A DNA stretch of 64,000 nucleotides. Origin: Halolamina sp. CBA1230 (lineage in GTDB: Archaea > Halobacteriota > Halobacteria > Halobacteriales > Haloferacaceae). The stretch is taken from positions 1,426,001-1,490,000 of the forward strand of contig NZ_CP054587.1 in NCBI RefSeq assembly GCF_002025255.2. Direction: 5' to 3'. The position numbers were made by a program, and so were the translations under genes. Position 1 is the stretch's first letter. The number at the start of each line of letters is the position of its first letter. The notes under the pieces were generated by a model. The model made no database searches. It saw nothing but the letters and a program-made list of their open reading frames with translations, and was not told the DNA's origin. Positions 1 through 64,000 of this stretch are shown in pieces.

Positions 1-468
1 CGCCAGGATCCCGCCCACGTCGCCCGACGCGGTGTGGAGGCCGAACGCACGCCCCCGTTTGGCGACGAACAGGTCCGACACCAGCCCCCGCGCCGGCGTG
101 GGGTAGAGGCCGACCCCGGCGCCGATCACGACCGCGCCGAACAGGAAGGCAGGGTACGTCGGCGCCGCCGAGAGCGTGAGAAAGCCGACGGCCGCGAGCG
201 AGAGCCCCGCGACCAGCAGCGTCGTCCGGGAGAGGCGGTCCGAGAGCCGGCCGCTGGGGTACTGGAGGATCGCGTACGTCCCCCAGACGACCGTGATGGC
301 GAACCCCGACGCGCCGCTGCCGATGCCCAGGTTCGTCTCGATGGCCGGCAGCAGCGGCGAGATGCTCAGCCGGCCGGCCTGCAGCAGTGCCCACCCCAGC
401 GAGATGACGAGCAGCAGGCGCCCGGAGTACCCGCGGAACAAGTGCTCCTCGTCGGTCACGTGGCTCAC
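1..468 (-). CDS. MFS-type transporter, truncated by the window edge
   Basis: This is the N-terminal part (156 codons) of a polytopic membrane protein whose frame runs off the left edge. A short cytoplasmic tail (MSHVTDEEHLFRGYSGR) is followed by alternating hydrophobic segments. The loop after the second segment reads YPSGRLSDRLSRTTLL, which is the major facilitator signature between helices 2 and 3. The chosen start is GTG 468, preceded by GGGAG; GTG 459 is in frame and also possible. The substrate cannot be told from this part. It is transcribed away from nothing else visible on the left and lies tail-to-head with the small acetyltransferase-like gene at 525-941. Confidence 0.8.
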   Translation of the reverse strand, partial: MSHVTDEEHLFRGYSGRLLLVISLGWALLQAGRLSISPLLPAIETNLGIGSGASGFAITVVWGTYAILQYPSGRLSDRLSRTTLLVAGLSLAAVGFLTLSAAPTYPAFLFGAVVIGAGVGLYPTPARGLVSDLFVAKRGRAFGLHTASGDVGGILA

Positions 469-524
469 GGCGTAGCTCCCGACGCCGAAGCACTTGAACA
501 CGGGCGTACCGGCTGTTCTCCCCT

Positions 525-941
525 CTACCCCTCGTGGCGGTACGTCCGGGTGGGCTCGCCGCGGAACCGCGGGCCCGCACCGGCGGCCTCGAAGCCGACC
601 GACTCCGCCGCCGAACGCATCGCGTCGTCGTCGTCCCGGAGCACGACTTCGACCGGCAGCCCCTCGGCGCGGGCGAACCGCAGCGGCTCCGCGAGCAGGC
701 GCTCACAGGCTTCCCGGTCGCCGCCGAACTGGGTGACGAACACCGCGTCCTCCCGGGCGTCGAAGCTCACGAAGCCGCGGAGCGCCGACTCGTCGTCGGG
801 ATCGTCGTCCGCTGTGCCGTCCTCCTCGGCCAGCACGCGGACGCTCCGCTCGTGGATCACGTTCCTGAGCACCGGCTCCGGCGCGTCGGTCATGGCGGCC
901 ATCGCCGCCGCGTCGCGCTCGACCGCGTCGCGGACCTCCAT
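525..941 (-). CDS. GNAT-like acetyltransferase, degenerate
   Basis: A 138-residue protein that looks like a compact GNAT fold. It opens with VRDAVERDAAAMAAM, a pattern common at the start of GNAT proteins, and it ends with a helix-strand unit around SVGFEAAGAGPRFRG typical of the C-terminal half. The acetyl-CoA loop motif (Q/R-x-x-G-x-G/A) is not clear; the closest stretch is GGDREACERLLAEPLRFA. Activity and substrate are therefore uncertain. It starts at ATG 941 and sits on the same strand as the MFS gene, about 57 bases upstream of it, so the two may be co-transcribed. Confidence 0.6.
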   Translation of the reverse strand: MEVRDAVERDAAAMAAMTDAPEPVLRNVIHERSVRVLAEEDGTADDDPDDESALRGFVSFDAREDAVFVTQFGGDREACERLLAEPLRFARAEGLPVEVVLRDDDDAMRSAAESVGFEAAGAGPRFRGEPTRTYRHEG

Positions 942-1024
942 TCGCCCGTCCCTTTCGGCCGTGCGGGCTTAAACGGCGGGGGCGAGCCACGGGATTGATG
1001 GCGACACCGACCGATTGCCGAACC

Positions 1025-1765
1025 ATGACCGACGGTCCGAGCCCGCCGGTCGCGCTCGTGATCGCGCTGACCCTCGCCGTCGGCGGGCTCGTCGTGAGCA
1101 CGATCACCGGACTCGTGGGGACGGTCGGCGGCGCGCTCGTCGGCGCCGGAACGAACCCCGACGCGGCGGTCCCCGTCCTCGTCGGCGTGGTGCTCGTCAC
1201 CTCGGAAGCGGGGTTCCTCCTCGTCGGCTACGCGTTCCGGCAGACCGACGACGGAGGTGATCTCGTCGTCGACTGGATCGCCCGACACGGGCCGAGCGTT
1301 CGCGACGCCGGGCTGATCGCCGTCGCCACCGCCGGCCTCGCCGCGTTCAACCGACTCGCGTTCGCGGTCGGCTCGCTGTTCGGCGTCGATCCCACGACCG
1401 CCGTCTCGGCGCCCGAGGAGCTAACCGCCGCCGTCCTGGTGTTCGTGATCCCCGCGATGCTGTTCGCGGTCGGGCCGGCCGAGGAGTACCTGTTCCGCGG
1501 GGTGATCCAGGGGTACCTGCGGGAGTCGTTCTCCGCACGGGGCGCGGTCGGCTGGAGTTCGGTCCTGTTCACGCTGGTCCACCTGCCGAACCTCGTCGCC
1601 AACCCCGAGTCGGCCGTCGTCTCGATCCCGGTCTGGCTGGCCATCGGCGTCGTGCTGGGGTGGCTGTACGAGCGAACCGGGGCGCTGCTGGTGCCGATCG
1701 CGGTCCACGGGCTCTACAACACGATCGTGATCGCGCTGCTGTTCGCGGAGTGGGGGCTGCTCTAG
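1025..1765 (+). CDS. CPBP-family intramembrane glutamic protease
   Basis: A 246-residue membrane protein of the CAAX protease/bacteriocin-processing (CPBP, Abi) family. The signature EEYLFRG begins near residue 153 and supplies the catalytic glutamates; a histidine in FTLVHL (about residue 186) and a second in AVHGLYN (about 228) complete the usual set. About seven hydrophobic segments are visible. I chose ATG 1025 (MTDGPSPPVALV) over an upstream in-frame ATG at 998 because the extra residues are hydrophilic and poorly typical. The stop codon overlaps that of the convergent gene at 1762 on a shared CTAG. The physiological substrate of haloarchaeal members is unknown. Confidence 0.85.
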   Translation: MTDGPSPPVALVIALTLAVGGLVVSTITGLVGTVGGALVGAGTNPDAAVPVLVGVVLVTSEAGFLLVGYAFRQTDDGGDLVVDWIARHGPSVRDAGLIAVATAGLAAFNRLAFAVGSLFGVDPTTAVSAPEELTAAVLVFVIPAMLFAVGPAEEYLFRGVIQGYLRESFSARGAVGWSSVLFTLVHLPNLVANPESAVVSIPVWLAIGVVLGWLYERTGALLVPIAVHGLYNTIVIALLFAEWGLL

Positions 1766-2598
1766 GCGTCGAGCAGTTCGTCCAGCCCCCGCGCGGGGTA
1801 GCCGACGACCGTGTCGACGCCGGCGCCGTGGAGCCCCTCGACGCGCCCACGGACCGTCTCCTCGTCGCCGACGATCGCGAAGTCCTTGCTCGCGGCAAGC
1901 AGCACCTCGCGGGCGCGACCGGTCGCCGCCGAGTCGGTTTCGTACTCGTCGGGCAGCGCGCGCCGGACGGTCGCCCGCCGGGAGACGTACGCGCCGACGG
2001 CGTCGAGGATCGCGTCCTCGTCGTCGGTCAGCACGGTGGGCGCGTACACCGCGAGCTCGCCGTCGAAGCCGGCGGCCCGCAGCGCGCGGGCGTCGCGCTC
2101 GGTCGAGCGCGAGAGCAGTTCGAACTGGGGTGCGCCGGTCGCGAGCGCGATCCGTTCGACGCCCTCGGTGCCGACCCAGGCGTCAGGGTAGCGTTCGTGG
2201 GCCTCGCCGAACCGGGGGGCGACGGCGCGCTGGCTCTCCGCCTCCGAGAGGTACGCGCCGTTGCCCGCAACGAGCACGCGTCCGACCGCCTCGGGGATCG
2301 AGTCCGACAGCGAGTCGTCACCCAGCGGGTCGAACCCGTCCGCGCGGACGGGGGTGGTGACCAACACGTCGGCCGTCTCGGCCAGCGCCCGGAGCGTGCC
2401 GGCGTCGGGGAACGACTCGCGGCCCTCGTAGTCGACGACGAGCGTCGACGCCGCGAGGTCGGCCGCGCGCGAGACGTCGACCTCCGTGGGCTTGAGCGCG
2501 ACTGCGTCGATACCGACACGCGGGAACGGCCCGACATCGCTGTCGCTCGTGGTTCGCCGGGCGGTGCTGTCGGGCTGTGTGGTGTCGGACGTGGTCAT
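1762..2598 (-). CDS. Luciferase-like/F420-reductase-related protein, function unknown
   Basis: A 278-residue soluble protein. Its C-terminal end, FAIVGDEETVRGRVEGLHGA followed by GVDTVVGYPARG, closely resembles the last helix and strand of luciferase-like, F420-dependent oxidoreductases such as methylenetetrahydromethanopterin reductase. The N-terminal half (VGIDAVALKPTEVDVSRAAD) lacks the usual first strand and cofactor loop of that family, so it may be a degenerate or non-catalytic relative. It starts at ATG 2598 and ends tail-to-tail with the CPBP protease on CTAG. Because F420 genes occur later in the window, an F420 link is attractive but only inferred. Confidence 0.6.
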   Translation of the reverse strand: MTTSDTTQPDSTARRTTSDSDVGPFPRVGIDAVALKPTEVDVSRAADLAASTLVVDYEGRESFPDAGTLRALAETADVLVTTPVRADGFDPLGDDSLSDSIPEAVGRVLVAGNGAYLSEAESQRAVAPRFGEAHERYPDAWVGTEGVERIALATGAPQFELLSRSTERDARALRAAGFDGELAVYAPTVLTDDEDAILDAVGAYVSRRATVRRALPDEYETDSAATGRAREVLLAASKDFAIVGDEETVRGRVEGLHGAGVDTVVGYPARGLDELLDA

Positions 2599-2728
2599 AG
2601 CTGAAGCTGGTCGGTGGTGCGGTGGCTGTACGAGAACGACGCGGATTTAGACTCGCGGAACGCGATCAATCGCCTGTGCGGCCATTACACCTCCCGGTAC
2701 CCCGCTCACCCGGATAAGTGTGTCGTCG

Positions 2729-3355
2729 TTACTCCAACAGCAGCGTGAACCCCCACTCGACCCGCTCCTCGCCGGCGCCGAGGTCCTCGGGGTCGGCGTA
2801 GCGGGTGATCGTCGTCTCGAACCGGTGCTCCCCGACCGGGAGGCAGGCGTCGTCCTCGACGCCTGCTGCGTACAGTTCGAGATCCGAGGTGTGGCTCTCT
2901 CCCGGTTCGAGCGTCACCGTCCGGTACTCCATCGTCGTCCCGACGGCGGAGTCGAGCCGCCAGCAGCCGGGGTCGGCGTCGTACTCCCCGTCGGCGGGCA
3001 GGAGAGCGAGGAAGCCGCCGTCGGAGTACTGGTACTCGAACACCGCCGCCCGGGCCTCGCCGATCGCGATCGCCTCGTCGCCGTCGTTCGTGACCGACAC
3101 CGCGAGCCGTGGCGGGTGCTCCTCTGTCGCGGCTGGCTCGGTGATCGTGACCTCGACGCCGAGCGGGAGATCCGGCGCGTCGTCGACGCTCGCGAGGGTG
3201 ACCGCCGGGCCGCCAGTACCCTCGAGCCGGGTCTCGCCGCTGCTGCCGTTCCCGCCCGGGAGGTCGCCGGCCGAACCGTCGACCGTCGGCGCCGAGAGAC
3301 AGCCCGAGAGGGTCAACAGCGAGGCGCCGGCGAGGAACGTTCGTCGGGTGTGCAT
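2729..3355 (-). CDS. Tat-exported lipoprotein, function unknown
   Basis: A 208-residue secreted protein. The N-terminus MHTRRTFLAGASLLTLSGC has a twin-arginine motif, a hydrophobic stretch and a lipobox ending in Cys19, the standard haloarchaeal lipoprotein signal. The mature part is acidic and beta-rich, with paired strands such as HPPRLAVSVTNDGDEAIAIG that recall a CARDB/NEW3-like beta-sandwich. I chose ATG 3355 because it places the twin arginines at residues 4-5; an upstream in-frame extension has no support. No catalytic motif is seen. Confidence 0.8.
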   Translation of the reverse strand: MHTRRTFLAGASLLTLSGCLSAPTVDGSAGDLPGGNGSSGETRLEGTGGPAVTLASVDDAPDLPLGVEVTITEPAATEEHPPRLAVSVTNDGDEAIAIGEARAAVFEYQYSDGGFLALLPADGEYDADPGCWRLDSAVGTTMEYRTVTLEPGESHTSDLELYAAGVEDDACLPVGEHRFETTITRYADPEDLGAGEERVEWGFTLLLE

Positions 3356-3427
3356 ACCGAGAAAACGTCGCGTAAGAGCTTGAACACTGCGTAGGGACAA
3401 ACCCCGGCTTGTCTCACACACAACCAC

Positions 3428-3663
3428 GACGGAGCGTGCGACGGGTCCCGCGCCGTGATCGGTCTACACACAGCCACGGCATCGGCTCCGAGACTGCGTT
3501 AACGAGAACTGTCGGTTCTCGTTCGCCAACCAGAACGCAACGCGTTCTGGTGACGGCACGGAGGCCGCAGTCGGTCGCTCGCCGTGAGTGGTCGGCACAC
3601 AGCCACGGCGTCGGCTCCGTGGTGCCGACACGGAGGTCGGCACAGGTCGCTCGCCGTGGCTGG
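3428..3663. repeat. Intergenic cluster of three hairpins with a 24-nt direct repeat
   Basis: No gene is visible in this 236-base gap. It holds three inverted repeats: 3501-3523 (9-bp arms AACGAGAAC, 5-nt loop), 3529-3551 (10-bp arms ACCAGAACGC, 3-nt loop) and 3622-3643 (8-bp arms GTGCCGAC, 6-nt loop). A 24-nt direct repeat starting CACACAGCCACGG occurs at 3467-3490 and 3596-3619 with one mismatch, and a second related pair (CGCTCGCCGTG) lies at 3576 and 3648. The block sits between the end of the Nudix gene and the promoter side of the lipoprotein gene, so a terminator, RNA-processing or repeat-family role is possible. Confidence 0.75.
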
Positions 3664-4263
3664 TTACACCGGGAACTCGGCCTCGGCGTCGACGACGCGG
3701 TCGGGGCTCTCCGGCGCGCGCCAGTCGGTAGTGAGTTCGAGCAGCTGCACCAGCATCCGGCCCGTCGCGCCCCAGACGGTGTAGTCGCCGACGTGGAAGT
3801 AGTGGACCCGGGTGTCGCCGACGCTCGTGCGCTCCCGACGCTCGGACTCGTAGTTCGCGGGGTCGGTCAGCTCGGCGACCGGCAGCGTCGTGATCTCGGC
3901 CACCTCGCGGTCGTCGGGCTCGTAGTCGCGGTCGGGCACCGACGCGACGAACGGCCGGATCGCGTAGCCGGAGGTGGTGGTCGTGTCGTCGAGCTGCCCG
4001 ACGATCGAGGGTTCGGACTCCAGGAGGCCGATCTCCTCGAACGCCTCCCGGCGGGCGGTGGCGGTCAGGTCCGGGTCGAACGGCTCGTGGCCGCCGCCGG
4101 GGAACGCCATCTGGCCGGGGTGGGAGCCGAGATGTTCGGCCCGCTTGATGAACAGCAGTGAGGGCTCGCCGTCCCGCTCGATCACCGGCGCGAGCACGCT
4201 GGCCCAGCGCTCCGCGTCGGTGACGGTTGCCGGCTCGTAGCCGCCGAGCCCCGACAGTTCCAT
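3664..4263 (-). CDS. Nudix hydrolase, CoA pyrophosphatase type
   Basis: A 199-residue Nudix protein. The stretch LLFIKRAEHLGSHPGQMAFP followed by GGG fits the NuCoA signature that marks coenzyme A pyrophosphatases, and it runs directly into the Nudix box half REAFEEIGL. The first glutamate of the canonical box (G-x5-E) appears to be replaced, as GHEPFDPD shows proline at that place, while the metal-binding REUxEExGU half is intact. The known reaction is cleavage of CoA derivatives to 3',5'-ADP and 4'-phosphopantetheine. ATG 4263 (MELSGLGGYEP) is taken as start; the upstream frame uses only TTG. Confidence 0.85.
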   Translation of the reverse strand: MELSGLGGYEPATVTDAERWASVLAPVIERDGEPSLLFIKRAEHLGSHPGQMAFPGGGHEPFDPDLTATARREAFEEIGLLESEPSIVGQLDDTTTTSGYAIRPFVASVPDRDYEPDDREVAEITTLPVAELTDPANYESERRERTSVGDTRVHYFHVGDYTVWGATGRMLVQLLELTTDWRAPESPDRVVDAEAEFPV

Positions 4264-4306
4264 ACCGCACTGTCGGCGGTAGTCGGTCAAAAACGCTTCG
4301 TCGGTC

Positions 4307-4792
4307 TCAGTCGACGAGCTCGTGCAGGCGCTTGCGTGTCTCTCGGAGCTCCACCGCCCCCCACGCCTCCACGTCGTAGGTCACGTCCGCGAGCAGCGCC
4401 ACGCGCGCCTCGTCACCCCCGTCGACGGCCGTCGCCGCCTCTCTACGCAGGCGTTCGGCGGCGTGCTCGGCCGCGGTCGCGCGGTCGACCGAGCGCTCGG
4501 GCACGTCGAGGATGTGGGGCAGATCCTCGCCCTCGTCGGGGAGCGTCGGGAACGCGACGGGGCCGACGACCAGCGCCGCGTCATCGATCTCGCCGTCGAC
4601 CGCGTCGGCGGGGAGTTCGAGGAGGTAGTACTCGGCCACGGCCTCGTCGACGGCGTCGGCGACCGCTCCCTCGCGCACGTCGTCGCCGCGCCGGTAGGCG
4701 AGTTCGACCAGCGCCTGCGAGAGCTCCTCGCGGGTCAAGGCGTCGAACAGGTCGACGATCCCGGCCAGTTCGTCGTGGGTGGCCTCCTCCAT
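4307..4792 (-). CDS. Haloarchaeal conserved protein of unknown function
   Basis: A 161-residue, strongly acidic, apparently all-helical soluble protein beginning MEEATHDELAGIVDLFDALT. Helical heptad-like stretches occur in the second half (RLRREAATAVDGGDEARVAL). No catalytic or metal motif stands out. It is followed 43 bases later by the Nudix gene on the same strand and may be co-transcribed with it. The regular codon use and complete acidic frame support a real gene; the function cannot be named. Confidence 0.75.
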   Translation of the reverse strand: MEEATHDELAGIVDLFDALTREELSQALVELAYRRGDDVREGAVADAVDEAVAEYYLLELPADAVDGEIDDAALVVGPVAFPTLPDEGEDLPHILDVPERSVDRATAAEHAAERLRREAATAVDGGDEARVALLADVTYDVEAWGAVELRETRKRLHELVD

Positions 4793-4843
4793 CGGCCGGG
4801 AGTGGGGTTCCGGCGGGCATAAACGCCCGGGTCCGCAGGGGAG

Positions 4844-5677
4844 TCAGTCCGGCGTCGCCGTCCCCCCGTCGACGGTGACGCTGACCGTCGTCTCCCCCGC
4901 GGGCGTCCGGACGCCGTACTCGATCTCCTTGCCGTCCTCGGCGTCCCGGATCTCCGCCTCGACCGTGTCGGCGCCGGACGCGCCGGGATCGAGCGAAACA
5001 GCGAACCCCTTCGGCATGTACATCGGGTACGAGAAGTTCACCGCGCCGCGGAACGTCCCCGCTCCGTCGCCGACGTTCTCGGCGGTGACGGTGATCTCGA
5101 ACGTGCTCTCCGGCTCGACCGTCTCCGGGGCATCGGCCGACCACTCCCACACCGGTGGCGGCGCGGTCGCCGTCTCGGCCTCGAGTTCCCACGTCGCCGG
5201 CCCGGAGTCCCGGTCCAGTCGAAGCGCGGGCGCGGCGTCGAGTTCGGCCGGCGTCTCGAAGGCGAGCCAGCCGCGGTCCTCGGAGTTGTCGTCGCCGACC
5301 GAGTACGCCCGCCCGGGCACGTCGATGGTGACGGGCATCCGGTGGGCCAGCTCCGTGGGCTCGTACTGCTCGCCGTCGGCGACCAGCGTGAACGCCGAGC
5401 GGGCGGGGACGGAGTCGGCCGGGCGTGCGTCGACGGTGACGAACACGAACTGGCCGTCGGCGGGCTGAATCCCGTTCCAGTCCACGTTCTCGATGTGGTG
5501 GTAGGAGTACTGGACCGCGGCCGCCTCGACGGCCACGTCCGGGGGTTCGCTGGTCCCGGGCGCCGTAGTGGCTGTCGGGCTGTCGCTCGGGGACTCGCTC
5601 GTTCCGGGGGTTTCGCCGACACAGCCGGCGAGTCCCGCGGCTACGAGGGCCGCGAGGTACGTGCGTCTGGAGGGCAT
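4844..5677 (-). CDS. Secreted lipoprotein with beta-sandwich repeats
   Basis: A 277-residue exported protein. MPSRRTYLAALVAAGLAGC gives a twin-arginine start and a lipobox with Cys19; a Ser/Thr/Pro-rich linker (TPGTSESPSDSPTATT) follows, as in many haloarchaeal surface lipoproteins. The C-terminal region contains FEITVTAENVGDGAGTFRG, typical of CARDB-like beta-sandwich domains that bind or display at the cell surface. ATG 5677 was chosen because it gives the signal sequence; the frame is open further upstream without any supportable start. It is divergent from the wHTH gene at 5774, with less than 100 bases between. Confidence 0.8.
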   Translation of the reverse strand: MPSRRTYLAALVAAGLAGCVGETPGTSESPSDSPTATTAPGTSEPPDVAVEAAAVQYSYHHIENVDWNGIQPADGQFVFVTVDARPADSVPARSAFTLVADGEQYEPTELAHRMPVTIDVPGRAYSVGDDNSEDRGWLAFETPAELDAAPALRLDRDSGPATWELEAETATAPPPVWEWSADAPETVEPESTFEITVTAENVGDGAGTFRGAVNFSYPMYMPKGFAVSLDPGASGADTVEAEIRDAEDGKEIEYGVRTPAGETTVSVTVDGGTATPD

Positions 5678-5773
5678 CGCCACACGGTTCGGACGAACGG
5701 GGTAAGTGCTTTCTGCGGGTGGCAAACGAGAAAACACCCAAACGCTAAGACAGTAGACGGCCAAACAGAACCT

Positions 5774-6133
5774 ATGTCCGGAGGCAGCATCGACATCACG
5801 GAGTTCGAATCCGGGGAGTCCGACGAGTTCGGCGGCGGGAACCCAACCGAACGGATCGTCGAGTTCCTCGCCAGCCACGACGACCGGGCCTGGAAGGCGG
5901 CGACGATCGCCGAACGGACGGGAATCGACGCCGAGACGGTGAGTTCGCTTCTCTCCCGGCTCAAGGAGCGGGAGCTCGTCCGGCACAAGAGTCCGTACTG
6001 GGCGATCACCGACGACGAGGAACGACTGGCCGAGGCTCGACGGACGCACGAGGCGACCGTCCGCTACGACGAGCAGTTCGGCGAGGAGGACGAGTCGGAG
6101 TGGGAGACTGAGGACTCGGAGGTGCTGGAGTGA
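5774..6133 (+). CDS. Winged-helix protein, candidate antitoxin
   Basis: A 119-residue protein with a single winged-helix domain (about residues 25-80): the helices around KAATIAERTGIDAETVSSLL are followed by a recognition-type helix SRLKERELVRHK and a wing ending in YWAI. The C-terminal 30 residues are very acidic and likely disordered (GEEDESEWETEDSEVLE), as in antitoxins that use a tail to neutralise a partner. Its stop TGA overlaps the GTG start of the MazF-like gene (GTGA, 6130-6133), so the two are translated together. A role as antitoxin and autorepressor is inferred from this layout; a stand-alone MarR-like regulator is the alternative. Confidence 0.75.
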   Translation: MSGGSIDITEFESGESDEFGGGNPTERIVEFLASHDDRAWKAATIAERTGIDAETVSSLLSRLKERELVRHKSPYWAITDDEERLAEARRTHEATVRYDEQFGEEDESEWETEDSEVLE

Positions 6134-6471
6134 GGGAGATCCGGAACGGCGACGTGATCTGGAGCGAGGACCTGTACAAGGACGGGAACGCCGGGCGGCC
6201 GCTGCTCGTGATCGGCAACGCGGAGATGACCGAACACGGGATGCAGTTCGTCTGCGTGAATCTGACGTCCAGAGGGTACCACGAACACTCCATCGCGATC
6301 AAGGAAGGCGAGTACGAAGACGCACCACTGCCGCTGGAGAGCCACGCCCTCCCGTGGGTGTTCCAGACGCTATCTCGGGAGCACGTCCGGAGCTACAAGA
6401 CCTGTATCGTTGCGGAGAAGCTCCGAACGATCACGGAGGCCGCGAGGAGCTACCTCGGGCGCGAAGCGTAG
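6130..6471 (+). CDS. MazF/PemK-like protein, candidate toxin
   Basis: A 113-residue protein with the features of the MazF/PemK SH3-like barrel. NGDVIWSEDLYKDGNAGRP followed by LLVIGN parallels the conserved GDV-W..RP-LVVSN start of MazF, and FVCVNLTSRG matches the V-x-LTS strand. The C-terminal helix contains the expected hydrophobic pattern (HVRSYKTCIVAEKLRTI). Family members cleave mRNA at short motifs. The GTG start at 6130 overlaps the upstream wHTH stop. The active-site arginine of the RP motif is present. That it is a toxin here is inferred from family and operon structure. Confidence 0.7.
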   Translation: MREIRNGDVIWSEDLYKDGNAGRPLLVIGNAEMTEHGMQFVCVNLTSRGYHEHSIAIKEGEYEDAPLPLESHALPWVFQTLSREHVRSYKTCIVAEKLRTITEAARSYLGREA

Positions 6472-6563
6472 CTACCGGACGCGAAAAACGGGAGAACGGG
6501 TAATCGACGGAGCGGTACGCGAGTCGGCGGGGGTGGGTGTGAAAGCGGACTAACGGCCTACTT

Positions 6564-8231
6564 TCACATCGCGCCGCCCATGCCGCCCATGCCGCCCATA
6601 CCGCCCATACCGCCGCCGGGGCCGCCCTCGTCCTCGTCGCTCGAGGTCGAGAGGTCGCCCGCGGCGATGATGTCGTCGATTTTGAGCACGAGGTTCGCGG
6701 CCTCGGTGGCGCTGGAGACCGCCTGCTCCTTCGAGTGGGCGGGCTCGACGACGCCGCCCTCGTAGGTGTCTTCGACCTCGCCACTGTAGACGTTCAGGCC
6801 AGCGGTCTGGTCGCCGGCCTCGTGAGCGGCGCGCAGGTCGACCAGCGTGTCGATGGAGTCCAGCCCGGCGTTCTCCGCGAGCACGCGGGGGACGAGCTCC
6901 AGGGAGTCGGCGAACGCCTCGACGGCCAGCTGCTCGCGGCCGGTGACGCTGTCGGCGAACTCGCGCAGGCGGCTGGCGAGCTCGACCTCGATGGCGCCGC
7001 CGCCGGCGACCACGCGGCCGTCGGAGACGGTGGTGCCGACGACGTCCAGCGCGTCCTCGACGCCGCGCTCGAGCTCGTCGACGACGTGGTCGGTGGAGCC
7101 GCGCAGCAGGAGGGTGACGCCGTGGGAGTCGTCGCCCTCGACGTAGAACATCTCGTCGCCCTCGTCACGGCGCACCGAGCCGTGGCCGAGGTCGTCGGCG
7201 CTCAGCCCGTCGAACGTACTCACGACGTTGCCGCCGAGCACGTTCTTCAGGAAGCCGATGTCCGAGGACTTCACGCGGCGGATCGCGAGGACGCCCTCCT
7301 TGGCGAGGTAGTGCTGAGCGAGGTCGTCGATCCCCTTCTGGCAGAACACCACGTCGGCGCCGGTCTCGACGATCGCGTCGACCTTGTCGCGGAGCTCCTG
7401 CTCCTCTTGGTCGAGGAACGACTGGAGCTGGTCGGGCGAGTCGATGGAGACGTTGGTGTCGACGTCGGCCTCGTCGACCTCGATGGCCGCGTCGAGCAGG
7501 AGCGTGTCCGCGTCCTCGACCTCGCTCGGCATGTTGTCGTGGACGGGGTCCTTCGAGACGACCGCGCCGTTGAGCAGGTCGCTCTCGGAGACGCCCCGAC
7601 CCTTCTGGGTCTCGATGTTGAGGTTCGCGAGGTCGACGACGTGGCTGCCGTCCTCGGCCTCGACGGTGACGGCCTCGATGGCCTCGACGATCAGCTGGGC
7701 GAGATGCTCCTTGTCGAGCTCCGCGCCCTTGCCGGTCATCGACGTCTCGGCGACTTTCGCGAGGAGTTCGGTGTCGGTCGCGTCGACCTGCCGGGAGATG
7801 TCCTCGACCTCCTCGCGGGCCTGCTCGCTCGCGAGGTGGAACCCTTTGATCACCGCGGTGGGGTGAATATCCTGCTCGAGGAGCTCCTCGGCGTTCTTCA
7901 GGAGCTCGCCCGCGATCGCGACGGCCGTGGTCGTCCCGTCGCCGGCCTCCTCCTCCTGGGTCTCGGCGACCTCGACGATCATCTCGGCCGTCGGGTTATC
8001 GATGTCCATCTCCTCGAGGATGGTGACGCCGTCGTTCGTGATGGTGACGTCGCCCATCGAGTCGACGAGCATCTTGTCCATCCCTTTCGGACCGAGGGTG
8101 GAGCGTACCGCCTCGGCCACCGCCCGGGCCGCGGAGATGTTGTACTCCTGTGCGTCCTTGTCCTTCACTCGCTGGGAGTCGTCGCCCATGATGATCATGG
8201 GCTGACCGCCGCCTCGCTGTCGTTGACTCAT
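6564..8231 (-). CDS. Thermosome subunit (group II chaperonin)
   Basis: A 555-residue chaperonin that folds proteins in an ATP-driven double-ring complex in the cytosol. The ATP-binding and hydrolysis motifs are present: [12 protein letters not shown], the [15 protein letters not shown] block, and [12 protein letters not shown]. The C-terminus is a Gly-Met-rich tail of repeated GGMGGM, as in many haloarchaeal Cct subunits. ATG 8231 (MSQRQRGGG) is chosen over an open upstream frame because it lies about 30 bases below a strong TATA box. Genes on either side are unrelated, so it is likely a single transcript. Heat induction is known for the family but not shown by a specific site here. Confidence 0.97.
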
Positions 8232-8257
8232 GTTCACTGGCGGATTGTCCGTGGTTC

Positions 8258-8266
8258 TATATAAAT
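8258..8266 (-). promoter_or_regulatory. TATA box of the thermosome gene
   Basis: On the minus strand this reads ATTTATATA, an excellent archaeal TATA element. Its centre is about 31 bases upstream of the ATG at 8231, so transcription would begin only a few bases before the start codon, giving a nearly leaderless message, as is usual in haloarchaea. Confidence 0.75.
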
Positions 8267-8523
8267 CTGTCGTTGCTGTCGGGTTGACCACCTCCGGCAG
8301 CCAGCCCCGCTACCCGCCGAAACCGGCAGCCAACGGGCCGAACGGCCATAAACATGTGTTGGTGTAGCATGCCATAGGAAGTCGATATTTTCCGCCTTTA
8401 TGTACCGGTCGTGGGCACGCTCCGAAGGCTGGAAACGGGAGGTAAAGGAACCGACAGCGACGGGTCTACGCGGCGAAACCGCAGGCAAGAGAGGAAAGGA
8501 GAGGATGGTCGGTGGCCGATCAG

Positions 8524-8700
8524 TCAGCTCTCGGTGCCGTCACCTCCGTCCGGATCCACCAGATACTCGGCGTCGGCCGCGTCGGGCTCCGGGAGTTCGT
8601 CGTCGAACTCCGTCTCCGCATCGCGGGAGGCGAGACGGGACTCCAGCTGTCGACGCTTGTTCCGCCCTTTCCGCTCGCGACCGCTTTTCGTGTCTGGCAT
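8524..8700 (-). CDS. Small basic-acidic haloarchaeal protein, unknown function
   Basis: A 58-residue protein starting at ATG 8700. The N-terminal half is basic and probably helical (SGRERKGRNKRRQLESRLAS) and the C-terminal half is acidic and disordered (ELPEPDAADAEY). The split charge pattern suggests nucleic-acid or ribosome contact by the first half, but this is only a guess. It is divergent from the glutamate synthase gene. The proper start, lack of internal stops and a charge pattern unlike shadow frames support it as a real gene. Confidence 0.6.
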   Translation of the reverse strand: MPDTKSGRERKGRNKRRQLESRLASRDAETEFDDELPEPDAADAEYLVDPDGGDGTES

Positions 8701-8836
8701 CGTCATCCGTGATAACACCACACACGGACATGAACGTTTCGGCGGTGTGCGAGCCGCTCCGGGAGTCTTTCACGAAAGTTCGGAGTGTTACGAGGGACAG
8801 AGTAATAAACGATGCGGTATACTCTCACATACAACC

Positions 8837-11800
8837 GTGTCAAAGAGTACCACGAACCGAACCGCCCGCCTCGCGGACCCGTCCGGGGCGCGGTCGAACT
8901 GCGGCGTCGGCGCCGTCGTCGATCTGGAGAGCGGGCCGTCCCACCGGACGGTCGCCGACGCGCTGGAACTGCTCGGCAACCTCGAACACCGCGGCGCGAC
9001 CGGCGCCGACGCGGACACCGGCGACGGCGCCGGGATCATGCTCCAGCGGCCCGACCGCTTCTTCGAGGGCGTCCTCGACGCCGACCTCCCGGAGACGTAC
9101 GCGGTCGGGAGCGTGTTCATGCCCGAGGACGCCGCCGCCCGCGAGTCGCTGATGGATCGCTTCGAAGAGCATCTCACCGCCAACGGGATCGAGCCCATCG
9201 CGTGGCGCGACGTCCCCACCGACAACGAGGATCTGGGCGAGACTGCCCTGGAGGCCGAACCGGACGTCTGGCAGTTGTTCGTCGCGCCCGACGGCCTCGA
9301 CGTCGACGAGTTCGACCGCGCGCTGTACGTCGCCCGGAAGGAGACGGAGCACGCGATCGCCGAGGCCGACGTGCCGGGCGCCGAGCGCTTCTACGTCTGC
9401 TCGCTCGACCGCGAACGCCTGGTGTACAAGGGACTGCTCACCAGCGAACAGCTTCCCGAGTACTACCCGGATCTCACCGACGAGCGCGTCGAGTCCGAGA
9501 TCGCGCTGGTCCACGCCCGGTTCTCCACGAACACGCTGGGTGCGTGGCATCTCGCCCACCCCTACAGGGGGATCGTCCACAACGGCGAGTTCAACACGAT
9601 CCAGGGCAACGTGAACTGGATGCGCGCCCGCGAGACCGACCTCGCGGCCGACGCGTTCGGCGACGACCTCGAGACGCTGAAACCGATCGTCGACGACCCC
9701 GAACAGTCCGACACCGCCAGCGTCGACAACACGCTCGAACTGCTCACCAGCACCGGCCGCAGCGTCGAGCACGCCCTGCGGATGCTGATCCCCGAGGCGT
9801 ACCGCGGCGACGACGAGATGCCGCCGGAACGCACGGCGTTCTACGACTACCACGCCAGCCTGATCGAACCCTGGGACGGCCCCGCGCTCGTCGTCGCCAC
9901 CGACGGACAGAAAGTCGCCGCGGCGCTGGACCGCAACGGGCTGCGCCCCTGCCGCTACGACGTGACGGGCGACGGCCGGCTGATCATCTCCTCGGAGGTC
10001 GGCGCGCTCGACGTCGACGCGGCCGAGATCGAACGCCGCGAGCGCCTCTCGCCCGGGCAACTGCTCGTCGCCGACCCGGCGGAGGGCCGGGTCGTCCCCG
10101 ACGACGAGGTGTTCGACGACCTCGCCGACGAGAACTACGCCGAGTGGGTCGAACGGGAGCAGCAACAGCTTCCGGAACGCGAGTCGTTCGCGCCGCGGGG
10201 CGACGGCGGTCCGCTCCGGGCCAGACAGGCCGCGTTCGGCTACACCCACGACCAACTGGAGCATATGATCGAGCCGATGGCCAGGGAGGGGAAGGACCCC
10301 GTGGGATCGATGGGCGACGACACGCCGATCTCCGCCCTCGCTGACCACGAGCGCCCGCTGTTCAGCTACTTCAAACAGCTGTTCGCGCAGGTGTCCAACC
10401 CCCCGATCGACTACATCCGGGAGGAGCTGGTCACCTCGCTGGAGACGCGGCTGGGCCACCAGCGCAATCTACTGGACGAGACGCCCGAGCACGCCCGACA
10501 GCTGGTGCTGGACTCCCCCGTGCTGACCGACGACACGACCGCGCGGATCAAGGATCTCGACGGCGACGGCGAACTGGGTTCGGCGGTGGTCGACACGACG
10601 TTCGAGCCCGACACCGACCTCGAGACGGCCGTCGAGAACCTCCGCGCCGACGCGACCGCCGCCATCGAGGACGGCGCCGACATCGTCGTGCTCTCGGACC
10701 GCCGGCTGGGGCCGGATCGGCTGGCGATCCCCAGCCTGCTCGCGACGGGCGCGGTCCACCACTCGCTGGTCCGGAACGGCCTCCGGAACCACGCGGGCAT
10801 CGTCGTCGAGTCCGGCGACCCCCGGGAGGTCCACCACCTCGCGACGCTCGTGGGCTACGGCGCGGGCGCGGTGAACCCGTACCTCGCCTACGAGACCATC
10901 GAGGACGCCGTCGCCGGTCCCGACGGCGCCGACCGCGACGAGGCGATCGGCGCCTACGTCGAGGCGCTGGAGGACGGCCTGCTCAAGACGATGGCCAAGA
11001 TGGGGATCTCGACGGTCGAGAGCTACCAGGGCGCCCAGCGGTTCGAGGCGCTGGGGCTCGACGACGACCTCGTGGCGGAGTACTTCGAAGGCACCCGCAT
11101 CCGCACCGGCGGGATCGACCTCGACGGGATCGAGGACGACCTGCGCGCGCGCCACGCGGCCGGCTTCGACCGCGACCCCGAACTCGACCGCCAGGGCGAG
11201 TACGAGAGCCGCACGGGCGGCATCCGTCACGGCTGGAACCGGAAGACGGTCGGCACGATCCAGCAGGCGGTCCGGCAGGGCGACTACGGAATCTACGAGG
11301 AGTTCGCCGAGCTCGTCGAGGGCGGCGAGCGCGGCCCGGAGACGCTGCGCGGCCTGCTCGCGTTCGACAGCGACCGCGAGCCGGTCGATATCGGGGAGGT
11401 CGAGTCGATCGAGTCGCTGGTCGAACGGTTCTCGACGGCGGCGATGAGCCTCGGCAGCCTCTCGCCGGAGGCCCACGAGAACAACGCGATCGCGATGAGC
11501 CGCACCGGCGGGAAAGCCAACACCGGCGAGGGCGGCGAGCCGCCCGAGCGGTTCGACACCGAGCGCGCCTGCGAGGTCAAGCAGGTCGCCTCCGGCCGCT
11601 TCGGCGTCACCGCCGACTACCTCGCGAGCGCCGAGGAGCTCCAGATCAAGATGGCCCAGGGCTCGAAGCCCGGCGAGGGCGGCCACCTCCCGGGGAGCAA
11701 GGTGAACGAGATGATCGCCCACGTGCGCCACGCGACACCGGGGGTCGGCCTCATCTCGCCGCCACCGCTGCACGACATCTACTCGATCGAGGACCTGAAA

Positions 11801-13345
11801 CAGCTGATCTTCGACCTGAAGTCGGCCAACCCCGACGCCGACGTGAACGTGAAGCTGGTGTCGGAGGACGGCATCGGCACCATCGCCGCCGGCGTGGCGA
11901 AGGCCAACGCCGACGTGCTGCACATCTCGGGCCACGACGGCGGCACCGGCGCGTCGCCGAAAACGTCGATCAAGAACGCCGGGCTCCCGTGGGAGTTGGG
12001 CCTCGCGGAGGCGAACCAGTTCCTCCGGCAGACGGGGATGCGCGACCGCATCCGGGTCAGCGTCGACGGCGGCTTCAAGACCGGCCGGGACGTGGCCGTC
12101 GCCGCCGCGCTTGGCGCCGAGGAGTACGTGTTCGGCACGGCGTCGCTGATCACCTCGGGCTGTGTGATGGCCCGTCAGTGCCACGAGAACACCTGTCCGG
12201 TCGGCGTCGCCACGCAGGACCCCGATCTGCGGGACCGCTTCCCGGGCGAGCCCGACCACGTCGTGAACTACGTGACGTTCGTCGCGCGCCACCTGCGGGA
12301 GATCATGGCCGAGCTGGGGTTCACCGAGCTCGACGAGATGGTCGGTCGGCCCGACCTGCTGACCCAGCCCGAGACCGACCACCCGCGGGCGAGCCAGCTC
12401 GACCTCTCGCCGATCCTGGCCGACCCCGGCCCCGAGCCGCGGCGCAAGGTGAAGGAGCAGACCCACCCCGGCGTCGACGACCACTACGACCGCGACCTGC
12501 TCGACGCCGCCGAGCCAGCCATCGAGTCGGGTGAGTCGGTCCACATCGACCGCGACGTGACGAACGCCGACCGCGCGGTCGGGACGATGCTGTCGAGCGA
12601 GATCGCCCAACAGGTCGGCCTCGACGGCCTTCCGGACGGGACGATCCGGGCCGACCTCACCGGCACCGCGGGCCAGTCCTTCGGCGCGTTCCTGAAGCGG
12701 GGCGTGACGCTGAGGCTGACCGGCGCCGCCAACGACTACGTGGGGAAGGGGCTCTCCGGCGGCCGGCTAGTGGTCCAGCCGCCCGACGACGCCGCGTTCG
12801 ACCCCACGGAGAACGTGCTCGCGGGCAACGTCGCGCTGTACGGCGCGACCGACGGCGAACTGTACGTCAACGGCACCGCGGGCGAGCGCTTCGCGGTGCG
12901 CAACTCCGGCGCGACGGCGGTCGTCGAGGGCGTCGGCGACCACGGCTGTGAGTACATGACCGGCGGCATCGTCGCCGTGCTGGGCGACGTGGGCAAGAAC
13001 TTCGCCGCCGGGATGTCCGGCGGCGTCGCCTACGTGTACGATCCCGAGGGCGACCTCGAACGACGCGCGAACACGGGGATGGTGACGCTCTCGACCCCGA
13101 GCGAGAAGGACGAGCGCGTGCTCCGGCGCCTGGTCGAGAACCACGTCGCCCACACCGACAGCGAGCGCGGCCGCGAACTGCTCGACGAGTGGGAGGCCAC
13201 CCTCGCGGCGTTCACGAAGGTGATGCCCGACGCGTACAGCCGCGTGATCGAGGAGGAGGGTCGCGCCGACGTGCGCGACAGCCCGCCGGCGGCCGTCGCC
13301 GACGCCGCGACGCGTCCGCCACGCTCCGCGTCGACGGGCGACTGA
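8837..13345 (+). CDS. gltB: Glutamate synthase large subunit
   Basis: A 1502-residue enzyme that forms glutamate from glutamine and 2-oxoglutarate. The N-terminal class II glutamine amidotransferase domain begins with Cys22 (NCGVGAVVDLESG), which must be freed by removal of a 21-residue propeptide. The central domain, the FMN barrel with GKANTGEGGEPPERF, the 3Fe-4S motif C-x5-C-x4-C (CVMARQCHENTC), and the C-terminal GxGxG beta-helix follow in order. The GTG at 8837 is chosen because it gives a normal propeptide; the frame is open upstream by accident of GC content. No gltD small subunit lies nearby, so electrons probably come from ferredoxin or a distant partner. Confidence 0.95.
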   Translation: MSKSTTNRTARLADPSGARSNCGVGAVVDLESGPSHRTVADALELLGNLEHRGATGADADTGDGAGIMLQRPDRFFEGVLDADLPETYAVGSVFMPEDAAARESLMDRFEEHLTANGIEPIAWRDVPTDNEDLGETALEAEPDVWQLFVAPDGLDVDEFDRALYVARKETEHAIAEADVPGAERFYVCSLDRERLVYKGLLTSEQLPEYYPDLTDERVESEIALVHARFSTNTLGAWHLAHPYRGIVHNGEFNTIQGNVNWMRARETDLAADAFGDDLETLKPIVDDPEQSDTASVDNTLELLTSTGRSVEHALRMLIPEAYRGDDEMPPERTAFYDYHASLIEPWDGPALVVATDGQKVAAALDRNGLRPCRYDVTGDGRLIISSEVGALDVDAAEIERRERLSPGQLLVADPAEGRVVPDDEVFDDLADENYAEWVEREQQQLPERESFAPRGDGGPLRARQAAFGYTHDQLEHMIEPMAREGKDPVGSMGDDTPISALADHERPLFSYFKQLFAQVSNPPIDYIREELVTSLETRLGHQRNLLDETPEHARQLVLDSPVLTDDTTARIKDLDGDGELGSAVVDTTFEPDTDLETAVENLRADATAAIEDGADIVVLSDRRLGPDRLAIPSLLATGAVHHSLVRNGLRNHAGIVVESGDPREVHHLATLVGYGAGAVNPYLAYETIEDAVAGPDGADRDEAIGAYVEALEDGLLKTMAKMGISTVESYQGAQRFEALGLDDDLVAEYFEGTRIRTGGIDLDGIEDDLRARHAAGFDRDPELDRQGEYESRTGGIRHGWNRKTVGTIQQAVRQGDYGIYEEFAELVEGGERGPETLRGLLAFDSDREPVDIGEVESIESLVERFSTAAMSLGSLSPEAHENNAIAMSRTGGKANTGEGGEPPERFDTERACEVKQVASGRFGVTADYLASAEELQIKMAQGSKPGEGGHLPGSKVNEMIAHVRHATPGVGLISPPPLHDIYSIEDLKQLIFDLKSANPDADVNVKLVSEDGIGTIAAGVAKANADVLHISGHDGGTGASPKTSIKNAGLPWELGLAEANQFLRQTGMRDRIRVSVDGGFKTGRDVAVAAALGAEEYVFGTASLITSGCVMARQCHENTCPVGVATQDPDLRDRFPGEPDHVVNYVTFVARHLREIMAELGFTELDEMVGRPDLLTQPETDHPRASQLDLSPILADPGPEPRRKVKEQTHPGVDDHYDRDLLDAAEPAIESGESVHIDRDVTNADRAVGTMLSSEIAQQVGLDGLPDGTIRADLTGTAGQSFGAFLKRGVTLRLTGAANDYVGKGLSGGRLVVQPPDDAAFDPTENVLAGNVALYGATDGELYVNGTAGERFAVRNSGATAVVEGVGDHGCEYMTGGIVAVLGDVGKNFAAGMSGGVAYVYDPEGDLERRANTGMVTLSTPSEKDERVLRRLVENHVAHTDSERGRELLDEWEATLAAFTKVMPDAYSRVIEEEGRADVRDSPPAAVADAATRPPRSASTGD

Positions 13346-13413
13346 GCCGGTCGGCCGGTTCGCGTGGTAACTACCCACACGCTTAACACGGTTCCCGCCC
13401 AACTGTCGCCTGC

Positions 13414-13725
13414 ATGGTGCGTACGGTTCCACCGAACGAGGAAGCACGGAGCGTCTTCGAACGCCTCGGCTACGCCGTCTCCGGCGACGGACCGGAGTTC
13501 GTCGCGGAGCGGAAGTGGCGGTCCGTCCGGGTACGGACACTCTGCGCGGAGGATGCCGCCCGGCCGGTCGAGTTCGACGGAGAGTATGGCCTCGAATGCC
13601 TCGTAACGTGGACCGAATGCGTGGACGAACTCGACGAACACCTCGCCGAACGGTCGCCCGACGGGGAGTTGGCGATCATCGGCGTCGACGACGACGGCGG
13701 GTACGAAGTGCACAAAGCAGCATAG
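13414..13725 (+). CDS. Small conserved haloarchaeal protein, unknown function
   Basis: A 103-residue soluble protein starting MVRTVPPNEEARSVFERLGY. It shows an alpha-beta pattern (FERLGYAVSGDGPEFVAERK, RVRTLCAEDAARP) but no motif I recognise. It begins 68 bases after the glutamate synthase stop on the same strand and could share its transcript. The acidic composition and clean start are consistent with a genuine gene. Confidence 0.7.
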   Translation: MVRTVPPNEEARSVFERLGYAVSGDGPEFVAERKWRSVRVRTLCAEDAARPVEFDGEYGLECLVTWTECVDELDEHLAERSPDGELAIIGVDDDGGYEVHKAA

Positions 13726-13776
13726 CTAACTGCCGCTGCTCCCACCTTTTTACGCGCGACAGCCGAGTGGTAGCCT

Positions 13777-14358
13777 ATGCTGGCGCTCCAGTTCGGGATC
13801 GTCGAGGAGGGGATCGACCGGTTCGTCGGGGACATCACCGCCGCGATCCCGCGAATCCTCGCGGGGCTGATCTTCCTCGTGCTCGCGGGGATCCTCGCGA
13901 AACTCGTGATGACGGTGCTCCGCGGGTTCCTCCGCCGAACGCTCCCGGAGGACGACGAGGTGTACCGGCGGTTCATCGGCGCCGTCGTGGCCGCGTTCCT
14001 CTGGTTCGGGATCGGCCTCTCCTTCCTCTCGATCGTCGGCCTCGACCAGATCGCCGCCTCGATGGGCACCGCCGCCGGCTTCCTCGCGCTGGGGGTCTCC
14101 TACTCGCTGTCGAACATGATCGCCGACGCAGTCGCCGGGGTGTACCTCATCCGCGACCCGGACTTCGCGCCGGGCGACCGCGTGAAAGCCGGCGACGTGA
14201 CCGGGACGGTTCGCGCCATCGAGCTCCGCAAGACGCGGTTCGACGACGAGAACGGCGACACGGTGGTCCGGAGCAACGCCGAGATCGAGAAGAAGTGGAC
14301 CCGACTCGACGAGGATCTCGAGTCCACGACGACCGACGGCGACGAACGGACCGTGTAA
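13777..14358 (+). CDS. Short MscS-like channel protein
   Basis: A 193-residue membrane protein with three to four hydrophobic segments followed by a small beta-domain. The pore-helix region GTAAGFLALGVSYSLSNMIA and the strand pair GDRVKAGDVTGTVRAIELRK match the MscS family, in which the pore helix is rich in Gly and Ala and the beta-domain carries a G-x-V-x-x-I-x-x-R motif. It ends soon after the beta-domain and lacks the large C-terminal alpha-beta domain of MscS. A full-length relative is encoded at 39701. It may respond to membrane tension during osmotic down-shift. Confidence 0.8.
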   Translation: MLALQFGIVEEGIDRFVGDITAAIPRILAGLIFLVLAGILAKLVMTVLRGFLRRTLPEDDEVYRRFIGAVVAAFLWFGIGLSFLSIVGLDQIAASMGTAAGFLALGVSYSLSNMIADAVAGVYLIRDPDFAPGDRVKAGDVTGTVRAIELRKTRFDDENGDTVVRSNAEIEKKWTRLDEDLESTTTDGDERTV

Positions 14359-14412
14359 CCCGATAGCACGGGTTGCGGGAGACTTATCACCGCGAGTCGC
14401 GAATCTCGGCCG

Positions 14413-15357
14413 ATGTTCGTCGGCCACGCGTTACTGGCGTTCGCGCTGGTAGGGGGAGCAGCGGCGCTGCTGGCCGACCGCCGGACCGCCCTCCGTCTAG
14501 GGATCGTCGCCGCGGCGTTCGCGGCGGTGCCCGACGTGGACATGGCCTACGCGCTGGTCGGGCTCGTCGGCGCCGACGGCGGCGTGATGGGGACGGTCCA
14601 ATCGTTCTGGGCGGCCAGCACCGCCGTCCACCGCACGATCACTCACTCGCTGCTGGTCGCGCCCGTCGCCGCCGCGCTCGCGGCCGCGTGGCTGCACGGG
14701 CGACGCGACAGCACACACTCGTGGCTCAGCGTCGCGATCCTGCTCGGTGGGGGGCTGACCGCCGTCGCCGCCGCCGTCAGCGGCGCGCTCGGCGGGGCCG
14801 TGATGGCCGTGTTCGTGATCGCCGCCGCCCTCGTCGCCGAGGGGGTGGGGCGCTACACCACCTTCGGCGCCCGGGCGACGTTCGCCGTCGCCCTCGTCGG
14901 CCTGCTCTCACACCCGTTCGGCGATCTTGCGACCGGCGATCCGCCCGCGTTCCTCTACCCGCTGTCGGCGCCGCTGGTGACCGAGCGCGTCGCGCTCTCG
15001 GCGGACCCGACGCTCCACCTGCTCGGCGCGTTCGGCGTCGAACTCGCCGCGATCTGGGCCGGGCTGCTGGTAGCGATGTGGCTGCTCGAACGGCCGATCC
15101 GCGATGCGATCGACTTCCGAGCCGTCGCGGGCGCCGGCTACGCGCTGGCCGCGCTGGCGATCCCCGCACCGACGCTCGAGTTCTCCTACCCGTTCGTGTT
15201 CTCCGTGCTCTCGGTGGGGATGATCGGCGTCGTCCCCCGGGTCCGCCTACCGGACGTCGAGATCGAGCCTCCCGACGCCGTCGGCGCCGCGCTCACGGGG
15301 CTGGCGGCGGTGACGCTCGCCGGCGCCGCCTACGCCGTCGCGTACGTCGCGCTCTAG
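14413..15357 (+). CDS. YdjM-like membrane-bound hydrolase
   Basis: A 314-residue protein with about seven to eight membrane segments. The N-terminal FVGHALLAFAL, the DVDMAYAL segment and HRTITHSLL match the YdjM/DUF457 family, in which conserved His and Asp residues near the membrane bind metal. Family members are annotated as metal-dependent hydrolases, but the reaction is not established. The stop TAG overlaps the stop of the convergent permease gene on a shared CTAG (15354-15357). Confidence 0.8.
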   Translation: MFVGHALLAFALVGGAAALLADRRTALRLGIVAAAFAAVPDVDMAYALVGLVGADGGVMGTVQSFWAASTAVHRTITHSLLVAPVAAALAAAWLHGRRDSTHSWLSVAILLGGGLTAVAAAVSGALGGAVMAVFVIAAALVAEGVGRYTTFGARATFAVALVGLLSHPFGDLATGDPPAFLYPLSAPLVTERVALSADPTLHLLGAFGVELAAIWAGLLVAMWLLERPIRDAIDFRAVAGAGYALAALAIPAPTLEFSYPFVFSVLSVGMIGVVPRVRLPDVEIEPPDAVGAALTGLAAVTLAGAAYAVAYVAL

Positions 15358-16664
15358 AGGCCGAGCGCCAGCGGGCCGAGCAACACCCCCATGAGGTACA
15401 CCCGACGCGCGCCGATCCGGACCGCGATCAGCCCCACCAGCGTCGCGAGCGAGAACACCGCGACCCCCGCCGGCCCCGCGAACAGCGCCGAGAGGGCGAC
15501 GAGCAGGCAGAGGACGGCGACCGCTAGCCGTCGCTGATCCAGTCGCGACACCACCCGGAACGCCGCGTCACCCAGTAGGCCGACGAGGACGAACCCCGTC
15601 GCGGCCGCGACGACGACCACCGGCAGGAGCACGGAGAGCGACAGCGGCACCCCCGCGTCGTCGACGGCGACGAGGACGCCCGATCGCGGCGCGCCGAGCG
15701 CGACCAGCGCGAACAGCGAGAACACGGCGGTCGAACTGTTCGCGCCGCTGGTGGCGACGACGAACCCCCGGAGGTCGCTGCGGGCCGGCACCGCGGGGAG
15801 CGAGACGGTCGCGGCGACGCCGGCCGAGACGCCCGGGAGGTAGCCCACCGCCGCCCCCGAGAACCCGCCCGCGGCTGCGGAGACCCCCAGGTCGAGCGGC
15901 GGGATCGCGAGCGCGGCGTCGTCCTGTTCGGGGACGCCGCCGCCGTGGAGCGCGTCGAGCAGCACGGGCGCGCCGAACAGCCCGCCGAACAGCGGGGCGA
16001 GCACGCCGCCCGTGATGGGTCCCGAGAGGGAGAGGCCGAGTACTGCTGCGCCGAGCGCCGTCGCCACCCCGAACGCGAGCAGGCCGGCCAGCCGCGCGCT
16101 GTGGGACGGTTCGGTGGCGAGCAGCACGGCGAGCACGGCCGCGGCGACCAGCGGGAACCACCGAGTCAGCAGCGGCGCCAGCCGGAGCATCGCCCACGTC
16201 ACTGGGAACGCCAGCAGCGTGGCGACGGCGACCGCAGCACCCGACCCCAGCGCGGAGAGTCGGAGTGCCTCGCGTCCGCGGCCCCGGAGAACCAGCCGGT
16301 GGCCCGGGAGCGCGGCCGCAGCCATCGCGCCGTCGGGCACCCCCAGCGCGAGCGAGGGGACGATGTCGAGGAACGTGTGCACGACGCCGGCGGCGAGCAT
16401 CGCCGCGCCGAGCGCCAGCGGATCGAGCGGGACCTGTGGCGCCGCACCCGCCAACAGCAGTGCGAAGTTGTTCGCGTGCAGCCCCGGCACCAGCCCCGAG
16501 CAGGTGCCGAGCAGACAGCCCGCGACCGTCGCGAGCGCGACGGGGACGAGCGCGGCGGTGTCGGCCCGGGGGCCCAGCGGGACGCCCGCGACGCTGCCGA
16601 GCACGCCGGCCGCGGCTGCGAGGAGATCGACGAGCGCGTGGGTGAGCGGCGGCGGGGACCACAT
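15354..16664 (-). CDS. TctA-like permease without its usual partners
   Basis: A 436-residue integral membrane protein with about ten to twelve helices. GTCSGLVPGLHANNFALLL, with its G-x-x-x-G-x-x-P-G-x-H core, and the repeated half GFSGAAVGYLPGVSAGVAAT identify the tripartite tricarboxylate transporter TctA/DUF112 group, which has two inverted halves each with a conserved Gly-Pro loop. No TctB membrane subunit or TctC binding protein is present nearby, so it may act alone. It starts at ATG 16664, 63 bases after the universal stress gene and on the same strand. Confidence 0.75.
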   Translation of the reverse strand: MWSPPPLTHALVDLLAAAAGVLGSVAGVPLGPRADTAALVPVALATVAGCLLGTCSGLVPGLHANNFALLLAGAAPQVPLDPLALGAAMLAAGVVHTFLDIVPSLALGVPDGAMAAAALPGHRLVLRGRGREALRLSALGSGAAVAVATLLAFPVTWAMLRLAPLLTRWFPLVAAAVLAVLLATEPSHSARLAGLLAFGVATALGAAVLGLSLSGPITGGVLAPLFGGLFGAPVLLDALHGGGVPEQDDAALAIPPLDLGVSAAAGGFSGAAVGYLPGVSAGVAATVSLPAVPARSDLRGFVVATSGANSSTAVFSLFALVALGAPRSGVLVAVDDAGVPLSLSVLLPVVVVAAATGFVLVGLLGDAAFRVVSRLDQRRLAVAVLCLLVALSALFAGPAGVAVFSLATLVGLIAVRIGARRVYLMGVLLGPLALGL

Positions 16665-16727
16665 CCGCGCAGGAGTGGTCCCGTCACCCTACTTCAACTT
16701 CGGGGTGTCGACGATGCCGTCCGGCCC

Positions 16728-17147
16728 TCACTGGATCGTCTCCCCCTCCGCGGAGACAGTGATCACCGTACAGTCGAGCTGTTCCTCCAGATACCGGCCC
16801 ACGTCGGGCGACTCGAACAGCCGGTTCAGCATCTTCCGCCAGCGGCCGGCCTGTTTCGAGCCGATCACTACCACGTCGGCGTCCTCGTCGGCCACCTCCT
16901 CCATGATCGTCTCCTCGACCAGGAACCCCTGCCGGACGACGTAGCGCGCGCGGTCGATCTGCCCGACCTCGGACTCGACCTCGCGTTTGAGATCCACCCG
17001 GCTCACGTTGTGGTTGTTCTGGAACAGGTCGACGTGCAGCACCGTCAGGTCGGCGTCGCGCTCCTCGGCGATCCGGACGGCCTCCCCCAAGGTCGCCTTC
17101 GAGTGTTTCGAGAGCGGGTACCGAACGGGGACGACGACCAGCGTCAT
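16728..17147 (-). CDS. Universal stress protein family
   Basis: A 139-residue UspA-fold protein. It begins MTLVVVPVRYPLSKHSKATL and contains the alpha-beta repeats ADLTVLHVDLFQ and ADVVVIGSKQAGRWRKMLNR, with the C-terminal strand CTVITVSAEGE. The G-S-K-x-x-G region resembles the nucleotide-binding G-2x-G-9x-G motif of ATP-binding members, with substitutions. The start at ATG 17147 is 38 bases after the nucleotidase stop, so a nucleotidase-Usp-permease transcript is likely. Confidence 0.85.
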   Translation of the reverse strand: MTLVVVPVRYPLSKHSKATLGEAVRIAEERDADLTVLHVDLFQNNHNVSRVDLKREVESEVGQIDRARYVVRQGFLVEETIMEEVADEDADVVVIGSKQAGRWRKMLNRLFESPDVGRYLEEQLDCTVITVSAEGETIQ

Positions 17148-17185
17148 GGGAAGCACTGCGACGGGGGCGGACAAATGCGTACCGC

Positions 17186-18604
17186 TCAGGAGTCGAACGT
17201 CACGCGCCCCTCGACCGCGACGTCGAGGCCGCCGTTGCGGGCGTGCTCGGCGAGCACGTCGTGCTGGATCCCGACCTCGCCCGCGCGGTGGCGCTGCTCG
17301 ATCGTCGGGAACTCGTGGTCGGAGTGGAGCAGGTACTCCGCGGTCGCGACGGTGTAGCGCCGGTCGGGGTCGATCGGCTCGCCGTCGACGTGGGCGTCGA
17401 GCAGTTCGCCCGCCTCGTCGTCCCAGCGCAGGCTGGCGCCGCTGAGGTGGGCGTGCCACCAGTGGGGTTCGCCGAACTGGAGTTCGGCGCCGTCGGCCTC
17501 GCTGAACGCTTCGAGCAGCTCCCGGCCCGTGAGCTCGACGACGACCACGGGCTCCTCGAAGGGGAGCACGCTCACCAGATCCGCGAGCGTTACCTCCCCT
17601 TGGAGTGGCGGCCCCTCACGGATCCCGCCGCCGTTCTGGAGCCCCACGTCGGCGTCGGCCGCGGTACGGTAGGCGTCGGCAACGAAGTTGCCGATCCGGG
17701 ACTCGCCGCCGAACGTCGTCTCGTCGGTGCGTTCGAGCGGCTCGTCGACGGTCGCGACCGTCTCGTTCAGGCCGGCCGCCTCGCGGCGCCGCCGGAGCGC
17801 GTCGGTCAGTTCCTCGTGGACGGGACCGTCACTGGGATCGATCACGCGCGCGCTCGCGGCGCTGCCGCCGTCGCCCCGTGCGTCCGAGACTCCATCGCCG
17901 GCGCCGCCCGCCGGCGAGTTCGCCCCGAGTTCGACCTCGACGAACTCGTGGCCGTTCACGCCCGGGCGGGTGCAGAGCGTCCCGTCGACGTACTCGGTGC
18001 GGACGCTGTGGACGTGGCCGCCGAGAACCGCGTCGACGTCGACCCGGCGGGCGAGTTCGTCGTCGCCGCCGCCGAGATGCGAAAGCGCGACCACGTAGTC
18101 GACCCCCGCCGCGCGGAGTTCGTCGACCGCTTCCTCGGCAGCCTCGTACGGGTCGGTGAAGGTGAGCGGCGCCGCGGCGGGGTTGATCGAGTCGGTCGCA
18201 GGGTCGGTCAGGCCGAAGAAGCCGACGCGTTCGCCGTCGGCCGCCTCGATCGTCCACGGGACCACGCCCTCGTCGGCGCCGAAACGCTCGCCGTCCTCGT
18301 CGCGGGCGTTGGCGCTGACCCACGTGAAGGCGCTGTCGGCGACGATCTGCCGGGTCGTGTCGGGGCCGTAGTCGAAGTCGTGGTTGCCGAACGTGTCCGC
18401 GACGGTGTCGGCCGCGTCGGCGAAGTCGAGCACCTGCCGCCCGCTCGCGGCCAGCGACACCACGCCGGGCGCGCTGTTGTCGCCGGTGCCGACCACGAGC
18501 GCGTCGTCGCCGTCGAGTTCGCGCAGGCGGCCGGCGAACCGGCCTGCCCGCTCGGCGTCGTCGTAGAGGTTCTCGATATCTGAGTAGTGGAGGAGACGAA
18601 CCAT
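17186..18604 (-). CDS. 5'-nucleotidase/UshA-like metallophosphatase
   Basis: A 472-residue enzyme of the 5'-nucleotidase family. The N-terminal metallophosphoesterase motifs are in order: LLHYSDIENL, GTGDNSAPG, FGNHDFDYG, ALSHLGG and GGHVHS, which supply the two-metal site. The C-terminal substrate domain has NFVADAYRTAADADVGLQNG and GGIREGP, the usual substrate-binding loops. There is no signal peptide (MVRLLHYSDIENLYDD), so it probably acts in the cytosol, unlike bacterial UshA. It would remove phosphate from nucleotides or related esters; the exact substrate is not visible. Confidence 0.9.
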   Translation of the reverse strand: MVRLLHYSDIENLYDDAERAGRFAGRLRELDGDDALVVGTGDNSAPGVVSLAASGRQVLDFADAADTVADTFGNHDFDYGPDTTRQIVADSAFTWVSANARDEDGERFGADEGVVPWTIEAADGERVGFFGLTDPATDSINPAAAPLTFTDPYEAAEEAVDELRAAGVDYVVALSHLGGGDDELARRVDVDAVLGGHVHSVRTEYVDGTLCTRPGVNGHEFVEVELGANSPAGGAGDGVSDARGDGGSAASARVIDPSDGPVHEELTDALRRRREAAGLNETVATVDEPLERTDETTFGGESRIGNFVADAYRTAADADVGLQNGGGIREGPPLQGEVTLADLVSVLPFEEPVVVVELTGRELLEAFSEADGAELQFGEPHWWHAHLSGASLRWDDEAGELLDAHVDGEPIDPDRRYTVATAEYLLHSDHEFPTIEQRHRAGEVGIQHDVLAEHARNGGLDVAVEGRVTFDS

Positions 18605-18657
18605 CGAGTACGCGGGAAGAAACGGCCGGCAAGCAAGAAGCCGTCGGGAGCGGGCCG

Positions 18658-18858
18658 TCAGTCCTGGAGTTGGAACGCGACCTCGACCTCGACCTGGTAC
18701 TCCCGGTCATCGACGCTCGCGACCTCGACGCCGAGCTCCTGCACTTCAGCCCACTTCACGTTGTCCAGCGTGTCCTCCGCGCGGTCGATCGCGTTGTCGG
18801 CCGCGTCGTCGAAGCTCTCGCTGCTCGATCCGATCAGGGTGATCTTCTTGTGGACCAT
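18658..18858 (-). CDS. Dodecin, flavin-binding protein
   Basis: A 66-residue protein with the dodecin beta-alpha-beta-beta pattern. [20 protein letters not shown] gives the first strand and helix, and [14 protein letters not shown] carries the tryptophan that stacks on the flavin. Haloarchaeal dodecins form hollow dodecamers that store riboflavin or lumichrome and buffer free flavin. ATG 18858 is preferred to the GTG one codon upstream. It lies 53 bases from the nucleotidase start on the same strand. Confidence 0.92.
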
Positions 18859-18965
18859 CACGTCCAGGTTCGGGGAGCGAGCACATAAACTGGGTGGCCG
18901 TCAGACGACCGCACGAGCGCCGTCGGTGGCGATAGTTTTTGCTTCCCTCCGTCCAACGGTCGGCT

Positions 18966-19316
18966 ATGGAAACCGACAACAGCTACGTCAACGCCCTGAT
19001 CGGGGCCGCCGTGACCGTGGTCCTCTCGTTCCTCGGGCTCTCGCCGCTGCTGGGCGGCGCGGCCGCGGGCTACCTCGAACGTCGGGACGGCGGGCGCGTC
19101 GGCGCGCTCGCGGGCCTGTTCGCCGCGCTCCCGATGGCGGGTGTGGTGGTACTACTCGGCGGGTTCCTCTTCGCCTTGCTCGGATTCGGCGACGCGTTCG
19201 CCGGCGGCATCGCGTTCCTGCTGCTAGGGGTGCTGTTCGTCGTCGTCTACACCGTCGCGCTCTCGACGGTCGGCGGCATCGTCGGCGTCTACCTCGCCGA
19301 GGAACTCCGCGACTGA
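18966..19316 (+). CDS. Small membrane protein with glycine-rich helices
   Basis: A 116-residue protein with three to four hydrophobic segments and little else. It starts METDNSYVNALIGAAVTVVL, contains GLSPLLGGAAAGYLERRDGG between the first segments and ends in a short charged tail (YLAEELRD). The pattern resembles the DUF5518 group common in haloarchaea. It is divergent from the dodecin gene. No function can be stated. Confidence 0.75.
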   Translation: METDNSYVNALIGAAVTVVLSFLGLSPLLGGAAAGYLERRDGGRVGALAGLFAALPMAGVVVLLGGFLFALLGFGDAFAGGIAFLLLGVLFVVVYTVALSTVGGIVGVYLAEELRD

Positions 19317-19382
19317 GCGGTCGCTGATCGATCGACAGCCGCGCCGCTGGCGGGTCGCGAACGGCGGGAGAAGGGGACGGCC

Positions 19383-19649
19383 TTACAGGCGGCCGACCGA
19401 GTCGACGTCGATGCTCTCGACGCCCTCGACGTCGCGGAACGCCTCCTCGACGGCCTCGGTGCCGCCGGCGTCGTCGGGGACGACGACCGTCGGGAGCAGC
19501 GCGGTGAGGCCGAACGCGACGTCCTCGCGCTGGAACCCGCGGATCTCGGCGCCCTCGGGCAGCGCGTCCTCGAGCCGGTCCTCGAGCTCGTCGAGGTCGA
19601 GCTCGGGGCTCTCCGGCATCACCTTGATCTTGGCGGCGACGTCGCCCAT
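19383..19649 (-). CDS. aef1b: Translation elongation factor EF-1 beta
   Basis: An 88-residue EF-1 beta, the nucleotide exchange factor of EF-1 alpha. The start [20 protein letters not shown] and the C-terminal [20 protein letters not shown] match the archaeal family, which has a ferredoxin-like fold, and the length is normal. It begins at 19649, one base after the end of the zinc-protein gene (stop 19651-19653), so the two are clearly co-transcribed and probably coupled in translation. Confidence 0.95.
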
Positions 19650-19650
19650 G

Positions 19651-19830
19651 TTACGGCCCCCTGAACCCGCAGTCCGGGCACTCGTAGAGGTTGCTCTGCT
19701 TGCGACACTTCGCACACCGGAAGATGACGGTGCCACAGTCGGGACATTTGAACCGGGCGGCGTTGGTCCCCGTGACGGAGATCCCACAGGAGACACAGGA
19801 GCGCTCCTGTCTCGTTTCTGCTTCGCTCAT
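19651..19830 (-). CDS. Four-CxxC zinc micro-protein, HVO_2753-like
   Basis: A 59-residue protein with four CxxC pairs: CVSC, CPDC, CAKC and CPDC, enough for two zinc sites. It closely matches my memory of the Haloferax micro-protein HVO_2753, for which zinc binding and effects on swarming and biofilm formation have been reported. The end [18 protein letters not shown] is very characteristic. It starts at ATG 19830 and precedes EF-1 beta with no spacer, the same arrangement as in Haloferax, which hints at a link with translation. The assignment rests on sequence and synteny. Confidence 0.9.
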
Positions 19831-19987
19831 GTCCCGAAAGGCGGGCGCGCGACGTTTAACCGTTACCTTCCCCGCCCGAGGGAGTGGAACCGCTCGGCGC
19901 GGGGGTGTACCGTCGGCGCCCCGGCCCGCTGGCCCCCGACGGGAGCGGGGCCGAAACGTTTTGTCCGTACCGGTGAACAGCGTGAGT

Positions 19988-20617
19988 ATGGATACATCGG
20001 GGCTGGCGCTCGTCGAGGACGAGCGCAGCAACGCGCTGCTCTCGTGGGCGATCCTCCTGTTCCTCTTCGCGGCCGCAGCCGTCGAACTGGCCACGGGCGT
20101 GATCGTCTGGGCGGGGTTCGTGCTCTGTGTGGTCGCCCTCGGCGCGATGCCGGCGGTGCTGCACCGCGATCGGGAGGCGATGCTGCCGTGGGAGCTGCTC
20201 GCGCTGGCGGCGCTACCGATGGCCGGTCGGGTGTTCGTCGCCGGGCGGACCGTGGGGCAGATCACGCTCACCGGGCGGGTGATGACGTTCGTCGCCGTTG
20301 CCGCGGTGGCGCTGATCGTCGCCGTGCTGCTCGATCGGTTCACGCCGGTCCGGATGAACGACGCGTTCGCGACGGTGTTCGTCGTCGTCACCACCACCGC
20401 CGCGGCGGGCATCTGGGCGGTCGCACAGTGGCTCTCGGACATCTACCTCCGCACCGAGTTCCTGGATCGTCCCCACGCCGAGGAGGCGCTGATGTGGGAT
20501 TTCACCGCCGCCACGCTGGCCGGCGTGCTCTCGGCACTGCTGTTCACCTTCTACTTCCGCCGGCGAGCGAACGGGCGGAACGGACCGCGTACGTCGAGCA
20601 GGGGTGAGCGACTGTGA
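19988..20617 (+). CDS. Membrane protein, first gene of a coupled pair
   Basis: A 209-residue protein with about six hydrophobic helices starting after [20 protein letters not shown] and ending in an Arg-rich cytoplasmic tail ([14 protein letters not shown]). No known motif is present. Its stop overlaps the GTG start of the next gene (GTGA, 20614-20617), so the two proteins are probably made in equal amounts and may form a complex. The start at ATG 19988 is preferred because the upstream frame is hydrophilic and spans the promoter. Confidence 0.75.
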
Positions 20618-21279
20618 AGCTCCGCGACCGACTCGGGCTGACCAAGCGTCACCAGCGGATCGCCGCCCAGGCGATGCAGTACGGCCTGTTCGGCATGATC
20701 GCCGTCGGCTTCTACGAGGGGAGCGTCGGCGTGATGGTCAACGCCGGCGTCGGCTTCGTGATCACGTACGTGCCGGCGCTGCTGGAGCGTGACTACGACA
20801 TCCAGCTCGACCCGGCGCTTGTGCTCTGGATCACGCTCGCGGTGTTCCTCCACGGGTTCGGCACGGTCGGCCTCCCCGGCGCCGAGGCCCACCCGTACAG
20901 CTCGATCTGGTGGTGGGACCACATGACGCATATGTTCTCGGCCAGCCTGGTCGCCGGCGCGGGGTACGTCACCGTCCGCGCGCTCGACGAACACACCGAC
21001 GCCGTCCGGTTCCCGCCGCGGTTCACCGTCGTGTTCATCCTGCTGTTCACCATGTCGTTCGGCGTGTTCTGGGAGGTGATCGAGTTCGCCATCGCGCTGG
21101 CTGCCGAGGCGACGGGCGCGCCGCGGGTGCTCACCCAGTACGGGCTGGAGGACACGATGAAGGACCTGCTGTTCGACACGCTGGGCGGCATCGTCGTCGG
21201 GCTCTGGGGGACGGCGTACCTCACCGGCCTCACCGAGTCGCTGACCGAACGGCTCGGCGCGAGCAGGGAGACGGAGTAG
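20614..21279 (+). CDS. Membrane protein of the YjdF/DUF2238 type
   Basis: A 221-residue protein with about six membrane segments. The conserved polar residues WWWDHMTHMFSASLVA and FGVFWEVIEFAIAL, with GLEDTMKDLLFDTLGGIVVG further on, match the DUF2238/YjdF group, whose conserved Asp, His and Glu lie within or near the membrane. This pattern suggests a metal site, but no reaction is established. GTG 20614 overlaps the upstream stop by four bases. Confidence 0.75.
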   Translation: MKLRDRLGLTKRHQRIAAQAMQYGLFGMIAVGFYEGSVGVMVNAGVGFVITYVPALLERDYDIQLDPALVLWITLAVFLHGFGTVGLPGAEAHPYSSIWWWDHMTHMFSASLVAGAGYVTVRALDEHTDAVRFPPRFTVVFILLFTMSFGVFWEVIEFAIALAAEATGAPRVLTQYGLEDTMKDLLFDTLGGIVVGLWGTAYLTGLTESLTERLGASRETE

Positions 21280-21328
21280 CGGCCGGGGCGACCGAAGAGT
21301 TTTCTCGCCGACCGCGGTACGAGAGTAC

Positions 21329-21622
21329 ATGGTCGACACGGCGCTTCTCTGGATCGGGGCGGTCCTCGCCGTCGGTATCGGCGCCGCCGCCGTCGCCGTC
21401 CGGCGCGACGCGGCGGGTGAACGCTCGCCCACCCCGTTCGTCGCCGTCGCGGCCGCGGTGGGCTACGCCGCCGAACTCGCCGGGGCGAACGGCTACCTCG
21501 GGTCGCTGCCGGCGAACCTACTTTCGGCCGCCGGCTTCCTGACGGCGGGCGCACTGCTCGGGAGGAACCTACTGCGGCGCTGGCGAGCGTGGGGCGAGGG
21601 GCGCGCCGACGCGTCGCTGTAG
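21329..21622 (+). CDS. Small membrane protein, unknown
   Basis: A 97-residue protein with three predicted helices (TALLWIGAVLAVGIGAAAVA, FVAVAAAVGYAAEL, LLSAAGFLTAGALLG) and a basic end LLRRWRAWGEGR. It starts at GTG/ATG-type position 21329 (ATG GTC GAC) 50 bases after the pair above, on the same strand, so it may share its transcript. It ends convergent with the L11 gene. No motif is recognised. Confidence 0.65.
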   Translation: MVDTALLWIGAVLAVGIGAAAVAVRRDAAGERSPTPFVAVAAAVGYAAELAGANGYLGSLPANLLSAAGFLTAGALLGRNLLRRWRAWGEGRADASL

Positions 21623-21650
21623 CGGGTCGAAAACGGAGAGAGAAACCGCG

Positions 21651-22130
21651 TTACGCTTCGGCGAACTGCTCGTCGTACTCGCCGGCGTCGATGCGCTCCT
21701 TGAACGTCCGGGCGTCCTCGCCCTCGATGGTGACGCCCAGCGAGACACACGTGCCCGCGACCTCCTTGGCCGCGTTCTTGGTGTCGTAGGCGAGCAGGTC
21801 CGAGGACTTCTGCTCGGCGATCTTTCGGAGCTGATCGGCGGTCAGGTTCGCGACGAAATCCTCCTGGGGCTCGCCGGAGCCGGTGTCGAAGCCGGCCTCG
21901 TCCTTGACGAGCTCCGCCGTCGGCGGGACACCGACCTCGATCGAGAACGAGCCGTCGTCCTCGTAGTCGATGGTGACGGGGACCTCCATCCCGTCGAACG
22001 CGTCGGTCTCCTCGTTGATCTCCTGCACGACCGCCTGCACGTCGACGGGTGTCGGACCCAGCTCGGGGCCGAGCGGCGGGCCAGGGTCGGCCTCGCCGCC
22101 CGCGACGAGCACTTCGATGGTTCCAGCCAT
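21651..22130 (-). CDS. rpl11: Ribosomal protein L11
   Basis: A 159-residue uL11. The N-terminal domain begins MAGTIEVLVAGGEADPGPP and continues LGPELGPTPVD, the proline-glycine loop that contacts the GTPase centre of 23S rRNA. The C-terminal domain has ENLT-type residues LTADQLRKIAEQKSSDLLAY and VAGTCVSLGVTIEGEDA, the rRNA-binding surface. Length and order are normal for archaea. It is monocistronic here and lies divergent from the crcB pair. Confidence 0.97.
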   Translation of the reverse strand: MAGTIEVLVAGGEADPGPPLGPELGPTPVDVQAVVQEINEETDAFDGMEVPVTIDYEDDGSFSIEVGVPPTAELVKDEAGFDTGSGEPQEDFVANLTADQLRKIAEQKSSDLLAYDTKNAAKEVAGTCVSLGVTIEGEDARTFKERIDAGEYDEQFAEA

Positions 22131-22224
22131 ACCCGAAAGGTGCCCGGCGCCCCGTAAAACGGTTTCTTTCCTGCCTCGGCCCGGAGCGACAGCGGTTTGC
22201 CCCTCGCCGCCGCAGCACAGCGGG

Positions 22225-22599
22225 ATGGCCGCCCGCGCCCGGACGATCGCGCTCGTCGCCGGTGGAGGGTTCGCCGGCGCGAACGCGCGCTGGCTGCTCG
22301 CCGTCGCCCTCCCGGCACTGGGCGGCACGCTCGCGGCGAACGTCCTCGGCGCGTTCGCGCTCGGCGCCGTCGTCGCCACCGTCGCCGCGGGCCGCCTGAC
22401 GCCCGCTACCCGCGCCGCGCTCGCGACGGGGTTTCTCTCGTCGTTCACCACGTACTCGACGTTCGCCGTCGAGTCCGCTCTCGCGGGCAGCCCCGCGCTC
22501 GTCGTCGGGAACGTGCTCGCGAACTACGCGCTGGGCTTTGCGGCCGCCGGGGTCGGACTGGCGGCCGGTCGCCGCCTCGTCGGGGGTGAGAACGCGTGA
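22225..22599 (+). CDS. crcB: CrcB/Fluc fluoride channel subunit 1
   Basis: A 124-residue protein with four helices. The pore motif AANVLGAFALG and the TM3 break motif GFLSSFTTYSTFAVES, with its phenylalanines and threonines, mark the Fluc family that exports fluoride passively. The basic N-terminus (MAARARTIAL) and ATG 22225 are a good fit. It overlaps its partner by GTGA. Pairs of different subunits like this usually form an antiparallel heterodimer with the two pores. Confidence 0.9.
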   Translation: MAARARTIALVAGGGFAGANARWLLAVALPALGGTLAANVLGAFALGAVVATVAAGRLTPATRAALATGFLSSFTTYSTFAVESALAGSPALVVGNVLANYALGFAAAGVGLAAGRRLVGGENA

Positions 22600-22952
22600 T
22601 CGCATCCGCGCCGATTCTCGTCGGTCTCGGCGGCGCCGTCGGCGCCGTCCTCCGATACGCGGCGGGTGAACTGCTCGCCGACGCCGACGCACCGTTCCCG
22701 GCGTCGACGCTCGCGGTCAACACGCTGGGGACGTTCGCGCTCGGCCTGCTCACGTTCGCCGGGGCGGGCGACGAGGCGCTGCTCCTGCTCGGCACCGGAA
22801 CCTGCGGCGCGTTCACGACGTTCTCCTCCTTTTCGGTGGAGACGGTGCGGGCGTGGGAGGGGGGAGACCGGGCGGTCGCGGCCGGCTACGCGGGCGGAAC
22901 GTTGGTGCTCGCGGGCGTCGCACTCGGGATCGCGTGGCTGCTCGTCGGCTGA
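22596..22952 (+). CDS. crcB: CrcB/Fluc fluoride channel subunit 2
   Basis: A 118-residue second Fluc subunit. It has AVNTLGTFALGLL and GTCGAFTTFSSFSVETV, the pore asparagine and the phenylalanine box, and four helices. GTG 22596 overlaps the stop of the first subunit. The two differ in charge and loop length, so they are expected to insert in opposite orientations and pair with each other. I see no fluoride riboswitch in the 95 bases upstream of the first gene. Confidence 0.9.
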   Translation: MIASAPILVGLGGAVGAVLRYAAGELLADADAPFPASTLAVNTLGTFALGLLTFAGAGDEALLLLGTGTCGAFTTFSSFSVETVRAWEGGDRAVAAGYAGGTLVLAGVALGIAWLLVG

Positions 22953-23301
22953 GCCGACCGTTCTTCCGCGTGCTGTCGGACGGATGGAGCGAGCCGACCC
23001 GCCCGTGACGTCCGAACTAGCCGGGTGAGTCCGTATACGGTACATTCAACCGTGTCGAACAGACAACCGTGAGGAAAGGCTACTGCACTTCACGCGACGA
23101 CCGATCGGACAGCTTCCACCGTCCGGGTTCCGACGGAGTGCACTAACGTTCAGTCGATCACCGCAGTCGATCGATGGGACACGACGGACCGTAGTCAACG
23201 GATGCTACACGACGGCGAACGCACGTCCACGACTCGACAGTCGCATCGCGCAGCCGAGGGAAGGACCGACCGACGAGAACGGCAGCCGCCGGGGGTGTGG
23301 G
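22953..23301. other. Gene-free 349-base leader/promoter region of the BCCT gene
   Basis: No supportable gene is seen. The stretch is less GC-rich than its neighbours. A perfect 10-bp palindrome CCGTATACGG lies at 23031-23040. No TATA-like element sits at the usual 25-30 bases before the ATG at 23302, so the BCCT message probably has a long leader. Confidence 0.5.
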
Positions 23302-25059
<1,758 letters not shown>

Positions 25060-25137
25060 AGGATTCGTGAACGCCCCCACCCTCGACGAACGACCCTGTC
25101 AGGGGTGAGCGAAGGCGGTGAGGTCGCCGACCGAGAC

Positions 25138-26202
25138 TCAGATCGCCACCGAAAACGGCGCGTGCTCGCCGGCCCGCTCGGCCATCCCGGCACACAGCGC
25201 CGCCACGGCGTCCAGATCCGCGAGATCCACTACCTCCACCGGCGTGTGCATGTAGCGGTTCGGGATCCCGACGTTCAGCGACGGCACACCGCTTTTCTGC
25301 GTGAACACGCCGTCGGCGTCGGTCCCCGTCCGGCTCCCTGCAGCCTGCAGTTGGTGGTCGACGCCGTCGGCGTCCCCCGACTCACGGGCCAACTCCACGA
25401 GGGTCGGGTGGTTCGCGCTCCCCCGCCCCACGACTGGCCCCTCGCCGAGTTCGACCGGGCCGCGCGCGCTGCCGGCCACGTCGGGGTTGTCGGTCGCGTG
25501 GGTCACGTCGACCGCGACGTACGCGTCCGGATCGACGTCGAAGCCGATCATGCGGGCGCCCTTCAGGCCGACCTCCTCCTGCACCGTCGAGACGGCGTAG
25601 ACGGTCGCGTCGGCGCCGGCGTTCGCCGCCCGGCGCAGCGTCTCGGCGGCGACCCACGTCCCGGCGCGGTTGTCCACGCCGCGGGCCGCGATCCGGCCGT
25701 TCGCCAGCTCCTGGATCCCCGAGGAGAACGTCACCGGGTCGCCGACGGAGACCAGCTCCTCGGCGTCCTCCTCGCCCGCCACGCCGACGTCGACGAACTG
25801 CTCGCTGATGTCCTCGTACTCCTCGTCGCCCTGGCGCAGGTGGATCGCGGTCTGGCCGATCACGCCCTGCACGGGCCCGTGGTCGGCGTGAACCGTGACG
25901 TGTTGCCCCTTCGAGACCGTGCGGTCCGAGCCGCCGACGCGGGCGATTCGGAGGAACCCGTCGTCGACGATGTCCCGGACGATGAAGCCGATCTCGTCGG
26001 CATGGCCGCCGACCGCGAACTCGGTGTCGACCGTCGGGTCGCCCTCGTGGACCGCGACCGCGTTGCCGTACGCGTCGGTCTCGACGCGGTCAGCGAACTC
26101 GGAAACGTAGTCGACCCAGACCCGCTGGCCGCGCGTCTCGAACCCTGAGGGGCTCGGGGTGGTGAGCAGTTCGTCGAGGAACGCCCGCTGGCTGTCGTCC
26201 AT
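25138..26202 (-). CDS. M42-family aminopeptidase
   Basis: A 354-residue di-metal peptidase of the M42 (glutamyl aminopeptidase/TET) family. The metal and catalytic residues appear in GGHADEIGF (His, Asp), RGVDNRAGTW (bridging Asp), STVQEEVGLKGA (catalytic and metal Glu), YVAVDVTHA (Asp) and a C-terminal His in RYMHTPVE. The inserted beta-domain runs from about residue 75 to 170. TET peptidases form dodecameric tetrahedra that trim short peptides in the cytosol. ATG 26202 gives the normal length. The gene is convergent with the BCCT transporter. Confidence 0.93.
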   Translation of the reverse strand: MDDSQRAFLDELLTTPSPSGFETRGQRVWVDYVSEFADRVETDAYGNAVAVHEGDPTVDTEFAVGGHADEIGFIVRDIVDDGFLRIARVGGSDRTVSKGQHVTVHADHGPVQGVIGQTAIHLRQGDEEYEDISEQFVDVGVAGEEDAEELVSVGDPVTFSSGIQELANGRIAARGVDNRAGTWVAAETLRRAANAGADATVYAVSTVQEEVGLKGARMIGFDVDPDAYVAVDVTHATDNPDVAGSARGPVELGEGPVVGRGSANHPTLVELARESGDADGVDHQLQAAGSRTGTDADGVFTQKSGVPSLNVGIPNRYMHTPVEVVDLADLDAVAALCAGMAERAGEHAPFSVAI

Positions 26203-26345
26203 GCGCTGGCTCTCGAAGTCGAGGCCAATGAGTCCGACGGTAGCCGCCGGGTTCCGGTCGCTCCGCGGACCAGACGGCGGGAACGTGTCGGATCGAATCG
26301 GAATTTTCGCTAACGATTAAGTCCTACCGGCCGAGAGTGGGTAGT

Positions 26346-27029
26346 ATGCGCCCCGATCGACAGTCCCTCCAGTCGGCCACGGGTACGGCCGTCTCGACGT
26401 TCGCGTTCCTCCTGAGCCGGTTCGCGGCGACCGCGAGTTCGGCGTACAGCCTGCTCCGCCGCCTCACACACCAGCTTCGCAGCCGCTGGAAACGCGGGAG
26501 CCGACGGGCAAGCGAACTGCTCTCGGGTCCGGGCAAGCGGTTCGTGACCGGACCGCTTCGGGAGCTCCTGCTCGGCCGGCGAACGCACCGATCGCTCGTC
26601 GCCCTGCTGTCGGCGCCGGTGCTCGCACTCGCCGTCGCGTGGTGGGTCGGCTCGACGGTCGGCTACGAGAGCCTCGTCGCGTGGGTCCGCGGGACGTGGT
26701 TCGGAACCGACCCCTCGCTTGCGGTGTTCGCCGCCCTCGGCGCGTTGCTCCTGCTCGCGGCCGCCAGCGCGGCGGTCAACTCCGGACTGCTCCCGACGAC
26801 GCTGCTCGTGAGCGCCCCGATATTCGGCGCCGCCGTCACCCGATACGGCACGACCGTCACCTACACCTGGGGTGCCGAGGTCGTCTCGCTCCCGAACGCG
26901 GTCGGGACGGCGACGCTCCTCGCGCTCGCGTTCGGGATCCCGATCGCCGTGGCCGGCTTCCTGCTCGGAAGCGTCCTCCGCCGGTCGGCGACGACGCTCC
27001 GGAGCCGGGACACTGCCGAGAGCGCGTAG
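26346..27029 (+). CDS. Membrane protein, unknown function
   Basis: A 227-residue protein with a long basic N-terminal region (LLRRLTHQLRSRWKRGSRRA) and four hydrophobic segments in the second half (ALLSAPVLALAVAWWVG-like, LAVFAALGALLLLAAASAAV, LLPTTLLVSAPIFGA, ATLLALAFGIPIAVAGFLLG). No motif is recognised. I chose ATG 26346 over a GTG nine bases upstream. It is divergent from the aminopeptidase and precedes the repeat protein at 27095. Confidence 0.7.
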   Translation: MRPDRQSLQSATGTAVSTFAFLLSRFAATASSAYSLLRRLTHQLRSRWKRGSRRASELLSGPGKRFVTGPLRELLLGRRTHRSLVALLSAPVLALAVAWWVGSTVGYESLVAWVRGTWFGTDPSLAVFAALGALLLLAAASAAVNSGLLPTTLLVSAPIFGAAVTRYGTTVTYTWGAEVVSLPNAVGTATLLALAFGIPIAVAGFLLGSVLRRSATTLRSRDTAESA

Positions 27030-27094
27030 GCGGCGACCGAGCGCGACCGCCCGCCCCCACAACGGCTTTGCCCACGCCACCACAACGACCACGT

Positions 27095-27667
27095 ATGTCC
27101 GACAAACAGTTCACGTTCTTCGAGTTCCACTTCCACGACGGCTTCCAGCTCGGCCCGCGCAGCCTGGGTGACGCGACAGAACTGGACGAGGCGACCGACG
27201 ACTCGCAGACGACGGACACGTCGACGGCCGAGACGATCGAGGAGTCGAGCGACGACTCCGGTCCGGGCGTGCTCGGTCCGCTGCTCGGGCTCGGCGCCCT
27301 CGCCGGCCTCGCCTACGCCGTCCGGAAGCTGCTCGACGGGGTCGAGCCGGAGGGGTTCGACGCGCTGGACGACATCGATGGGGAGGTCGAGGACGGCACG
27401 GACGACGTCGAGGAGGAGTTCGGGGGCAGCACGGACGACGTCGAGGAGGAGTTCGGGGGCAGCACGGACGACGTCGAGGAGGAGTTCGGGGGCAGCACGG
27501 ACGACCCCGAGGAGGACTCCGTCCCGATCGAGATCACCAGTCCCGAGGAGGAGACGGACGGCGGCCTCGCCGCCCTTCTCGCCGGCGCTGCCGTGCTGCT
27601 GCTCCTGTTCGCGCTGGCCGTGAAGAAGCTGCTGAGCGGGAGCGAGGAGATCGTCGTCGAGGACTGA
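27095..27667 (+). CDS. Acidic two-helix membrane protein with 11-residue repeats
   Basis: A 190-residue protein. A short cytoplasmic or surface head (SDKQFTFFEFHFHDGFQLG) leads to a first membrane helix (LGPLLGLGALAGLAYAV), an acidic loop, and a second helix near the end (LLAGAAVLLLLFALAVKKLL). The loop holds three perfect copies of DDVEEEFGGST encoded by a 33-base tandem repeat at 27401-27499. The loop is probably disordered and highly negative. Function is unknown. ATG 27095 is chosen because the upstream open frame spans the neighbour gene. Confidence 0.75.
   Translation: MSDKQFTFFEFHFHDGFQLGPRSLGDATELDEATDDSQTTDTSTAETIEESSDDSGPGVLGPLLGLGALAGLAYAVRKLLDGVEPEGFDALDDIDGEVEDGTDDVEEEFGGSTDDVEEEFGGSTDDVEEEFGGSTDDPEEDSVPIEITSPEEETDGGLAALLAGAAVLLLLFALAVKKLLSGSEEIVVED
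27401..27499 (+). repeat. Three perfect 33-base tandem repeats inside a gene
   Basis: Three identical 33-base units encode DDVEEEFGGST three times. A further six bases (GACGAC) of a fourth unit follow. Perfect identity at the DNA level, including synonymous positions, points to recent expansion by slippage or unequal recombination. Confidence 0.95.
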
Positions 27668-27704
27668 GCGAGGGTTTTTGCCCGCCGCCCGCCGAGGGAC
27701 GGGT

Positions 27705-28667
27705 ATGGATCTCTTCCGCAGCGTCGACGCCGTGGTTTCGGCCTCCGGCGACGGCGTCGTCGACTGGGCGGCCGTCTCCGAGGCCGCCAAATCCGGGACC
27801 GACCCGGGCTCGCTCGACGTTTCGGCGGCCGACCGCGAGGGGTACGCGACCGACGTCCGCGACGCCCGCGACCGGATCCGCGAGGTCGGCGGCGTCGCGT
27901 TCGACGTGCCCGAGACGATCTCGCTCCAGAACCGCCACCACTGGATCGACGCCAACGTCGACACGTTCCGCCGCCTGATCGAACCGATGGCCGAGGAGTT
28001 CGACCAGCCGCTGTTCCCCGGCGCCTCCCGCGTGGTCAACACCGGTTCGATGTCGTTCTCGCTTGCCTTCCTCGCGCGGAACGTGCTCGGGCAGTACGAC
28101 CCGCTCCTGCTCGCCGAAGCAGAGGGCGGTCCGACCCACGAACTCTACTTCGTCCACCCGAACATCGAGCGCACCGCCGAGGAGCTGAACGTCGACTTCC
28201 CGCGGTTCCGGCGCTGGATCGCGTTCCACGAGGTGACCCACGCCGCGGAGTTCGGTACCGCCGAGTGGCTGCCGGAGTACCTCGAATCGCGGATGCGCGA
28301 AACGGTCACGGAGCTCTCCGCCGGCGGGGTGGACCGCGAGGCGTTCGCCGAACTCGACGCCGCGATGACGGCGGTCGAGGGGTACGCGGAGCTGCTGATG
28401 GATCGCGCGTTCGACGAGGAGTACGACGATCTGCGCCGGAAGATCGACGCCCGACGCGGCGGCGGCGGACCCGTGGATCAGCTGATCCGCCGCCTGCTCG
28501 GGCTCGGGCTCAAACGCCGCCAGTACGAGCGCGGCGCCGACTTTTTCAACGCCGTCGCCGACGCGGAGGGGTTGGAGACGGCCGCGAGAGTGTGGGACGG
28601 CCCCGAGAACCTCCCGACCGACGAGGAGCTCGACGACCCGGAGCTCTGGCTCGCCCGGACCGCGTAG
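27705..28667 (+). CDS. Zinc metalloprotease-like protein of the F420-associated DUF2342 type
   Basis: A 320-residue protein with a zinc-binding HEVTH motif in WIAFHEVTHAAEFG and a glutamate further on in AVEGYAELLMD, a combination typical of the DUF2342 group that genome studies have linked to coenzyme F420 ("F420 biosynthesis-associated protein"). The helical N-terminal region has SLQNRHHWIDANVDTFRRLI. There is no signal peptide, so it is cytosolic. ATG 27705 (MDLFRSVDAV) is chosen over a near upstream start. Whether it cleaves proteins is not established. Confidence 0.8.
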   Translation: MDLFRSVDAVVSASGDGVVDWAAVSEAAKSGTDPGSLDVSAADREGYATDVRDARDRIREVGGVAFDVPETISLQNRHHWIDANVDTFRRLIEPMAEEFDQPLFPGASRVVNTGSMSFSLAFLARNVLGQYDPLLLAEAEGGPTHELYFVHPNIERTAEELNVDFPRFRRWIAFHEVTHAAEFGTAEWLPEYLESRMRETVTELSAGGVDREAFAELDAAMTAVEGYAELLMDRAFDEEYDDLRRKIDARRGGGGPVDQLIRRLLGLGLKRRQYERGADFFNAVADAEGLETAARVWDGPENLPTDEELDDPELWLARTA

Positions 28668-28886
28668 CTACCACTCGCGGTCGGTCGTGTCGGGCATGAC
28701 CTTCCGGAGGTTCCGGACGACAAACCACGTGATCACGGCGCCGACGACCAGCCCCGCGACGCCGGCCAGCAGCGCGAACCGCGGGCCGGAGCCGGCCTGG
28801 ATCGACACGAGCACGCCGGAGAGCCCGATGATCAGCACGAACCCGACCTGCAGCGCCAGCGAGCCGTAGTCCCGGTCACCCGCCAC
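28668..28886 (-). CDS. Small two-helix membrane protein
   Basis: A 72-residue protein with two hydrophobic helices (LALQVGFVLIIGLSGVLVSI and FALLAGVAGLVVGAVITWFV) and a basic end VVRNLRKVMPDTTDREW. It starts with GTG at 28886 and is convergent with the metalloprotease-like gene, with no bases between the stops. Function is unknown. Confidence 0.7.
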   Translation of the reverse strand: MAGDRDYGSLALQVGFVLIIGLSGVLVSIQAGSGPRFALLAGVAGLVVGAVITWFVVRNLRKVMPDTTDREW

Positions 28887-28933
28887 CGCGAACCCTCCGT
28901 TTCATAACCCCAGAGAGGCGGGTCGGCGGCTTG

Positions 28934-29019
28934 AACGCGGCGGTTGTCGATCCGTCACGGTGACTGTCAACCGCGGCGGTCGTCGATCCTCCGCGGTGAC
29001 GGCCAACCGCGGCGGCTCC
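28934..29019. repeat. 36-base tandem repeat upstream of the AAC(3)-like gene
   Basis: Two full units (28934-28968, 35 bases, and 28969-29004, 36 bases) and a partial third (29005-29019) follow each other without spacers. Each full unit begins AAC(C)GCGGCGG, contains GTCGTCGATC or a near form, and holds two CCGCGG palindromes in the second copy that could form a hairpin. The array lies directly before the promoter of the gene starting at 29060. Confidence 0.8.
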
Positions 29020-29059
29020 ACCCCACAAGACATCTATACCGCGCACCCGCCCCGACAGT

Positions 29060-29872
29060 ATGAGCGAACACGCCGCCGTCGAAGCGGTCGACGACCCCGT
29101 CACCGTCGATCGAATCGCCGCCGGCCTCCGCGAACTCGGGGTCGAGTCGGACGACACCCTCCTCGTCCACAGCGCGCTCTCGGAACTCGGCTGGGTCGCC
29201 GGCGGGCCACAGGCCGTCGTCGACGCGCTCCAGCGCGTGCTGACGGAGGACGGCACACTCGTCATGCCGACGCACTCGACGCAGTACAGCGATCCGTCGG
29301 TCTGGACGAACCCCGCAGTTCCGGACGATTGGGTCGATCAGATCCGCGACTCGATGCCGCCGTTCCGGCCCGCGGTGACGCCGACCCGGGGGATGGGCGC
29401 GGTCGCGGAGTGTTTCCGGGACGACCCCGACGCCGTGCGGAGCCGGCACCCACTCTACTCCTTCGCGGCGTGGGGCAGCGACGCCGAGGCGATCGTCGCG
29501 GACCACAGCTTCGAGAACGCGATGGGCGAGAACTCACCGCTCGCGGAGGTGTACGAGCGCGACGGCTCGGTGCTCATGCTCGGGATCGACCACGAAACGA
29601 ACACCTCGCTCCACCTCGCGGAGTACCGCAGCGGCGTCGACCTCGGGGAGGTCACCGAGACCGCACCCGTTCTCAGCGACGACGAGCGAACGATGGTCGA
29701 GTGGACCGACATCGAACACGACAGCGACGACTTCCCCGAGGTCGGCGCGGCGTTCGAGCGCGAGCATCCGGACGCGGTGGTCGCGGGCGACGTCGGGGCG
29801 GCGACGGCGAAACTGGTCGATCAGCCGGCGCTGGTGGATTTCGGCGCCGAGTGGCTCGCTACCAACCGCTGA
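29060..29872 (+). CDS. Aminoglycoside N3-acetyltransferase-like protein, AAC(3) family
   Basis: A 270-residue member of the AAC(3)/YokD family. It shows the family landmarks LLVHSALSELGWVAGGPQAV near residue 35, TLVMPTHSTQYS, RGMGAVAECFR, SRHPLYSFAAWG and the catalytic-type histidine in GIDHETNTSLHLAEY. Family enzymes use acetyl-CoA to modify the 3-amino group of aminoglycosides, but archaeal ribosomes are mostly insensitive to these drugs, so the natural substrate is probably another amine. A weak TATA-like CTATACC lies about 25 bases before the ATG. Confidence 0.88.
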   Translation: MSEHAAVEAVDDPVTVDRIAAGLRELGVESDDTLLVHSALSELGWVAGGPQAVVDALQRVLTEDGTLVMPTHSTQYSDPSVWTNPAVPDDWVDQIRDSMPPFRPAVTPTRGMGAVAECFRDDPDAVRSRHPLYSFAAWGSDAEAIVADHSFENAMGENSPLAEVYERDGSVLMLGIDHETNTSLHLAEYRSGVDLGEVTETAPVLSDDERTMVEWTDIEHDSDDFPEVGAAFEREHPDAVVAGDVGAATAKLVDQPALVDFGAEWLATNR

Positions 29873-29899
29873 GTCGGCAGACGGCTCAACGAACCCTGA

Positions 29900-30151
29900 T
29901 CACCGGTTCCGGTCGATCCACGCACAGAAGGCGTCGAAATCTTCGGCACCGCACTGGTCGGCGATGTTCCGGAGTGTATCTCCACCCACCTCGTGACCGA
30001 CCGGGACGGAGACGAGCCGTCCCTCGGTGCTGTGTCCTTCTGGCGGGTCCCAGCACAGCCGAACGTGGCTCCCCTCGCGTCCGACCAGGCTGTAGTTGTG
30101 GTCGGTGAGGACTTTGACGATGTCGCGGCTGGGGAAATTCCTCCGGACCAC
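29900..30151 (-). CDS. hicA: HicA-type mRNA interferase toxin
   Basis: An 83-residue protein with the HicA double-stranded RNA-binding-like fold. FPSRDIVKVLTDHNYSLVGR is the first helix and strand, and GREGSHVRLCW contains the conserved G-S-H whose histidine is essential for RNA cleavage in the family. VSVPVGHEVGGDTLRNIADQ corresponds to the end VP-H-E-x-x-x-G-T-L-x-x-I. It starts at GTG 30151, two bases after the HicB stop, so hicB is transcribed first, the reverse of the more common order. Confidence 0.9.
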   Translation of the reverse strand: MVRRNFPSRDIVKVLTDHNYSLVGREGSHVRLCWDPPEGHSTEGRLVSVPVGHEVGGDTLRNIADQCGAEDFDAFCAWIDRNR

Positions 30152-30153
30152 CG

Positions 30154-30474
30154 TTACCGCATGAAATCAGGGAGCTCGGTGTCGCTATCCCGGGCTTCCT
30201 TGACCTCGTCCGGGTCGATTCCGAGATCTTCCAGCACCTCCTTTTCCTCCTCCCAGGAGTCGATGGACTGGCCTGCTTCACCAGTGTGGAGGGCTACCGC
30301 TTCGTCGAGCATCGCCAACGCCTCCTCACGCGTGTCGCCGACGGAAGCGACCCCCAGATCTTCGTCGACGGCCGACCAGTTCTCGGCGTCCTCGTTCCAC
30401 GACAGCGAGATGTTACGGGACGCTGGGTCGTCGGTCGCCGAGCCGTCGTTCGGCGTGTCGGTGCTCACGCTCAC
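30154..30474 (-). CDS. hicB: HicB-type antitoxin
   Basis: A 106-residue protein with the partial RNase H-like fold of HicB. NISLSWNEDAENWSAVDEDL and GVASVGDTREEALAMLDEAV match the strand-turn-strand and the helix with its conserved G-x-T-x-x-E-A. No clear DNA-binding domain follows, only an acidic end KEARDSDTELPDFMR, so autorepression may rely on another region. The start is uncertain: GTG 30474 and GTG 30468 both give sensible proteins, while the longer frame uses TTG 30495. Neutralises HicA by direct binding. Confidence 0.82.
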   Translation of the reverse strand: MSVSTDTPNDGSATDDPASRNISLSWNEDAENWSAVDEDLGVASVGDTREEALAMLDEAVALHTGEAGQSIDSWEEEKEVLEDLGIDPDEVKEARDSDTELPDFMR

Positions 30475-30700
30475 ACATCGGTCCCACTGGGCCAAAAGGA
30501 TTCGGGAGGATGTTCAGACCCGGAGAATCACCCGTCCGAGGCTCGGAACGAGGGTCGTCGAAACGCTGGCTGGCGATTCCCTGTAACGTCGGGGGTCTGC
30601 AGCGTGGGCCCACGAGTCAGTTCGCCGCCGAGTGGATGAGCGACCATCGCTGAGGCTCCGCACCGACACCGTTTACCTCCGGGACCCACTCCTACCCACA

Positions 30701-33460
30701 ATGCGAATCCGGGGACCGATCGTCGACGTGGGCGAGCCACGGACTGCGGGCGGTGCCGACCTCGTCGAGCTCACGATCCGGCCCGAGCGCGGCGCCGCCG
30801 ACGCGACGACGGTGACGCTGTGGAACAAGTGGGCCGAGACCGCCGACTACGCCGAGGAGGGGATGGAGCTGCTCGTCACCGACGCCGAGGCCGAGGAGTT
30901 CCGCGGCGAGACCACCTACGAGACCACGCCCGACTCGTGGGTCGTTCTCGAACCCGAGTTCCTCGTCGACGTGACCGCCGTGCGCTCGTGGGTGCAGTGC
31001 CCGCGGATGTACTACCTGAACAAGCTCTCCGGCGTTCCCCTCAAATACCCCGTCGTGAAGGGGACCGTCGTCCACGAGGTGTTCGGCGACCTGCTCCGGG
31101 GACGGGACCTGGAGGAGTCGATCGACCACCGCGTCGCGGAGGCCGGCCTCGAACTCGGTGCGCTCGGCTACGACCGCGAGGAGGTCGAGAACGAGGTGCG
31201 CCGGAACGCCGCCGCCGTCGAGGGGTGGCTCCAGCAGGGCACCCTCACCGAGGAGGACACCTGGCGCTCGGAGTATACGCTCATTTCACCCACGTTCGGG
31301 CTGAAGGGCCGCGCCGACGCGCTCCGGCGGGGGATGCCCGTCGAACTCAAGACGGGGAAGAACACCAAACGCGAGCCGCGGTTCCAGGACAAGATGCAGG
31401 CGGCCTGCTACGCGCTGATGCTCGAGGAGCAGGGCGTCGAGGCCGACACCGGCACGCTGCTCTACACGAAGAACACCGCGCTCGAACGCAGCGAGGCGAC
31501 CGGCGACCTCGCGCCCGCGAAGGAGTTCTCGGTCGGCCCGGGGCTGCTGAAGTTCGTCGTCCGCACGCGAAACGAGCTCGCGGCGATGGAGTTCGACACC
31601 TCGATCCCCACGGGGTTCGAGGCCGACGCGACCTGCCAGTACTGCTTCGAGCAGGACACCTGCATGGTCGTCTCGGGCCGACTCGATCAGGAGTCGAAGG
31701 CCGGCCAGATCGGCCAACCGCTGCCGTCCGAGGAGCGCGCGTACTTCGAGGGGTTCTACCAGGCCATCGAGGCCGAACGCCGCGAGGTCCACGCCGAGTA
31801 CCGCAAGCTCTGGGAGCAGGACGCCGAGGAACGCGCCGACGACGACCGCGCGCTGCTGAACCTCGAACCGCTCGGCCGCGAGGAACTCCCCGGCGGGCGC
31901 TGGCGCCTGCGCGCGGAGAAACCCGACGACGCCGTCTCGAAACTCCGCGAGGGTGACGTGGCGCTCGCGAGCGACGGCGACCCCGTCTCGGGCCACGCCG
32001 AACTCTGCCGGATCCAGAGCCTCGGCAGCGGGAAGGCCGGCGCCGAGATCGTCGTCGAGGCCGACGAGCCCGTCGACGTCCGGCGACTGGACGTGTACCC
32101 CTCCGAGCTCTCGGTCGACCGGATGCTGACCGCGCTCCACGACGGCGTGCTGAAGGGCGACCCCGACCGGAAGGACGCCCTGTTCGGTCGACGGGAGCCG
32201 GAGTTCTCGGGCGAAGAGCGGGAGTACATCGACAACAACGACGCCCAGAACGACGCCGTCAACCTCGCGACCCGCGCCGAGGACTTCGCGCTGGTCCACG
32301 GCCCGCCCGGGACGGGGAAGACGTACACCATCGCACGGACGGTGAAGGCGCTGATCGAGGACGGCGAGCGCGTGCTGCTCTCGGCCTTTACCAACCGCGC
32401 GGTCGACAACGCGCTCGAAGCGGTGCTCGACGCCGGCGTCGACGGGAGCGAGATCGTCCGCGTCGGCACCGAGTCCGGCATCCGCGAGGACATGAGCGAG
32501 CTCCACCTCGAGGAGACCGGCGATCCGGGCGACCGCATCTCGGAACTGAAGGAAGCCTCGCTCGTCGCGGCGACGACGGCCTCCTGTGGCTCCCGAGTGA
32601 TGCGCGAGGAGGCGTTCGACGTGGCGCTGGTCGACGAGGCGTCCCAGCTCACCGAGCCAGCGACGCTCGCGGCGATCAACCTCGCCGAGCGGTTCGTGCT
32701 CGTCGGCGATCACGAACAGCTCCCGCCCGTCGTGCAGGCCGAAGGCGGGGAGAAGTGGACCGAGGGGTTCGGCAGCCCCGCGGCAGCGGACGGCGGGACC
32801 GCGGCGGCGGAGAACGCAGCCGGAGACGACCGCACGCCGCGGCTCGACCTCTCGACCTCGCTGTTCGAGCGCCTGCACGACCTCGCGCCCGAGGCGTCGG
32901 TGCTGCTGGACCGCCAGTACCGGATGGCCCAGCGCATCCAGGCGTTCCCCTCCCGGGAGTTCTACGACGGCGCGCTCCGGCCCGCGAACGGCGAGGTGGC
33001 GGCCCAGCGGATCGGTGATCTCCCCGGGATCGATACGGGGGCGCTCCCCGAGACCCTGCGCGATCCGGTCGCCTTCGTCGACCCCGAGGGGGAGCGCGAG
33101 GGGAACACCAACCCCGCGGAGGCCGATCGCGTCGCCGAGATCGTCGAGCAGTTCGTCGCGGCGGGCGTCGACGAGGACGACATCGGCGTGATCGCGCCGT
33201 TCCGGGCTCAGGTCGCGGAGATCTCCCGGCGCGTCGACACCACCGTCGACACGGTCGACCGGTTCCAGGGGTCGAGCGAGGAGGTCATCATCGTCTCCTT
33301 CGTCGCCACGGGCGAGCTCTCGGGGCCGATCTACGACGACCCGCGACGGATGAACGTCGCGCTCACGCGGGCGAAGAAGTCGCTCGTCCTGGTCGGCGAC
33401 CCGGGCGCGCTCGCGTCGGACCCGTTCTACGAACGAATGCTCGACTGGGCACACAGATAG
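30701..33460 (+). CDS. Dna2-like nuclease-helicase
   Basis: A 919-residue fusion of a Cas4/RecB-type nuclease and a superfamily 1B helicase. The nuclease half has a first cysteine in VQCPRMYYLNKLSG, the acidic and lysine residues GRADALR and PVELKTGKN, and a C-x2-C-x5-C group (CQYCFEQDTC), together the four ligands of a 4Fe-4S cluster. The helicase half has Walker A GPPGTGKT at about residue 534, LVDEASQLTEP, VGDHEQLPPVV, LDRQYRM, VDRFQGSSEEV and RRMNVALTRAKKSL. Dna2-type enzymes cut 5' flaps and resect ends. ATG 30701 is the likely start because a TATA-like TTTAC lies about 30 bases before it. Confidence 0.92.
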   Translation: MRIRGPIVDVGEPRTAGGADLVELTIRPERGAADATTVTLWNKWAETADYAEEGMELLVTDAEAEEFRGETTYETTPDSWVVLEPEFLVDVTAVRSWVQCPRMYYLNKLSGVPLKYPVVKGTVVHEVFGDLLRGRDLEESIDHRVAEAGLELGALGYDREEVENEVRRNAAAVEGWLQQGTLTEEDTWRSEYTLISPTFGLKGRADALRRGMPVELKTGKNTKREPRFQDKMQAACYALMLEEQGVEADTGTLLYTKNTALERSEATGDLAPAKEFSVGPGLLKFVVRTRNELAAMEFDTSIPTGFEADATCQYCFEQDTCMVVSGRLDQESKAGQIGQPLPSEERAYFEGFYQAIEAERREVHAEYRKLWEQDAEERADDDRALLNLEPLGREELPGGRWRLRAEKPDDAVSKLREGDVALASDGDPVSGHAELCRIQSLGSGKAGAEIVVEADEPVDVRRLDVYPSELSVDRMLTALHDGVLKGDPDRKDALFGRREPEFSGEEREYIDNNDAQNDAVNLATRAEDFALVHGPPGTGKTYTIARTVKALIEDGERVLLSAFTNRAVDNALEAVLDAGVDGSEIVRVGTESGIREDMSELHLEETGDPGDRISELKEASLVAATTASCGSRVMREEAFDVALVDEASQLTEPATLAAINLAERFVLVGDHEQLPPVVQAEGGEKWTEGFGSPAAADGGTAAAENAAGDDRTPRLDLSTSLFERLHDLAPEASVLLDRQYRMAQRIQAFPSREFYDGALRPANGEVAAQRIGDLPGIDTGALPETLRDPVAFVDPEGEREGNTNPAEADRVAEIVEQFVAAGVDEDDIGVIAPFRAQVAEISRRVDTTVDTVDRFQGSSEEVIIVSFVATGELSGPIYDDPRRMNVALTRAKKSLVLVGDPGALASDPFYERMLDWAHR

Positions 33461-33602
33461 ACTAAACGCATCAATCGGCGAACGTAAACGAACCATTCCG
33501 GGGTCGTTCCACCGGGATTTCGCGGGTCAGCGTTGGTCTGGCCCACAAGCCTTTTGTCCGGGTTCCCCGTCACTCCCGATCAACGATGAGGGGAGCGCAC
33601 GC

Positions 33603-34793
33603 ATGAAGCTGGCAATGATCGGCTTCGGCCAGGCCGGCGGGAAGATCGTCGACAAGTTCGTCGGCTACGACGCCGAACAGGGCTCGGACATCGTCCGGGC
33701 CGCTGTCGCGGTCAACACCGCCAAGGCCGACCTGATGGGGCTGGAGAACATCCCGGAGAGCCAACGCGTGCTCATCGGGCAGTCCCGGGTGAAGGGCCAC
33801 GGCGTCGGCGCCGACAACGAGCTCGGCGCGGAGATCGCCGAGGAGGACATGGACGAGGTGCAGGGCGCCATCGACTCCATCCCGGTCCACGAGGTCGACG
33901 CGTTCCTCGTGATCGCCGGGCTCGGCGGCGGCACCGGGAGCGGCGGCGCACCCGTGATCGCCAAACACCTCAAACGGATCTACACCGAACCCGTCTACGG
34001 GATGGGGATCCTGCCGGGCTCCGACGAGGGGGGGATCTACACCCTCAACGCGGCGCGATCCTTCCAGACGTTCGTCCGCGAGGTGGACAACCTCCTCGTG
34101 TTCGACAACGACGCCTGGCGCAAAACCGGCGAGTCCGTCCAGGGCGGCTACGACCAGATCAACGAGGAGATCGTCAAGCGGTTCGGCATCCTGTTCGGCG
34201 CCGGCGAGGTCGAGCAGGGTGGCGAGGTCGCCGAGAGCGTCGTCGACTCCTCGGAGATCATCAACACGCTCTCCGGCGGCGGCGTCTCCACCGTCGGCTA
34301 CGCCCGCGAGGAGGTCGAGAACGCCGGCGGCGGCGGTGGCGGCGGCGGCCTCCTCTCGCGGCTCACCGGCGGCGAGGAGGACGAGGAGCTCGACACTGCC
34401 CACACCACCAACCGCATCACCAGCCTCGTCCGGAAGGCCGCGCTCGGCCGGCTCACCCTTCCCTGCGAGATCGAGGGCACCGAGCGCGCGCTGCTGGTGA
34501 TGGCCGGCCCGCCGAAGTACCTCAACCGCAAAGGGATCGAGCGCGGCCGGAAGTGGCTCGAGGAGCAGACGGGCTCGATGGAGGTCCGCGGCGGCGACTA
34601 CCCGGTCCCCGGCGCGAACTTCGTCGCCAGCGTGATCCTGCTGTCGGGCGTGAACAACGTCCCGCGGATCAAGGAGCTCCAGCAGGTCGCCATCGAGGCC
34701 CAGGAGAACATCGAGGATATCGAGGAGGAGAGCGAGGAGAACCTCGACGAGCTCGTCAACGACGACGACGACGAACTCGAGTCGCTGTTCTGA
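33603..34793 (+). CDS. cetZ: CetZ, tubulin-like cell-shape protein
   Basis: A 396-residue CetZ-family GTPase. The nucleotide-binding motifs are FGQAGGKIVDKF near the start, the tubulin signature GLGGGTGSGGAPVI around residues 105-115, and NTAKADL. The T7-like loop and the C-terminal assembly domain end in an acidic tail (DDDDELESLF). A glycine-rich insert (GGGGGGGGLLSRL) sits before the second domain. CetZ1 controls rod formation and swimming motility in Haloferax, and cofC is found near cetZ there also. A purine-rich GAGGGGAG precedes the ATG. Confidence 0.95.
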   Translation: MKLAMIGFGQAGGKIVDKFVGYDAEQGSDIVRAAVAVNTAKADLMGLENIPESQRVLIGQSRVKGHGVGADNELGAEIAEEDMDEVQGAIDSIPVHEVDAFLVIAGLGGGTGSGGAPVIAKHLKRIYTEPVYGMGILPGSDEGGIYTLNAARSFQTFVREVDNLLVFDNDAWRKTGESVQGGYDQINEEIVKRFGILFGAGEVEQGGEVAESVVDSSEIINTLSGGGVSTVGYAREEVENAGGGGGGGGLLSRLTGGEEDEELDTAHTTNRITSLVRKAALGRLTLPCEIEGTERALLVMAGPPKYLNRKGIERGRKWLEEQTGSMEVRGGDYPVPGANFVASVILLSGVNNVPRIKELQQVAIEAQENIEDIEEESEENLDELVNDDDDELESLF

Positions 34794-34808
34794 GCAGCCC
34801 CGCCCCTC

Positions 34809-35420
34809 GTGCACGCCGTCGTCCCCTTCTCCGCCGACCGCCCGAAGACCCGTCTCGCCGACGTGCTCACGCCCGCGGAGCGCCGCGAGTTCTCGGCGGC
34901 GATGCTGCGTGACGTGCTCGACGCGCTCGCGGCGGTCCCCCAGGAGCTGGACGTGACCGTGCTCGCGACTGGTGAGGTCGACGTCGACGTGCCGGTCGAA
35001 ACCGACGAGCGGTCGCTGACGCCCGCGGTGAACGACCGCCTCGACACGGCGCCGACCGCGGTGGTGATGGCCGACCTCGCGCTCGCGACGCCGGCCGCGC
35101 TCGCGGACCTGCTGGACTCGACGGCGGATCTCGCCATCGCCGCCGGCCTCGGCGGCGGCACCAACGCCTTCCTCGCCCGCGACACGGCGTTCCGCGTCGA
35201 CTACCACGGCGCCTCCTACCGTGACCACCTCGCGATCGCCCGCGAGGAAGGGCTCTCGGTTCGGGAGGTCGACTCCCGGCTGGTCGCGGTCGATATCGAC
35301 GAACCCGAGGACCTCGCGGAGCTACTGCTCCACGGCGGCGGCGCCGCGCGGGACTGGCTGGTCGACGCGGGGTTCGAGTTGGCTATCGACGGTGGCCGGG
35401 TCGACGTGGTTCGGGAGTAA
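34809..35420 (+). CDS. cofC: 2-phospho-L-lactate guanylyltransferase
   Basis: A 203-residue nucleotidyltransferase that makes lactyl-2-diphospho-5'-guanosine, the donor of the F420 side chain. HAVVPFSADRPKTRLADVLT is the nucleotide-binding start (with K-x-R-L), and VVMADLALATPAAL and GLGGGTNAFLARD match CofC; the metal-binding aspartate of the ADL motif is visible. Start is GTG 34809, 15 bases after the cetZ stop, so the two are one transcript. Length is normal for the family. Confidence 0.93.
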   Translation: MHAVVPFSADRPKTRLADVLTPAERREFSAAMLRDVLDALAAVPQELDVTVLATGEVDVDVPVETDERSLTPAVNDRLDTAPTAVVMADLALATPAALADLLDSTADLAIAAGLGGGTNAFLARDTAFRVDYHGASYRDHLAIAREEGLSVREVDSRLVAVDIDEPEDLAELLLHGGGAARDWLVDAGFELAIDGGRVDVVRE

Positions 35421-35468
35421 GCGGGGGAGCGGGCTCGCCGCCTCGGGGGGTCGCTGCCCGGTTCCCAC

Positions 35469-35479
35469 GAACTGGGTTC
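35469..35479. promoter_or_regulatory. GAAC-TGG-GTTC inverted repeat upstream of the NO reductase
   Basis: A short inverted repeat with 4-bp arms and a 3-base spacer, starting directly in CGAAC. It sits about 10 bases upstream of the TATA-like box. The form resembles the CGAAC-N4-GTTCG site proposed for the haloarchaeal denitrification regulator NarO, but the spacer is one base shorter and the last base differs. Confidence 0.35.
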
Positions 35480-35488
35480 CGGACCCAA

Positions 35489-35497
35489 CCTAAAAGG
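35489..35497 (+). promoter_or_regulatory. TATA-like box of the NO reductase gene
   Basis: CCTAAAAGG lies about 27 bases upstream of ATG 35521. This spacing fits a leaderless transcript starting at or just before the start codon. Confidence 0.5.
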
Positions 35498-35520
35498 TCG
35501 TTAGCGTGCCAGTTCGACGC

Positions 35521-37833
35521 ATGGAGGTCTCACGCCGGACGCTCGCACGGGCGCTCGTCGTCGTGTTCGTGGTCAATCTGGTCGTGATGTCGGCCGGGGC
35601 CTTCTTCGCGTACCAACAGTCCCCCGACCGACCCGGGCAGTTCGTCGGGCCCGACGGCGACCCCGTCGTCACCGAGGAGGGGATCACCGAGGGGAAAGCC
35701 GCCTTCCAGCGGAACGGGTTCATGAACCAGGGGTCGATCCTGGGTAACGGCGCGTACTTCGACGCGGACTACACGGCCGACGCGCTCGACCGCATGACCG
35801 AACACATGCGGGCGTACGTCGCCCGGGAGCGGTACGACACCGCCTACGCCGAGCTCGACAACGCCCAACGCGCCGTCGTCGACGACGCCGTCGAGCGACA
35901 GATCGAGGACGGCGGGTTCGGGGAGACGGTCGAACTGACCGCCGCCGAGGCGTACGCGTTCGAACAGGTCCGGGCGGACTACGTCGAGCGGTACCACGAG
36001 GGGTCGCGCGAGCACGGGATCCCGGCGAACTTCGTCGAGTCCGAGGACGATGCCGAGCGCTTCGCCGACTTCGCGCTCTGGACCGCCTGGTTCGCCTCCG
36101 TCGACCGCCCGGGCGGGGAGATCTCCTACACGAACGAGTGGCCGTACAACCCCGCCGCCGGCAACACCGCGCCGGCGTCGTCGATGATCTGGAGCGTCGT
36201 CGCCATGATCGTGCTCGTCGCCGGCGCCGGGATCGGGATCTGGCTCTACCGCGCGCTCGAACTGCCGGAGCCCGAGTCCGGCGGCATCGACGTGCCGCCG
36301 CCCGAGGAGATCACCATGTACCCCAGCCAGTTCGCCGCCGCGCGGTTCATCCCGGTCGCGGCGCTCCTCTTTCTCGCGCAGGTGCTGCTGGGCGGGCTGA
36401 TGGCCCACTACTACATCGAGCGCGGCGGGTTCTACGGCATCGCCGACGCGCTCGGCGTGAACCTGCTGTACCTGATCCCGTTCTCGATCACGAAGGCGTG
36501 GCATATCGACCTCGCGGTGCTGTGGATCACGACGCTGTGGATCGGGATCGGGCTGTTCCTCCCGGCGCTGTTCACCGGCCAGGAGCCCGACGGACAGAAG
36601 ACGCTGATCAACGTGCTGCTGGGCGCGCTGTTCGTCGTTGTCGTCGGCGGGTTCGCGGGCATCTGGCTCGGCTCCCACGGCTACATCGACGGCGAGCTCT
36701 GGTGGATCCTGGGCAACGAGGGGCTGGAGTACCTCGAGATCGGGCGGCTCTGGCAGGTCGGCCTCCTGCTCGGGTTCGCGCTCTGGACGGGCATCGTCTG
36801 GCGGGGGTTCCGGCCGCTACTCGAACGGGAGTCCCGGTACGGGCTGGCCCACCTCATCCTCTACGCCGGCGGCTCCATCGGCCTGCTGTTCACGGCGAGC
36901 ATGCTGTACACGCCGACGACGTCGATGGTGATGACGGAGTTCTGGCGCTGGTGGGTCGTCCACATGTGGGTCGAGGGCGTGTTCGAGTTCTTCATCGTCG
37001 CCGTCATCGGGCTGGCGCTGGTGTCGATGAACCTCCTCTCGCGGGCCAGCGCAGAGAAGGCGGTGATGGTCGAGGCGCTGCTGGTGATGGGCTCGGGCAT
37101 CATCGGCGTCTCCCATCACTACTGGTGGATCGGACTGCCGGAGTACTGGGTCCCGATCGGCAGCGTGTTCTCCACGCTGGAGTTCATCCCGCTGGTGTTC
37201 ATCCTCTTCGAGGCGACCAACGAGTACCGCACCTACGCCACCGCCGGCGAGGAGTTCCCCCACAAGCTCCCCTTCATGTTCATCGTCGCCTCGGGCGTGT
37301 GGAACTTCGTCGGCGCCGGGGTGCTGGGCTTCTTCATCAACCTCCCGCTAGTCAACTACTACGAGCACGGCACGTTCCTCACCGTCGCCCACGCCCACGC
37401 GGCGATGCTCGGCGCCTTTGGCTTCCTCGCGCTGGGGATGGCGACGTACATGCTCCGGTTCACGACCGAACCCGGGGAGTGGGACCCGACGAACCTGAAG
37501 CGGGCGTTCTGGCTGTGGAACGTCGGCCTCGCGTGGATGGTGCTGATCGGGGACATCCCGGTCGGGTTCCTCCAGCTGGAGACGGTGTTCACCCAGGGGT
37601 ACGACGCCGGCCGGTCGCTGGCGTTCTACAACCAGGAGATCGTGCAGGCGCTGTTCTGGGCGCGGCTGCCGGGCGACCTCCTGCTCGTCGCCGGGACGGG
37701 AGTGTTCTGCTACGACGTGCTGAAAAAGCGGTTCGTCAAGCGCGAGCAGGTCGCAGACGTCGCCGGCGGCACGCCGATCTCGCGGCGGATCTTCGGCGCG
37801 GACGACGGGGACGAGGAGCTCCCGGACGACTGA
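35521..37833 (+). CDS. norB: Quinol-dependent nitric oxide reductase (qNOR)
   Basis: A 770-residue single-subunit NO reductase. The N-terminal helix is followed by a soluble cytochrome c-like remnant without haem c motif (to about residue 210), as in qNOR. The membrane core has the haem ligand His in ITKAWHIDLAV, the Fe-B histidines and glutamates in VVHMWVEGVFEFF and GVSHHYWWIG, and the double histidine of VAHAHAAMLGAFGFLALGM. It reduces NO to N2O using quinol, either for denitrification or for NO defence. The gene stands between cofC and cofG on the same strand but has its own promoter-like signals. Confidence 0.95.
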   Translation: MEVSRRTLARALVVVFVVNLVVMSAGAFFAYQQSPDRPGQFVGPDGDPVVTEEGITEGKAAFQRNGFMNQGSILGNGAYFDADYTADALDRMTEHMRAYVARERYDTAYAELDNAQRAVVDDAVERQIEDGGFGETVELTAAEAYAFEQVRADYVERYHEGSREHGIPANFVESEDDAERFADFALWTAWFASVDRPGGEISYTNEWPYNPAAGNTAPASSMIWSVVAMIVLVAGAGIGIWLYRALELPEPESGGIDVPPPEEITMYPSQFAAARFIPVAALLFLAQVLLGGLMAHYYIERGGFYGIADALGVNLLYLIPFSITKAWHIDLAVLWITTLWIGIGLFLPALFTGQEPDGQKTLINVLLGALFVVVVGGFAGIWLGSHGYIDGELWWILGNEGLEYLEIGRLWQVGLLLGFALWTGIVWRGFRPLLERESRYGLAHLILYAGGSIGLLFTASMLYTPTTSMVMTEFWRWWVVHMWVEGVFEFFIVAVIGLALVSMNLLSRASAEKAVMVEALLVMGSGIIGVSHHYWWIGLPEYWVPIGSVFSTLEFIPLVFILFEATNEYRTYATAGEEFPHKLPFMFIVASGVWNFVGAGVLGFFINLPLVNYYEHGTFLTVAHAHAAMLGAFGFLALGMATYMLRFTTEPGEWDPTNLKRAFWLWNVGLAWMVLIGDIPVGFLQLETVFTQGYDAGRSLAFYNQEIVQALFWARLPGDLLLVAGTGVFCYDVLKKRFVKREQVADVAGGTPISRRIFGADDGDEELPDD

Positions 37834-37887
37834 GCCACCGGGTTCACGGAGTCCGCGAGACGTGCCGGCGGCGGGCGGACTGTTCGG

Positions 37888-38016
37888 CTACGCGAGGTTC
37901 TTCGCGTCCGATTCACAGGCTGGCGAGCAGTACGGTCCCTCCGTCGCGTTCGCGTCGGGGTAGGCGCGGAACGTCGTGTCACACGCCACGCAGTCGTACG
38001 TCTCGAAGCTTGACAT
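37888..38016 (-). CDS. 42-residue zinc-finger micro-protein
   Basis: A tiny protein, MSSFETYDCVACDTTFRAYP followed by a segment ending YCSPACESDAKNLA. It carries two pairs CVAC and C-x3-C (CSPAC), spaced like a treble-clef or TRASH-type finger that binds one zinc. It starts at ATG 38016 and ends at TAG 37888, convergent with the NO reductase gene. Similar micro-proteins are frequent in haloarchaea and most have no known role. Confidence 0.75.
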   Translation of the reverse strand: MSSFETYDCVACDTTFRAYPDANATEGPYCSPACESDAKNLA

Positions 38017-38128
38017 ACGGGGATGGGTTGGCCGCTGAAACGCAAAAACGTAGTGGCGAGAGGGGGTCGGGAACCCCCGTGGCTCCCTACCGGAAAGCTT
38101 CATACCCGTCGCCCCGCCACCTCGATCC

Positions 38129-39295
38129 GTGATCCCGGCCGCCGACGAGTACGGCATCGACCTCTCGATCCCCGAGACGGAGATCGACCGCCTGCTCGGC
38201 GTCACGCCCGACGACGTGGCGGCGGCCGACGCGCTCACCTTCTCGCGGAACGTGTTCATCCCGCTCACGACGGCCTGCCGCTACACCTGCACCTACTGCA
38301 CCTACTACGACGTGCCGGGGGAGGCCGAACTCATGTCGCCCGCGGAGATCCGCGAGGAGTGCCGGATCGGCGCCGACGCGGGCTGTACGGAGGCGCTGTT
38401 CACGTTCGGCGACGACCCCGACGACCGCTACACCGCGATCCACGAGCAGCTCGCGGAGTGGGGCCACGACTCGATCCACGAGTACCTCCGCGAGGCCTGC
38501 GAGATCGCACTGGAGGAGGGGCTGCTCCCCCACGCCAACCCCGGCGACCAGACCCGCGAGCAGATGGCCGAAGTCGCGGACGTGAACGCCTCGATGGGTG
38601 TGATGCTGGAGACGACCGCCGACGTGCAGGCCCACTCGGGCGGCCGGCGCAAGACGCCCGGCCAGCGTCTCAACACGATCCGCAACGCCGGCGAACTCGG
38701 CGTCCCGTTCACGACGGGCATCCTCGTCGGCATTGACGAGGGGTGGCGCGACCGCGCGGCGAGCCTGCTCGCGATCCGCGAGCTCCACGAGCGGTACGAC
38801 CACGTCCAGGAGGTGATCGTCCAGAACGTCGTCCCGAACGAGCGGTCCGACTTCGAGAAACCGAGCCTCGAGACGATGCGCCGCGCGGTCGCGATGGCCC
38901 GCGTCGCGCTGCCGGAGGAGATCTCCGTGCAGGTGCCGCCGAACCTTTCGCCCGCCCGGGAGCTACTGGACTGCGGCGTCGACGACCTCGGCGGCGTCTC
39001 GCCGATCACGGACGACTACATCAACCCCGACTACGAGTGGCCCGCGCTGCGCGAACTGCGTGAGATCGCCGACGCGGCGGGCGTGCCGCTGTACGAGCGC
39101 CTGCCGACGTACGACCGCTACCTCCCGGCCGACCTGCGCCGGGAGGGGTTCGACAGCCGAGTCGCCGACCCGCCAGCGAACGGCGACGAGTGGCTCCCGG
39201 AGCCGATCCGCGAACGTATCGCCGACGACGACGCCCACGGCGAACGGTTCCGGGCGGTCGCGCGGCGTGACGGACCGCTGTCGGTGCCGGAGTAG
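38129..39295 (+). CDS. cofG: FO synthase subunit 1, radical SAM
   Basis: A 388-residue radical SAM enzyme. The cluster motif C-x3-C-x2-C is in TACRYTCTYCTYYD, and later blocks LFTFGDDPDDRYTAI, GVMLETTADVQAHSGG and GVSPITDDYINPDYEWP match CofG. With CofH it makes the deazaflavin chromophore FO of coenzyme F420. GTG 38129 is the start. The gene follows the NO reductase at about 300 bases with the micro-protein on the opposite strand between them. Confidence 0.94.
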   Translation: MIPAADEYGIDLSIPETEIDRLLGVTPDDVAAADALTFSRNVFIPLTTACRYTCTYCTYYDVPGEAELMSPAEIREECRIGADAGCTEALFTFGDDPDDRYTAIHEQLAEWGHDSIHEYLREACEIALEEGLLPHANPGDQTREQMAEVADVNASMGVMLETTADVQAHSGGRRKTPGQRLNTIRNAGELGVPFTTGILVGIDEGWRDRAASLLAIRELHERYDHVQEVIVQNVVPNERSDFEKPSLETMRRAVAMARVALPEEISVQVPPNLSPARELLDCGVDDLGGVSPITDDYINPDYEWPALRELREIADAAGVPLYERLPTYDRYLPADLRREGFDSRVADPPANGDEWLPEPIRERIADDDAHGERFRAVARRDGPLSVPE

Positions 39296-39553
39296 CTACC
39301 CCTCGCCTTCGGACTGGTAGGGTTCGCCAACCGCGTGCTGGGGGAGGGTTCTCATCACCTCGCTCGCCAGATCCGCCGCGGAGTCGAAGCGGTCCTCACC
39401 CGAGTCGGCGATCACGTCCGCCAACTGCTCGGTGCCGTCGGCGAGCAGCAGCGTCACGCCCTCGCAGGCGTCGACGGCCGCCGCGCGGTCGGTCGGGTAG
39501 TCGAGTTCGGCCAGCGCCGCGTCGAGCTCGTTGAGCTTGATCTCCCGGTCCAT
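39296..39553 (-). CDS. DUF5789-type small haloarchaeal protein
   Basis: An 85-residue acidic protein. It begins MDREIKLNELDAALAELDYP and ends AVGEPYQSEGEG; the end in GEP-x-QSEGEG is a hallmark I associate with the haloarchaeal DUF5789 family. The middle has VTLLLADGTEQLADVIADSG. It is convergent with cofG (adjacent stops). Function is unknown; ATG 39553 is clear. Confidence 0.8.
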   Translation of the reverse strand: MDREIKLNELDAALAELDYPTDRAAAVDACEGVTLLLADGTEQLADVIADSGEDRFDSAADLASEVMRTLPQHAVGEPYQSEGEG

Positions 39554-39700
39554 ACCGGCGCTTGGGGCGCCACGCGCATAGTTGTGCACCGCGTACTCGG
39601 CGCACGTCAAGCTGTTCCGCCGTCACCGACCGCGAGACGAACGGAGCAGGGTCGTTCCGGGGCCAGTAGCTCTTTGCGGCGGGCGGTGTTGATGCCGTCC

Positions 39701-40582
39701 ATGCAGCCACACCTACCGCTCCAGTTCGGCCTCACGGGCGAACTGTTCGGCTACTCGCTGTCGATGCTGGCGGGGAAGGCCGTCGCGTTCGTCGCCGGCC
39801 TGCTCGTGACGCTGTTGATCGGGCGGGTCGTTCTGATCCCGCTGCTGCTGCGCGTGCTGAAGGCGCGCGGGTTCACCGAGGCGCTGCGCGGACTGACCAA
39901 GAGCGTCGCCAACGTGCTGGTGCTGTTCGCGGCCGTCGCCGTCGCGTTCATGGCCGCCGGCTTCCCCAGCTTCCTCACCGCCGCGGCGACGCTGTCGGGC
40001 GCGCTCGCGCTCGCGATCGGCTTCGCCGCACAGGATCTCGTCGGCAACTTCGTCGCCGGCGTGTTCATCATCAAGGACAAACCGTTCGAGGTGGGCGACT
40101 GGATCGAGTGGAACGACATGTCCGGCCGCGTCGAGGAGATCGACCTCCGCGTCTCGACGGTGCGGACGTTCGACAACGAGCGCATCACCGTCCCCAACGG
40201 CGACCTCGCGAACAACGCGATCACGAACCCCGTCGCCTACGAGCGGCTTCGCCAGAAGTTCGTGTTCGGCATCGGCTACGACGACGACATCGACCTCGCT
40301 CGCGAGGCGATAATCGAGGAGATCAGTTCCGTCGACGGCGTGCTGACGGAGCCGGCACCGGACACCCGCGTCACCGAACTCGGCGACTCCGCGGTCGGCA
40401 TTCAGGCGCGGTTCTGGATCGACGACCCCGACCGCGGCGACTACGTCGCGGTCCGCAGTTCCGCGGTCCAGGCCGTGAAGGAACGATTCGACGACGAAGG
40501 GATCGACATGCCGTACGTCCACCGCCAGCTGGTGGGCGAGGTCGACGTGACCGAACACGCCGCGGAGGAGGCGGCGGACTGA
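39701..40582 (+). CDS. MscS-family mechanosensitive channel
   Basis: A 293-residue channel protein with three membrane helices, a pore helix LSGALALAIGFAAQDLVGNF and the beta-domain DWIEWNDMSGRVEEIDLRVS, then VRTFDNERITVPNGDLANNA, all standard for MscS. The C-terminal alpha-beta domain is present (residues about 190-285), so this is a complete member of the family. It would open under tension and release solutes on osmotic down-shock. ATG 39701 is taken; ATG 39692, three codons earlier, is equally possible. Confidence 0.92.
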   Translation: MQPHLPLQFGLTGELFGYSLSMLAGKAVAFVAGLLVTLLIGRVVLIPLLLRVLKARGFTEALRGLTKSVANVLVLFAAVAVAFMAAGFPSFLTAAATLSGALALAIGFAAQDLVGNFVAGVFIIKDKPFEVGDWIEWNDMSGRVEEIDLRVSTVRTFDNERITVPNGDLANNAITNPVAYERLRQKFVFGIGYDDDIDLAREAIIEEISSVDGVLTEPAPDTRVTELGDSAVGIQARFWIDDPDRGDYVAVRSSAVQAVKERFDDEGIDMPYVHRQLVGEVDVTEHAAEEAAD

Positions 40583-40589
40583 TCGGCGC

Positions 40590-41723
40590 TCAGTCGAGAA
40601 AGCGCTCGATCCGGGCGGTCGCCTCGCGAAGCTCGTCCATCCCGGTCGCGTAGGAAACCCTGAGGTGGCCCTCGCCACCCTCGCCGAACACGCTGCCCGG
40701 GACGACCGCGACGCCCTCCTCGGTCAGCAGGTCCTCGGCGAACGCCTCGTCGTCGCCCGGACACTCGGGGAACACGTAGAACGCCCCTTCGGCCTCGAAG
40801 CAGTCCAGTCCCATCTCCCGGAACCGCGAGAGCACGTAGCGCCGGCGCCGGTCGTAGGCGTCGCGCATCTCCGCGACCGCGTCGTCGCAGGACCGGATCG
40901 CTTCGAGCCCCGCGAACTGGGCGGTCGTCGGCGCCGAGAGCATCGTGTACTGGTGGATCCGGTTCATCGCCTCGATCGCCTCCGGCGGCGCGAGCGCGTA
41001 GCCCAGCCGCAGCCCCGTCATCGCGTACGCTTTCGAGAAGCCGCCGATCACGACCGTTCGCCCGCGCATCCCCGGCAGCGTCGCGATGGAGTCGTGCTCG
41101 CCGCCGTAGGTGAGCGCGGCGTAGATCTCGTCGGCTATCACCGTCAGGTCGTGCTCGCGGGCGAACTCGGCGACGGGGGCGAGCGCGTCGGCGTCCATCA
41201 CCGCGCCGGTGGGGTTGTTCGGGTAGCAGAAGATCAGCGTGTCCGCCGCCCCCGCGCCGGCGTCGCGGAGCGCGTCGATCGTGAGTTCGAACGCGTCCTC
41301 GGCCCGCGTCGGTACCGGGAGCACGTCGGCGCCGGCGAACGTGGCGGCCGGCCCGTAGGAGATGTAGGACGGCTGCGGGACGGCGACGGTGTCGCCGGGG
41401 TCGACCAGCGCGCGCATCGCCAGATCGACCGCCTCGCTCGCGCCGGCCGTGACGAGGATCTCGCTCTCGGGGTCGTAGTCGTGATCGTACCGGGCGACGT
41501 GGTCGGCGATCCCCCGCCGGAGGTCGGCCCGCCCGCGGTTGGCGGTGTAGGAGGTGCGGCCGCGTTCGAGCGCGTGGATCGCCGCCTCGCGGGCGGCCCA
41601 CGGCGCCGAGAAGTCGGGTTCGCCGACGCCGAGGGAGATCACGTCGTCGGCCTCCTCGGCCAACTCGAAGAACTTCCGGATGCCCGAGGGCGGCGTCTCG
41701 CGGGCGCGGTCGGCGACCTTCAT
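40590..41723 (-). CDS. PLP-dependent aminotransferase, class I/II
   Basis: A 377-residue fold-type I aminotransferase. The Schiff-base lysine is in VIGGFSKAYAMTGLRLGY, the PLP contacts in AGASEAVDLAMRA, YPNNPTGAVMD and IADEIYAALTYGG, and the substrate carboxylate arginine in HLRVSYATG. The subgroup resembles archaeal aspartate/aromatic aminotransferases; the exact amino acid cannot be told. Its start overlaps the upstream Lrp-type regulator stop by ATGA (41720-41723), so the regulator and enzyme are co-made. Confidence 0.93.
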   Translation of the reverse strand: MKVADRARETPPSGIRKFFELAEEADDVISLGVGEPDFSAPWAAREAAIHALERGRTSYTANRGRADLRRGIADHVARYDHDYDPESEILVTAGASEAVDLAMRALVDPGDTVAVPQPSYISYGPAATFAGADVLPVPTRAEDAFELTIDALRDAGAGAADTLIFCYPNNPTGAVMDADALAPVAEFAREHDLTVIADEIYAALTYGGEHDSIATLPGMRGRTVVIGGFSKAYAMTGLRLGYALAPPEAIEAMNRIHQYTMLSAPTTAQFAGLEAIRSCDDAVAEMRDAYDRRRRYVLSRFREMGLDCFEAEGAFYVFPECPGDDEAFAEDLLTEEGVAVVPGSVFGEGGEGHLRVSYATGMDELREATARIERFLD

Positions 41724-42208
41724 GGCGAGACGGAGAGCCGGTCGTCGTCGCGGTCGTCGCCGAAGTCGACGCCGCGGTCCTTGTACGTCTCCATCACGAA
41801 GTGGGTCACCGTCTGAGTCACCTCCGGGATCGGGGCGATCCGGTCCGCGACAAAGCCCGACACGTCCCGCATCGAGTCGCCGACGACGACCGCCGAGAAG
41901 TCGTAGTCCCCGGAAACGAGCCGCAGCGTCTCCACCTCGGGATGGTTCGCGATCCGGCCCGCGATATCGTCGTACTTCGTCTCGCGGTCGAGTTCGACGT
42001 TGAGTTCGACGTGGGCCTCGACGTGCTCCTCGTCGGCGTTGGCCCAGTCGACGACCGCCTGGTAGCCGTGGACGACGCCCGCGGCTTCGAGGTCGGCGAT
42101 TGCCTCCTCGACCTCGGCCTCGGTGTGGCCGGTCTGGCGGGCGAGGTCGGCGGTCGACTGTCTGGCGTCCTCGAGCAGGAGCTCCAGCAGTTCGCGCTGG
42201 TCGGTCAT
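41720..42208 (-). CDS. Lrp/AsnC-family regulator
   Basis: A 162-residue regulator. The N-terminal helix-turn-helix lies in LLEDARQSTADLARQTGHTE and continues into AEVEEAIADLEAAGVVHGYQ, and the C-terminal RAM ligand domain has VETLRLVSGDYDFSAVVVGD. Proteins of this type bind amino acids and change oligomer state. Its coupling to an aminotransferase by ATGA suggests it senses that enzyme's substrate or product. ATG 42208 gives the usual length. Confidence 0.92.
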   Translation of the reverse strand: MTDQRELLELLLEDARQSTADLARQTGHTEAEVEEAIADLEAAGVVHGYQAVVDWANADEEHVEAHVELNVELDRETKYDDIAGRIANHPEVETLRLVSGDYDFSAVVVGDSMRDVSGFVADRIAPIPEVTQTVTHFVMETYKDRGVDFGDDRDDDRLSVSP

Positions 42209-42284
42209 ACGTCGGGGTCGGGGCCGGGACCCAAAGGTCTTGCTCGGGCGTGGGAGCGGCTCCGGCCGGGCGGCGGCGGGGCGA

Positions 42285-43634
42285 TCAGTCCAGTAACGGC
42301 GTCCCGTCCGCACGCGGTCCCAACTCCGGCCCGTAGGGGCCGCCGTCCATCTCGACGCGGCGAGTCCGCTCGTAGTCGGTGGAGCGTTCCGCGAGCGGCC
42401 GGCCGATGGCGCCCACCATCTCGACGTAGTCGGCGACGCTGCGGAACTCGCCGTGCTCGCCGCCGGCGCGGGTGGTGATCTCCTCGGAGAGGATGGTGCC
42501 CATGAAGTCGTCGGCGCCGCAGTTCAGCAGTTTGAGCCCGTGTTCGTCGCCGGATTTCACCCACGAGGACTGGATGTGGTCGATATTGTCGAGGAACAGG
42601 CGCGCGACGGCGACGACGAGCTCGTCCTCGTCGCGGCTGGCGCCGCCGTCGACGACGCCCGCCTCGTAGAGGGGGGTCTGCTGGTGGATGAAGGAGAGCG
42701 GGACGAACTCAGTGATCGCACCCGTGCGGTCCTGCAGGTCGCGGATGACCTTGAGGTGTTTCGCGCGGTGCATCTCGTTCTCGACGTGGCCGTACATCAT
42801 CGTCGAGGTGACGGGCAGCCCCGCCGCGGCGGCGCCCTCCATCGCGTCGACCCACGCCGCGGTGTCCATCTTCCCCGGGCAGATCACCTCGCGCACCTCG
42901 TCGACGAGGATCTCCGCGGCCGTGCCGGGCGCCGAATCCAGCCCCGCCTCGCGGAGTCGGCGGTAGATCGACTCGTAGGAGCGGTCGGTCCCTCGGCGGG
43001 CGTGGTACGCCTCCTCCGGCGTCATCGAGTGGAGGTGGACGCCGCCGACCGACATGGCCGCCAGCTGCTCGACGTACGTCCCGGGGTCGGTTTCGTACCG
43101 CTCGGGCGGCTTGTAGTTCACCGTTTTCGCCGGATTATCGTAGCTCTCGAGGATCTCACGGTGTTCCCCGTCCAGCGCGAACGCGGGGTGGAGGCCCGAG
43201 ACCGAGGTGACCTCGTAGATCCCGCGGTCGAGGCCGTCCTGAACCGCCTCGCGGCTCTCGGCGGGCGTCTTCGTGAACCCCGTGTGCTCGACGTCGGAAC
43301 CCTTCTCGAACGCGCTGTCGGGGTTCTTGAAGTTACAGAACAGACAGCCGGTGTTGCAGGCGGTCGTGACGTTGTTGTTGAGGTTGGCGACGAACGTCAC
43401 GGTGTCGCCGACTTCCTCGGCGCGCCGGCGGTCCGCGAGTTCGAGCACGCGCTCCTTCCGCGCGGCGTCGATCCCCGGCGACTCGGTGCCCGTGGTCAGC
43501 AGTTCGACGGCGTCGTCGACGGTGAGTCGCTCCCCGTCGGCGGCTTTCGCGAGCGCGTTCTCGAAGGACTGGTCGCTCTCGGGGACGCAGTCGAACTCGA
43601 GCGCCCCGTCGTCGAGATCCGCCGCCGTGGTCAT
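42285..43634 (-). CDS. cofH: FO synthase subunit 2, radical SAM
   Basis: A 449-residue radical SAM enzyme. The cluster motif C-x3-C-x2-C is in TTACNTGCLFCNFKN; later blocks GVHLHSMTPEEAYHARR, GTAAEILVDEVREVICPGK, SSWVKSGDEHGLKLLNCGAD and DFMGTILSEEITTRAGGEHG are those of CofH. It joins tyrosine-derived 4-hydroxybenzyl to the pyrimidine precursor before CofG closes the deazaflavin ring. ATG 43634 is chosen; the longer open frame runs through the purC region on the other strand and is not credible. It lies 77 bases from the Lrp start on the same strand. Confidence 0.95.
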   Translation of the reverse strand: MTTAADLDDGALEFDCVPESDQSFENALAKAADGERLTVDDAVELLTTGTESPGIDAARKERVLELADRRRAEEVGDTVTFVANLNNNVTTACNTGCLFCNFKNPDSAFEKGSDVEHTGFTKTPAESREAVQDGLDRGIYEVTSVSGLHPAFALDGEHREILESYDNPAKTVNYKPPERYETDPGTYVEQLAAMSVGGVHLHSMTPEEAYHARRGTDRSYESIYRRLREAGLDSAPGTAAEILVDEVREVICPGKMDTAAWVDAMEGAAAAGLPVTSTMMYGHVENEMHRAKHLKVIRDLQDRTGAITEFVPLSFIHQQTPLYEAGVVDGGASRDEDELVVAVARLFLDNIDHIQSSWVKSGDEHGLKLLNCGADDFMGTILSEEITTRAGGEHGEFRSVADYVEMVGAIGRPLAERSTDYERTRRVEMDGGPYGPELGPRADGTPLLD

Positions 43635-43790
43635 ACAGGGAGGGGGCCACGGAGCGCCAAAAACCGTGCGGTGGGGGCGACCTGGTCGTGTGACCCTCTC
43701 GACCCACGACCGTGTATAGCTCCACGCGAAACGGAGGGGTCCTGCCCATCGATGTGAAGATTGAAGGTCGCTGCCGCCCCCGCTCCGCGT

Positions 43791-44831
43791 GTGACTAGCG
43801 TCAAGGAGTTCCGCGTCGACCGGGCGCCGACCGACGACGAGCTCGGCCGGGGGCGGTTCGTGTTCACCGACGACTACTCCGTGTTCGACTGGGGGCCGAT
43901 GCCCGACACGATCCCCGAGAAGGGTCGGAGCCTCTGCACGATGGGCGCGGACAACTTCGAACGGCTGGCCGACAACGGCGTGGCGACCCACTACCGCGGC
44001 GTCGTCGCACCCGAGGACGCCGGCGAGGCGGCGCCGGCGGCGCGCGACCTCGCGGCCGTCGACGGCCCGCCCCGGCAGATGGCGATCGACCTCACGGCCG
44101 TGCCGGAGCTCACCCACGGCGAGGACGGGTACGAGTACGACCAGTTCCACGCCGCGGCCGGGGACCACTACCTCGTCCCGCTGGAGATCGTGTTCCGGAA
44201 CGAGGTGCCCGTCGGCTCCAGCCTGCGCAGTCGCAAGGAGCCCGAGGACGTGGGACTCGACCGCCCTCGCTGGCCCGACGAGGCGGTGTCGCTGCCCGAA
44301 CCGATCGTGGAGTTCTCCACGAAGTTCGAGGAGCAGGACCGCTACCTCGACGAGGCCGAAGCCGAGCGGATCGCCGGCCGCGCAGACCTCGACGACCTGC
44401 GGGAGACCGCGCTCGCGGTGAACGAGACGATCACCGACCGCGCCGCGGAGACGGGGTTCGTCCACGAGGACGGCAAGATCGAGTGTCTCTGGGTCGACGG
44501 CGAGGTGCGCGTGGCGGACGTGGCGGGCACGTTCGACGAGAACCGCTTCGCGTACGACGGGCAGGAACTGTCGAAGGAGGTGCTCCGGCAGTTCTACAAG
44601 TCCTACGACCCGGACTGGGTCGCCGCCGTGAAAGACGCCAAAACCCTCGCCGACGCGGAGGGCGTCGCGGACTGGAAGTCGTTCTGCGAGGAGACGCCCG
44701 CCGATCTCCCAGCAGACGTACGAGAGACGGCCAGCGAGATGTACGCCGCCGGGACGAACGCCTACACGGGACGGGAGTGGTTCGAGGCGCCCGCTATCGA
44801 GGACGCCGTCGACGCCGTGCGGGGGCTGTAA
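43791..44831 (+). CDS. purC: SAICAR synthetase
   Basis: A 346-residue phosphoribosylaminoimidazole-succinocarboxamide synthase of the purine pathway. It begins [19 protein letters not shown], with [19 protein letters not shown] as the substrate loop, [13 protein letters not shown], and [19 protein letters not shown]. The ATP-binding [20 protein letters not shown] and DENRFAY residues are also seen. It is longer than bacterial PurC but normal for haloarchaea. GTG 43791 is preferred to the TTG 30 bases upstream. Confidence 0.94.
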
Positions 44832-44870
44832 CGCTCAAAACTTTTGCCGGTCGGGCCGCGGGTTCCGGGT

Positions 44871-46115
44871 GTGCTGCCCTCCACCGACAGCCCGATCGGC
44901 CGACGCGCCGCGCTCGCGACGGGCGTCGCCGCCGCGTCGTCGCTGGCCGGCTGTACGACCGTCCGCCGGATTCGACGACTGTACGACGACCCACACACCC
45001 ACCACAGCGACGCCACCCTCGGCGAGCCGCCGGAGCCGTGGCCGACGCTCGGCCACGACGCCCGCCGGACCGGATACCGGGAGACGGCCCCCGATATCGC
45101 CGCCGAGCCGACGATCGAACGCGTCGGCGGCGGCGGCGGCGAGTTCCGCGACACCGCGCCGGCGGTGACTTCCGAGGCGGTGTACGCGACGACGGTGTCC
45201 TACGCCGACGACGGCCGGACTCGCGGGTTCGCGGCGACCGGGCGGGACGGCGAATCGTGGTGGGAGCGGCAGTGGGAGGACGGCGACGTGCCCGCGGCGC
45301 CGACGATTCACGGGGAGACGGCGCTGCTCTCGCGGGGCAGGACGACCGTCGCCGTCGATCGCCGGTCCGCCGAACTGCGGTGGGAGTACGCCGCCGGCAG
45401 CGGCGACGGCGTCCCGACCGCCGTTGGGGAGACGGTGTACCTCCCCGGACGGCGACTGCTCGCGCTCGACGGCGTGACCGGCGAGTGCCGCTGGGCGGCC
45501 GACGACCTGTCGAACCCGCCCGGCCCGGTCGCGGCCACCGAGTCGACCGTGTTCGCGGAGGGTGACGGAACGCTCTACGCGGTCGACGCCGCCGACGGGA
45601 GCGTTCGCTGGCAGGAGAGCGTCCCCGAACCGGGGTACGACGCGCCGGTCGTCGGCGACGCGGTGGTCGCAGTGATGGGCTCGGAGGGGCTTCTGCAAGC
45701 GATCCCCCGGGGCGACGACGCCGAGCGCTGGCAGCGACAGGTCCCCGGCGGGCAGGTCGCGCCGTCGGTCGCCCACAGCCGCGTCTACGCGGTCAGCGAC
45801 ACGGACGATAGCCTCCTCGCGTTCGACACCCACACCGGCGAGACCGACTGGTCGACCGGCCTCGGCCCGACGGTCGACCACCGGGTCGCCGTCGGCGGCG
45901 GGACGGTGTACGCGATGGGGTACGACGGATCGATCGAGGAGGACGTGCTGTTCTGTGTCGACGCCGCCAGCGGCGAGGTCCGCCGGACGGTGCCGCTCCG
46001 GACCGCCGCCGACGAACCGCTCGTCACCGAAGGAACGGGCGTCGCGCTCGCCGACGACGGCGTGCTGTTCCCCGCGGGCGTCGACGGGGAGTACGGGATC
46101 TACCGGCTCGGGTGA
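44871..46115 (+). CDS. Tat-exported lipoprotein with PQQ-like beta-propeller
   Basis: A 414-residue exported protein. The signal MLPSTDSPIGRRAALATG has a twin-arginine motif, and AAASSLAGC forms the lipobox. The mature protein is a beta-propeller of PQQ-like blades seen in repeated units such as ALDGVTGECRWAADDL, AVDAADGSVRWQESVPEPG, AFDTHTGETDWS and CVDAASGEVRRTVPL. No catalytic residues of quinoprotein dehydrogenases are evident, so it probably has a structural or binding role at the cell surface. Start is GTG 44871, 39 bases after purC. Confidence 0.88.
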   Translation: MLPSTDSPIGRRAALATGVAAASSLAGCTTVRRIRRLYDDPHTHHSDATLGEPPEPWPTLGHDARRTGYRETAPDIAAEPTIERVGGGGGEFRDTAPAVTSEAVYATTVSYADDGRTRGFAATGRDGESWWERQWEDGDVPAAPTIHGETALLSRGRTTVAVDRRSAELRWEYAAGSGDGVPTAVGETVYLPGRRLLALDGVTGECRWAADDLSNPPGPVAATESTVFAEGDGTLYAVDAADGSVRWQESVPEPGYDAPVVGDAVVAVMGSEGLLQAIPRGDDAERWQRQVPGGQVAPSVAHSRVYAVSDTDDSLLAFDTHTGETDWSTGLGPTVDHRVAVGGGTVYAMGYDGSIEEDVLFCVDAASGEVRRTVPLRTAADEPLVTEGTGVALADDGVLFPAGVDGEYGIYRLG

Positions 46116-46124
46116 ACCCCGGTC

Positions 46125-46385
46125 TCAGAGCAGCGAGGGGAGGAACAGCAGGGCGAGGAAGAGATGCCAGACGACCGCGGCTTGCCGGGTCTGCGATCCC
46201 GACCCGGGCTGGGGCGGCCGCCGGAACACGGCGTCGTAGATGAACAGCGTCGCGAGGAGAGCACCGCCGAGCAACCCGAGTCGGAACTCGACGTCGGTCA
46301 GCGCGCCAACGGCAGACCCCCCACCCAGAGAGACAGCGATCGCGACCAGTACCTTGTCGTAGTAACTGAGAGATCGCATCGTCAT
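46125..46385 (-). CDS. Small membrane protein, unknown
   Basis: An 86-residue protein with three hydrophobic stretches (KVLVAIAVSLGGGSAVGAL, FRLGLLGGALLATLFIYDAV, VVWHLFLALLFLPSLL). It begins MTMRSLSYYD at ATG 46385, with ATG 46379 also possible. A loop PPQPGSGSQTRQ separates helices two and three. It is convergent with the propeller lipoprotein and divergent from purS. No function can be assigned. Confidence 0.65.
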   Translation of the reverse strand: MTMRSLSYYDKVLVAIAVSLGGGSAVGALTDVEFRLGLLGGALLATLFIYDAVFRRPPQPGSGSQTRQAAVVWHLFLALLFLPSLL

Positions 46386-46542
46386 CGCACTCCTCCCTAC
46401 ACGTCTCAGACTGAAAAGCGGCCGAGCCGACCGCCCCGACTGAGGACGCCGAACCACGACTCGACGGCTCCCGATACCCACGAATATGCATACACGTCGA
46501 CGACCACAACCCCTTTTACGCACGGACGAACATACTCAGTCG

Positions 46543-46800
46543 ATGACCGCCTACACCGCGACGGTGACGGTGCGGCTGAAGCGCGGCGTGCTCGATCCGG
46601 AGGCCGACACGACCCAGCAGGCGCTGGAGCGGCTGGGGTTCGAGCTCGCGGATCTGCGCTCGGCCGACCAGTTCGAGGTGGATCTGGAGGCCGAGAGCGC
46701 CGACGCCGCCGCCGAGCGCGCCGACGAGATGGCCGAGCGGCTGCTCGCGAACCCGACGCTGCACGACTACGACGTGGCGGTGGAGGAACGAGCCGGATGA
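46543..46800 (+). CDS. purS: Phosphoribosylformylglycinamidine synthase subunit PurS
   Basis: An 85-residue PurS, the small subunit of the FGAM synthase complex. TAYTATVTVRLKRGVLDPEA and the helix TTQQALERLGF are typical, with the C-terminal strand HDYDVAVEERAG. It bridges PurL and PurQ and helps ammonia pass between them. It starts at ATG 46543; CTTTTACG about 30 bases upstream is a reasonable TATA box. purQ follows after 55 bases. Confidence 0.94.
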   Translation: MTAYTATVTVRLKRGVLDPEADTTQQALERLGFELADLRSADQFEVDLEAESADAAAERADEMAERLLANPTLHDYDVAVEERAG

Positions 46801-46813
46801 CTGTCTCGGCCTC

Positions 46814-46871
46814 CGACTGCGACCGACAGGGTTCCACCACCCGGAGGTGGTTTTCGTGACGGTCGCAGTCG
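46814..46871 (+). promoter_or_regulatory. Inverted repeat bracketing the purQ ribosome site and start codon
   Basis: Arms CGACTGCGACCG (46814-46825) and CGGTCGCAGTCG (46860-46871) are perfect 12-base complements with a 34-base loop. The loop contains the Shine-Dalgarno-like GGAGGTG (46843-46849) and the GTG start (46856). Inside it, CCACC (46834-46838) can pair with GGTGG (46846-46850), covering part of the ribosome site. The downstream arm lies in the first codons of purQ. Confidence 0.6.
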
Positions 46872-47533
46872 TCCAGTTCGGCGGCTCGAACTGCGACCGC
46901 GACGCAGTGCGGGCGCTCGACCGCGTCGGCATCGACGCCGAGCGTGTCTGGCACGAGGACGGCCTCCCAACGGGGACGGAGGGAGTCGTCCTCCCCGGCG
47001 GGTTCTCCTACGGCGACTACCTCCGGGCGGGCGCGATGGCCGCCCACTCGCCGATCATGAACGAGGTTCGCGCGGCCGCGGCGGACGGGACGCCCGTGCT
47101 CGGTGTCTGTAACGGTGCCCAGATCGGCAGCGAGAGCCGGCTCACCCCGGGGGCGTTCACCACGAACCGCAGCGCGCGCTTCCAGTGTGAGGACGTGTTC
47201 CTTCGCGTCGAGAACGCCGAGACGCTCTGGACTGCGGCGTACGACGAGGGCGAGGTGATCGAACTCCCGATCGCTCACGGCGAGGGGCGGTTCGAGATCG
47301 ACGACGCGGCGTACGAGGAACTGGTCGAGGAGGACCGCGTGCTGTTCCGCTACTGCGACGCCGACGGCGAGGTGACCGACGAGGCGAACCCCAACGGCTC
47401 GAAGGGGAACGTCGCGGGCGTGCTGGGCGAGCGCGAGAACGTGGCCGTGTTGATGCCGCATCCGGAGCGGGCTTCGTTGGCGGAGTTGGGCGGGAGTACG
47501 GACGGGCAGGGCGTTCTGGAGGGGCTGGCGTAG
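46856..47533 (+). CDS. purQ: Phosphoribosylformylglycinamidine synthase subunit PurQ
   Basis: A 225-residue class I glutamine amidotransferase that feeds ammonia to PurL. It has VAVVQFGGSNCDRDAVRALD at the start, LPGGFSYGDYLRAGAMAA, the nucleophile cysteine in VLGVCNGAQIG and the C-terminal His-x-Glu in LMPHPERASL. The GTG 46856 start is fixed by an unusually good ribosome site GGAGGTG six bases before it. purS lies just upstream; purL is not in the window. Confidence 0.94.
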   Translation: MTVAVVQFGGSNCDRDAVRALDRVGIDAERVWHEDGLPTGTEGVVLPGGFSYGDYLRAGAMAAHSPIMNEVRAAAADGTPVLGVCNGAQIGSESRLTPGAFTTNRSARFQCEDVFLRVENAETLWTAAYDEGEVIELPIAHGEGRFEIDDAAYEELVEEDRVLFRYCDADGEVTDEANPNGSKGNVAGVLGERENVAVLMPHPERASLAELGGSTDGQGVLEGLA

Positions 47534-47537
47534 GAGG

Positions 47538-47562
47538 TTTCGGGGCGTTTTGGGCGTTTCTT
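47538..47562 (+). terminator. T-rich terminator of purQ
   Basis: Just after the purQ stop come three T-runs (TTT, TTTT, TTTCTT) separated by G-rich stretches in the coding strand. Archaeal RNA polymerase stops at such oligo-T tracts without needing a hairpin. Assignment is by composition and position only. Confidence 0.4.
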
Positions 47563-47604
47563 CGACGACCCGGGGTTATCGACGACTCGAACAGCAACAG
47601 TAGC

Positions 47605-48067
47605 AGCATCTCGGTACTCCATGACGGCTGCGACCGCAACAGCATCTCGGTACTCCATGACGGCTGCGACCGCAACAGCATCTCGAAGCATGACCACTTG
47701 TACCGCAACCGCGACCGCACAGCGATGGTCTTCCCCGCATCCTCGCGGGTCACTCCGTTCCCCGCTCGGTTTTCCGCGGCCTCCCGTCGGTCGGCCGCGC
47801 CATCCTCCCCACGGGCTCGCCGACCGTTGGCGAGCCCTCGCGTCCACCGCGACCGCACCGCCACGACTGTCGGCGCGAAACGCGAGCGGCGACGGCCGCG
47901 AGCCAGCGCGAGGGACGAACGAGCGAACGGACGTGAGCGAGAGAGTCGGCTGGGGAGGTGTATGGGCTGTGCGGGGCGGTGCGGTCACAAGTGGTCTACG
48001 ATCGAGATGCTGTTCGCGGTCACAGTCTCGATGATCAGCGTGTTGCTGTCCGCGGTCGCCGTCTCAA
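47605..48067. repeat. Near-palindromic non-coding element with inverted 36-base repeat arrays
   Basis: The left arm is a tandem array of a 36-base unit (AGCATCTCGGTACTCCATGA and onward): two perfect copies at 47605-47640 and 47641-47676, then a partial third from 47677. The right arm holds degenerate copies in the opposite orientation, also with a 36-base period (GCTGTTCGCGGTC at 48009 and GCTGTCCGCGGTC at 48045). Matching inner pairs are AGCATCTCGA/TCGAGATGCT (47677/48002) and GACCACTTGT/ACAAGTGGTC (47692/47987), and both pairs share a symmetry centre at 47844. No credible protein gene or transposase is present. The element lies between convergent purQ and RaSEA genes. Confidence 0.75.
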
Positions 48068-48068
48068 C

Positions 48069-48115
48069 GCTCAAAACCAAGCCAGAAACACCGACCAGAC
48101 CACCAAACCCGAAAA
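48069..48115 (-). terminator. T-rich terminator of the RaSEA gene
   Basis: Read on the minus strand after the RaSEA stop, the sequence holds TTTT, TTT, TTT and TTTT runs in a G-rich background. This matches the oligo-T signals used by archaeal RNA polymerase and mirrors the tract after purQ on the other side of the repeat element. Confidence 0.4.
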
Positions 48116-49195
48116 CTACCGAGCTAACGGCATGTTGAACGACTGCTCCTCCTCCAGCACCAGCTCCCACGTGAACTCACACTCACACTCGACCTGCTCG
48201 AACACCGAGGGGTCCTGCCGCAGGTCGAAGTCCTTGATCGCGCGCTGCACGCGGTCGTCGCACTCGCCACAGTTGTGCGGGCCGCGATCCGACCCGTGGC
48301 CGACGGGGTCCGACACCACGATCGCGTCGACGTCCGTCGTCGTCCGCAGCACCTCCGCGACCGACCAGAGCCACGGCGGCCGGTAGCCGCCCTCGTAGAA
48401 CAGCTCGTCCACCATCGTGTAGCGCTGGACGTTACAGGGGTTCATCGAGACGGTGTGACAGCCATCGACCGCGCCACAGCGCCGGACGCTGGACTGCATG
48501 TCCTCCAGCGCCTCCTTCTCCGAGAGGAACGGCGGCTTCATCAGCAGGTACGCCTTCACGCCGGCGTCGCCCGCCCGCGCCTCCACGCAGGCGTCCTCGA
48601 ACGCCGCGAAGTCGAAGTACTTGTTCACGCAGTCGTGGCGCACGCGGTCGGTCGCAGTCTCCAGCCCCACCGCGACGTCCGTCTCGATGCCGCGGTCCGT
48701 GAACTCCCGGACCTTCTCGCGGTCGACGAAGTCCGGCAGCGACTCGACGACGATCCGGTCCCGATCCGCGAACGTATCGGCGATCGCCTGCCGCGTCTCG
48801 GCGGGCACCTCGCGCTCGTCGAGGAACGAGCCGGAGGTGTAGATCTTGATCAGCCCCGACTCGTCGTCGGCCTCCTCGGCCTCGTGGTCGAGACAGTGCT
48901 GGATCTGCTCCATCAGCGCGTCGTGGCTCACGCTGCCGCCCTCGACGGACTCGGCGACGTAGCCACACATCGTACACCCCCCCGCCCGCGCCCAGCGACA
49001 GCCGCCGGTGTTGAGGATGATCGTCAGGCTCTGGTACACCCCGTCAGGGGTGTTGTCCTCGTCGATCCACACCCGGGTGGGCTCGCGGGGGTCGTAGCTC
49101 TGGTCGTTCTCCGCGCGGATGTCGCGCATGGCCTGGTTGTGCGCGTCCATCCCCCGCCCGCGCTCGTACACTTCGGGCGTCGGCTCGCTGCTCAT
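48116..49195 (-). CDS. raSEA: Archaeosine biosynthesis radical SAM protein RaSEA
   Basis: A 359-residue radical SAM enzyme of the TIGR01210 family. The cluster cysteines are in GGCRWARAGGCTMCGYVAE (C-x7-C-x2-C), and VGLETATDRVRHDCVNKYFD and KAYLLMKPPFLSEKEALEDM are typical. The C-terminal region has further cysteines (HNCGECDDR). RaSEA works with ArcS to turn the lysine adduct of preQ0 at tRNA position 15 into archaeosine. The start is ATG 49195, giving a normal length; the open frame further upstream is not supported. Confidence 0.9.
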   Translation of the reverse strand: MSSEPTPEVYERGRGMDAHNQAMRDIRAENDQSYDPREPTRVWIDEDNTPDGVYQSLTIILNTGGCRWARAGGCTMCGYVAESVEGGSVSHDALMEQIQHCLDHEAEEADDESGLIKIYTSGSFLDEREVPAETRQAIADTFADRDRIVVESLPDFVDREKVREFTDRGIETDVAVGLETATDRVRHDCVNKYFDFAAFEDACVEARAGDAGVKAYLLMKPPFLSEKEALEDMQSSVRRCGAVDGCHTVSMNPCNVQRYTMVDELFYEGGYRPPWLWSVAEVLRTTTDVDAIVVSDPVGHGSDRGPHNCGECDDRVQRAIKDFDLRQDPSVFEQVECECEFTWELVLEEEQSFNMPLAR

Positions 49196-49239
49196 GGCCT
49201 GGCTCCGCCGGGCACGCGGAAAACGGCTTCGACGCGGCG

Positions 49240-49620
49240 TTACTCCTCGGCTTCGACGGCGGCGATACCGGGGGGCCGCCCGAGAACCCACCATCCCACG
49301 GCGCCCAACACGGCACCGACGGCGTCGGCGACCAAATCGAGGACGGAGATCCCCCGCCCCGGAACGAACCCCTGCAGGAGCTCCACGACGCCGCCGAAGG
49401 CGGTCACGACGACCACGACGGCGATCACGCTCCGGGCGGTTCGGGCACGCAGCGCGACCAGCGCGGCGACGGCGAGCACCGCGTAGCCGGCGACGTGGAG
49501 GAGTTTGTCGACGCCGACGGGGCCGACGGTGCCGCCACCCGCGCCCGCACTGCCCGGGACGAGCGAGGCGGCGAGAACGGCGACCCCGACGGCAACCGGG
49601 AGCCAGCGACGAGCGTCCAT
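49240..49620 (-). CDS. VanZ-like membrane protein
   Basis: A 126-residue protein with four hydrophobic helices. The VanZ features are VDKLLHVAGYAVLAVAALVA (with D-K-x-x-H) and VVELLQGFVPGRGISVLDLV, where Q-x-x-x-x-R-x-x-S-x-x-D-x-x-x-N/D is the family core. VanZ proteins in bacteria affect lipoglycopeptide sensitivity, but the archaeal role is unknown. ATG 49620 gives MDARRWLPVAVGV. It is 44 bases upstream of RaSEA on the same strand, so the two may be co-transcribed. Confidence 0.87.
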   Translation of the reverse strand: MDARRWLPVAVGVAVLAASLVPGSAGAGGGTVGPVGVDKLLHVAGYAVLAVAALVALRARTARSVIAVVVVVTAFGGVVELLQGFVPGRGISVLDLVADAVGAVLGAVGWWVLGRPPGIAAVEAEE

Positions 49621-49714
49621 ACCCGTGGGTGGAACGACGGGTCCAAAGCCGTTGTGCGACCGGGCTGTCGACGCTGGGGGTGGATTTATCTCGTCCGGCG
49701 CGGAACACCCGTCC

Positions 49715-50152
49715 ATGTCCGAGCCCTCCACCCTCTCGGAGAACCGCAATCTGCTGATTACCGTCGCCGTGGGCGCGTTGATCGTTCTCCTGTTGCTGGC
49801 CCTACTCGGGGGCCCCGGCGCGGTCGGGTTCCTCGGTTTCGTCGTCTACAGCGTCGTCTGGCTGGCGGTTCTGGCGGTCGTGCTGTGGCTGTTCTATCGT
49901 CTAGTCGTCGCCGCCGAGCGCATCGCCCACGCCCAGCAACGCATCGCCGCGGCGCAGAACCCACCCAGCGGCGCGCGAGCGACGACGGATCGGACCGTCG
50001 ACGCCGCCGGGAGCGAAACGGCCAGCAGCGACCGTGACAGCGACGAAGACGGGACGGCGAACGACACCGAAACTGACGAGACGGGGACCGACGACACCGG
50101 ATCGAACGACACGGCGGCCAGCGACGAGGACGACGGAACGGACGCCGCGTAG
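49715..50152 (+). CDS. Membrane protein with acidic disordered tail
   Basis: A 145-residue protein. Two hydrophobic helices (LLITVAVGALIVLLLLALLG and VGFLGFVVYSVVWLAVLAVV) lead into a short amphipathic helix (AAERIAHAQQRIAAAQ) and then a long tail of Asp, Thr, Ser and Gly (ETDETGTDDTGSNDTAASDE). A TATA-like GATTTATC lies about 30 bases upstream of ATG 49715, which suits a leaderless message. It is divergent from VanZ. The function is unknown. Confidence 0.75.
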   Translation: MSEPSTLSENRNLLITVAVGALIVLLLLALLGGPGAVGFLGFVVYSVVWLAVLAVVLWLFYRLVVAAERIAHAQQRIAAAQNPPSGARATTDRTVDAAGSETASSDRDSDEDGTANDTETDETGTDDTGSNDTAASDEDDGTDAA

Positions 50153-50202
50153 CTTTCACCGGATTCACAGGAACTTTCACACGTCCCCCGTACTCGCGAA
50201 CG

Positions 50203-52023
50203 ATGAGCGGTAAGAAACGGTTCACCCCCGAAGAACTGGCGCGCCTCCCCGAGTTCCACCACCCCCGCGTGGGGCCCGACGGCGAGCGGATCGCGTTCTA
50301 CTACGACGGCACCGGCCGGAACGAGCTGTACGTCCAAGAGGTCGAGAGCGGCGAGCGCCGTCGGATCAGCGACGGCGAGGTCCCTCGGGCCGCGCGCTGG
50401 CCCATCGCGTGGGACGCCGACGGCGACCGCGTGTTCTTCCACCTCGACGACGCCGGCGACGAGCAGAACGACGTCTGGGCGATCGACCTCGACGGCGACG
50501 CCGAGCCCGTGATCGAGACGCCCGGCCAGGCGTCGCTGCAGGACGTGGCCGACGACGGCCGCCTGCTGTACGCCAGCGACGAGGGCGAGCAGATGAACCT
50601 CTACCTGTTCGACCCCGACAGCGGCGGGTCCGAGCAGCTGACCGAGAACGACGAGCCCGTTCGCGGCGGGAGCTTCTCGCCCGACGACGACCGGATCGCC
50701 TACACGACCAACGAGACGGAGGCGATGGAGAACCGCGACGCGTACGTGCAGGAGCTCGAGACGGGGGAGAGCCGCCGGCTCGAGATCGGCGAGACGGGCT
50801 CCCAGACCGCGGCGGTCGACTGGCACCCCGACGGCGAGCGCCTGCTCGTGCGCGACGACACCGAGGACTTCACCAACGCCGGCGTCTACGACCTCGAACG
50901 CGACGAAGTCCGGTGGCTCAGCGCCGGCGACGCCGAGGAGAGCCCACAGGCGTTCGGCCCCGACGGCGACCGGGCGTACGTCCTGCGCAGCGAGAACGCC
51001 GGCCGCGCGCCGATCGTCTACGACGTCGACGGCGGCGGGCCGGAGCGCCTCGACCTCGCGGAGGGCGTCGCCTCGCTCGCTGGCGGCGAGCATTTCCTCG
51101 CGGACGGCCGCCCCGTGTTCACCCAGACGACGCCCGACACGCGCTCGTCGCTGCTGGCGTACGACGGCGGGACGACCGAGACGCTGATCGAACCCGACTA
51201 CGGCGACATCGACCCCGACGCGTTCGTCGACGCCGAGTACGTCACCTACGAGTCCGCGGACGGCCTCGAGGTCGGCGCGCTGCTGTACGACGCGCGGGAC
51301 CGGCCCACGGGCGAGGAGAGTGAGCAGACGCCGGGCGTCGTGAAGGTCCACGGCGGCCCGCACGGCCAGTCGATGCAGCGGTTCGACCTCTACGCCCAGT
51401 TCCTCGTGAGCGAGGGGTACTCGGTGCTACTGCCGAACTACCGCGGCTCGATCGGCCGGGGGCGGGAGTTCCAGCAGGCGATCCTCGGCGACTGGGGCGG
51501 CGCCGAGCAGGAGGACATCGCCGCCGGCGGCCGCTGGCTGGCCGACCGCGAGTTCGTCGACGCGGACCGACTGGCGGTGTTCGGCGGCTCCTACGGCGGC
51601 TACTCGGCGTACTGCCAGCTCACGATGCATCCCGAAATCTGGACGACGGGCGTCGCGTGGATCGGCATCACCGACCTGAAGCTGCTGTACGAGGAGTCGA
51701 TGCCCCACTTCCAGGCGACGCTGGAACAGCAGCTCGGCGACCCCGAGGAGAACGAGGCGCTCTGGCGGGATCGCTCGCCGATCACCCACGTCGGGGACAT
51801 GGAGGCGCCGGTGTTCGTCGTCCACGGTGTCAACGACCCGCGCTGCCCGGTGTCGCAGGCGCGCGTGTTCCGCGACGCGCTGCTGGACCGCGGCTGGGAG
51901 GAGGGCCCCGACGGCGAGTTCGAGTACGAGGAACTCGAAGAGGAGGGTCACGGCAGTTCCGACGCCGAGCAGAAAGTGCGGGCGTTCGGGCTGATCGGGG
52001 AGTTCCTGGATCGACGGCTGTAA
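50203..52023 (+). CDS. S9-family serine peptidase (acylaminoacyl/prolyl oligopeptidase type)
   Basis: A 606-residue enzyme. The N-terminal beta-propeller (about residues 15-340) shows WD-like blades such as LYLFDPDSGGSEQLTENDEP. The C-terminal alpha-beta hydrolase domain has VKVHGGPHGQS (oxyanion side), the nucleophile Ser in FGGSYGGYSAY, an Asp in GVNDPRCPVSQ and the His in EEEGHGSS, giving a full triad. The enzyme cleaves short peptides and lacks an export signal, so it acts in the cytosol. It begins at ATG 50203, 50 bases after the membrane protein gene. Confidence 0.93.
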   Translation: MSGKKRFTPEELARLPEFHHPRVGPDGERIAFYYDGTGRNELYVQEVESGERRRISDGEVPRAARWPIAWDADGDRVFFHLDDAGDEQNDVWAIDLDGDAEPVIETPGQASLQDVADDGRLLYASDEGEQMNLYLFDPDSGGSEQLTENDEPVRGGSFSPDDDRIAYTTNETEAMENRDAYVQELETGESRRLEIGETGSQTAAVDWHPDGERLLVRDDTEDFTNAGVYDLERDEVRWLSAGDAEESPQAFGPDGDRAYVLRSENAGRAPIVYDVDGGGPERLDLAEGVASLAGGEHFLADGRPVFTQTTPDTRSSLLAYDGGTTETLIEPDYGDIDPDAFVDAEYVTYESADGLEVGALLYDARDRPTGEESEQTPGVVKVHGGPHGQSMQRFDLYAQFLVSEGYSVLLPNYRGSIGRGREFQQAILGDWGGAEQEDIAAGGRWLADREFVDADRLAVFGGSYGGYSAYCQLTMHPEIWTTGVAWIGITDLKLLYEESMPHFQATLEQQLGDPEENEALWRDRSPITHVGDMEAPVFVVHGVNDPRCPVSQARVFRDALLDRGWEEGPDGEFEYEELEEEGHGSSDAEQKVRAFGLIGEFLDRRL

Positions 52024-52128
52024 CAGTCGGTCGTCGCGGGAGTTCGTTGTTCGGGAGGGGATCCGGTATCTCTCGGTGAATAGCCCCTGTGAATCGGGTA
52101 GTCAGCGAGTCTGCTTCCTTCTCGATAT

Positions 52129-52296
52129 TCACTCACTGGCGCTCTGCACATCACGAGAAGTGAGAACGAATAGGATCATCCCGATGACCAACCCCAAGAC
52201 TGCTCCCAGCGGTCCCAGGAGTAAGGCGCCGACGACCATGGTGACGAACCCGATCCCTAACACCAGAATCGGATGGGGGGCACTGTTCTCTGTCAC
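52129..52296 (-). CDS. 55-residue membrane micro-protein
   Basis: A small protein starting with GTG 52296, MTENSAPHPILVLGIGFVTM followed by VVGALLLGPLGAVLGLVIGM and an end ILFVLTSRDVQSASE. It consists of two closely spaced hydrophobic helices with a short loop and a polar tail. A clean AT-rich box TTAAATA sits about 24 bases upstream, exactly where a leaderless haloarchaeal gene would have it. Local base composition is clearly lower in GC than its neighbours. Function unknown; too short for most gene finders. Confidence 0.65.
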   Translation of the reverse strand: MTENSAPHPILVLGIGFVTMVVGALLLGPLGAVLGLVIGMILFVLTSRDVQSASE

Positions 52297-52316
52297 GGAT
52301 GTTCTATTGATCGGTC

Positions 52317-52328
52317 ATATTTAATAAT
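52317..52328 (-). promoter_or_regulatory. AT-rich TATA box of the 55-residue gene
   Basis: On the minus strand this reads GATTATTAAATA, very AT-rich against the surrounding sequence. It lies about 21 to 32 bases upstream of GTG 52296, the right distance for leaderless transcription. Confidence 0.55.
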
Positions 52329-52474
52329 CTATTCGTCGCCGTCCGTCAGACCAAAGCAATGCAGCCGATCCGCGGGTACGGTTCCGCCGTATCTATCGCT
52401 GGTGTTCCTCCCCTCGCTGAAAGAAGCCAGTCAACACCAACTGAGAGCGCCCACACCGAAACGCGTCGACGCGG

Positions 52475-52897
52475 CTACTCCCGGCTCACGATCACGGCGG
52501 TCCGGATGTCGAGCGCGGCGTCGAACTCGCTGCCGCGGCGGGTCTCGGCGCCGATCCGGAGCAGTTGGCGCTCGTGTGTCCGGCGGACCGCGCGTTTCTC
52601 CTGGGGCGTGAGCGGGAGCACCGACGCCACCCCCTCCCAGTAGTCCGGCGGGACGAAGAACAGTTCCCGGCAGTCGTCGGCGTACGGCGACTCGAACTTC
52701 CGGCGCAGCGACGCCAGACAGTCGGTCAGGTGAGCCTCGACCCGTCCCAGGAGTTCGGGAAGTTCTCGCGGGCCGACGTCGTCGGCGGTCGCGACCTGCT
52801 GGAGCACCGCGGCGTCGAACGGGACCGCGTCGGCGTCGGGCACGGGGGCGGTCTCGACGCCGTCGTCCGGGTTCGGCGGCGTATCCGGGCGTCTCAT
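52475..52897 (-). CDS. Haloarchaeal conserved protein of unknown function
   Basis: A 140-residue soluble protein starting MRRPDTPPNPDDGVETAPVP. A low-complexity N-terminus is followed by helices such as AHLTDCLASLRRKFESPYAD and QEKRAVRRTHERQLLRIGAE, and it ends in DIRTAVIVSRE. No motif is recognised. ATG 52897 is favoured over upstream starts. It stands alone, with gene-free stretches on both sides. Confidence 0.65.
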   Translation of the reverse strand: MRRPDTPPNPDDGVETAPVPDADAVPFDAAVLQQVATADDVGPRELPELLGRVEAHLTDCLASLRRKFESPYADDCRELFFVPPDYWEGVASVLPLTPQEKRAVRRTHERQLLRIGAETRRGSEFDAALDIRTAVIVSRE

Positions 52898-53065
52898 GGC
52901 TGCCTCGCCGGGCGGCACGGTCGGTCGAGGGGGAGAGAACGGACGGCAGTCGAGAGGAGCATACACCTACTTGTGCGTTCTCGGGGATAAGGAGCGCGGC
53001 AACCTACTGGTTCCGCGGCGCCGCGTCGAAGTCGACGATGCGGCGGCCCACCTCCGGCGCGGTGA

Positions 53066-53842
53066 TCAGACCGACAGCGTCGTCGGTTCGATAGCGAGCT
53101 CGTCGAAACGGCGCTCCAGCGCGTCGATCCGGCGGCCGACCTCCTCCGGGCGGTGGGAGTCGCTACCGACGACGAACTCGACGCCGCGGTCGAGCAGCGT
53201 GTCGAGCAGGTCGGGTGCAGGGTGGAACTCGCCGTAGTCGTCGAGCACGCGGCCGGCGTTGATCTCCGGCACGGTGTCGGCGTCGGCGAACGCGTCGGCG
53301 ACCTGCTCGTACTGCTCGGCCGTGGAGTACCCCCGGAGCTCCGGCGTTCGCTCCACGAGGTCGGCGTGGGCCGCGATCTCGAACAGCTCCGACTCCGCGA
53401 GCGCGGCGAGGTTGTCGTAGTAGCCGTCGACGACCGCGCGGCGTTCGTCGTCGTCCAAGTGGACGAAGTTCTCGGACCACTGCACGTCGTCGCCCTCAAC
53501 GGAGTGGACGCTGCCGACGGCGTAGTCGAACGCCGCCTCGTCGAGGAACGACGCGATATCGGCCTCGCGGCCGGGGACGTAGTCCATCTCGACGGCGTCG
53601 TACACCGCGAGGTCGGTCTCGGTCCGGACCCACTCGATCCCCTCGCGGCGCCGGGGGTACGTCTCGTCGAGCGCGAACCCGAGGCCGTCGAGGCGCCGTC
53701 TGGCCTCCCCGTCGGCGGTAACGTTGCAGTGGTCGGCGAAACCGATCCCGTCGAGCCCGGCCGCCTCGGCGGCCCGGACCATCCCGGGGATGAAGTAGCC
53801 GTCCGAGTAGTTCGAGTGGGTGTGGTAGTCGAACCGGACCAT
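53066..53842 (-). CDS. PHP-domain phosphoesterase
   Basis: A 258-residue PHP-family metal-dependent phosphoesterase of the histidinol-phosphatase type. The metal ligands are visible in FDYHTHSNYSDGYF (His-x-His), FADHCNVTADG, EMDYVPGRE, GSVHSVEG, EIAAHADLVER and VGSDSHRPEEVG. The natural substrate is unclear: there are no other histidine genes here. Its ATG (53840-53842) overlaps the stop of the cupin gene by one base (TGATG), so the two proteins are co-translated. Confidence 0.88.
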   Translation of the reverse strand: MVRFDYHTHSNYSDGYFIPGMVRAAEAAGLDGIGFADHCNVTADGEARRRLDGLGFALDETYPRRREGIEWVRTETDLAVYDAVEMDYVPGREADIASFLDEAAFDYAVGSVHSVEGDDVQWSENFVHLDDDERRAVVDGYYDNLAALAESELFEIAAHADLVERTPELRGYSTAEQYEQVADAFADADTVPEINAGRVLDDYGEFHPAPDLLDTLLDRGVEFVVGSDSHRPEEVGRRIDALERRFDELAIEPTTLSV

Positions 53843-54150
53843 CAGGGCAGTGGCGCGAGCGTCGCCGTGAAGGCGGCCGTCTCGTCGGTGTCGTTGCGCG
53901 CGCCGTGGGCGACGCCGCGCTCGTGGTGAACGACGCCGGGGGCGACGATTTCCTCCTCCTCGTCCTCCTGGATCACGGTGACAGTCCCGGCGAGCACGTG
54001 GAACACGTTCAGGCTCTCGGGGTGGTCGTGGGTGTCGAGTTCGGCGCCCGGACCGAGGAAGAACGCCTTGACGAGCGCGGCATCGTCGACCACCAGTTCG
54101 CGCGTCTCGATCGTTCCCGGCTCCGGAGTCACGTCGGGGAGTTCGTCCAT
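53842..54150 (-). CDS. Cupin-domain protein
   Basis: A 102-residue single-domain cupin. The metal-binding motifs are THDHPESLNVFHVLAG (His-x-His with Glu) and GVVHHERGVAHGARND, the two halves of the usual beta-barrel site. Small cupins of this kind bind metal and a small ligand; the reaction is unknown. ATG 54150 is chosen. It is directly coupled to the PHP phosphoesterase that follows. Confidence 0.87.
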   Translation of the reverse strand: MDELPDVTPEPGTIETRELVVDDAALVKAFFLGPGAELDTHDHPESLNVFHVLAGTVTVIQEDEEEEIVAPGVVHHERGVAHGARNDTDETAAFTATLAPLP

Positions 54151-54222
54151 ACACGCCCATCGGGACGCAGGGGAGAAAAGTCCGGCTACGGCGGTCGGCG
54201 ACGGCCGCACTTCGACAGGGTG

Positions 54223-54699
54223 TTATTCCTCCTCAGGTCCGTCGAGAAACCCCTGGTACGGGCAGACGTACTCGTCGCGGATGATCTGCTCGTCGACGAT
54301 CTCCAGCCCCAGCGCGTCCAGCTCCTCGCTGATCCGGTTGAGATCGTCGTGGTCGCGGCCGATCGTGTTGACGTAGACGTTGCGCTCGCCGGTCATGATC
54401 TCCCGGACGGCGGTGACGCCCTCGATCTCCCGGGCCGCGTTCGCGAGCTCGTCACGCTCCGGGATCGGCGCGGTGCAGATGATCTTCGTGTACAGCGGGT
54501 AGCCCGCGAGGTCGTAGTCGATGTCGAGGTGGTAGCCACGGATCACCCCGCTGTCCTCGAGCTTGTTGATCCGCGTGCGAACGGTGCTCGCCGACAGACC
54601 CAGCTTCTCGGCGATCTCGCTGGAGGAGGTGCCGCGGGCGTCCTGCTGGAGGTAGTAGAGGATATGACGGTCCACATCGTCCAGCTCTCCGTCTTTCAT
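54223..54699 (-). CDS. Lrp/AsnC-family regulator
   Basis: A 158-residue regulator. The N-terminal helix-turn-helix is in LDDVDRHILYYLQQDARGTS and SSEIAEKLGLSASTVRTRIN, followed by the RAM domain VTAVREIMTGERNVYVNTIG with the C-terminal extension IRDEYVCPYQGFLDG. It is encoded divergently from the amino-acid-type permease at 54976, so it is a candidate regulator of that gene. ATG 54699 gives the standard length. Confidence 0.92.
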   Translation of the reverse strand: MKDGELDDVDRHILYYLQQDARGTSSSEIAEKLGLSASTVRTRINKLEDSGVIRGYHLDIDYDLAGYPLYTKIICTAPIPERDELANAAREIEGVTAVREIMTGERNVYVNTIGRDHDDLNRISEELDALGLEIVDEQIIRDEYVCPYQGFLDGPEEE

Positions 54700-54817
54700 C
54701 GCTACCAGCGTTCGGCCCGGTACCGCCTTAGTACCCCCGATCCCGTCGAAACGGTGGCTGTGGGGGCAGCGTTTGACGAACGATGGTGACAGTTCGGTGT
54801 TTTTCCCGACGATATTT

Positions 54818-54830
54818 TGACGGAGCGTCA
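54818..54830. promoter_or_regulatory. TGACG-GAG-CGTCA palindrome between Lrp and permease genes
   Basis: A perfect 5-bp palindrome with a 3-base centre in the divergent region. Next to it on the right is the permease-side TATA-like CTATAT (54832-54837), and on the left is AAAATAT on the minus strand for the regulator gene. A site so placed could control both promoters. The assignment as an Lrp site is inferred from position only. Confidence 0.45.
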
Positions 54831-54907
54831 CCTATATCCTCCCACTTATGCAGTTCCGACACGTCCTTTCGAGTAAGCACCCGCTGACCGCGGGTAGAAC
54901 CCGTACT

Positions 54908-54979
54908 ATGAGCGATATCTCCTCCCACACGGCCGTCGACGGATCGAGCACCGAACGGATCGGGGCGACGCGGACATGA
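54908..54979 (+). CDS. Possible 23-codon upstream reading frame before the permease
   Basis: ATG 54908 opens MSDISSHTAVDGSSTERIGA followed by TRT and stops at TGA 54977-54979. The stop overlaps the permease ATG at 54976 (ATGA), the coupling used for true operon pairs in this window. The peptide has no run of a single amino acid that would suggest classical attenuation. It could be a leader peptide or simply a chance frame. Confidence 0.35.
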   Translation: MSDISSHTAVDGSSTERIGATRT

Positions 54980-57138
54980 AGGAGCTGGAACGCGACCTCG
55001 GGCTCCCCGCCGTGCTCGCGATCAGCATCGGCGCCATGATCGGCAGCGGCATCTTCATCCTGCCCGCGCTGGCGCTGGAGATCGCCGGCCCCGCGGTGAT
55101 CCTCGCGTACCTGCTCGCGGGCGTGCTCGTCGTGCCTGCGGCGCTGTCGAAATCCGAGATGGCGACCGCAATGCCCGAGGCCGGCGGGACGTACATCTAC
55201 ATCGAACGGGGGATGGGGCCGCTGCTCGGCACGATCGCCGGCGTCGGCACGTGGTTCTCGCTCTCGTTCAAGGGCGCGCTGGCGCTGGTCGGCGGCGTCC
55301 CCTACCTGCTGATCCTGTTCGACCTACCGCTGAAACCCGTCGCGCTCGGGCTCGCGGTCGTACTGATCCTCGTAAACATCGTCGGCGCCAAACAGACCGG
55401 CCGGCTCCAGGTCGTTATCGTCGTCGTGATGCTGGCCGCACTGGGCTGGTTCGCCGCCGGGAGCGCCCCCGGCGTCGAGTCGGCGAACTACGCGAACTTC
55501 TTCGCCGACGGCGTCGGCGGGCTGCTAGCGGCGACGGGGCTGGTGTTCGTCTCCTACGCCGGCGTGACCAAGGTCGCGAGCGTCGCCGAGGAGGTCGAGG
55601 ACCCCGGCCGGAACATCCCGTTGGGGATCCTGGGCTCGCTCGCGTTCACGACCGTGCTGTACGTCGCCATCGTCGCCGTCCTCGTGGGCGTGACCGACCC
55701 CGGTACGATCGCCGGCTCGCGGACGCCGGTCGCCGACGCCGCCAGGGTCACGATGGGCGGCGCCGGCGTGATCGCGGTGATCGTCGCGGCGATCCTCGCG
55801 CTGGTGTCGACGGCGAACGCGGGGATCCTCTCCTCCTCGCGCTACCCGTTCGCGATGAGCCGGGACAAGCTCGCGCCGCCGTCGATGGCGGAGATCAGCG
55901 ACCGGCTCGGGACGCCCGTGAACTCCATCACGCTCACGGGCGCGGTGCTGCTGGCGCTGATCGCGTTCGTGCCGATCCTCGACATCGCGAAGCTCGCCAG
56001 CGCGTTCCAGATCATGGTGTTCGCGCTGATCAACCTCGCCGTGATCGCGTTCCGGGAGGGGACCGCCGAGTACGAGCCCGAGTTCACGTCGCCGCTGTAC
56101 CCGTGGATGCAGGTCTTCGGCGCCGTCGCCAGCGTCGGCCTGCTGACCCAGATGGGGCCGATCGCACTCGGAGGTGCCGGGGTCATCACCGTCGCGAGCG
56201 TGCTCTGGTACGCGGGCTACGTCCGGCCACGGGTCGACCGCGAGGGGGCAGCGACGGGCGCGATCCGCCAGCAGGTCAGCGAGGAGACGCTCTCGGAGGT
56301 CGCATCCCCCGAAGCGACCCACGAGGCGCTCGTCGCGCTGACCAAGCAGATGGACCAGCGCCGGGTGCAGACGCTGGTCTCGCTGGCGGCCGATCTGGTC
56401 CGCGACGACGACGGCCGCGTGGTCGTCGTCCAGTTCGAGGAGGTGCCCGACCAGGCGCCGCTGACCGAGGACGTCGCCGCCCAGTCCAACGCCGACCGAT
56501 CCTTCGAGCAGCGCGTCGAGCGGCTGGGCGAGGAGTTCGGCGTCGCCGTCGAGGCCGACGAGATCGTCAGCCACGACACCAAACACGCGATCGTCAACTT
56601 CGCCGAGCGGCGGGGCGTGGACGCGATCGTCGCCGAACACGAGCCGCTGCGCCTGCGCTCGCGACTGGTCGGCGACCCGATCGACTGGGTGGTTCGCCAC
56701 GCGCCGTGTGACGTGCTGTTGGTCGACAGCTCCGCGCCGCGACTGCCAGAGCAGGTGGTCGTCTCCGGTGACACGGCGCCGTTCCCGTCGGCGGCGGTCA
56801 ACGTCGCGTCGTCGGTCGCGGGCGCCCACGGCGGCCGCGTCTCGCTGTGGTACCCCGCCGACGGCGACGACCGCCGCCGCGCGTCGATCGAGGAGCACCG
56901 CGAGGAGCTCTCGGGGATGCTCGACGTCCCCGTCGAGGCCGAAGCGATCCCGACCGACCAGCGCCCGCCGGCGGCGGACCTGCTCGTTCGCCGCGGCGCC
57001 GACCACCGCCGCCGCGGCGCGCTCGCCGACGGGAACCGGCCGTTCGCACAGGTCGCGGGGACGACCGTCACGGTGTACCCCCGAAACAGCCGTCGGCCGC
57101 CGCTGCACAGGCGGCTGCTCGAACGGTTCCTGCTGTAG
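54976..57138 (+). CDS. APC-family amino acid permease with C-terminal universal stress domains
   Basis: A 720-residue protein. Residues 1 to about 420 are a twelve-helix APC transporter, with the helix 1 signature SIGAMIGSGIFILPALALEI and AMPEAGGTYIYIERGMG. After a linker come two UspA-like domains (about 455-590 and 595-700) shown by RVQTLVSLAADLVRDDDGRV, GVDAIVAEHEPLRLRSRLVG and PCDVLLVDSS. This transporter-Usp fusion is common in haloarchaea. The cytosolic domains may sense nucleotides. ATG 54976 is the start; the Lrp-type gene is divergent. Confidence 0.9.
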   Translation: MKELERDLGLPAVLAISIGAMIGSGIFILPALALEIAGPAVILAYLLAGVLVVPAALSKSEMATAMPEAGGTYIYIERGMGPLLGTIAGVGTWFSLSFKGALALVGGVPYLLILFDLPLKPVALGLAVVLILVNIVGAKQTGRLQVVIVVVMLAALGWFAAGSAPGVESANYANFFADGVGGLLAATGLVFVSYAGVTKVASVAEEVEDPGRNIPLGILGSLAFTTVLYVAIVAVLVGVTDPGTIAGSRTPVADAARVTMGGAGVIAVIVAAILALVSTANAGILSSSRYPFAMSRDKLAPPSMAEISDRLGTPVNSITLTGAVLLALIAFVPILDIAKLASAFQIMVFALINLAVIAFREGTAEYEPEFTSPLYPWMQVFGAVASVGLLTQMGPIALGGAGVITVASVLWYAGYVRPRVDREGAATGAIRQQVSEETLSEVASPEATHEALVALTKQMDQRRVQTLVSLAADLVRDDDGRVVVVQFEEVPDQAPLTEDVAAQSNADRSFEQRVERLGEEFGVAVEADEIVSHDTKHAIVNFAERRGVDAIVAEHEPLRLRSRLVGDPIDWVVRHAPCDVLLVDSSAPRLPEQVVVSGDTAPFPSAAVNVASSVAGAHGGRVSLWYPADGDDRRRASIEEHREELSGMLDVPVEAEAIPTDQRPPAADLLVRRGADHRRRGALADGNRPFAQVAGTTVTVYPRNSRRPPLHRRLLERFLL

Positions 57139-57387
57139 GCGTCGCTGGCGGTCGAAACCAGCGAGAAGGCGACGCCGGTGGAGAGCGTCACACGGGACGG
57201 ACGCGTGCCGGCGGCGGCTGGGACGGCCATCCCGGTGCCCCGCCTCTGACGGGGGCACCCCCAGTTGTCCGCGCCGCCGCCGTCACGCCGACGCCGCCGC
57301 CTCCCGCTCCCACGGGAGGATGGGCGGCTGCGAAACCCACTGCGGTTCGGTCCCGGTCCGTCACCGAGCCGGGGTGCTAGCTAGCGA

Positions 57388-58389
57388 TCAGTCGTCGTTC
57401 TCATCCTCGTCGTCATCGTCCTCGTCGTCTTCTTCGTCGTCGTCATCGTCCTCGTCGTCTTCTTCGTCGTCGTCATCGTCCTCGTCATCGTCGTTCACGG
57501 GCGCGTCACCGGAATTCCCCGGTGCGTCACCGGAGTTGCCCGGTGCGTCGTCGCTGTCGTCGGATTCGTCGTCATCGTCGTGGCCGGGCGCGTCGCCGGA
57601 GTTACCCGGAGCGTCACCGGAGTTGCCCGGCGCGTCGTCGTTCCCGTTGTCCAGGCTCTCCTGGATCAGCTGGCCGAGGTTCCCCTCGCGGTCGCCGTCG
57701 AGCCAGCTCTGGACCACGCTGAAGACGTTCTTCGCTCGGTCGGAGGCGTTCTCGTCGGGGCCGGCCTCGTCGTCATCGTCCTCGCGGACGAGTTCGCCGT
57801 CCTCGATCTCGTACTCCAGTTCGAGCTCCTTCTCACCGGACTCGATCTCGATCTCGAGCTCCTCGCTCGCGTTCGTCTCGAACGTCAGGCTGCCGTTCGC
57901 GTCGGTCGTGCCCACGTCCTCGCCGTTGGCTGCGACCGACGCGTTCTCGACGGCGCTGCCGTTCTGCGTGACCGTCAGCTCGACCGTGCCGTTGTCGTAG
58001 GTCACGTCCGCGTCGAGCGCGTGCTCGTCTTCGTCGTCGGCGTCGTCGTCAGCCTCACGGACGAGTTCGCCGTCCTCGATCTCGTACTCGACCTCGTGTT
58101 CGAACTCGTCACCCTCCAGTTCGATCTCGAGCTCCTCGCTCGCGTTCGTCTCGAACGTGAGCGTGCCGTTCGCATCAGTCGTGCCCACGTCCTCGTCGTT
58201 GGCCTCGACCGAGAGGTTCTCGACGCCGGTCCCGTTCTCTGTGACGGTGAGCGTCACCGCCCCGTCGTCGTAGGACGCGTCGACGGTCGTCCCGGCGCTC
58301 GTGTCGTCAGTCTGAGCCGTGACCGCCCCCGCCCCCACGGAGACGACCAGTGCGGCCACCAGTACTGTGAGTAGATTTCGTGTGTTCAC
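57388..58389 (-). CDS. Secreted acidic repeat protein
   Basis: A 333-residue exported protein. A Sec-type signal (NTRNLLTVLVAALVVSVGAG ending near AVTAQ) is followed by two similar domains of about 75-80 residues that each contain VGTTDANG(T/S)LTFETNAS and end EYEIEDGELVRE. They look like carboxypeptidase-regulatory beta-sandwiches. A linker (SVVQSWLDGDREGNLGQLIQ) leads to repeated DAPGNSG units and a long Asp/Glu tail. GTG 58389 is preferred because it starts right at the signal; GTG 58404 is five codons upstream. No lipobox or sortase-like anchor is seen. Confidence 0.8.
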   Translation of the reverse strand: MNTRNLLTVLVAALVVSVGAGAVTAQTDDTSAGTTVDASYDDGAVTLTVTENGTGVENLSVEANDEDVGTTDANGTLTFETNASEELEIELEGDEFEHEVEYEIEDGELVREADDDADDEDEHALDADVTYDNGTVELTVTQNGSAVENASVAANGEDVGTTDANGSLTFETNASEELEIEIESGEKELELEYEIEDGELVREDDDDEAGPDENASDRAKNVFSVVQSWLDGDREGNLGQLIQESLDNGNDDAPGNSGDAPGNSGDAPGHDDDDESDDSDDAPGNSGDAPGNSGDAPVNDDDEDDDDDEEDDEDDDDDEEDDEDDDDEDENDD

Positions 58390-58462
58390 CGTAGCCGTAG
58401 CCACAGTCTACTCCCCCTTGAATGGGTGTCGCGTCAAACCTCGATTCCGCCCGTTTGAGGCG

Positions 58463-58470
58463 GTTATAAA
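58463..58470 (-). promoter_or_regulatory. TATA box of the secreted protein gene
   Basis: On the minus strand this reads TTTATAAC, a strong archaeal TATA box. The expected transcription start near 58438 would leave a leader of about 35 to 50 bases before the GTG. Confidence 0.6.
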
Positions 58471-58475
58471 CCGGA

Positions 58476-58489
58476 TTAAGCCGGCTTAA
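58476..58489. promoter_or_regulatory. 14-bp perfect palindrome next to the TATA box
   Basis: TTAAGCCGGCTTAA is a perfect 14-bp palindrome lying five bases upstream of the TATA box of the secreted protein gene. In archaea a site here, over or beside the B recognition element, often binds an activator. It could equally be chance. Confidence 0.45.
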
Positions 58490-58540
58490 CAGCGCCTCGT
58501 GCCGGTGACGCCGTAGCCGAAAATCAGTCGTTGACGGCCG

Positions 58541-58870
58541 CTACCCGAGCTCGTCGACCAGCTCCTCCGCGACCGCCTCGGCGCCCAGCAGCGACGGGTC
58601 GACAACGAGATCGACGGTGCCGGCGACCGACTCCGGCAGGTCGCCGCTGCCGAAACAGACTGCCCGCACGTCGGGGTTGGCCTCCTTCGCCAGCGTGATC
58701 GATATCCCCTCCGTGAGATCCGTGAGCACGAACAGTTCGGCGTTCTCGATGCCCGCGTCCTCGAGCGCGCCGGCGAACACGGGGCTGTCGACCCGTTCGA
58801 CAGTGACGCCGAGCGCTTCCAGCTCCTCGCCCAGCCCTTCGGGGTCGCCGCCCGCAACGATGGCGTTCAT
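58541..58870 (-). CDS. Small Rossmann-like protein coupled to guaAb
   Basis: A 109-residue protein. NAIVAGGDPEGLGEELEALG forms a beta-strand, glycine loop and helix like a dinucleotide-binding fold, and VERVDSPVFAGALEDAGIEN and ELFVLTDLTEGISITLAKEA continue the alternating pattern, similar to the first half of a TrkA-N domain. Its ATG (58868-58870) overlaps the guaAb stop (TAATG), so it is translationally coupled. The role is not known; a link to nucleotide pools is inferred from context. Confidence 0.8.
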   Translation of the reverse strand: MNAIVAGGDPEGLGEELEALGVTVERVDSPVFAGALEDAGIENAELFVLTDLTEGISITLAKEANPDVRAVCFGSGDLPESVAGTVDLVVDPSLLGAEAVAEELVDELG

Positions 58871-59787
58871 TATTCGTACTCGATGGTCGCGGGGGGTTTG
58901 TGCGTCACGTCGTACACCACTCGCGAGACGTTGTCGTTCATCCCGGTGATCCGGCTCTGGATGCGCTGGAGCGTGTCCCAGTCGAGCTCCTGGGCGCGGG
59001 CGGTCATCCCGTCCCGGCTCTCGACGGAGCGGACGGCGACAACCCAACCGTGGACGCGGTTGTCACCCTTCACGCCGGTCGCCTTCCCCAGCACGGCGCC
59101 GAACGCCTGCCAGGGGTCGTGCTCCGCGGTCTCCTCCTCGACGACGTGGCAGGCGTCGCGGGCGACTTCCACCTTCTCCTTGGTGACTTCGCCGACGATG
59201 CGGACCGCAAGCCCGGGTCCGGGGAACGGCATCCGTTCGGAGATCACCGCCTCGAGCTCGAGTTCGCGGGCGACCTCGCGGACCTCGTCCTTGTAGAGCT
59301 CTCGGACCGGCTCGACGATCCCCTCGAAGTCGACCGCTTCGGGCAGGCCGCCGACGTTGTGGTGGGATTTGATGTTCCCCTCGCTCTCGATGCGGTCGGG
59401 GTAGATCGTCCCCTGAACGAGGTAGTCGGCGCCGGCCTCGGTGGCTTCGCGCTCGAACTCGCGGATGAACTGCTCGCCGATGACGTGGCGTTTCTCCTCG
59501 GGGTCGGTGACGCCCGCGAGCGCCGAGAGGAACCGGTCCTCGGCGTCGACGATCTCCAGGGAGTGCATGTAGTCGAACGTCTCGCGGATGCTCTCGGTCT
59601 CGCCTTTCCGCATTAGCCCCGTGTCGACGTAGACGGGGATCAGGCGGTCGCCGATGGCCTCGTACGCCAGCGCGGCCGCGACCGAGGAGTCGACGCCGCC
59701 CGACAGCGCGATGACGGCCTTCCCGTCGCCGACCGCCTCGCGGATCTCCGCGACGGCCTCGTCGACGAACGATTCGGCGTCGACCAT
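58870..59787 (-). CDS. guaAb: GMP synthase, ATP-pyrophosphatase subunit
   Basis: A 305-residue subunit that makes GMP from XMP. The PP-loop [19 protein letters not shown] adenylates XMP, and the dimerisation domain has [18 protein letters not shown] and [20 protein letters not shown]. In archaea the glutaminase subunit (GuaAa) is a separate protein, and it is not found in this window. ATG 59785-59787 overlaps the pyrG stop (TGATG), so the enzyme is co-translated with CTP synthase. Confidence 0.96.
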
Positions 59788-61433
59788 CAGGCGCTCACCT
59801 CCGTCTCCGGCGCCTCCTGCTCGTCCAGGATCGCGTCGAGCAGGCCGACGAACGGGGGGCTCGCGCGGTCGGGACGGGAACGGAACTCGGGGTGGAACTG
59901 CGTGCCGATGAAGTACGGGTGGTCGGCGCGTTCGACGATCTCCATACGGTTGTCCGCGTACCCCGAGAACGTCAGCCCGTCGGCTTCCAGCTGTGGGATG
60001 TACTCGGGGTTGACCTCGTAGCGGTGGCGGTGGCGCTCGGTGCAGGAGGTGTCGCCGTACACCCCCGCGGCGAGCGTGCCCTCGTCGATCTCGGTCACGT
60101 GGGTACCCAGCCGCATCGTCCCACCCATCTCCTCGGTCTCGTACTGCTCGGGCAGCAGATCGATCACTGGGTGGGGCGTGTCGGGCTCGATCTCGGTGCT
60201 GTCGGCGCCCTCCAGGCCGACGACGTTGCGGGCGTGCTCGATGACGGCCATCTGGAACCCCAGACAGAGGCCGAGGAAGGGAACGTCGTTCTCGCGGGCG
60301 TAGCGCACCGCCTCGATCTTCCCCTCGCTCCCACGGGAGCCGAACCCGCCCGGGACGACGACGCCGTCGGCGTTCTCCAGGCGTTCGGCGTGGTGCTCGT
60401 CCATCTCGTCGGCGTCGACCCAGACCACGTCGACCTCGACGCCGCGCTGGATGCCGGCGTGTTTCAGCGCCTCGTGGACGGACATGTACGCGTCCTCCAG
60501 GTCGTACTTCCCGACCAGCGCGACCTCGACGGTGTCGGTGCGCTCGCGGGTGACGAGGTCGCGCCACTCCGTCGAGCGTTCCGCCTCGGGTAGCGCCTCG
60601 TCGGCCAGGTTCAGCTCCTGCATCACGTACTCGTCGAGCCCCTCCCTCTCGACCATCAGCGGGACGTGGTACACGTCCTCCACGTCGGGGTTGGAGAACA
60701 CCGCGTCGGTCGGGACGTCACAGAACAGCGCGATCTTCTCTTTGGTTTTCGGGTCGAGCTCGTCCTCACAGCGCCCGACGAGGATGTCGGGCTGGAGCCC
60801 GATCGACCGGAGCTCCTTCACGGAGTGCTGGGTGGGTTTGGTCTTCTGCTCGCCGTTCTTCGAGTAGGGGACGAGCGTGACGTGGGTGAAGAGGATGTCC
60901 TCGTCGTCCTCCTCGTGGGCGAACTGCCGGAGCGCTTCGAGGTACGGCATCCCCTCGATGTCGCCGACGGTCCCGCCGATCTCGATCAGACAGACGTCGC
61001 TGCCCTCCGCGGCCTCGCGGATGCGGCGCTTGATGTCGTCGGTGATGTGGGGGATGACCTGGACGGTCTCGCCGAGGTAGTCGCCGGCGCGCTCGCTCTC
61101 GATGACGTTCTTGTACACTTTCCCGGTGGTGACGTTGTGGTCCGAGGTCATGTCGACCCCGAGGAACCGCTCGTAGTTCCCGAGGTCCAGATCCACCTCG
61201 CCGCCGTCCTTGAGGACGTACACTTCCCCGTGCTGGTAGGGGTTCATCGTCCCGGCGTCGACGTTGAGGTAGGGGTCGATCTTGACGGCAGTGACGTCGA
61301 AGCCGGCGTTCGAGAGGAGGCGTCCGGTGCTCGCGGCGGTGATGCCCTTGCCGAGGCCGGACATCACCCCGCCGGTCACGAACACGAACTTCCGTCCGAG
61401 GTCGGGGTCGTAGCGCTGCGGGTCCGTCGGCAT
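59787..61433 (-). CDS. pyrG: CTP synthase
   Basis: A 548-residue enzyme that aminates UTP to CTP. The synthetase domain has [40 protein letters not shown] and [20 protein letters not shown]. The C-terminal amidotransferase domain has the nucleophile cysteine in [17 protein letters not shown] and the His-Glu pair near FHPEF. The start is ATG 61433 ([10 protein letters not shown]); a longer open frame upstream is unlikely. First gene of the pyrG-guaAb-small-protein operon. Confidence 0.97.
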
Positions 61434-61601
61434 ACCGACCATCCCCGTCGCCTCGGCAAAACGATTTCGGAGGGGAGCTACTCCGGCATCAGTTACGGGG
61501 ATCACTCGCCAGCGATCCCGGCGATGGCGCCACGGGAGCTGTCGGCGAGACACGGAACGGTCGCCGAACCGAGTTACGGCTCGCGAGCCGGGCCGTTCGC
61601 G

Positions 61602-62906
61602 TCACAGTTCGGCGAACAGTTCCTCGGCGTACGCCTGTGCGCGCTCCCGGATCGCCGCGGCGTCGACGCCGACGTGCTCGCCGTCCGCGTAGCGCACGCG
61701 ACCGTCGACCATCGTGAACTCGACGTCGTCCCCGTGGGCCGCGAACACCAGATGCGAGACGGGGTCGTGGATCGGCGTCGCGCGCTCGTGGTCCGTCGTG
61801 AGCCCCACGACGTCGGCTTTCCACCCCTTCCGGAGCGCGCCCACTCGATCGAAGCCGGCGGCCTCGGCGCCGTTCTCGGTCGCCATCTCGAAGGCGGTCT
61901 CGGCGGCGACCGCGGTCGGGTCGTTGTCGTCGACCTTCGCGAGCAGGCTGGCCTGCCGCATCTCGGTGAACGCGTCGAGCGTGTTGTTACACGGCGGGCC
62001 GTCGTTGCCCAGCGCGACGTTGATCCCCCGACCGAGGTAGTCCTCGACGGGCGCGATACCGGAGGCGAGCTTCATGTTCGAGGACGGGCAGTGGGTGACG
62101 TTCGTCCCGGTGTCCGCCAGCACCTCGCGCTCGGCCTCGTCGGTGTGGACGCAGTGGGCCAGCACCACGTCCTCGCCGGTCAGCCCGACATCGTCGAGCC
62201 AGTGGACGTTCCGCATCCCGGTCTCGGTCTCGACGGCGGCGATCTCGTTCTCGTTCTCGCTTGCGTGGGTGTGGATCGTGACGCCGTCGTAGCGGTCCGC
62301 CAACTCGCGAGCGCCGCGCAGGCACGCTTCGGTACAGGAGACGGCGAAGCGTGGCGTGACGGCGTACTGGATCCGGCCGTTCGCGGCCCCGTGGTACTGG
62401 CGGATCAGCGCCTCGCTGTCCCGCAGGGCCTCCTCGGTTGCCTGTTCGAGCCCGTCGGGGGACTCCTTGTCCATCAGCACCTTCCCCATCCGGGCGCGGA
62501 TCCCGCGCTCGCGGGCGGCCTCGAACGCCTGGTCGGCGTGGTGGACCGAGAGGTGGTCGATCACGGTTGTCGTCCCGGCGGCCAGACACTCGAGGTAGCC
62601 GAGGTCGGCGGCGAGGCGCATCCCCTCGGCGTCGAGGCCGGCCTCCATCGGCAGCACGTGGTCGAACAGCCAGTCCAGCAGTTCGGCGTCGTCGGCGACG
62701 CCGCGGCCCAGCGACTGCACGGAGTGGACGTGCGCGCCGACGAGCCCCGGGGCGACGATGTCGAACTCGCGGTGCTCGTGGGCCGGGAACCGCTCGCGGA
62801 GGTCGGCAGCGGGACCGACGGCCTCGATGCGGTCGCCCGCCGTGACGACGGCGCCGTCCTCGATGGTCGTCTCGGCGTCGACGACGACCGTTCCGGTGAG
62901 TAGCAT
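61602..62906 (-). CDS. Amidohydrolase, adenosine-type deaminase (MTA/SAH/5'-deoxyadenosine group)
   Basis: A 434-residue amidohydrolase. The metal site is seen in APGLVGAHVHSVQSLGRGVA (His-x-His), THASENENEI, AHCVHTDEAEREVL and GNDGPPCNNTLDAF. It belongs to the group that deaminates S-adenosylhomocysteine, 5'-methylthioadenosine or 5'-deoxyadenosine. With two or more radical SAM enzymes in the window (CofG, CofH, RaSEA) 5'-deoxyadenosine is a plausible substrate, but the choice cannot be made from sequence. ATG 62906 (MLLTGTVVVDA) gives a normal length. Confidence 0.85.
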   Translation of the reverse strand: MLLTGTVVVDAETTIEDGAVVTAGDRIEAVGPAADLRERFPAHEHREFDIVAPGLVGAHVHSVQSLGRGVADDAELLDWLFDHVLPMEAGLDAEGMRLAADLGYLECLAAGTTTVIDHLSVHHADQAFEAARERGIRARMGKVLMDKESPDGLEQATEEALRDSEALIRQYHGAANGRIQYAVTPRFAVSCTEACLRGARELADRYDGVTIHTHASENENEIAAVETETGMRNVHWLDDVGLTGEDVVLAHCVHTDEAEREVLADTGTNVTHCPSSNMKLASGIAPVEDYLGRGINVALGNDGPPCNNTLDAFTEMRQASLLAKVDDNDPTAVAAETAFEMATENGAEAAGFDRVGALRKGWKADVVGLTTDHERATPIHDPVSHLVFAAHGDDVEFTMVDGRVRYADGEHVGVDAAAIRERAQAYAEELFAEL

Positions 62907-63149
62907 CCCCTCCGTGGGAGGGTATCGGGGATTAAGAGACTGACTATGCGTGGTCGGACCCGTGTGGTTCGGGGGCACGGCCGGTCAGGGTTGTTCGAGG
63001 GAAAGGATAGTTACCAAGAGGCAAATTCGGTGCATCGATCGGTTTCGGTTCTGTTTCCGGTGGTTCCTCTTCTATCGCGGGATCAGTGAGCGAGAGTATC
63101 AGCCCAGCCGTCGAAAGGTTCACTGCAGTAGAGTCGAAACTATTTGCCG

Positions 63150-63356
63150 ATGGAGAAGGTGAATCTACTGGTGTACGCGGTGGAACTCTACGTCGTCGCG
63201 TTCCTCATCTCGGGAGGGCTGTTCGTGGCGGGTGTTGGCGTGAACCCCCTGTACATCCTCGCCCTCTCGGTGCTGCTCGTCTACCTGCTGGAGACGCAGG
63301 TCAATTGGCCGGAGCTGTTCCAGCGTCTGCGCGACACTGTCAGCAAGGAGCCGTGA
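63150..63356 (+). CDS. Small two-helix membrane protein
   Basis: A 68-residue protein, MEKVNLLVYAVELYVVAFLI continued by a second helix (PLYILALSVLLVYLLETQV) and a charged tail ELFQRLRDTVSKEP. ATG 63150 is preferred over a TTG two codons upstream. It is convergent with the XapX gene. The function is unknown. Confidence 0.65.
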   Translation: MEKVNLLVYAVELYVVAFLISGGLFVAGVGVNPLYILALSVLLVYLLETQVNWPELFQRLRDTVSKEP

Positions 63357-63371
63357 ACGCCGTGCAGAGCC

Positions 63372-63566
63372 TCACAGCCCCAGCGCGTCCAGCAGGTCGA
63401 ACCCCCAGCCGAGATGCTCCATCGCGTAGTAGCCGACGTAGATGCCGACGATGGCGACGACGCCCGGCAGCGCCGGCGGCGCCGGGATCGGCAGGCGGAG
63501 GAACGTGAACAGCGCGCCAGTGACGATTCCGACCGCGAGAGCCGCGACGACGGCAGCGACGTTCAT
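63372..63566 (-). CDS. XapX-domain membrane protein
   Basis: A 64-residue protein with two helices. It matches the XapX family: VAALAVGIVTGALFTFLRLP is followed by IPAPPALPGVVAIVGIYVGY, where P-x-P-P-x-x-P-G is the family mark. ATG 63566. The family is named from xanthosine metabolism operons, but its role is not understood. Confidence 0.88.
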   Translation of the reverse strand: MNVAAVVAALAVGIVTGALFTFLRLPIPAPPALPGVVAIVGIYVGYYAMEHLGWGFDLLDALGL

Positions 63567-63658
63567 GGGTTCCGGAGCAACGCGGTCGGGCCACCTAAAG
63601 GCGACTATCGGCGGCGGGAGTCAGCAGCGTTAACCGTCGGCCCGACCGACTCCGGGCC

Positions 63659-64000
63659 ATGAGCTACGAGGACGAGATGGAGAACCCCGAGAACCCCGTC
63701 GCGACGATCCACACCACCCACGGCGACATCGTGGTCGAACTGTTCGAGGACCGCGCGCCGACGACGGTGCGGAACTTCGTCACGCTCGCGACCCACGCCG
63801 AGGAGTACGACGACGCCGAGATCGGCCCCGAGGGCGAGGCGTGGGAGGACCCCGAGAGCGGCGAGAAGCGCGTCGACCCGCTGTACGACGACGTGGCGTT
63901 CCACCGCATCATCGCGGACTTCATGATTCAGGGCGGCGACCCGACCGAGACGGGTCGCGGCGGCCCGGGCTACGAGTTCGAGGACGAGTTCCACGAGGAG
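63659..64000 (+). CDS. Cyclophilin-type peptidyl-prolyl isomerase, truncated by window edge
   Basis: The first 114 codons of a cyclophilin. [20 protein letters not shown] and [16 protein letters not shown] are the first strands and helix; [20 protein letters not shown] with [12 protein letters not shown] contains the catalytic arginine and the conserved F-M-I-Q-G-G-D loop. An acidic insertion around [19 protein letters not shown] is typical of haloarchaeal members. It begins at ATG 63659. The protein speeds proline isomerisation during folding. The rest lies beyond the window. Confidence 0.95.

Follow-up and report, generated by a model that had tools for sequence, protein, structure and literature searches.

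Enterobacterial REP/BIME elements are high-copy, intergenic repeats that lie at the 3' ends of genes and are built from folded units. Among haloarchaea, Haloquadratum walsbyi carries SMRs, which are short and non-coding, have inverted ends unrelated to known transposons and are mobilised in an unexplained way (PMC3119063). One group, SMR-A, is ~80–110 bp long, highly uniform and inserts into IS605/PATE palindromes, and IS605-type elements are abundant in haloarchaea (PMC3119063). Haloferax terminates transcription at T stretches and, in some cases, at hairpins (PMC7237163).

The element analyzed here, from Halolamina sp. CBA1230, resembles several of these systems in part. As in REP/BIME, high-copy palindromic units occur in 3' gaps of genes; unlike REP/BIME, the element is larger, shows no RAYT/Y1 link, and has a G·A-zipper helix and an inverted, genus-specific casing. 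Like SMRs, it is non-coding with inverted ends unrelated to transposons, and the small contigs of its genome are element-free, as one large Haloquadratum plasmid is SMR-free (PMC3119063). Unlike the near-identical ~80–110 bp SMR-A copies with their IS605/PATE targets, the present family is ~250–460 bp (217–493 bp from arm to arm), mosaic, located in 3' gene gaps of the main contig and equipped with a folded core that is found across the order. It shares with haloarchaeal MITEs and PATEs (PMC3119063) a dispersed, transposase-free organization with palindromic parts, but no parent transposon was found among the arm pairs listed, the inverted ends are not order-wide, and there is no IS605 association as judged by the distribution of Y1 and TnpB. 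Finally, a covariation-supported, strand-specific structure with conserved unpaired positions is typical of structured ncRNAs in Rfam, whereas the core behaves as a dispersed repeat, and it matched none of the 4227 families of Rfam 15. Searches of the open-access literature likewise turned up nothing that matches this repeat. As far as the databases searched show, the family is undescribed.

The window (the whole stretch of DNA analyzed, 64,000 nucleotides) contains one copy, with the following parts and neighbors:

46847..47533, plus strand: neighboring gene purQ (TIGR01737), outside the element
47594..48067, plus strand: whole element in canonical orientation (self-search of its own genome; arms and repeats)
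47604..47685, plus strand: 36-bp unit CAGCATCTCGGTACTCCATGACGGCTGCGACCGCAA, 2.3 perfect copies, arm-related (TRF)
47676..47707, plus strand: left arm CAGCATCTCGAAGCAT-GACCACTTGTACCGCA (arm alignment)
47813..47837, no strand assigned: perfect hairpin ('B' position), lineage-specific, GGGCTCGCC-GACCGTT-GGCGAGCCC
47870..47971, plus strand: order-wide folded core (covariance model R1, 52.1 bits, E 2.9e-11)
47909..47959, plus strand: most conserved stretch, CGAGGGAYGA-[GA-zipper helix]-GARTCGGYTGGGGAGG
47981..47996, minus strand: right arm, inner 16 nt identical to the family consensus GCGGTCACAAGTGGTC
47997..48067, minus strand: right outer arm and degenerate units with a 36-bp period, opposite orientation
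48116..49708, minus strand: neighboring RaSEA ORF (TIGR01210), outside the element

An initial annotation, made from the letters of this stretch, had described a near-palindrome of 36-base tandem units and inverted arms centered at 47844, with units in opposite orientation on the right, and all of this was recovered. TRF reported an array with a 36-bp period (47604–47685, 2.3 copies, 100% matches), the unit CTGTYCGCGGTC occurs on the right at 48010 and 48046 (a spacing of 36 bp) in the orientation opposite to the left, and a long inverted pair, 47674–47712 and 47976–48014 (39 nt, 74%), shares the center at 47844. Scored without gaps, the best inverted match in the region reached 19, a value attained by none of 300 dinucleotide shuffles (mean 11, maximum 16). 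The convergent neighbors purQ (plus strand) and RaSEA (minus strand) were also correctly named; the RaSEA family match covers residues 213–527, so this protein probably begins downstream of where the ORF starts. Slippage, proposed as the origin of the repeats, is possible, but the 36-bp units are degenerate copies of the arm (score 15.5, compared with a maximum of 12 over 2000 shuffles). The window copy has a longer left module (305 bp from arm to arm) and an imperfect left arm, whose inner 16 nt differ at 5 positions from the family consensus GACCACTTGTGACCGC. Elsewhere in the window, long tandem arrays were seen at 57392–58281 and 27367–27516, with 15/30/87/273-bp and 33-bp periods; these arrays probably lie in coding sequence for acidic repeats.

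Searches of its own genome placed the window copy in a large family. Covariance model R1 detected 90 copies in this genome, all 90 on the main contig C1 (probability 1.3e-7 if they were spread uniformly over the assembly), and the same search of the whole assembly found the small contigs C2–C4 free of the element. BLAST with the window copy gave 117 matches in its own genome, with C1 as the location of all matches listed, and the inner arm core CCACTTGTGACCGC occurred 119 times with at most one mismatch, compared with 3 occurrences of a reversed control. We aligned 39 further copies and their flanks with the window copy (n=40). A typical copy begins with a T-rich flank, 0–2 degenerate units of 36–45 bp and the arm CAGCATCTCGAAGCAT-GACCACTTGTGACCGC, continues through hairpin A, CCCCACCCCTCCCC, hairpin B and the core, and ends with the right arm, units in reverse and an A-rich flank. 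Copies are mosaic, mostly ~245 or ~305 bp from arm to arm, and almost all Halolamina copies have 16-nt near-perfect inverted arms. Because arm-to-arm lengths (e.g., 243, 244, 245, 246, 248, 251 and 252 bp) are not multiples of three, there is no conserved protein frame.

The casing of the element (inverted arms, hairpins and degenerate 36-bp units) is genus-specific, and the arm sequence is confined to Halolamina. Left and right arms of the same element were not matched to each other (permutation p 0.30 for outer and 0.09 for inner arms), and with no left–right coupling we rejected the idea that the arms are kept as a within-element stem. Selection on the arms as RNA was rejected as well, since G·U and A·C pairs were equally common (41:45); this absence of bias serves as an internal control for the core (below). 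Hairpins A and B contained 1045 Watson–Crick, 2 G·U and 4 A·C pairs. More than 30 different stem sequences were seen at these positions (e.g., 47813–47837), almost all perfectly Watson–Crick. Being nearly devoid of G·U, these hairpins look maintained at the DNA level, which suggests palindrome correction by template switching or conversion. Thus, the Halolamina casing behaves as a DNA symmetry, unlike the core.

The core is far more widespread. The pattern CGAGGGAYGA-N8-38-GARTCGGYTGGGGAGG was present in 105 of 293 sampled Halobacteriales genomes and 41 of 87 genera (among them Natrinema, Natronococcus, Haladaptatus, Halosimplex, Halorussus, Halococcus, Halogranum and Halolamina), with up to 83 copies per genome, whereas the reversed pattern, used as control, had zero matches among the 293. 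In a phylum-wide sample, matches of the R1 model were restricted to the same order. The initial annotation had regarded the same sequence lacking inverted symmetry in the orthologous gaps of many species as evidence against its reading; such a layout was not seen in Halolamina, where the congeners G004 and G003 have inverted arms in the purQ–RaSEA gap, but outside this genus the core occurs without inverted arms or palindrome. The most conserved part of the structure is located inside the palindrome and not in its arms. In some genomes two cores form inverted pairs 130–210 bp apart (loci L123, L140 and L167 in Haladaptatus; L124 and L162 in Natrinema), and in Natrinema an inverted repeat around CACGATAGCAGAACG lies between the two cores, an arrangement that resembles BIMEs.

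RNAalifold analysis of 60 cores from many genera yielded two hairpins, P1 and P2, and a helix, P3, with double-sided changes at 14 of 21 pairs. Pairing was 93.4%, compared with 79.4% in shuffled controls and 14–48% with slid partners, and double-sided changes amounted to 157, against 40 in the control, counted as alignment cells and not as independent events. The compensatory changes on one strand thus exceed both shuffled and slid controls. P3 follows the pattern GAY-GA-NN-GA-NN-...-NN-GA-NN-GA-RTC, a regular alternation of 2-bp steps and tandem G·A. Of 195 distinct cores, 175 contain the GA/GA step (6 when shuffled), and the 2-bp steps flanking it pair in 173 (17 and 8 when shuffled). P3 is followed by an unpaired tail, GGYTGGGGAGG...GTGG, and the single-stranded positions of the core are conserved across the order. 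The window copy is somewhat degenerate in that its first P3 step (AC/GA) is unpaired and its P2 is poor. It is possible that the conserved tail GGYTGGGGAGGN(0-2)NGNGG (47948–47965 in the window) forms a two-tier G-quadruplex, favored by high intracellular K+, and that in Halolamina an upstream CCTCCCC could pair with this tail instead.

If DNA symmetry alone maintained the core, G·U intermediates should be no more frequent than A·C ones, and no less so. Instead, G·U exceeded A·C by 59:7 in P3, 23:3 at P1 position 3 and 19:3 in P2 (P1 position 4 was excluded because the anchor fixed its 5' base), which indicates that one strand is the folded strand. This folded form is most likely RNA, although a folded single-stranded DNA would fit the one-strand tolerance of G·U too. 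One form that an RNA could take is that of a trans-acting ncRNA whose gene is present in many copies, each transcribed from a promoter of its own. Covariation and order-wide conservation of single-stranded positions suit this proposal, as do an orientation independent of neighboring genes and TATA-like runs upstream of Salinibaculum copies. However, average A+T upstream of the core rises just to 0.44 around -30 against a background of 0.36, copy number differs widely between related genomes, and element contents drift freely between sites (see below); we consider such a gene improbable.

For the 40 own copies, context was assigned with a trained 3-periodic gene finder, and doubtful neighbors were checked with Pfam because some loci had been misread. 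About 22 copies lie in convergent and about 16 in tandem gaps, with at most two in divergent gaps, whereas the background gaps of the window are 13 convergent, 30 tandem and 14 divergent. In other genera, 35 cores were in convergent, 49 in tandem (24 ++, 25 --) and 13 in divergent gaps, the orientation of the core was not fixed relative to its neighbors, and the sequence beside the core showed neither a promoter nor a terminator tract that recurred consistently. Nor did a sense orientation prevail, an unexpected picture if the core were a dedicated 3'-UTR RNA. Copies are thus biased to transcript ends, but a similar distribution, with few divergent gaps, would be expected of a neutral repeat kept out of promoters.

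The initial annotation had suggested a two-way termination or insulation structure. Such an element would be under selection against collision of convergent transcripts and would fold on both strands or at the DNA level. Its location would fit: most own copies are convergent, divergent gaps are nearly avoided, T-rich left and A-rich right flanks are present even in tandem copies, and the T stretches and hairpins that terminate transcription in Haloferax (PMC7237163) make a role at transcript ends plausible. On the other hand, a strand-specific core cannot fold equally on both strands, about 16 own copies lie in tandem gaps, most convergent pairs elsewhere do without the element, and in the congener G005 the purQ–RaSEA gap is 17 bp and contains no element. 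A dedicated two-way device is thus unlikely, though of the alternatives to a family exchanged between fixed sites it is better placed than a trans-acting gene.

To compare sites between species, we paired elements of the window's genome with those of congeners G004 or G003 whose flanks were homologous on either side (n=19). At all 19 orthologous sites, including the purQ–RaSEA gap, the element was present in both species, and flanks were 78–93% identical. The elements themselves, however, were no more alike than random copies: over 15 pairs, the mean relative rank of the positional partner was 0.51 when core scores were compared and 0.49 when 12-mers in common were counted. Orientation was opposite at 5 of the 19 sites. 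In 10 of 30 flanks the unique sequence abutting the element was still homologous, which, at least in those cases, argues for sites of shared ancestry and not repeated insertion. Gain or loss also occurs, as indicated by a Natrinema site at which the core is present in N. zhouii alone and absent from 8 species with the same gene pair. The purQ–RaSEA gap is itself insertion-prone, since two congeners have 3–4 kb of extra DNA between these genes (G002 C1:165333-168628; G006 C16:20212-23896). Recombination between copies appears from these comparisons to be the only process with positive evidence, and we infer that exchange proceeds by gene conversion or homologous recombination.

These data also bear on the earlier suggestion of a mobile, MITE-like element, of which the high-copy dispersed family held up. 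A MITE would be a DNA transposon that is not autonomous and relies on a transposase from another locus to cut its inverted ends, and the short, non-coding, dispersed copies, their near-perfect arms in Halolamina and the single occupied Natrinema site are what it would predict. But the arms are limited to one genus while the core occurs elsewhere without them, the two arms of an element are not matched to each other, and contents rather than sites change between species. In addition, arm pairs listed were ~220–500 bp apart, with no transposase-sized gap enclosed by any of them that might represent an autonomous parent. With regard to target-site duplications, element ends are blurred by degenerate arm copies, and occupied and empty Natrinema sites are too diverged for the joint to be placed. 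A MITE thus seems quite improbable, somewhat more so than a trans-acting gene.

Other routes of movement fared no better. Reverse transcriptase (RVT_1) was detected in none of 37 genomes tested, with positive controls, and a retro-mobile RNA (SINE-like or group II) was rejected on this basis. Hairpin-recognizing single-strand transposases use strand-specific folds with tolerated mismatches, and the core fold would suit a single-stranded DNA element, REP/RAYT-like or derived from IS605/PATE, that depends on a Y1 transposase for its movement, as would the abundance of IS605-type elements in haloarchaea (PMC3119063). However, copy number does not track Y1 transposases, and many copies occur in genomes without a Y1 protein (G053, G056, G063, G172, G198 and G132), so the Y1/RAYT route was rejected; no associated RAYT gene emerged. 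In the window's genome (G000), 33 of 50 TnpB-type (PF07282) loci are on C2–C4, contigs that make up 16% of the assembly, whereas the element is on C1 only, and the IS605/PATE route was rejected too. Strand order along C1 was random (43 runs, expected 45.4 +/- 4.7), so no lagging-strand (replication-strand) bias is visible. We regard a Y1-moved origin as very improbable, the least probable of the alternatives considered. Phages had no match to the element, and matches in plasmids were confined to 4 haloarchaeal plasmids. Thus, none of the standard mobility routes is supported.

Taken together, the window element is probably, with a likelihood we put at roughly 0.55, a copy of a dispersed non-coding family that combines an old folded core acting as RNA, a genus-specific casing and exchange between copies at fixed sites. 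The inner ~100 nt would be an old, strand-specifically folded Halobacteriales module consisting of the P1 and P2 hairpins, the P3 helix and the unpaired tail, which in Halolamina is wrapped in inverted arms and perfect hairpins together with the 36-bp units, themselves degenerate copies of the arm. When the gap is transcribed, the module would act as a folded RNA, for which a structure concerned with 3' ends, read-through or stability is the most likely role, and homologous recombination or gene conversion through shared arms and core may overwrite and invert the contents of fixed sites. A more specific version is tentative and clearly less probable: a selfish or domesticated folded cassette, neither a MITE nor dependent on IS605 or reverse transcriptase functions, might be continually exchanged and inverted between ancestral sites, with a core RNA that, by its helix of 2 bp plus tandem G·A, would constitute a new family functioning at transcript ends.

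For genome reading, these results are a caution that such palindromes represent a repeat family and not one-off structures. With its contrast between sites and contents, Halolamina provides a natural setting in which gene conversion and inversion between loci of polyploid archaea can be measured. An element that occurs at high copy number across the order, folds on one specific strand and is absent from Rfam would represent a new archaeal RNA (or single-stranded DNA) family, and its presence in cultivable genera such as Natrinema, Haladaptatus and Halorussus makes it testable.
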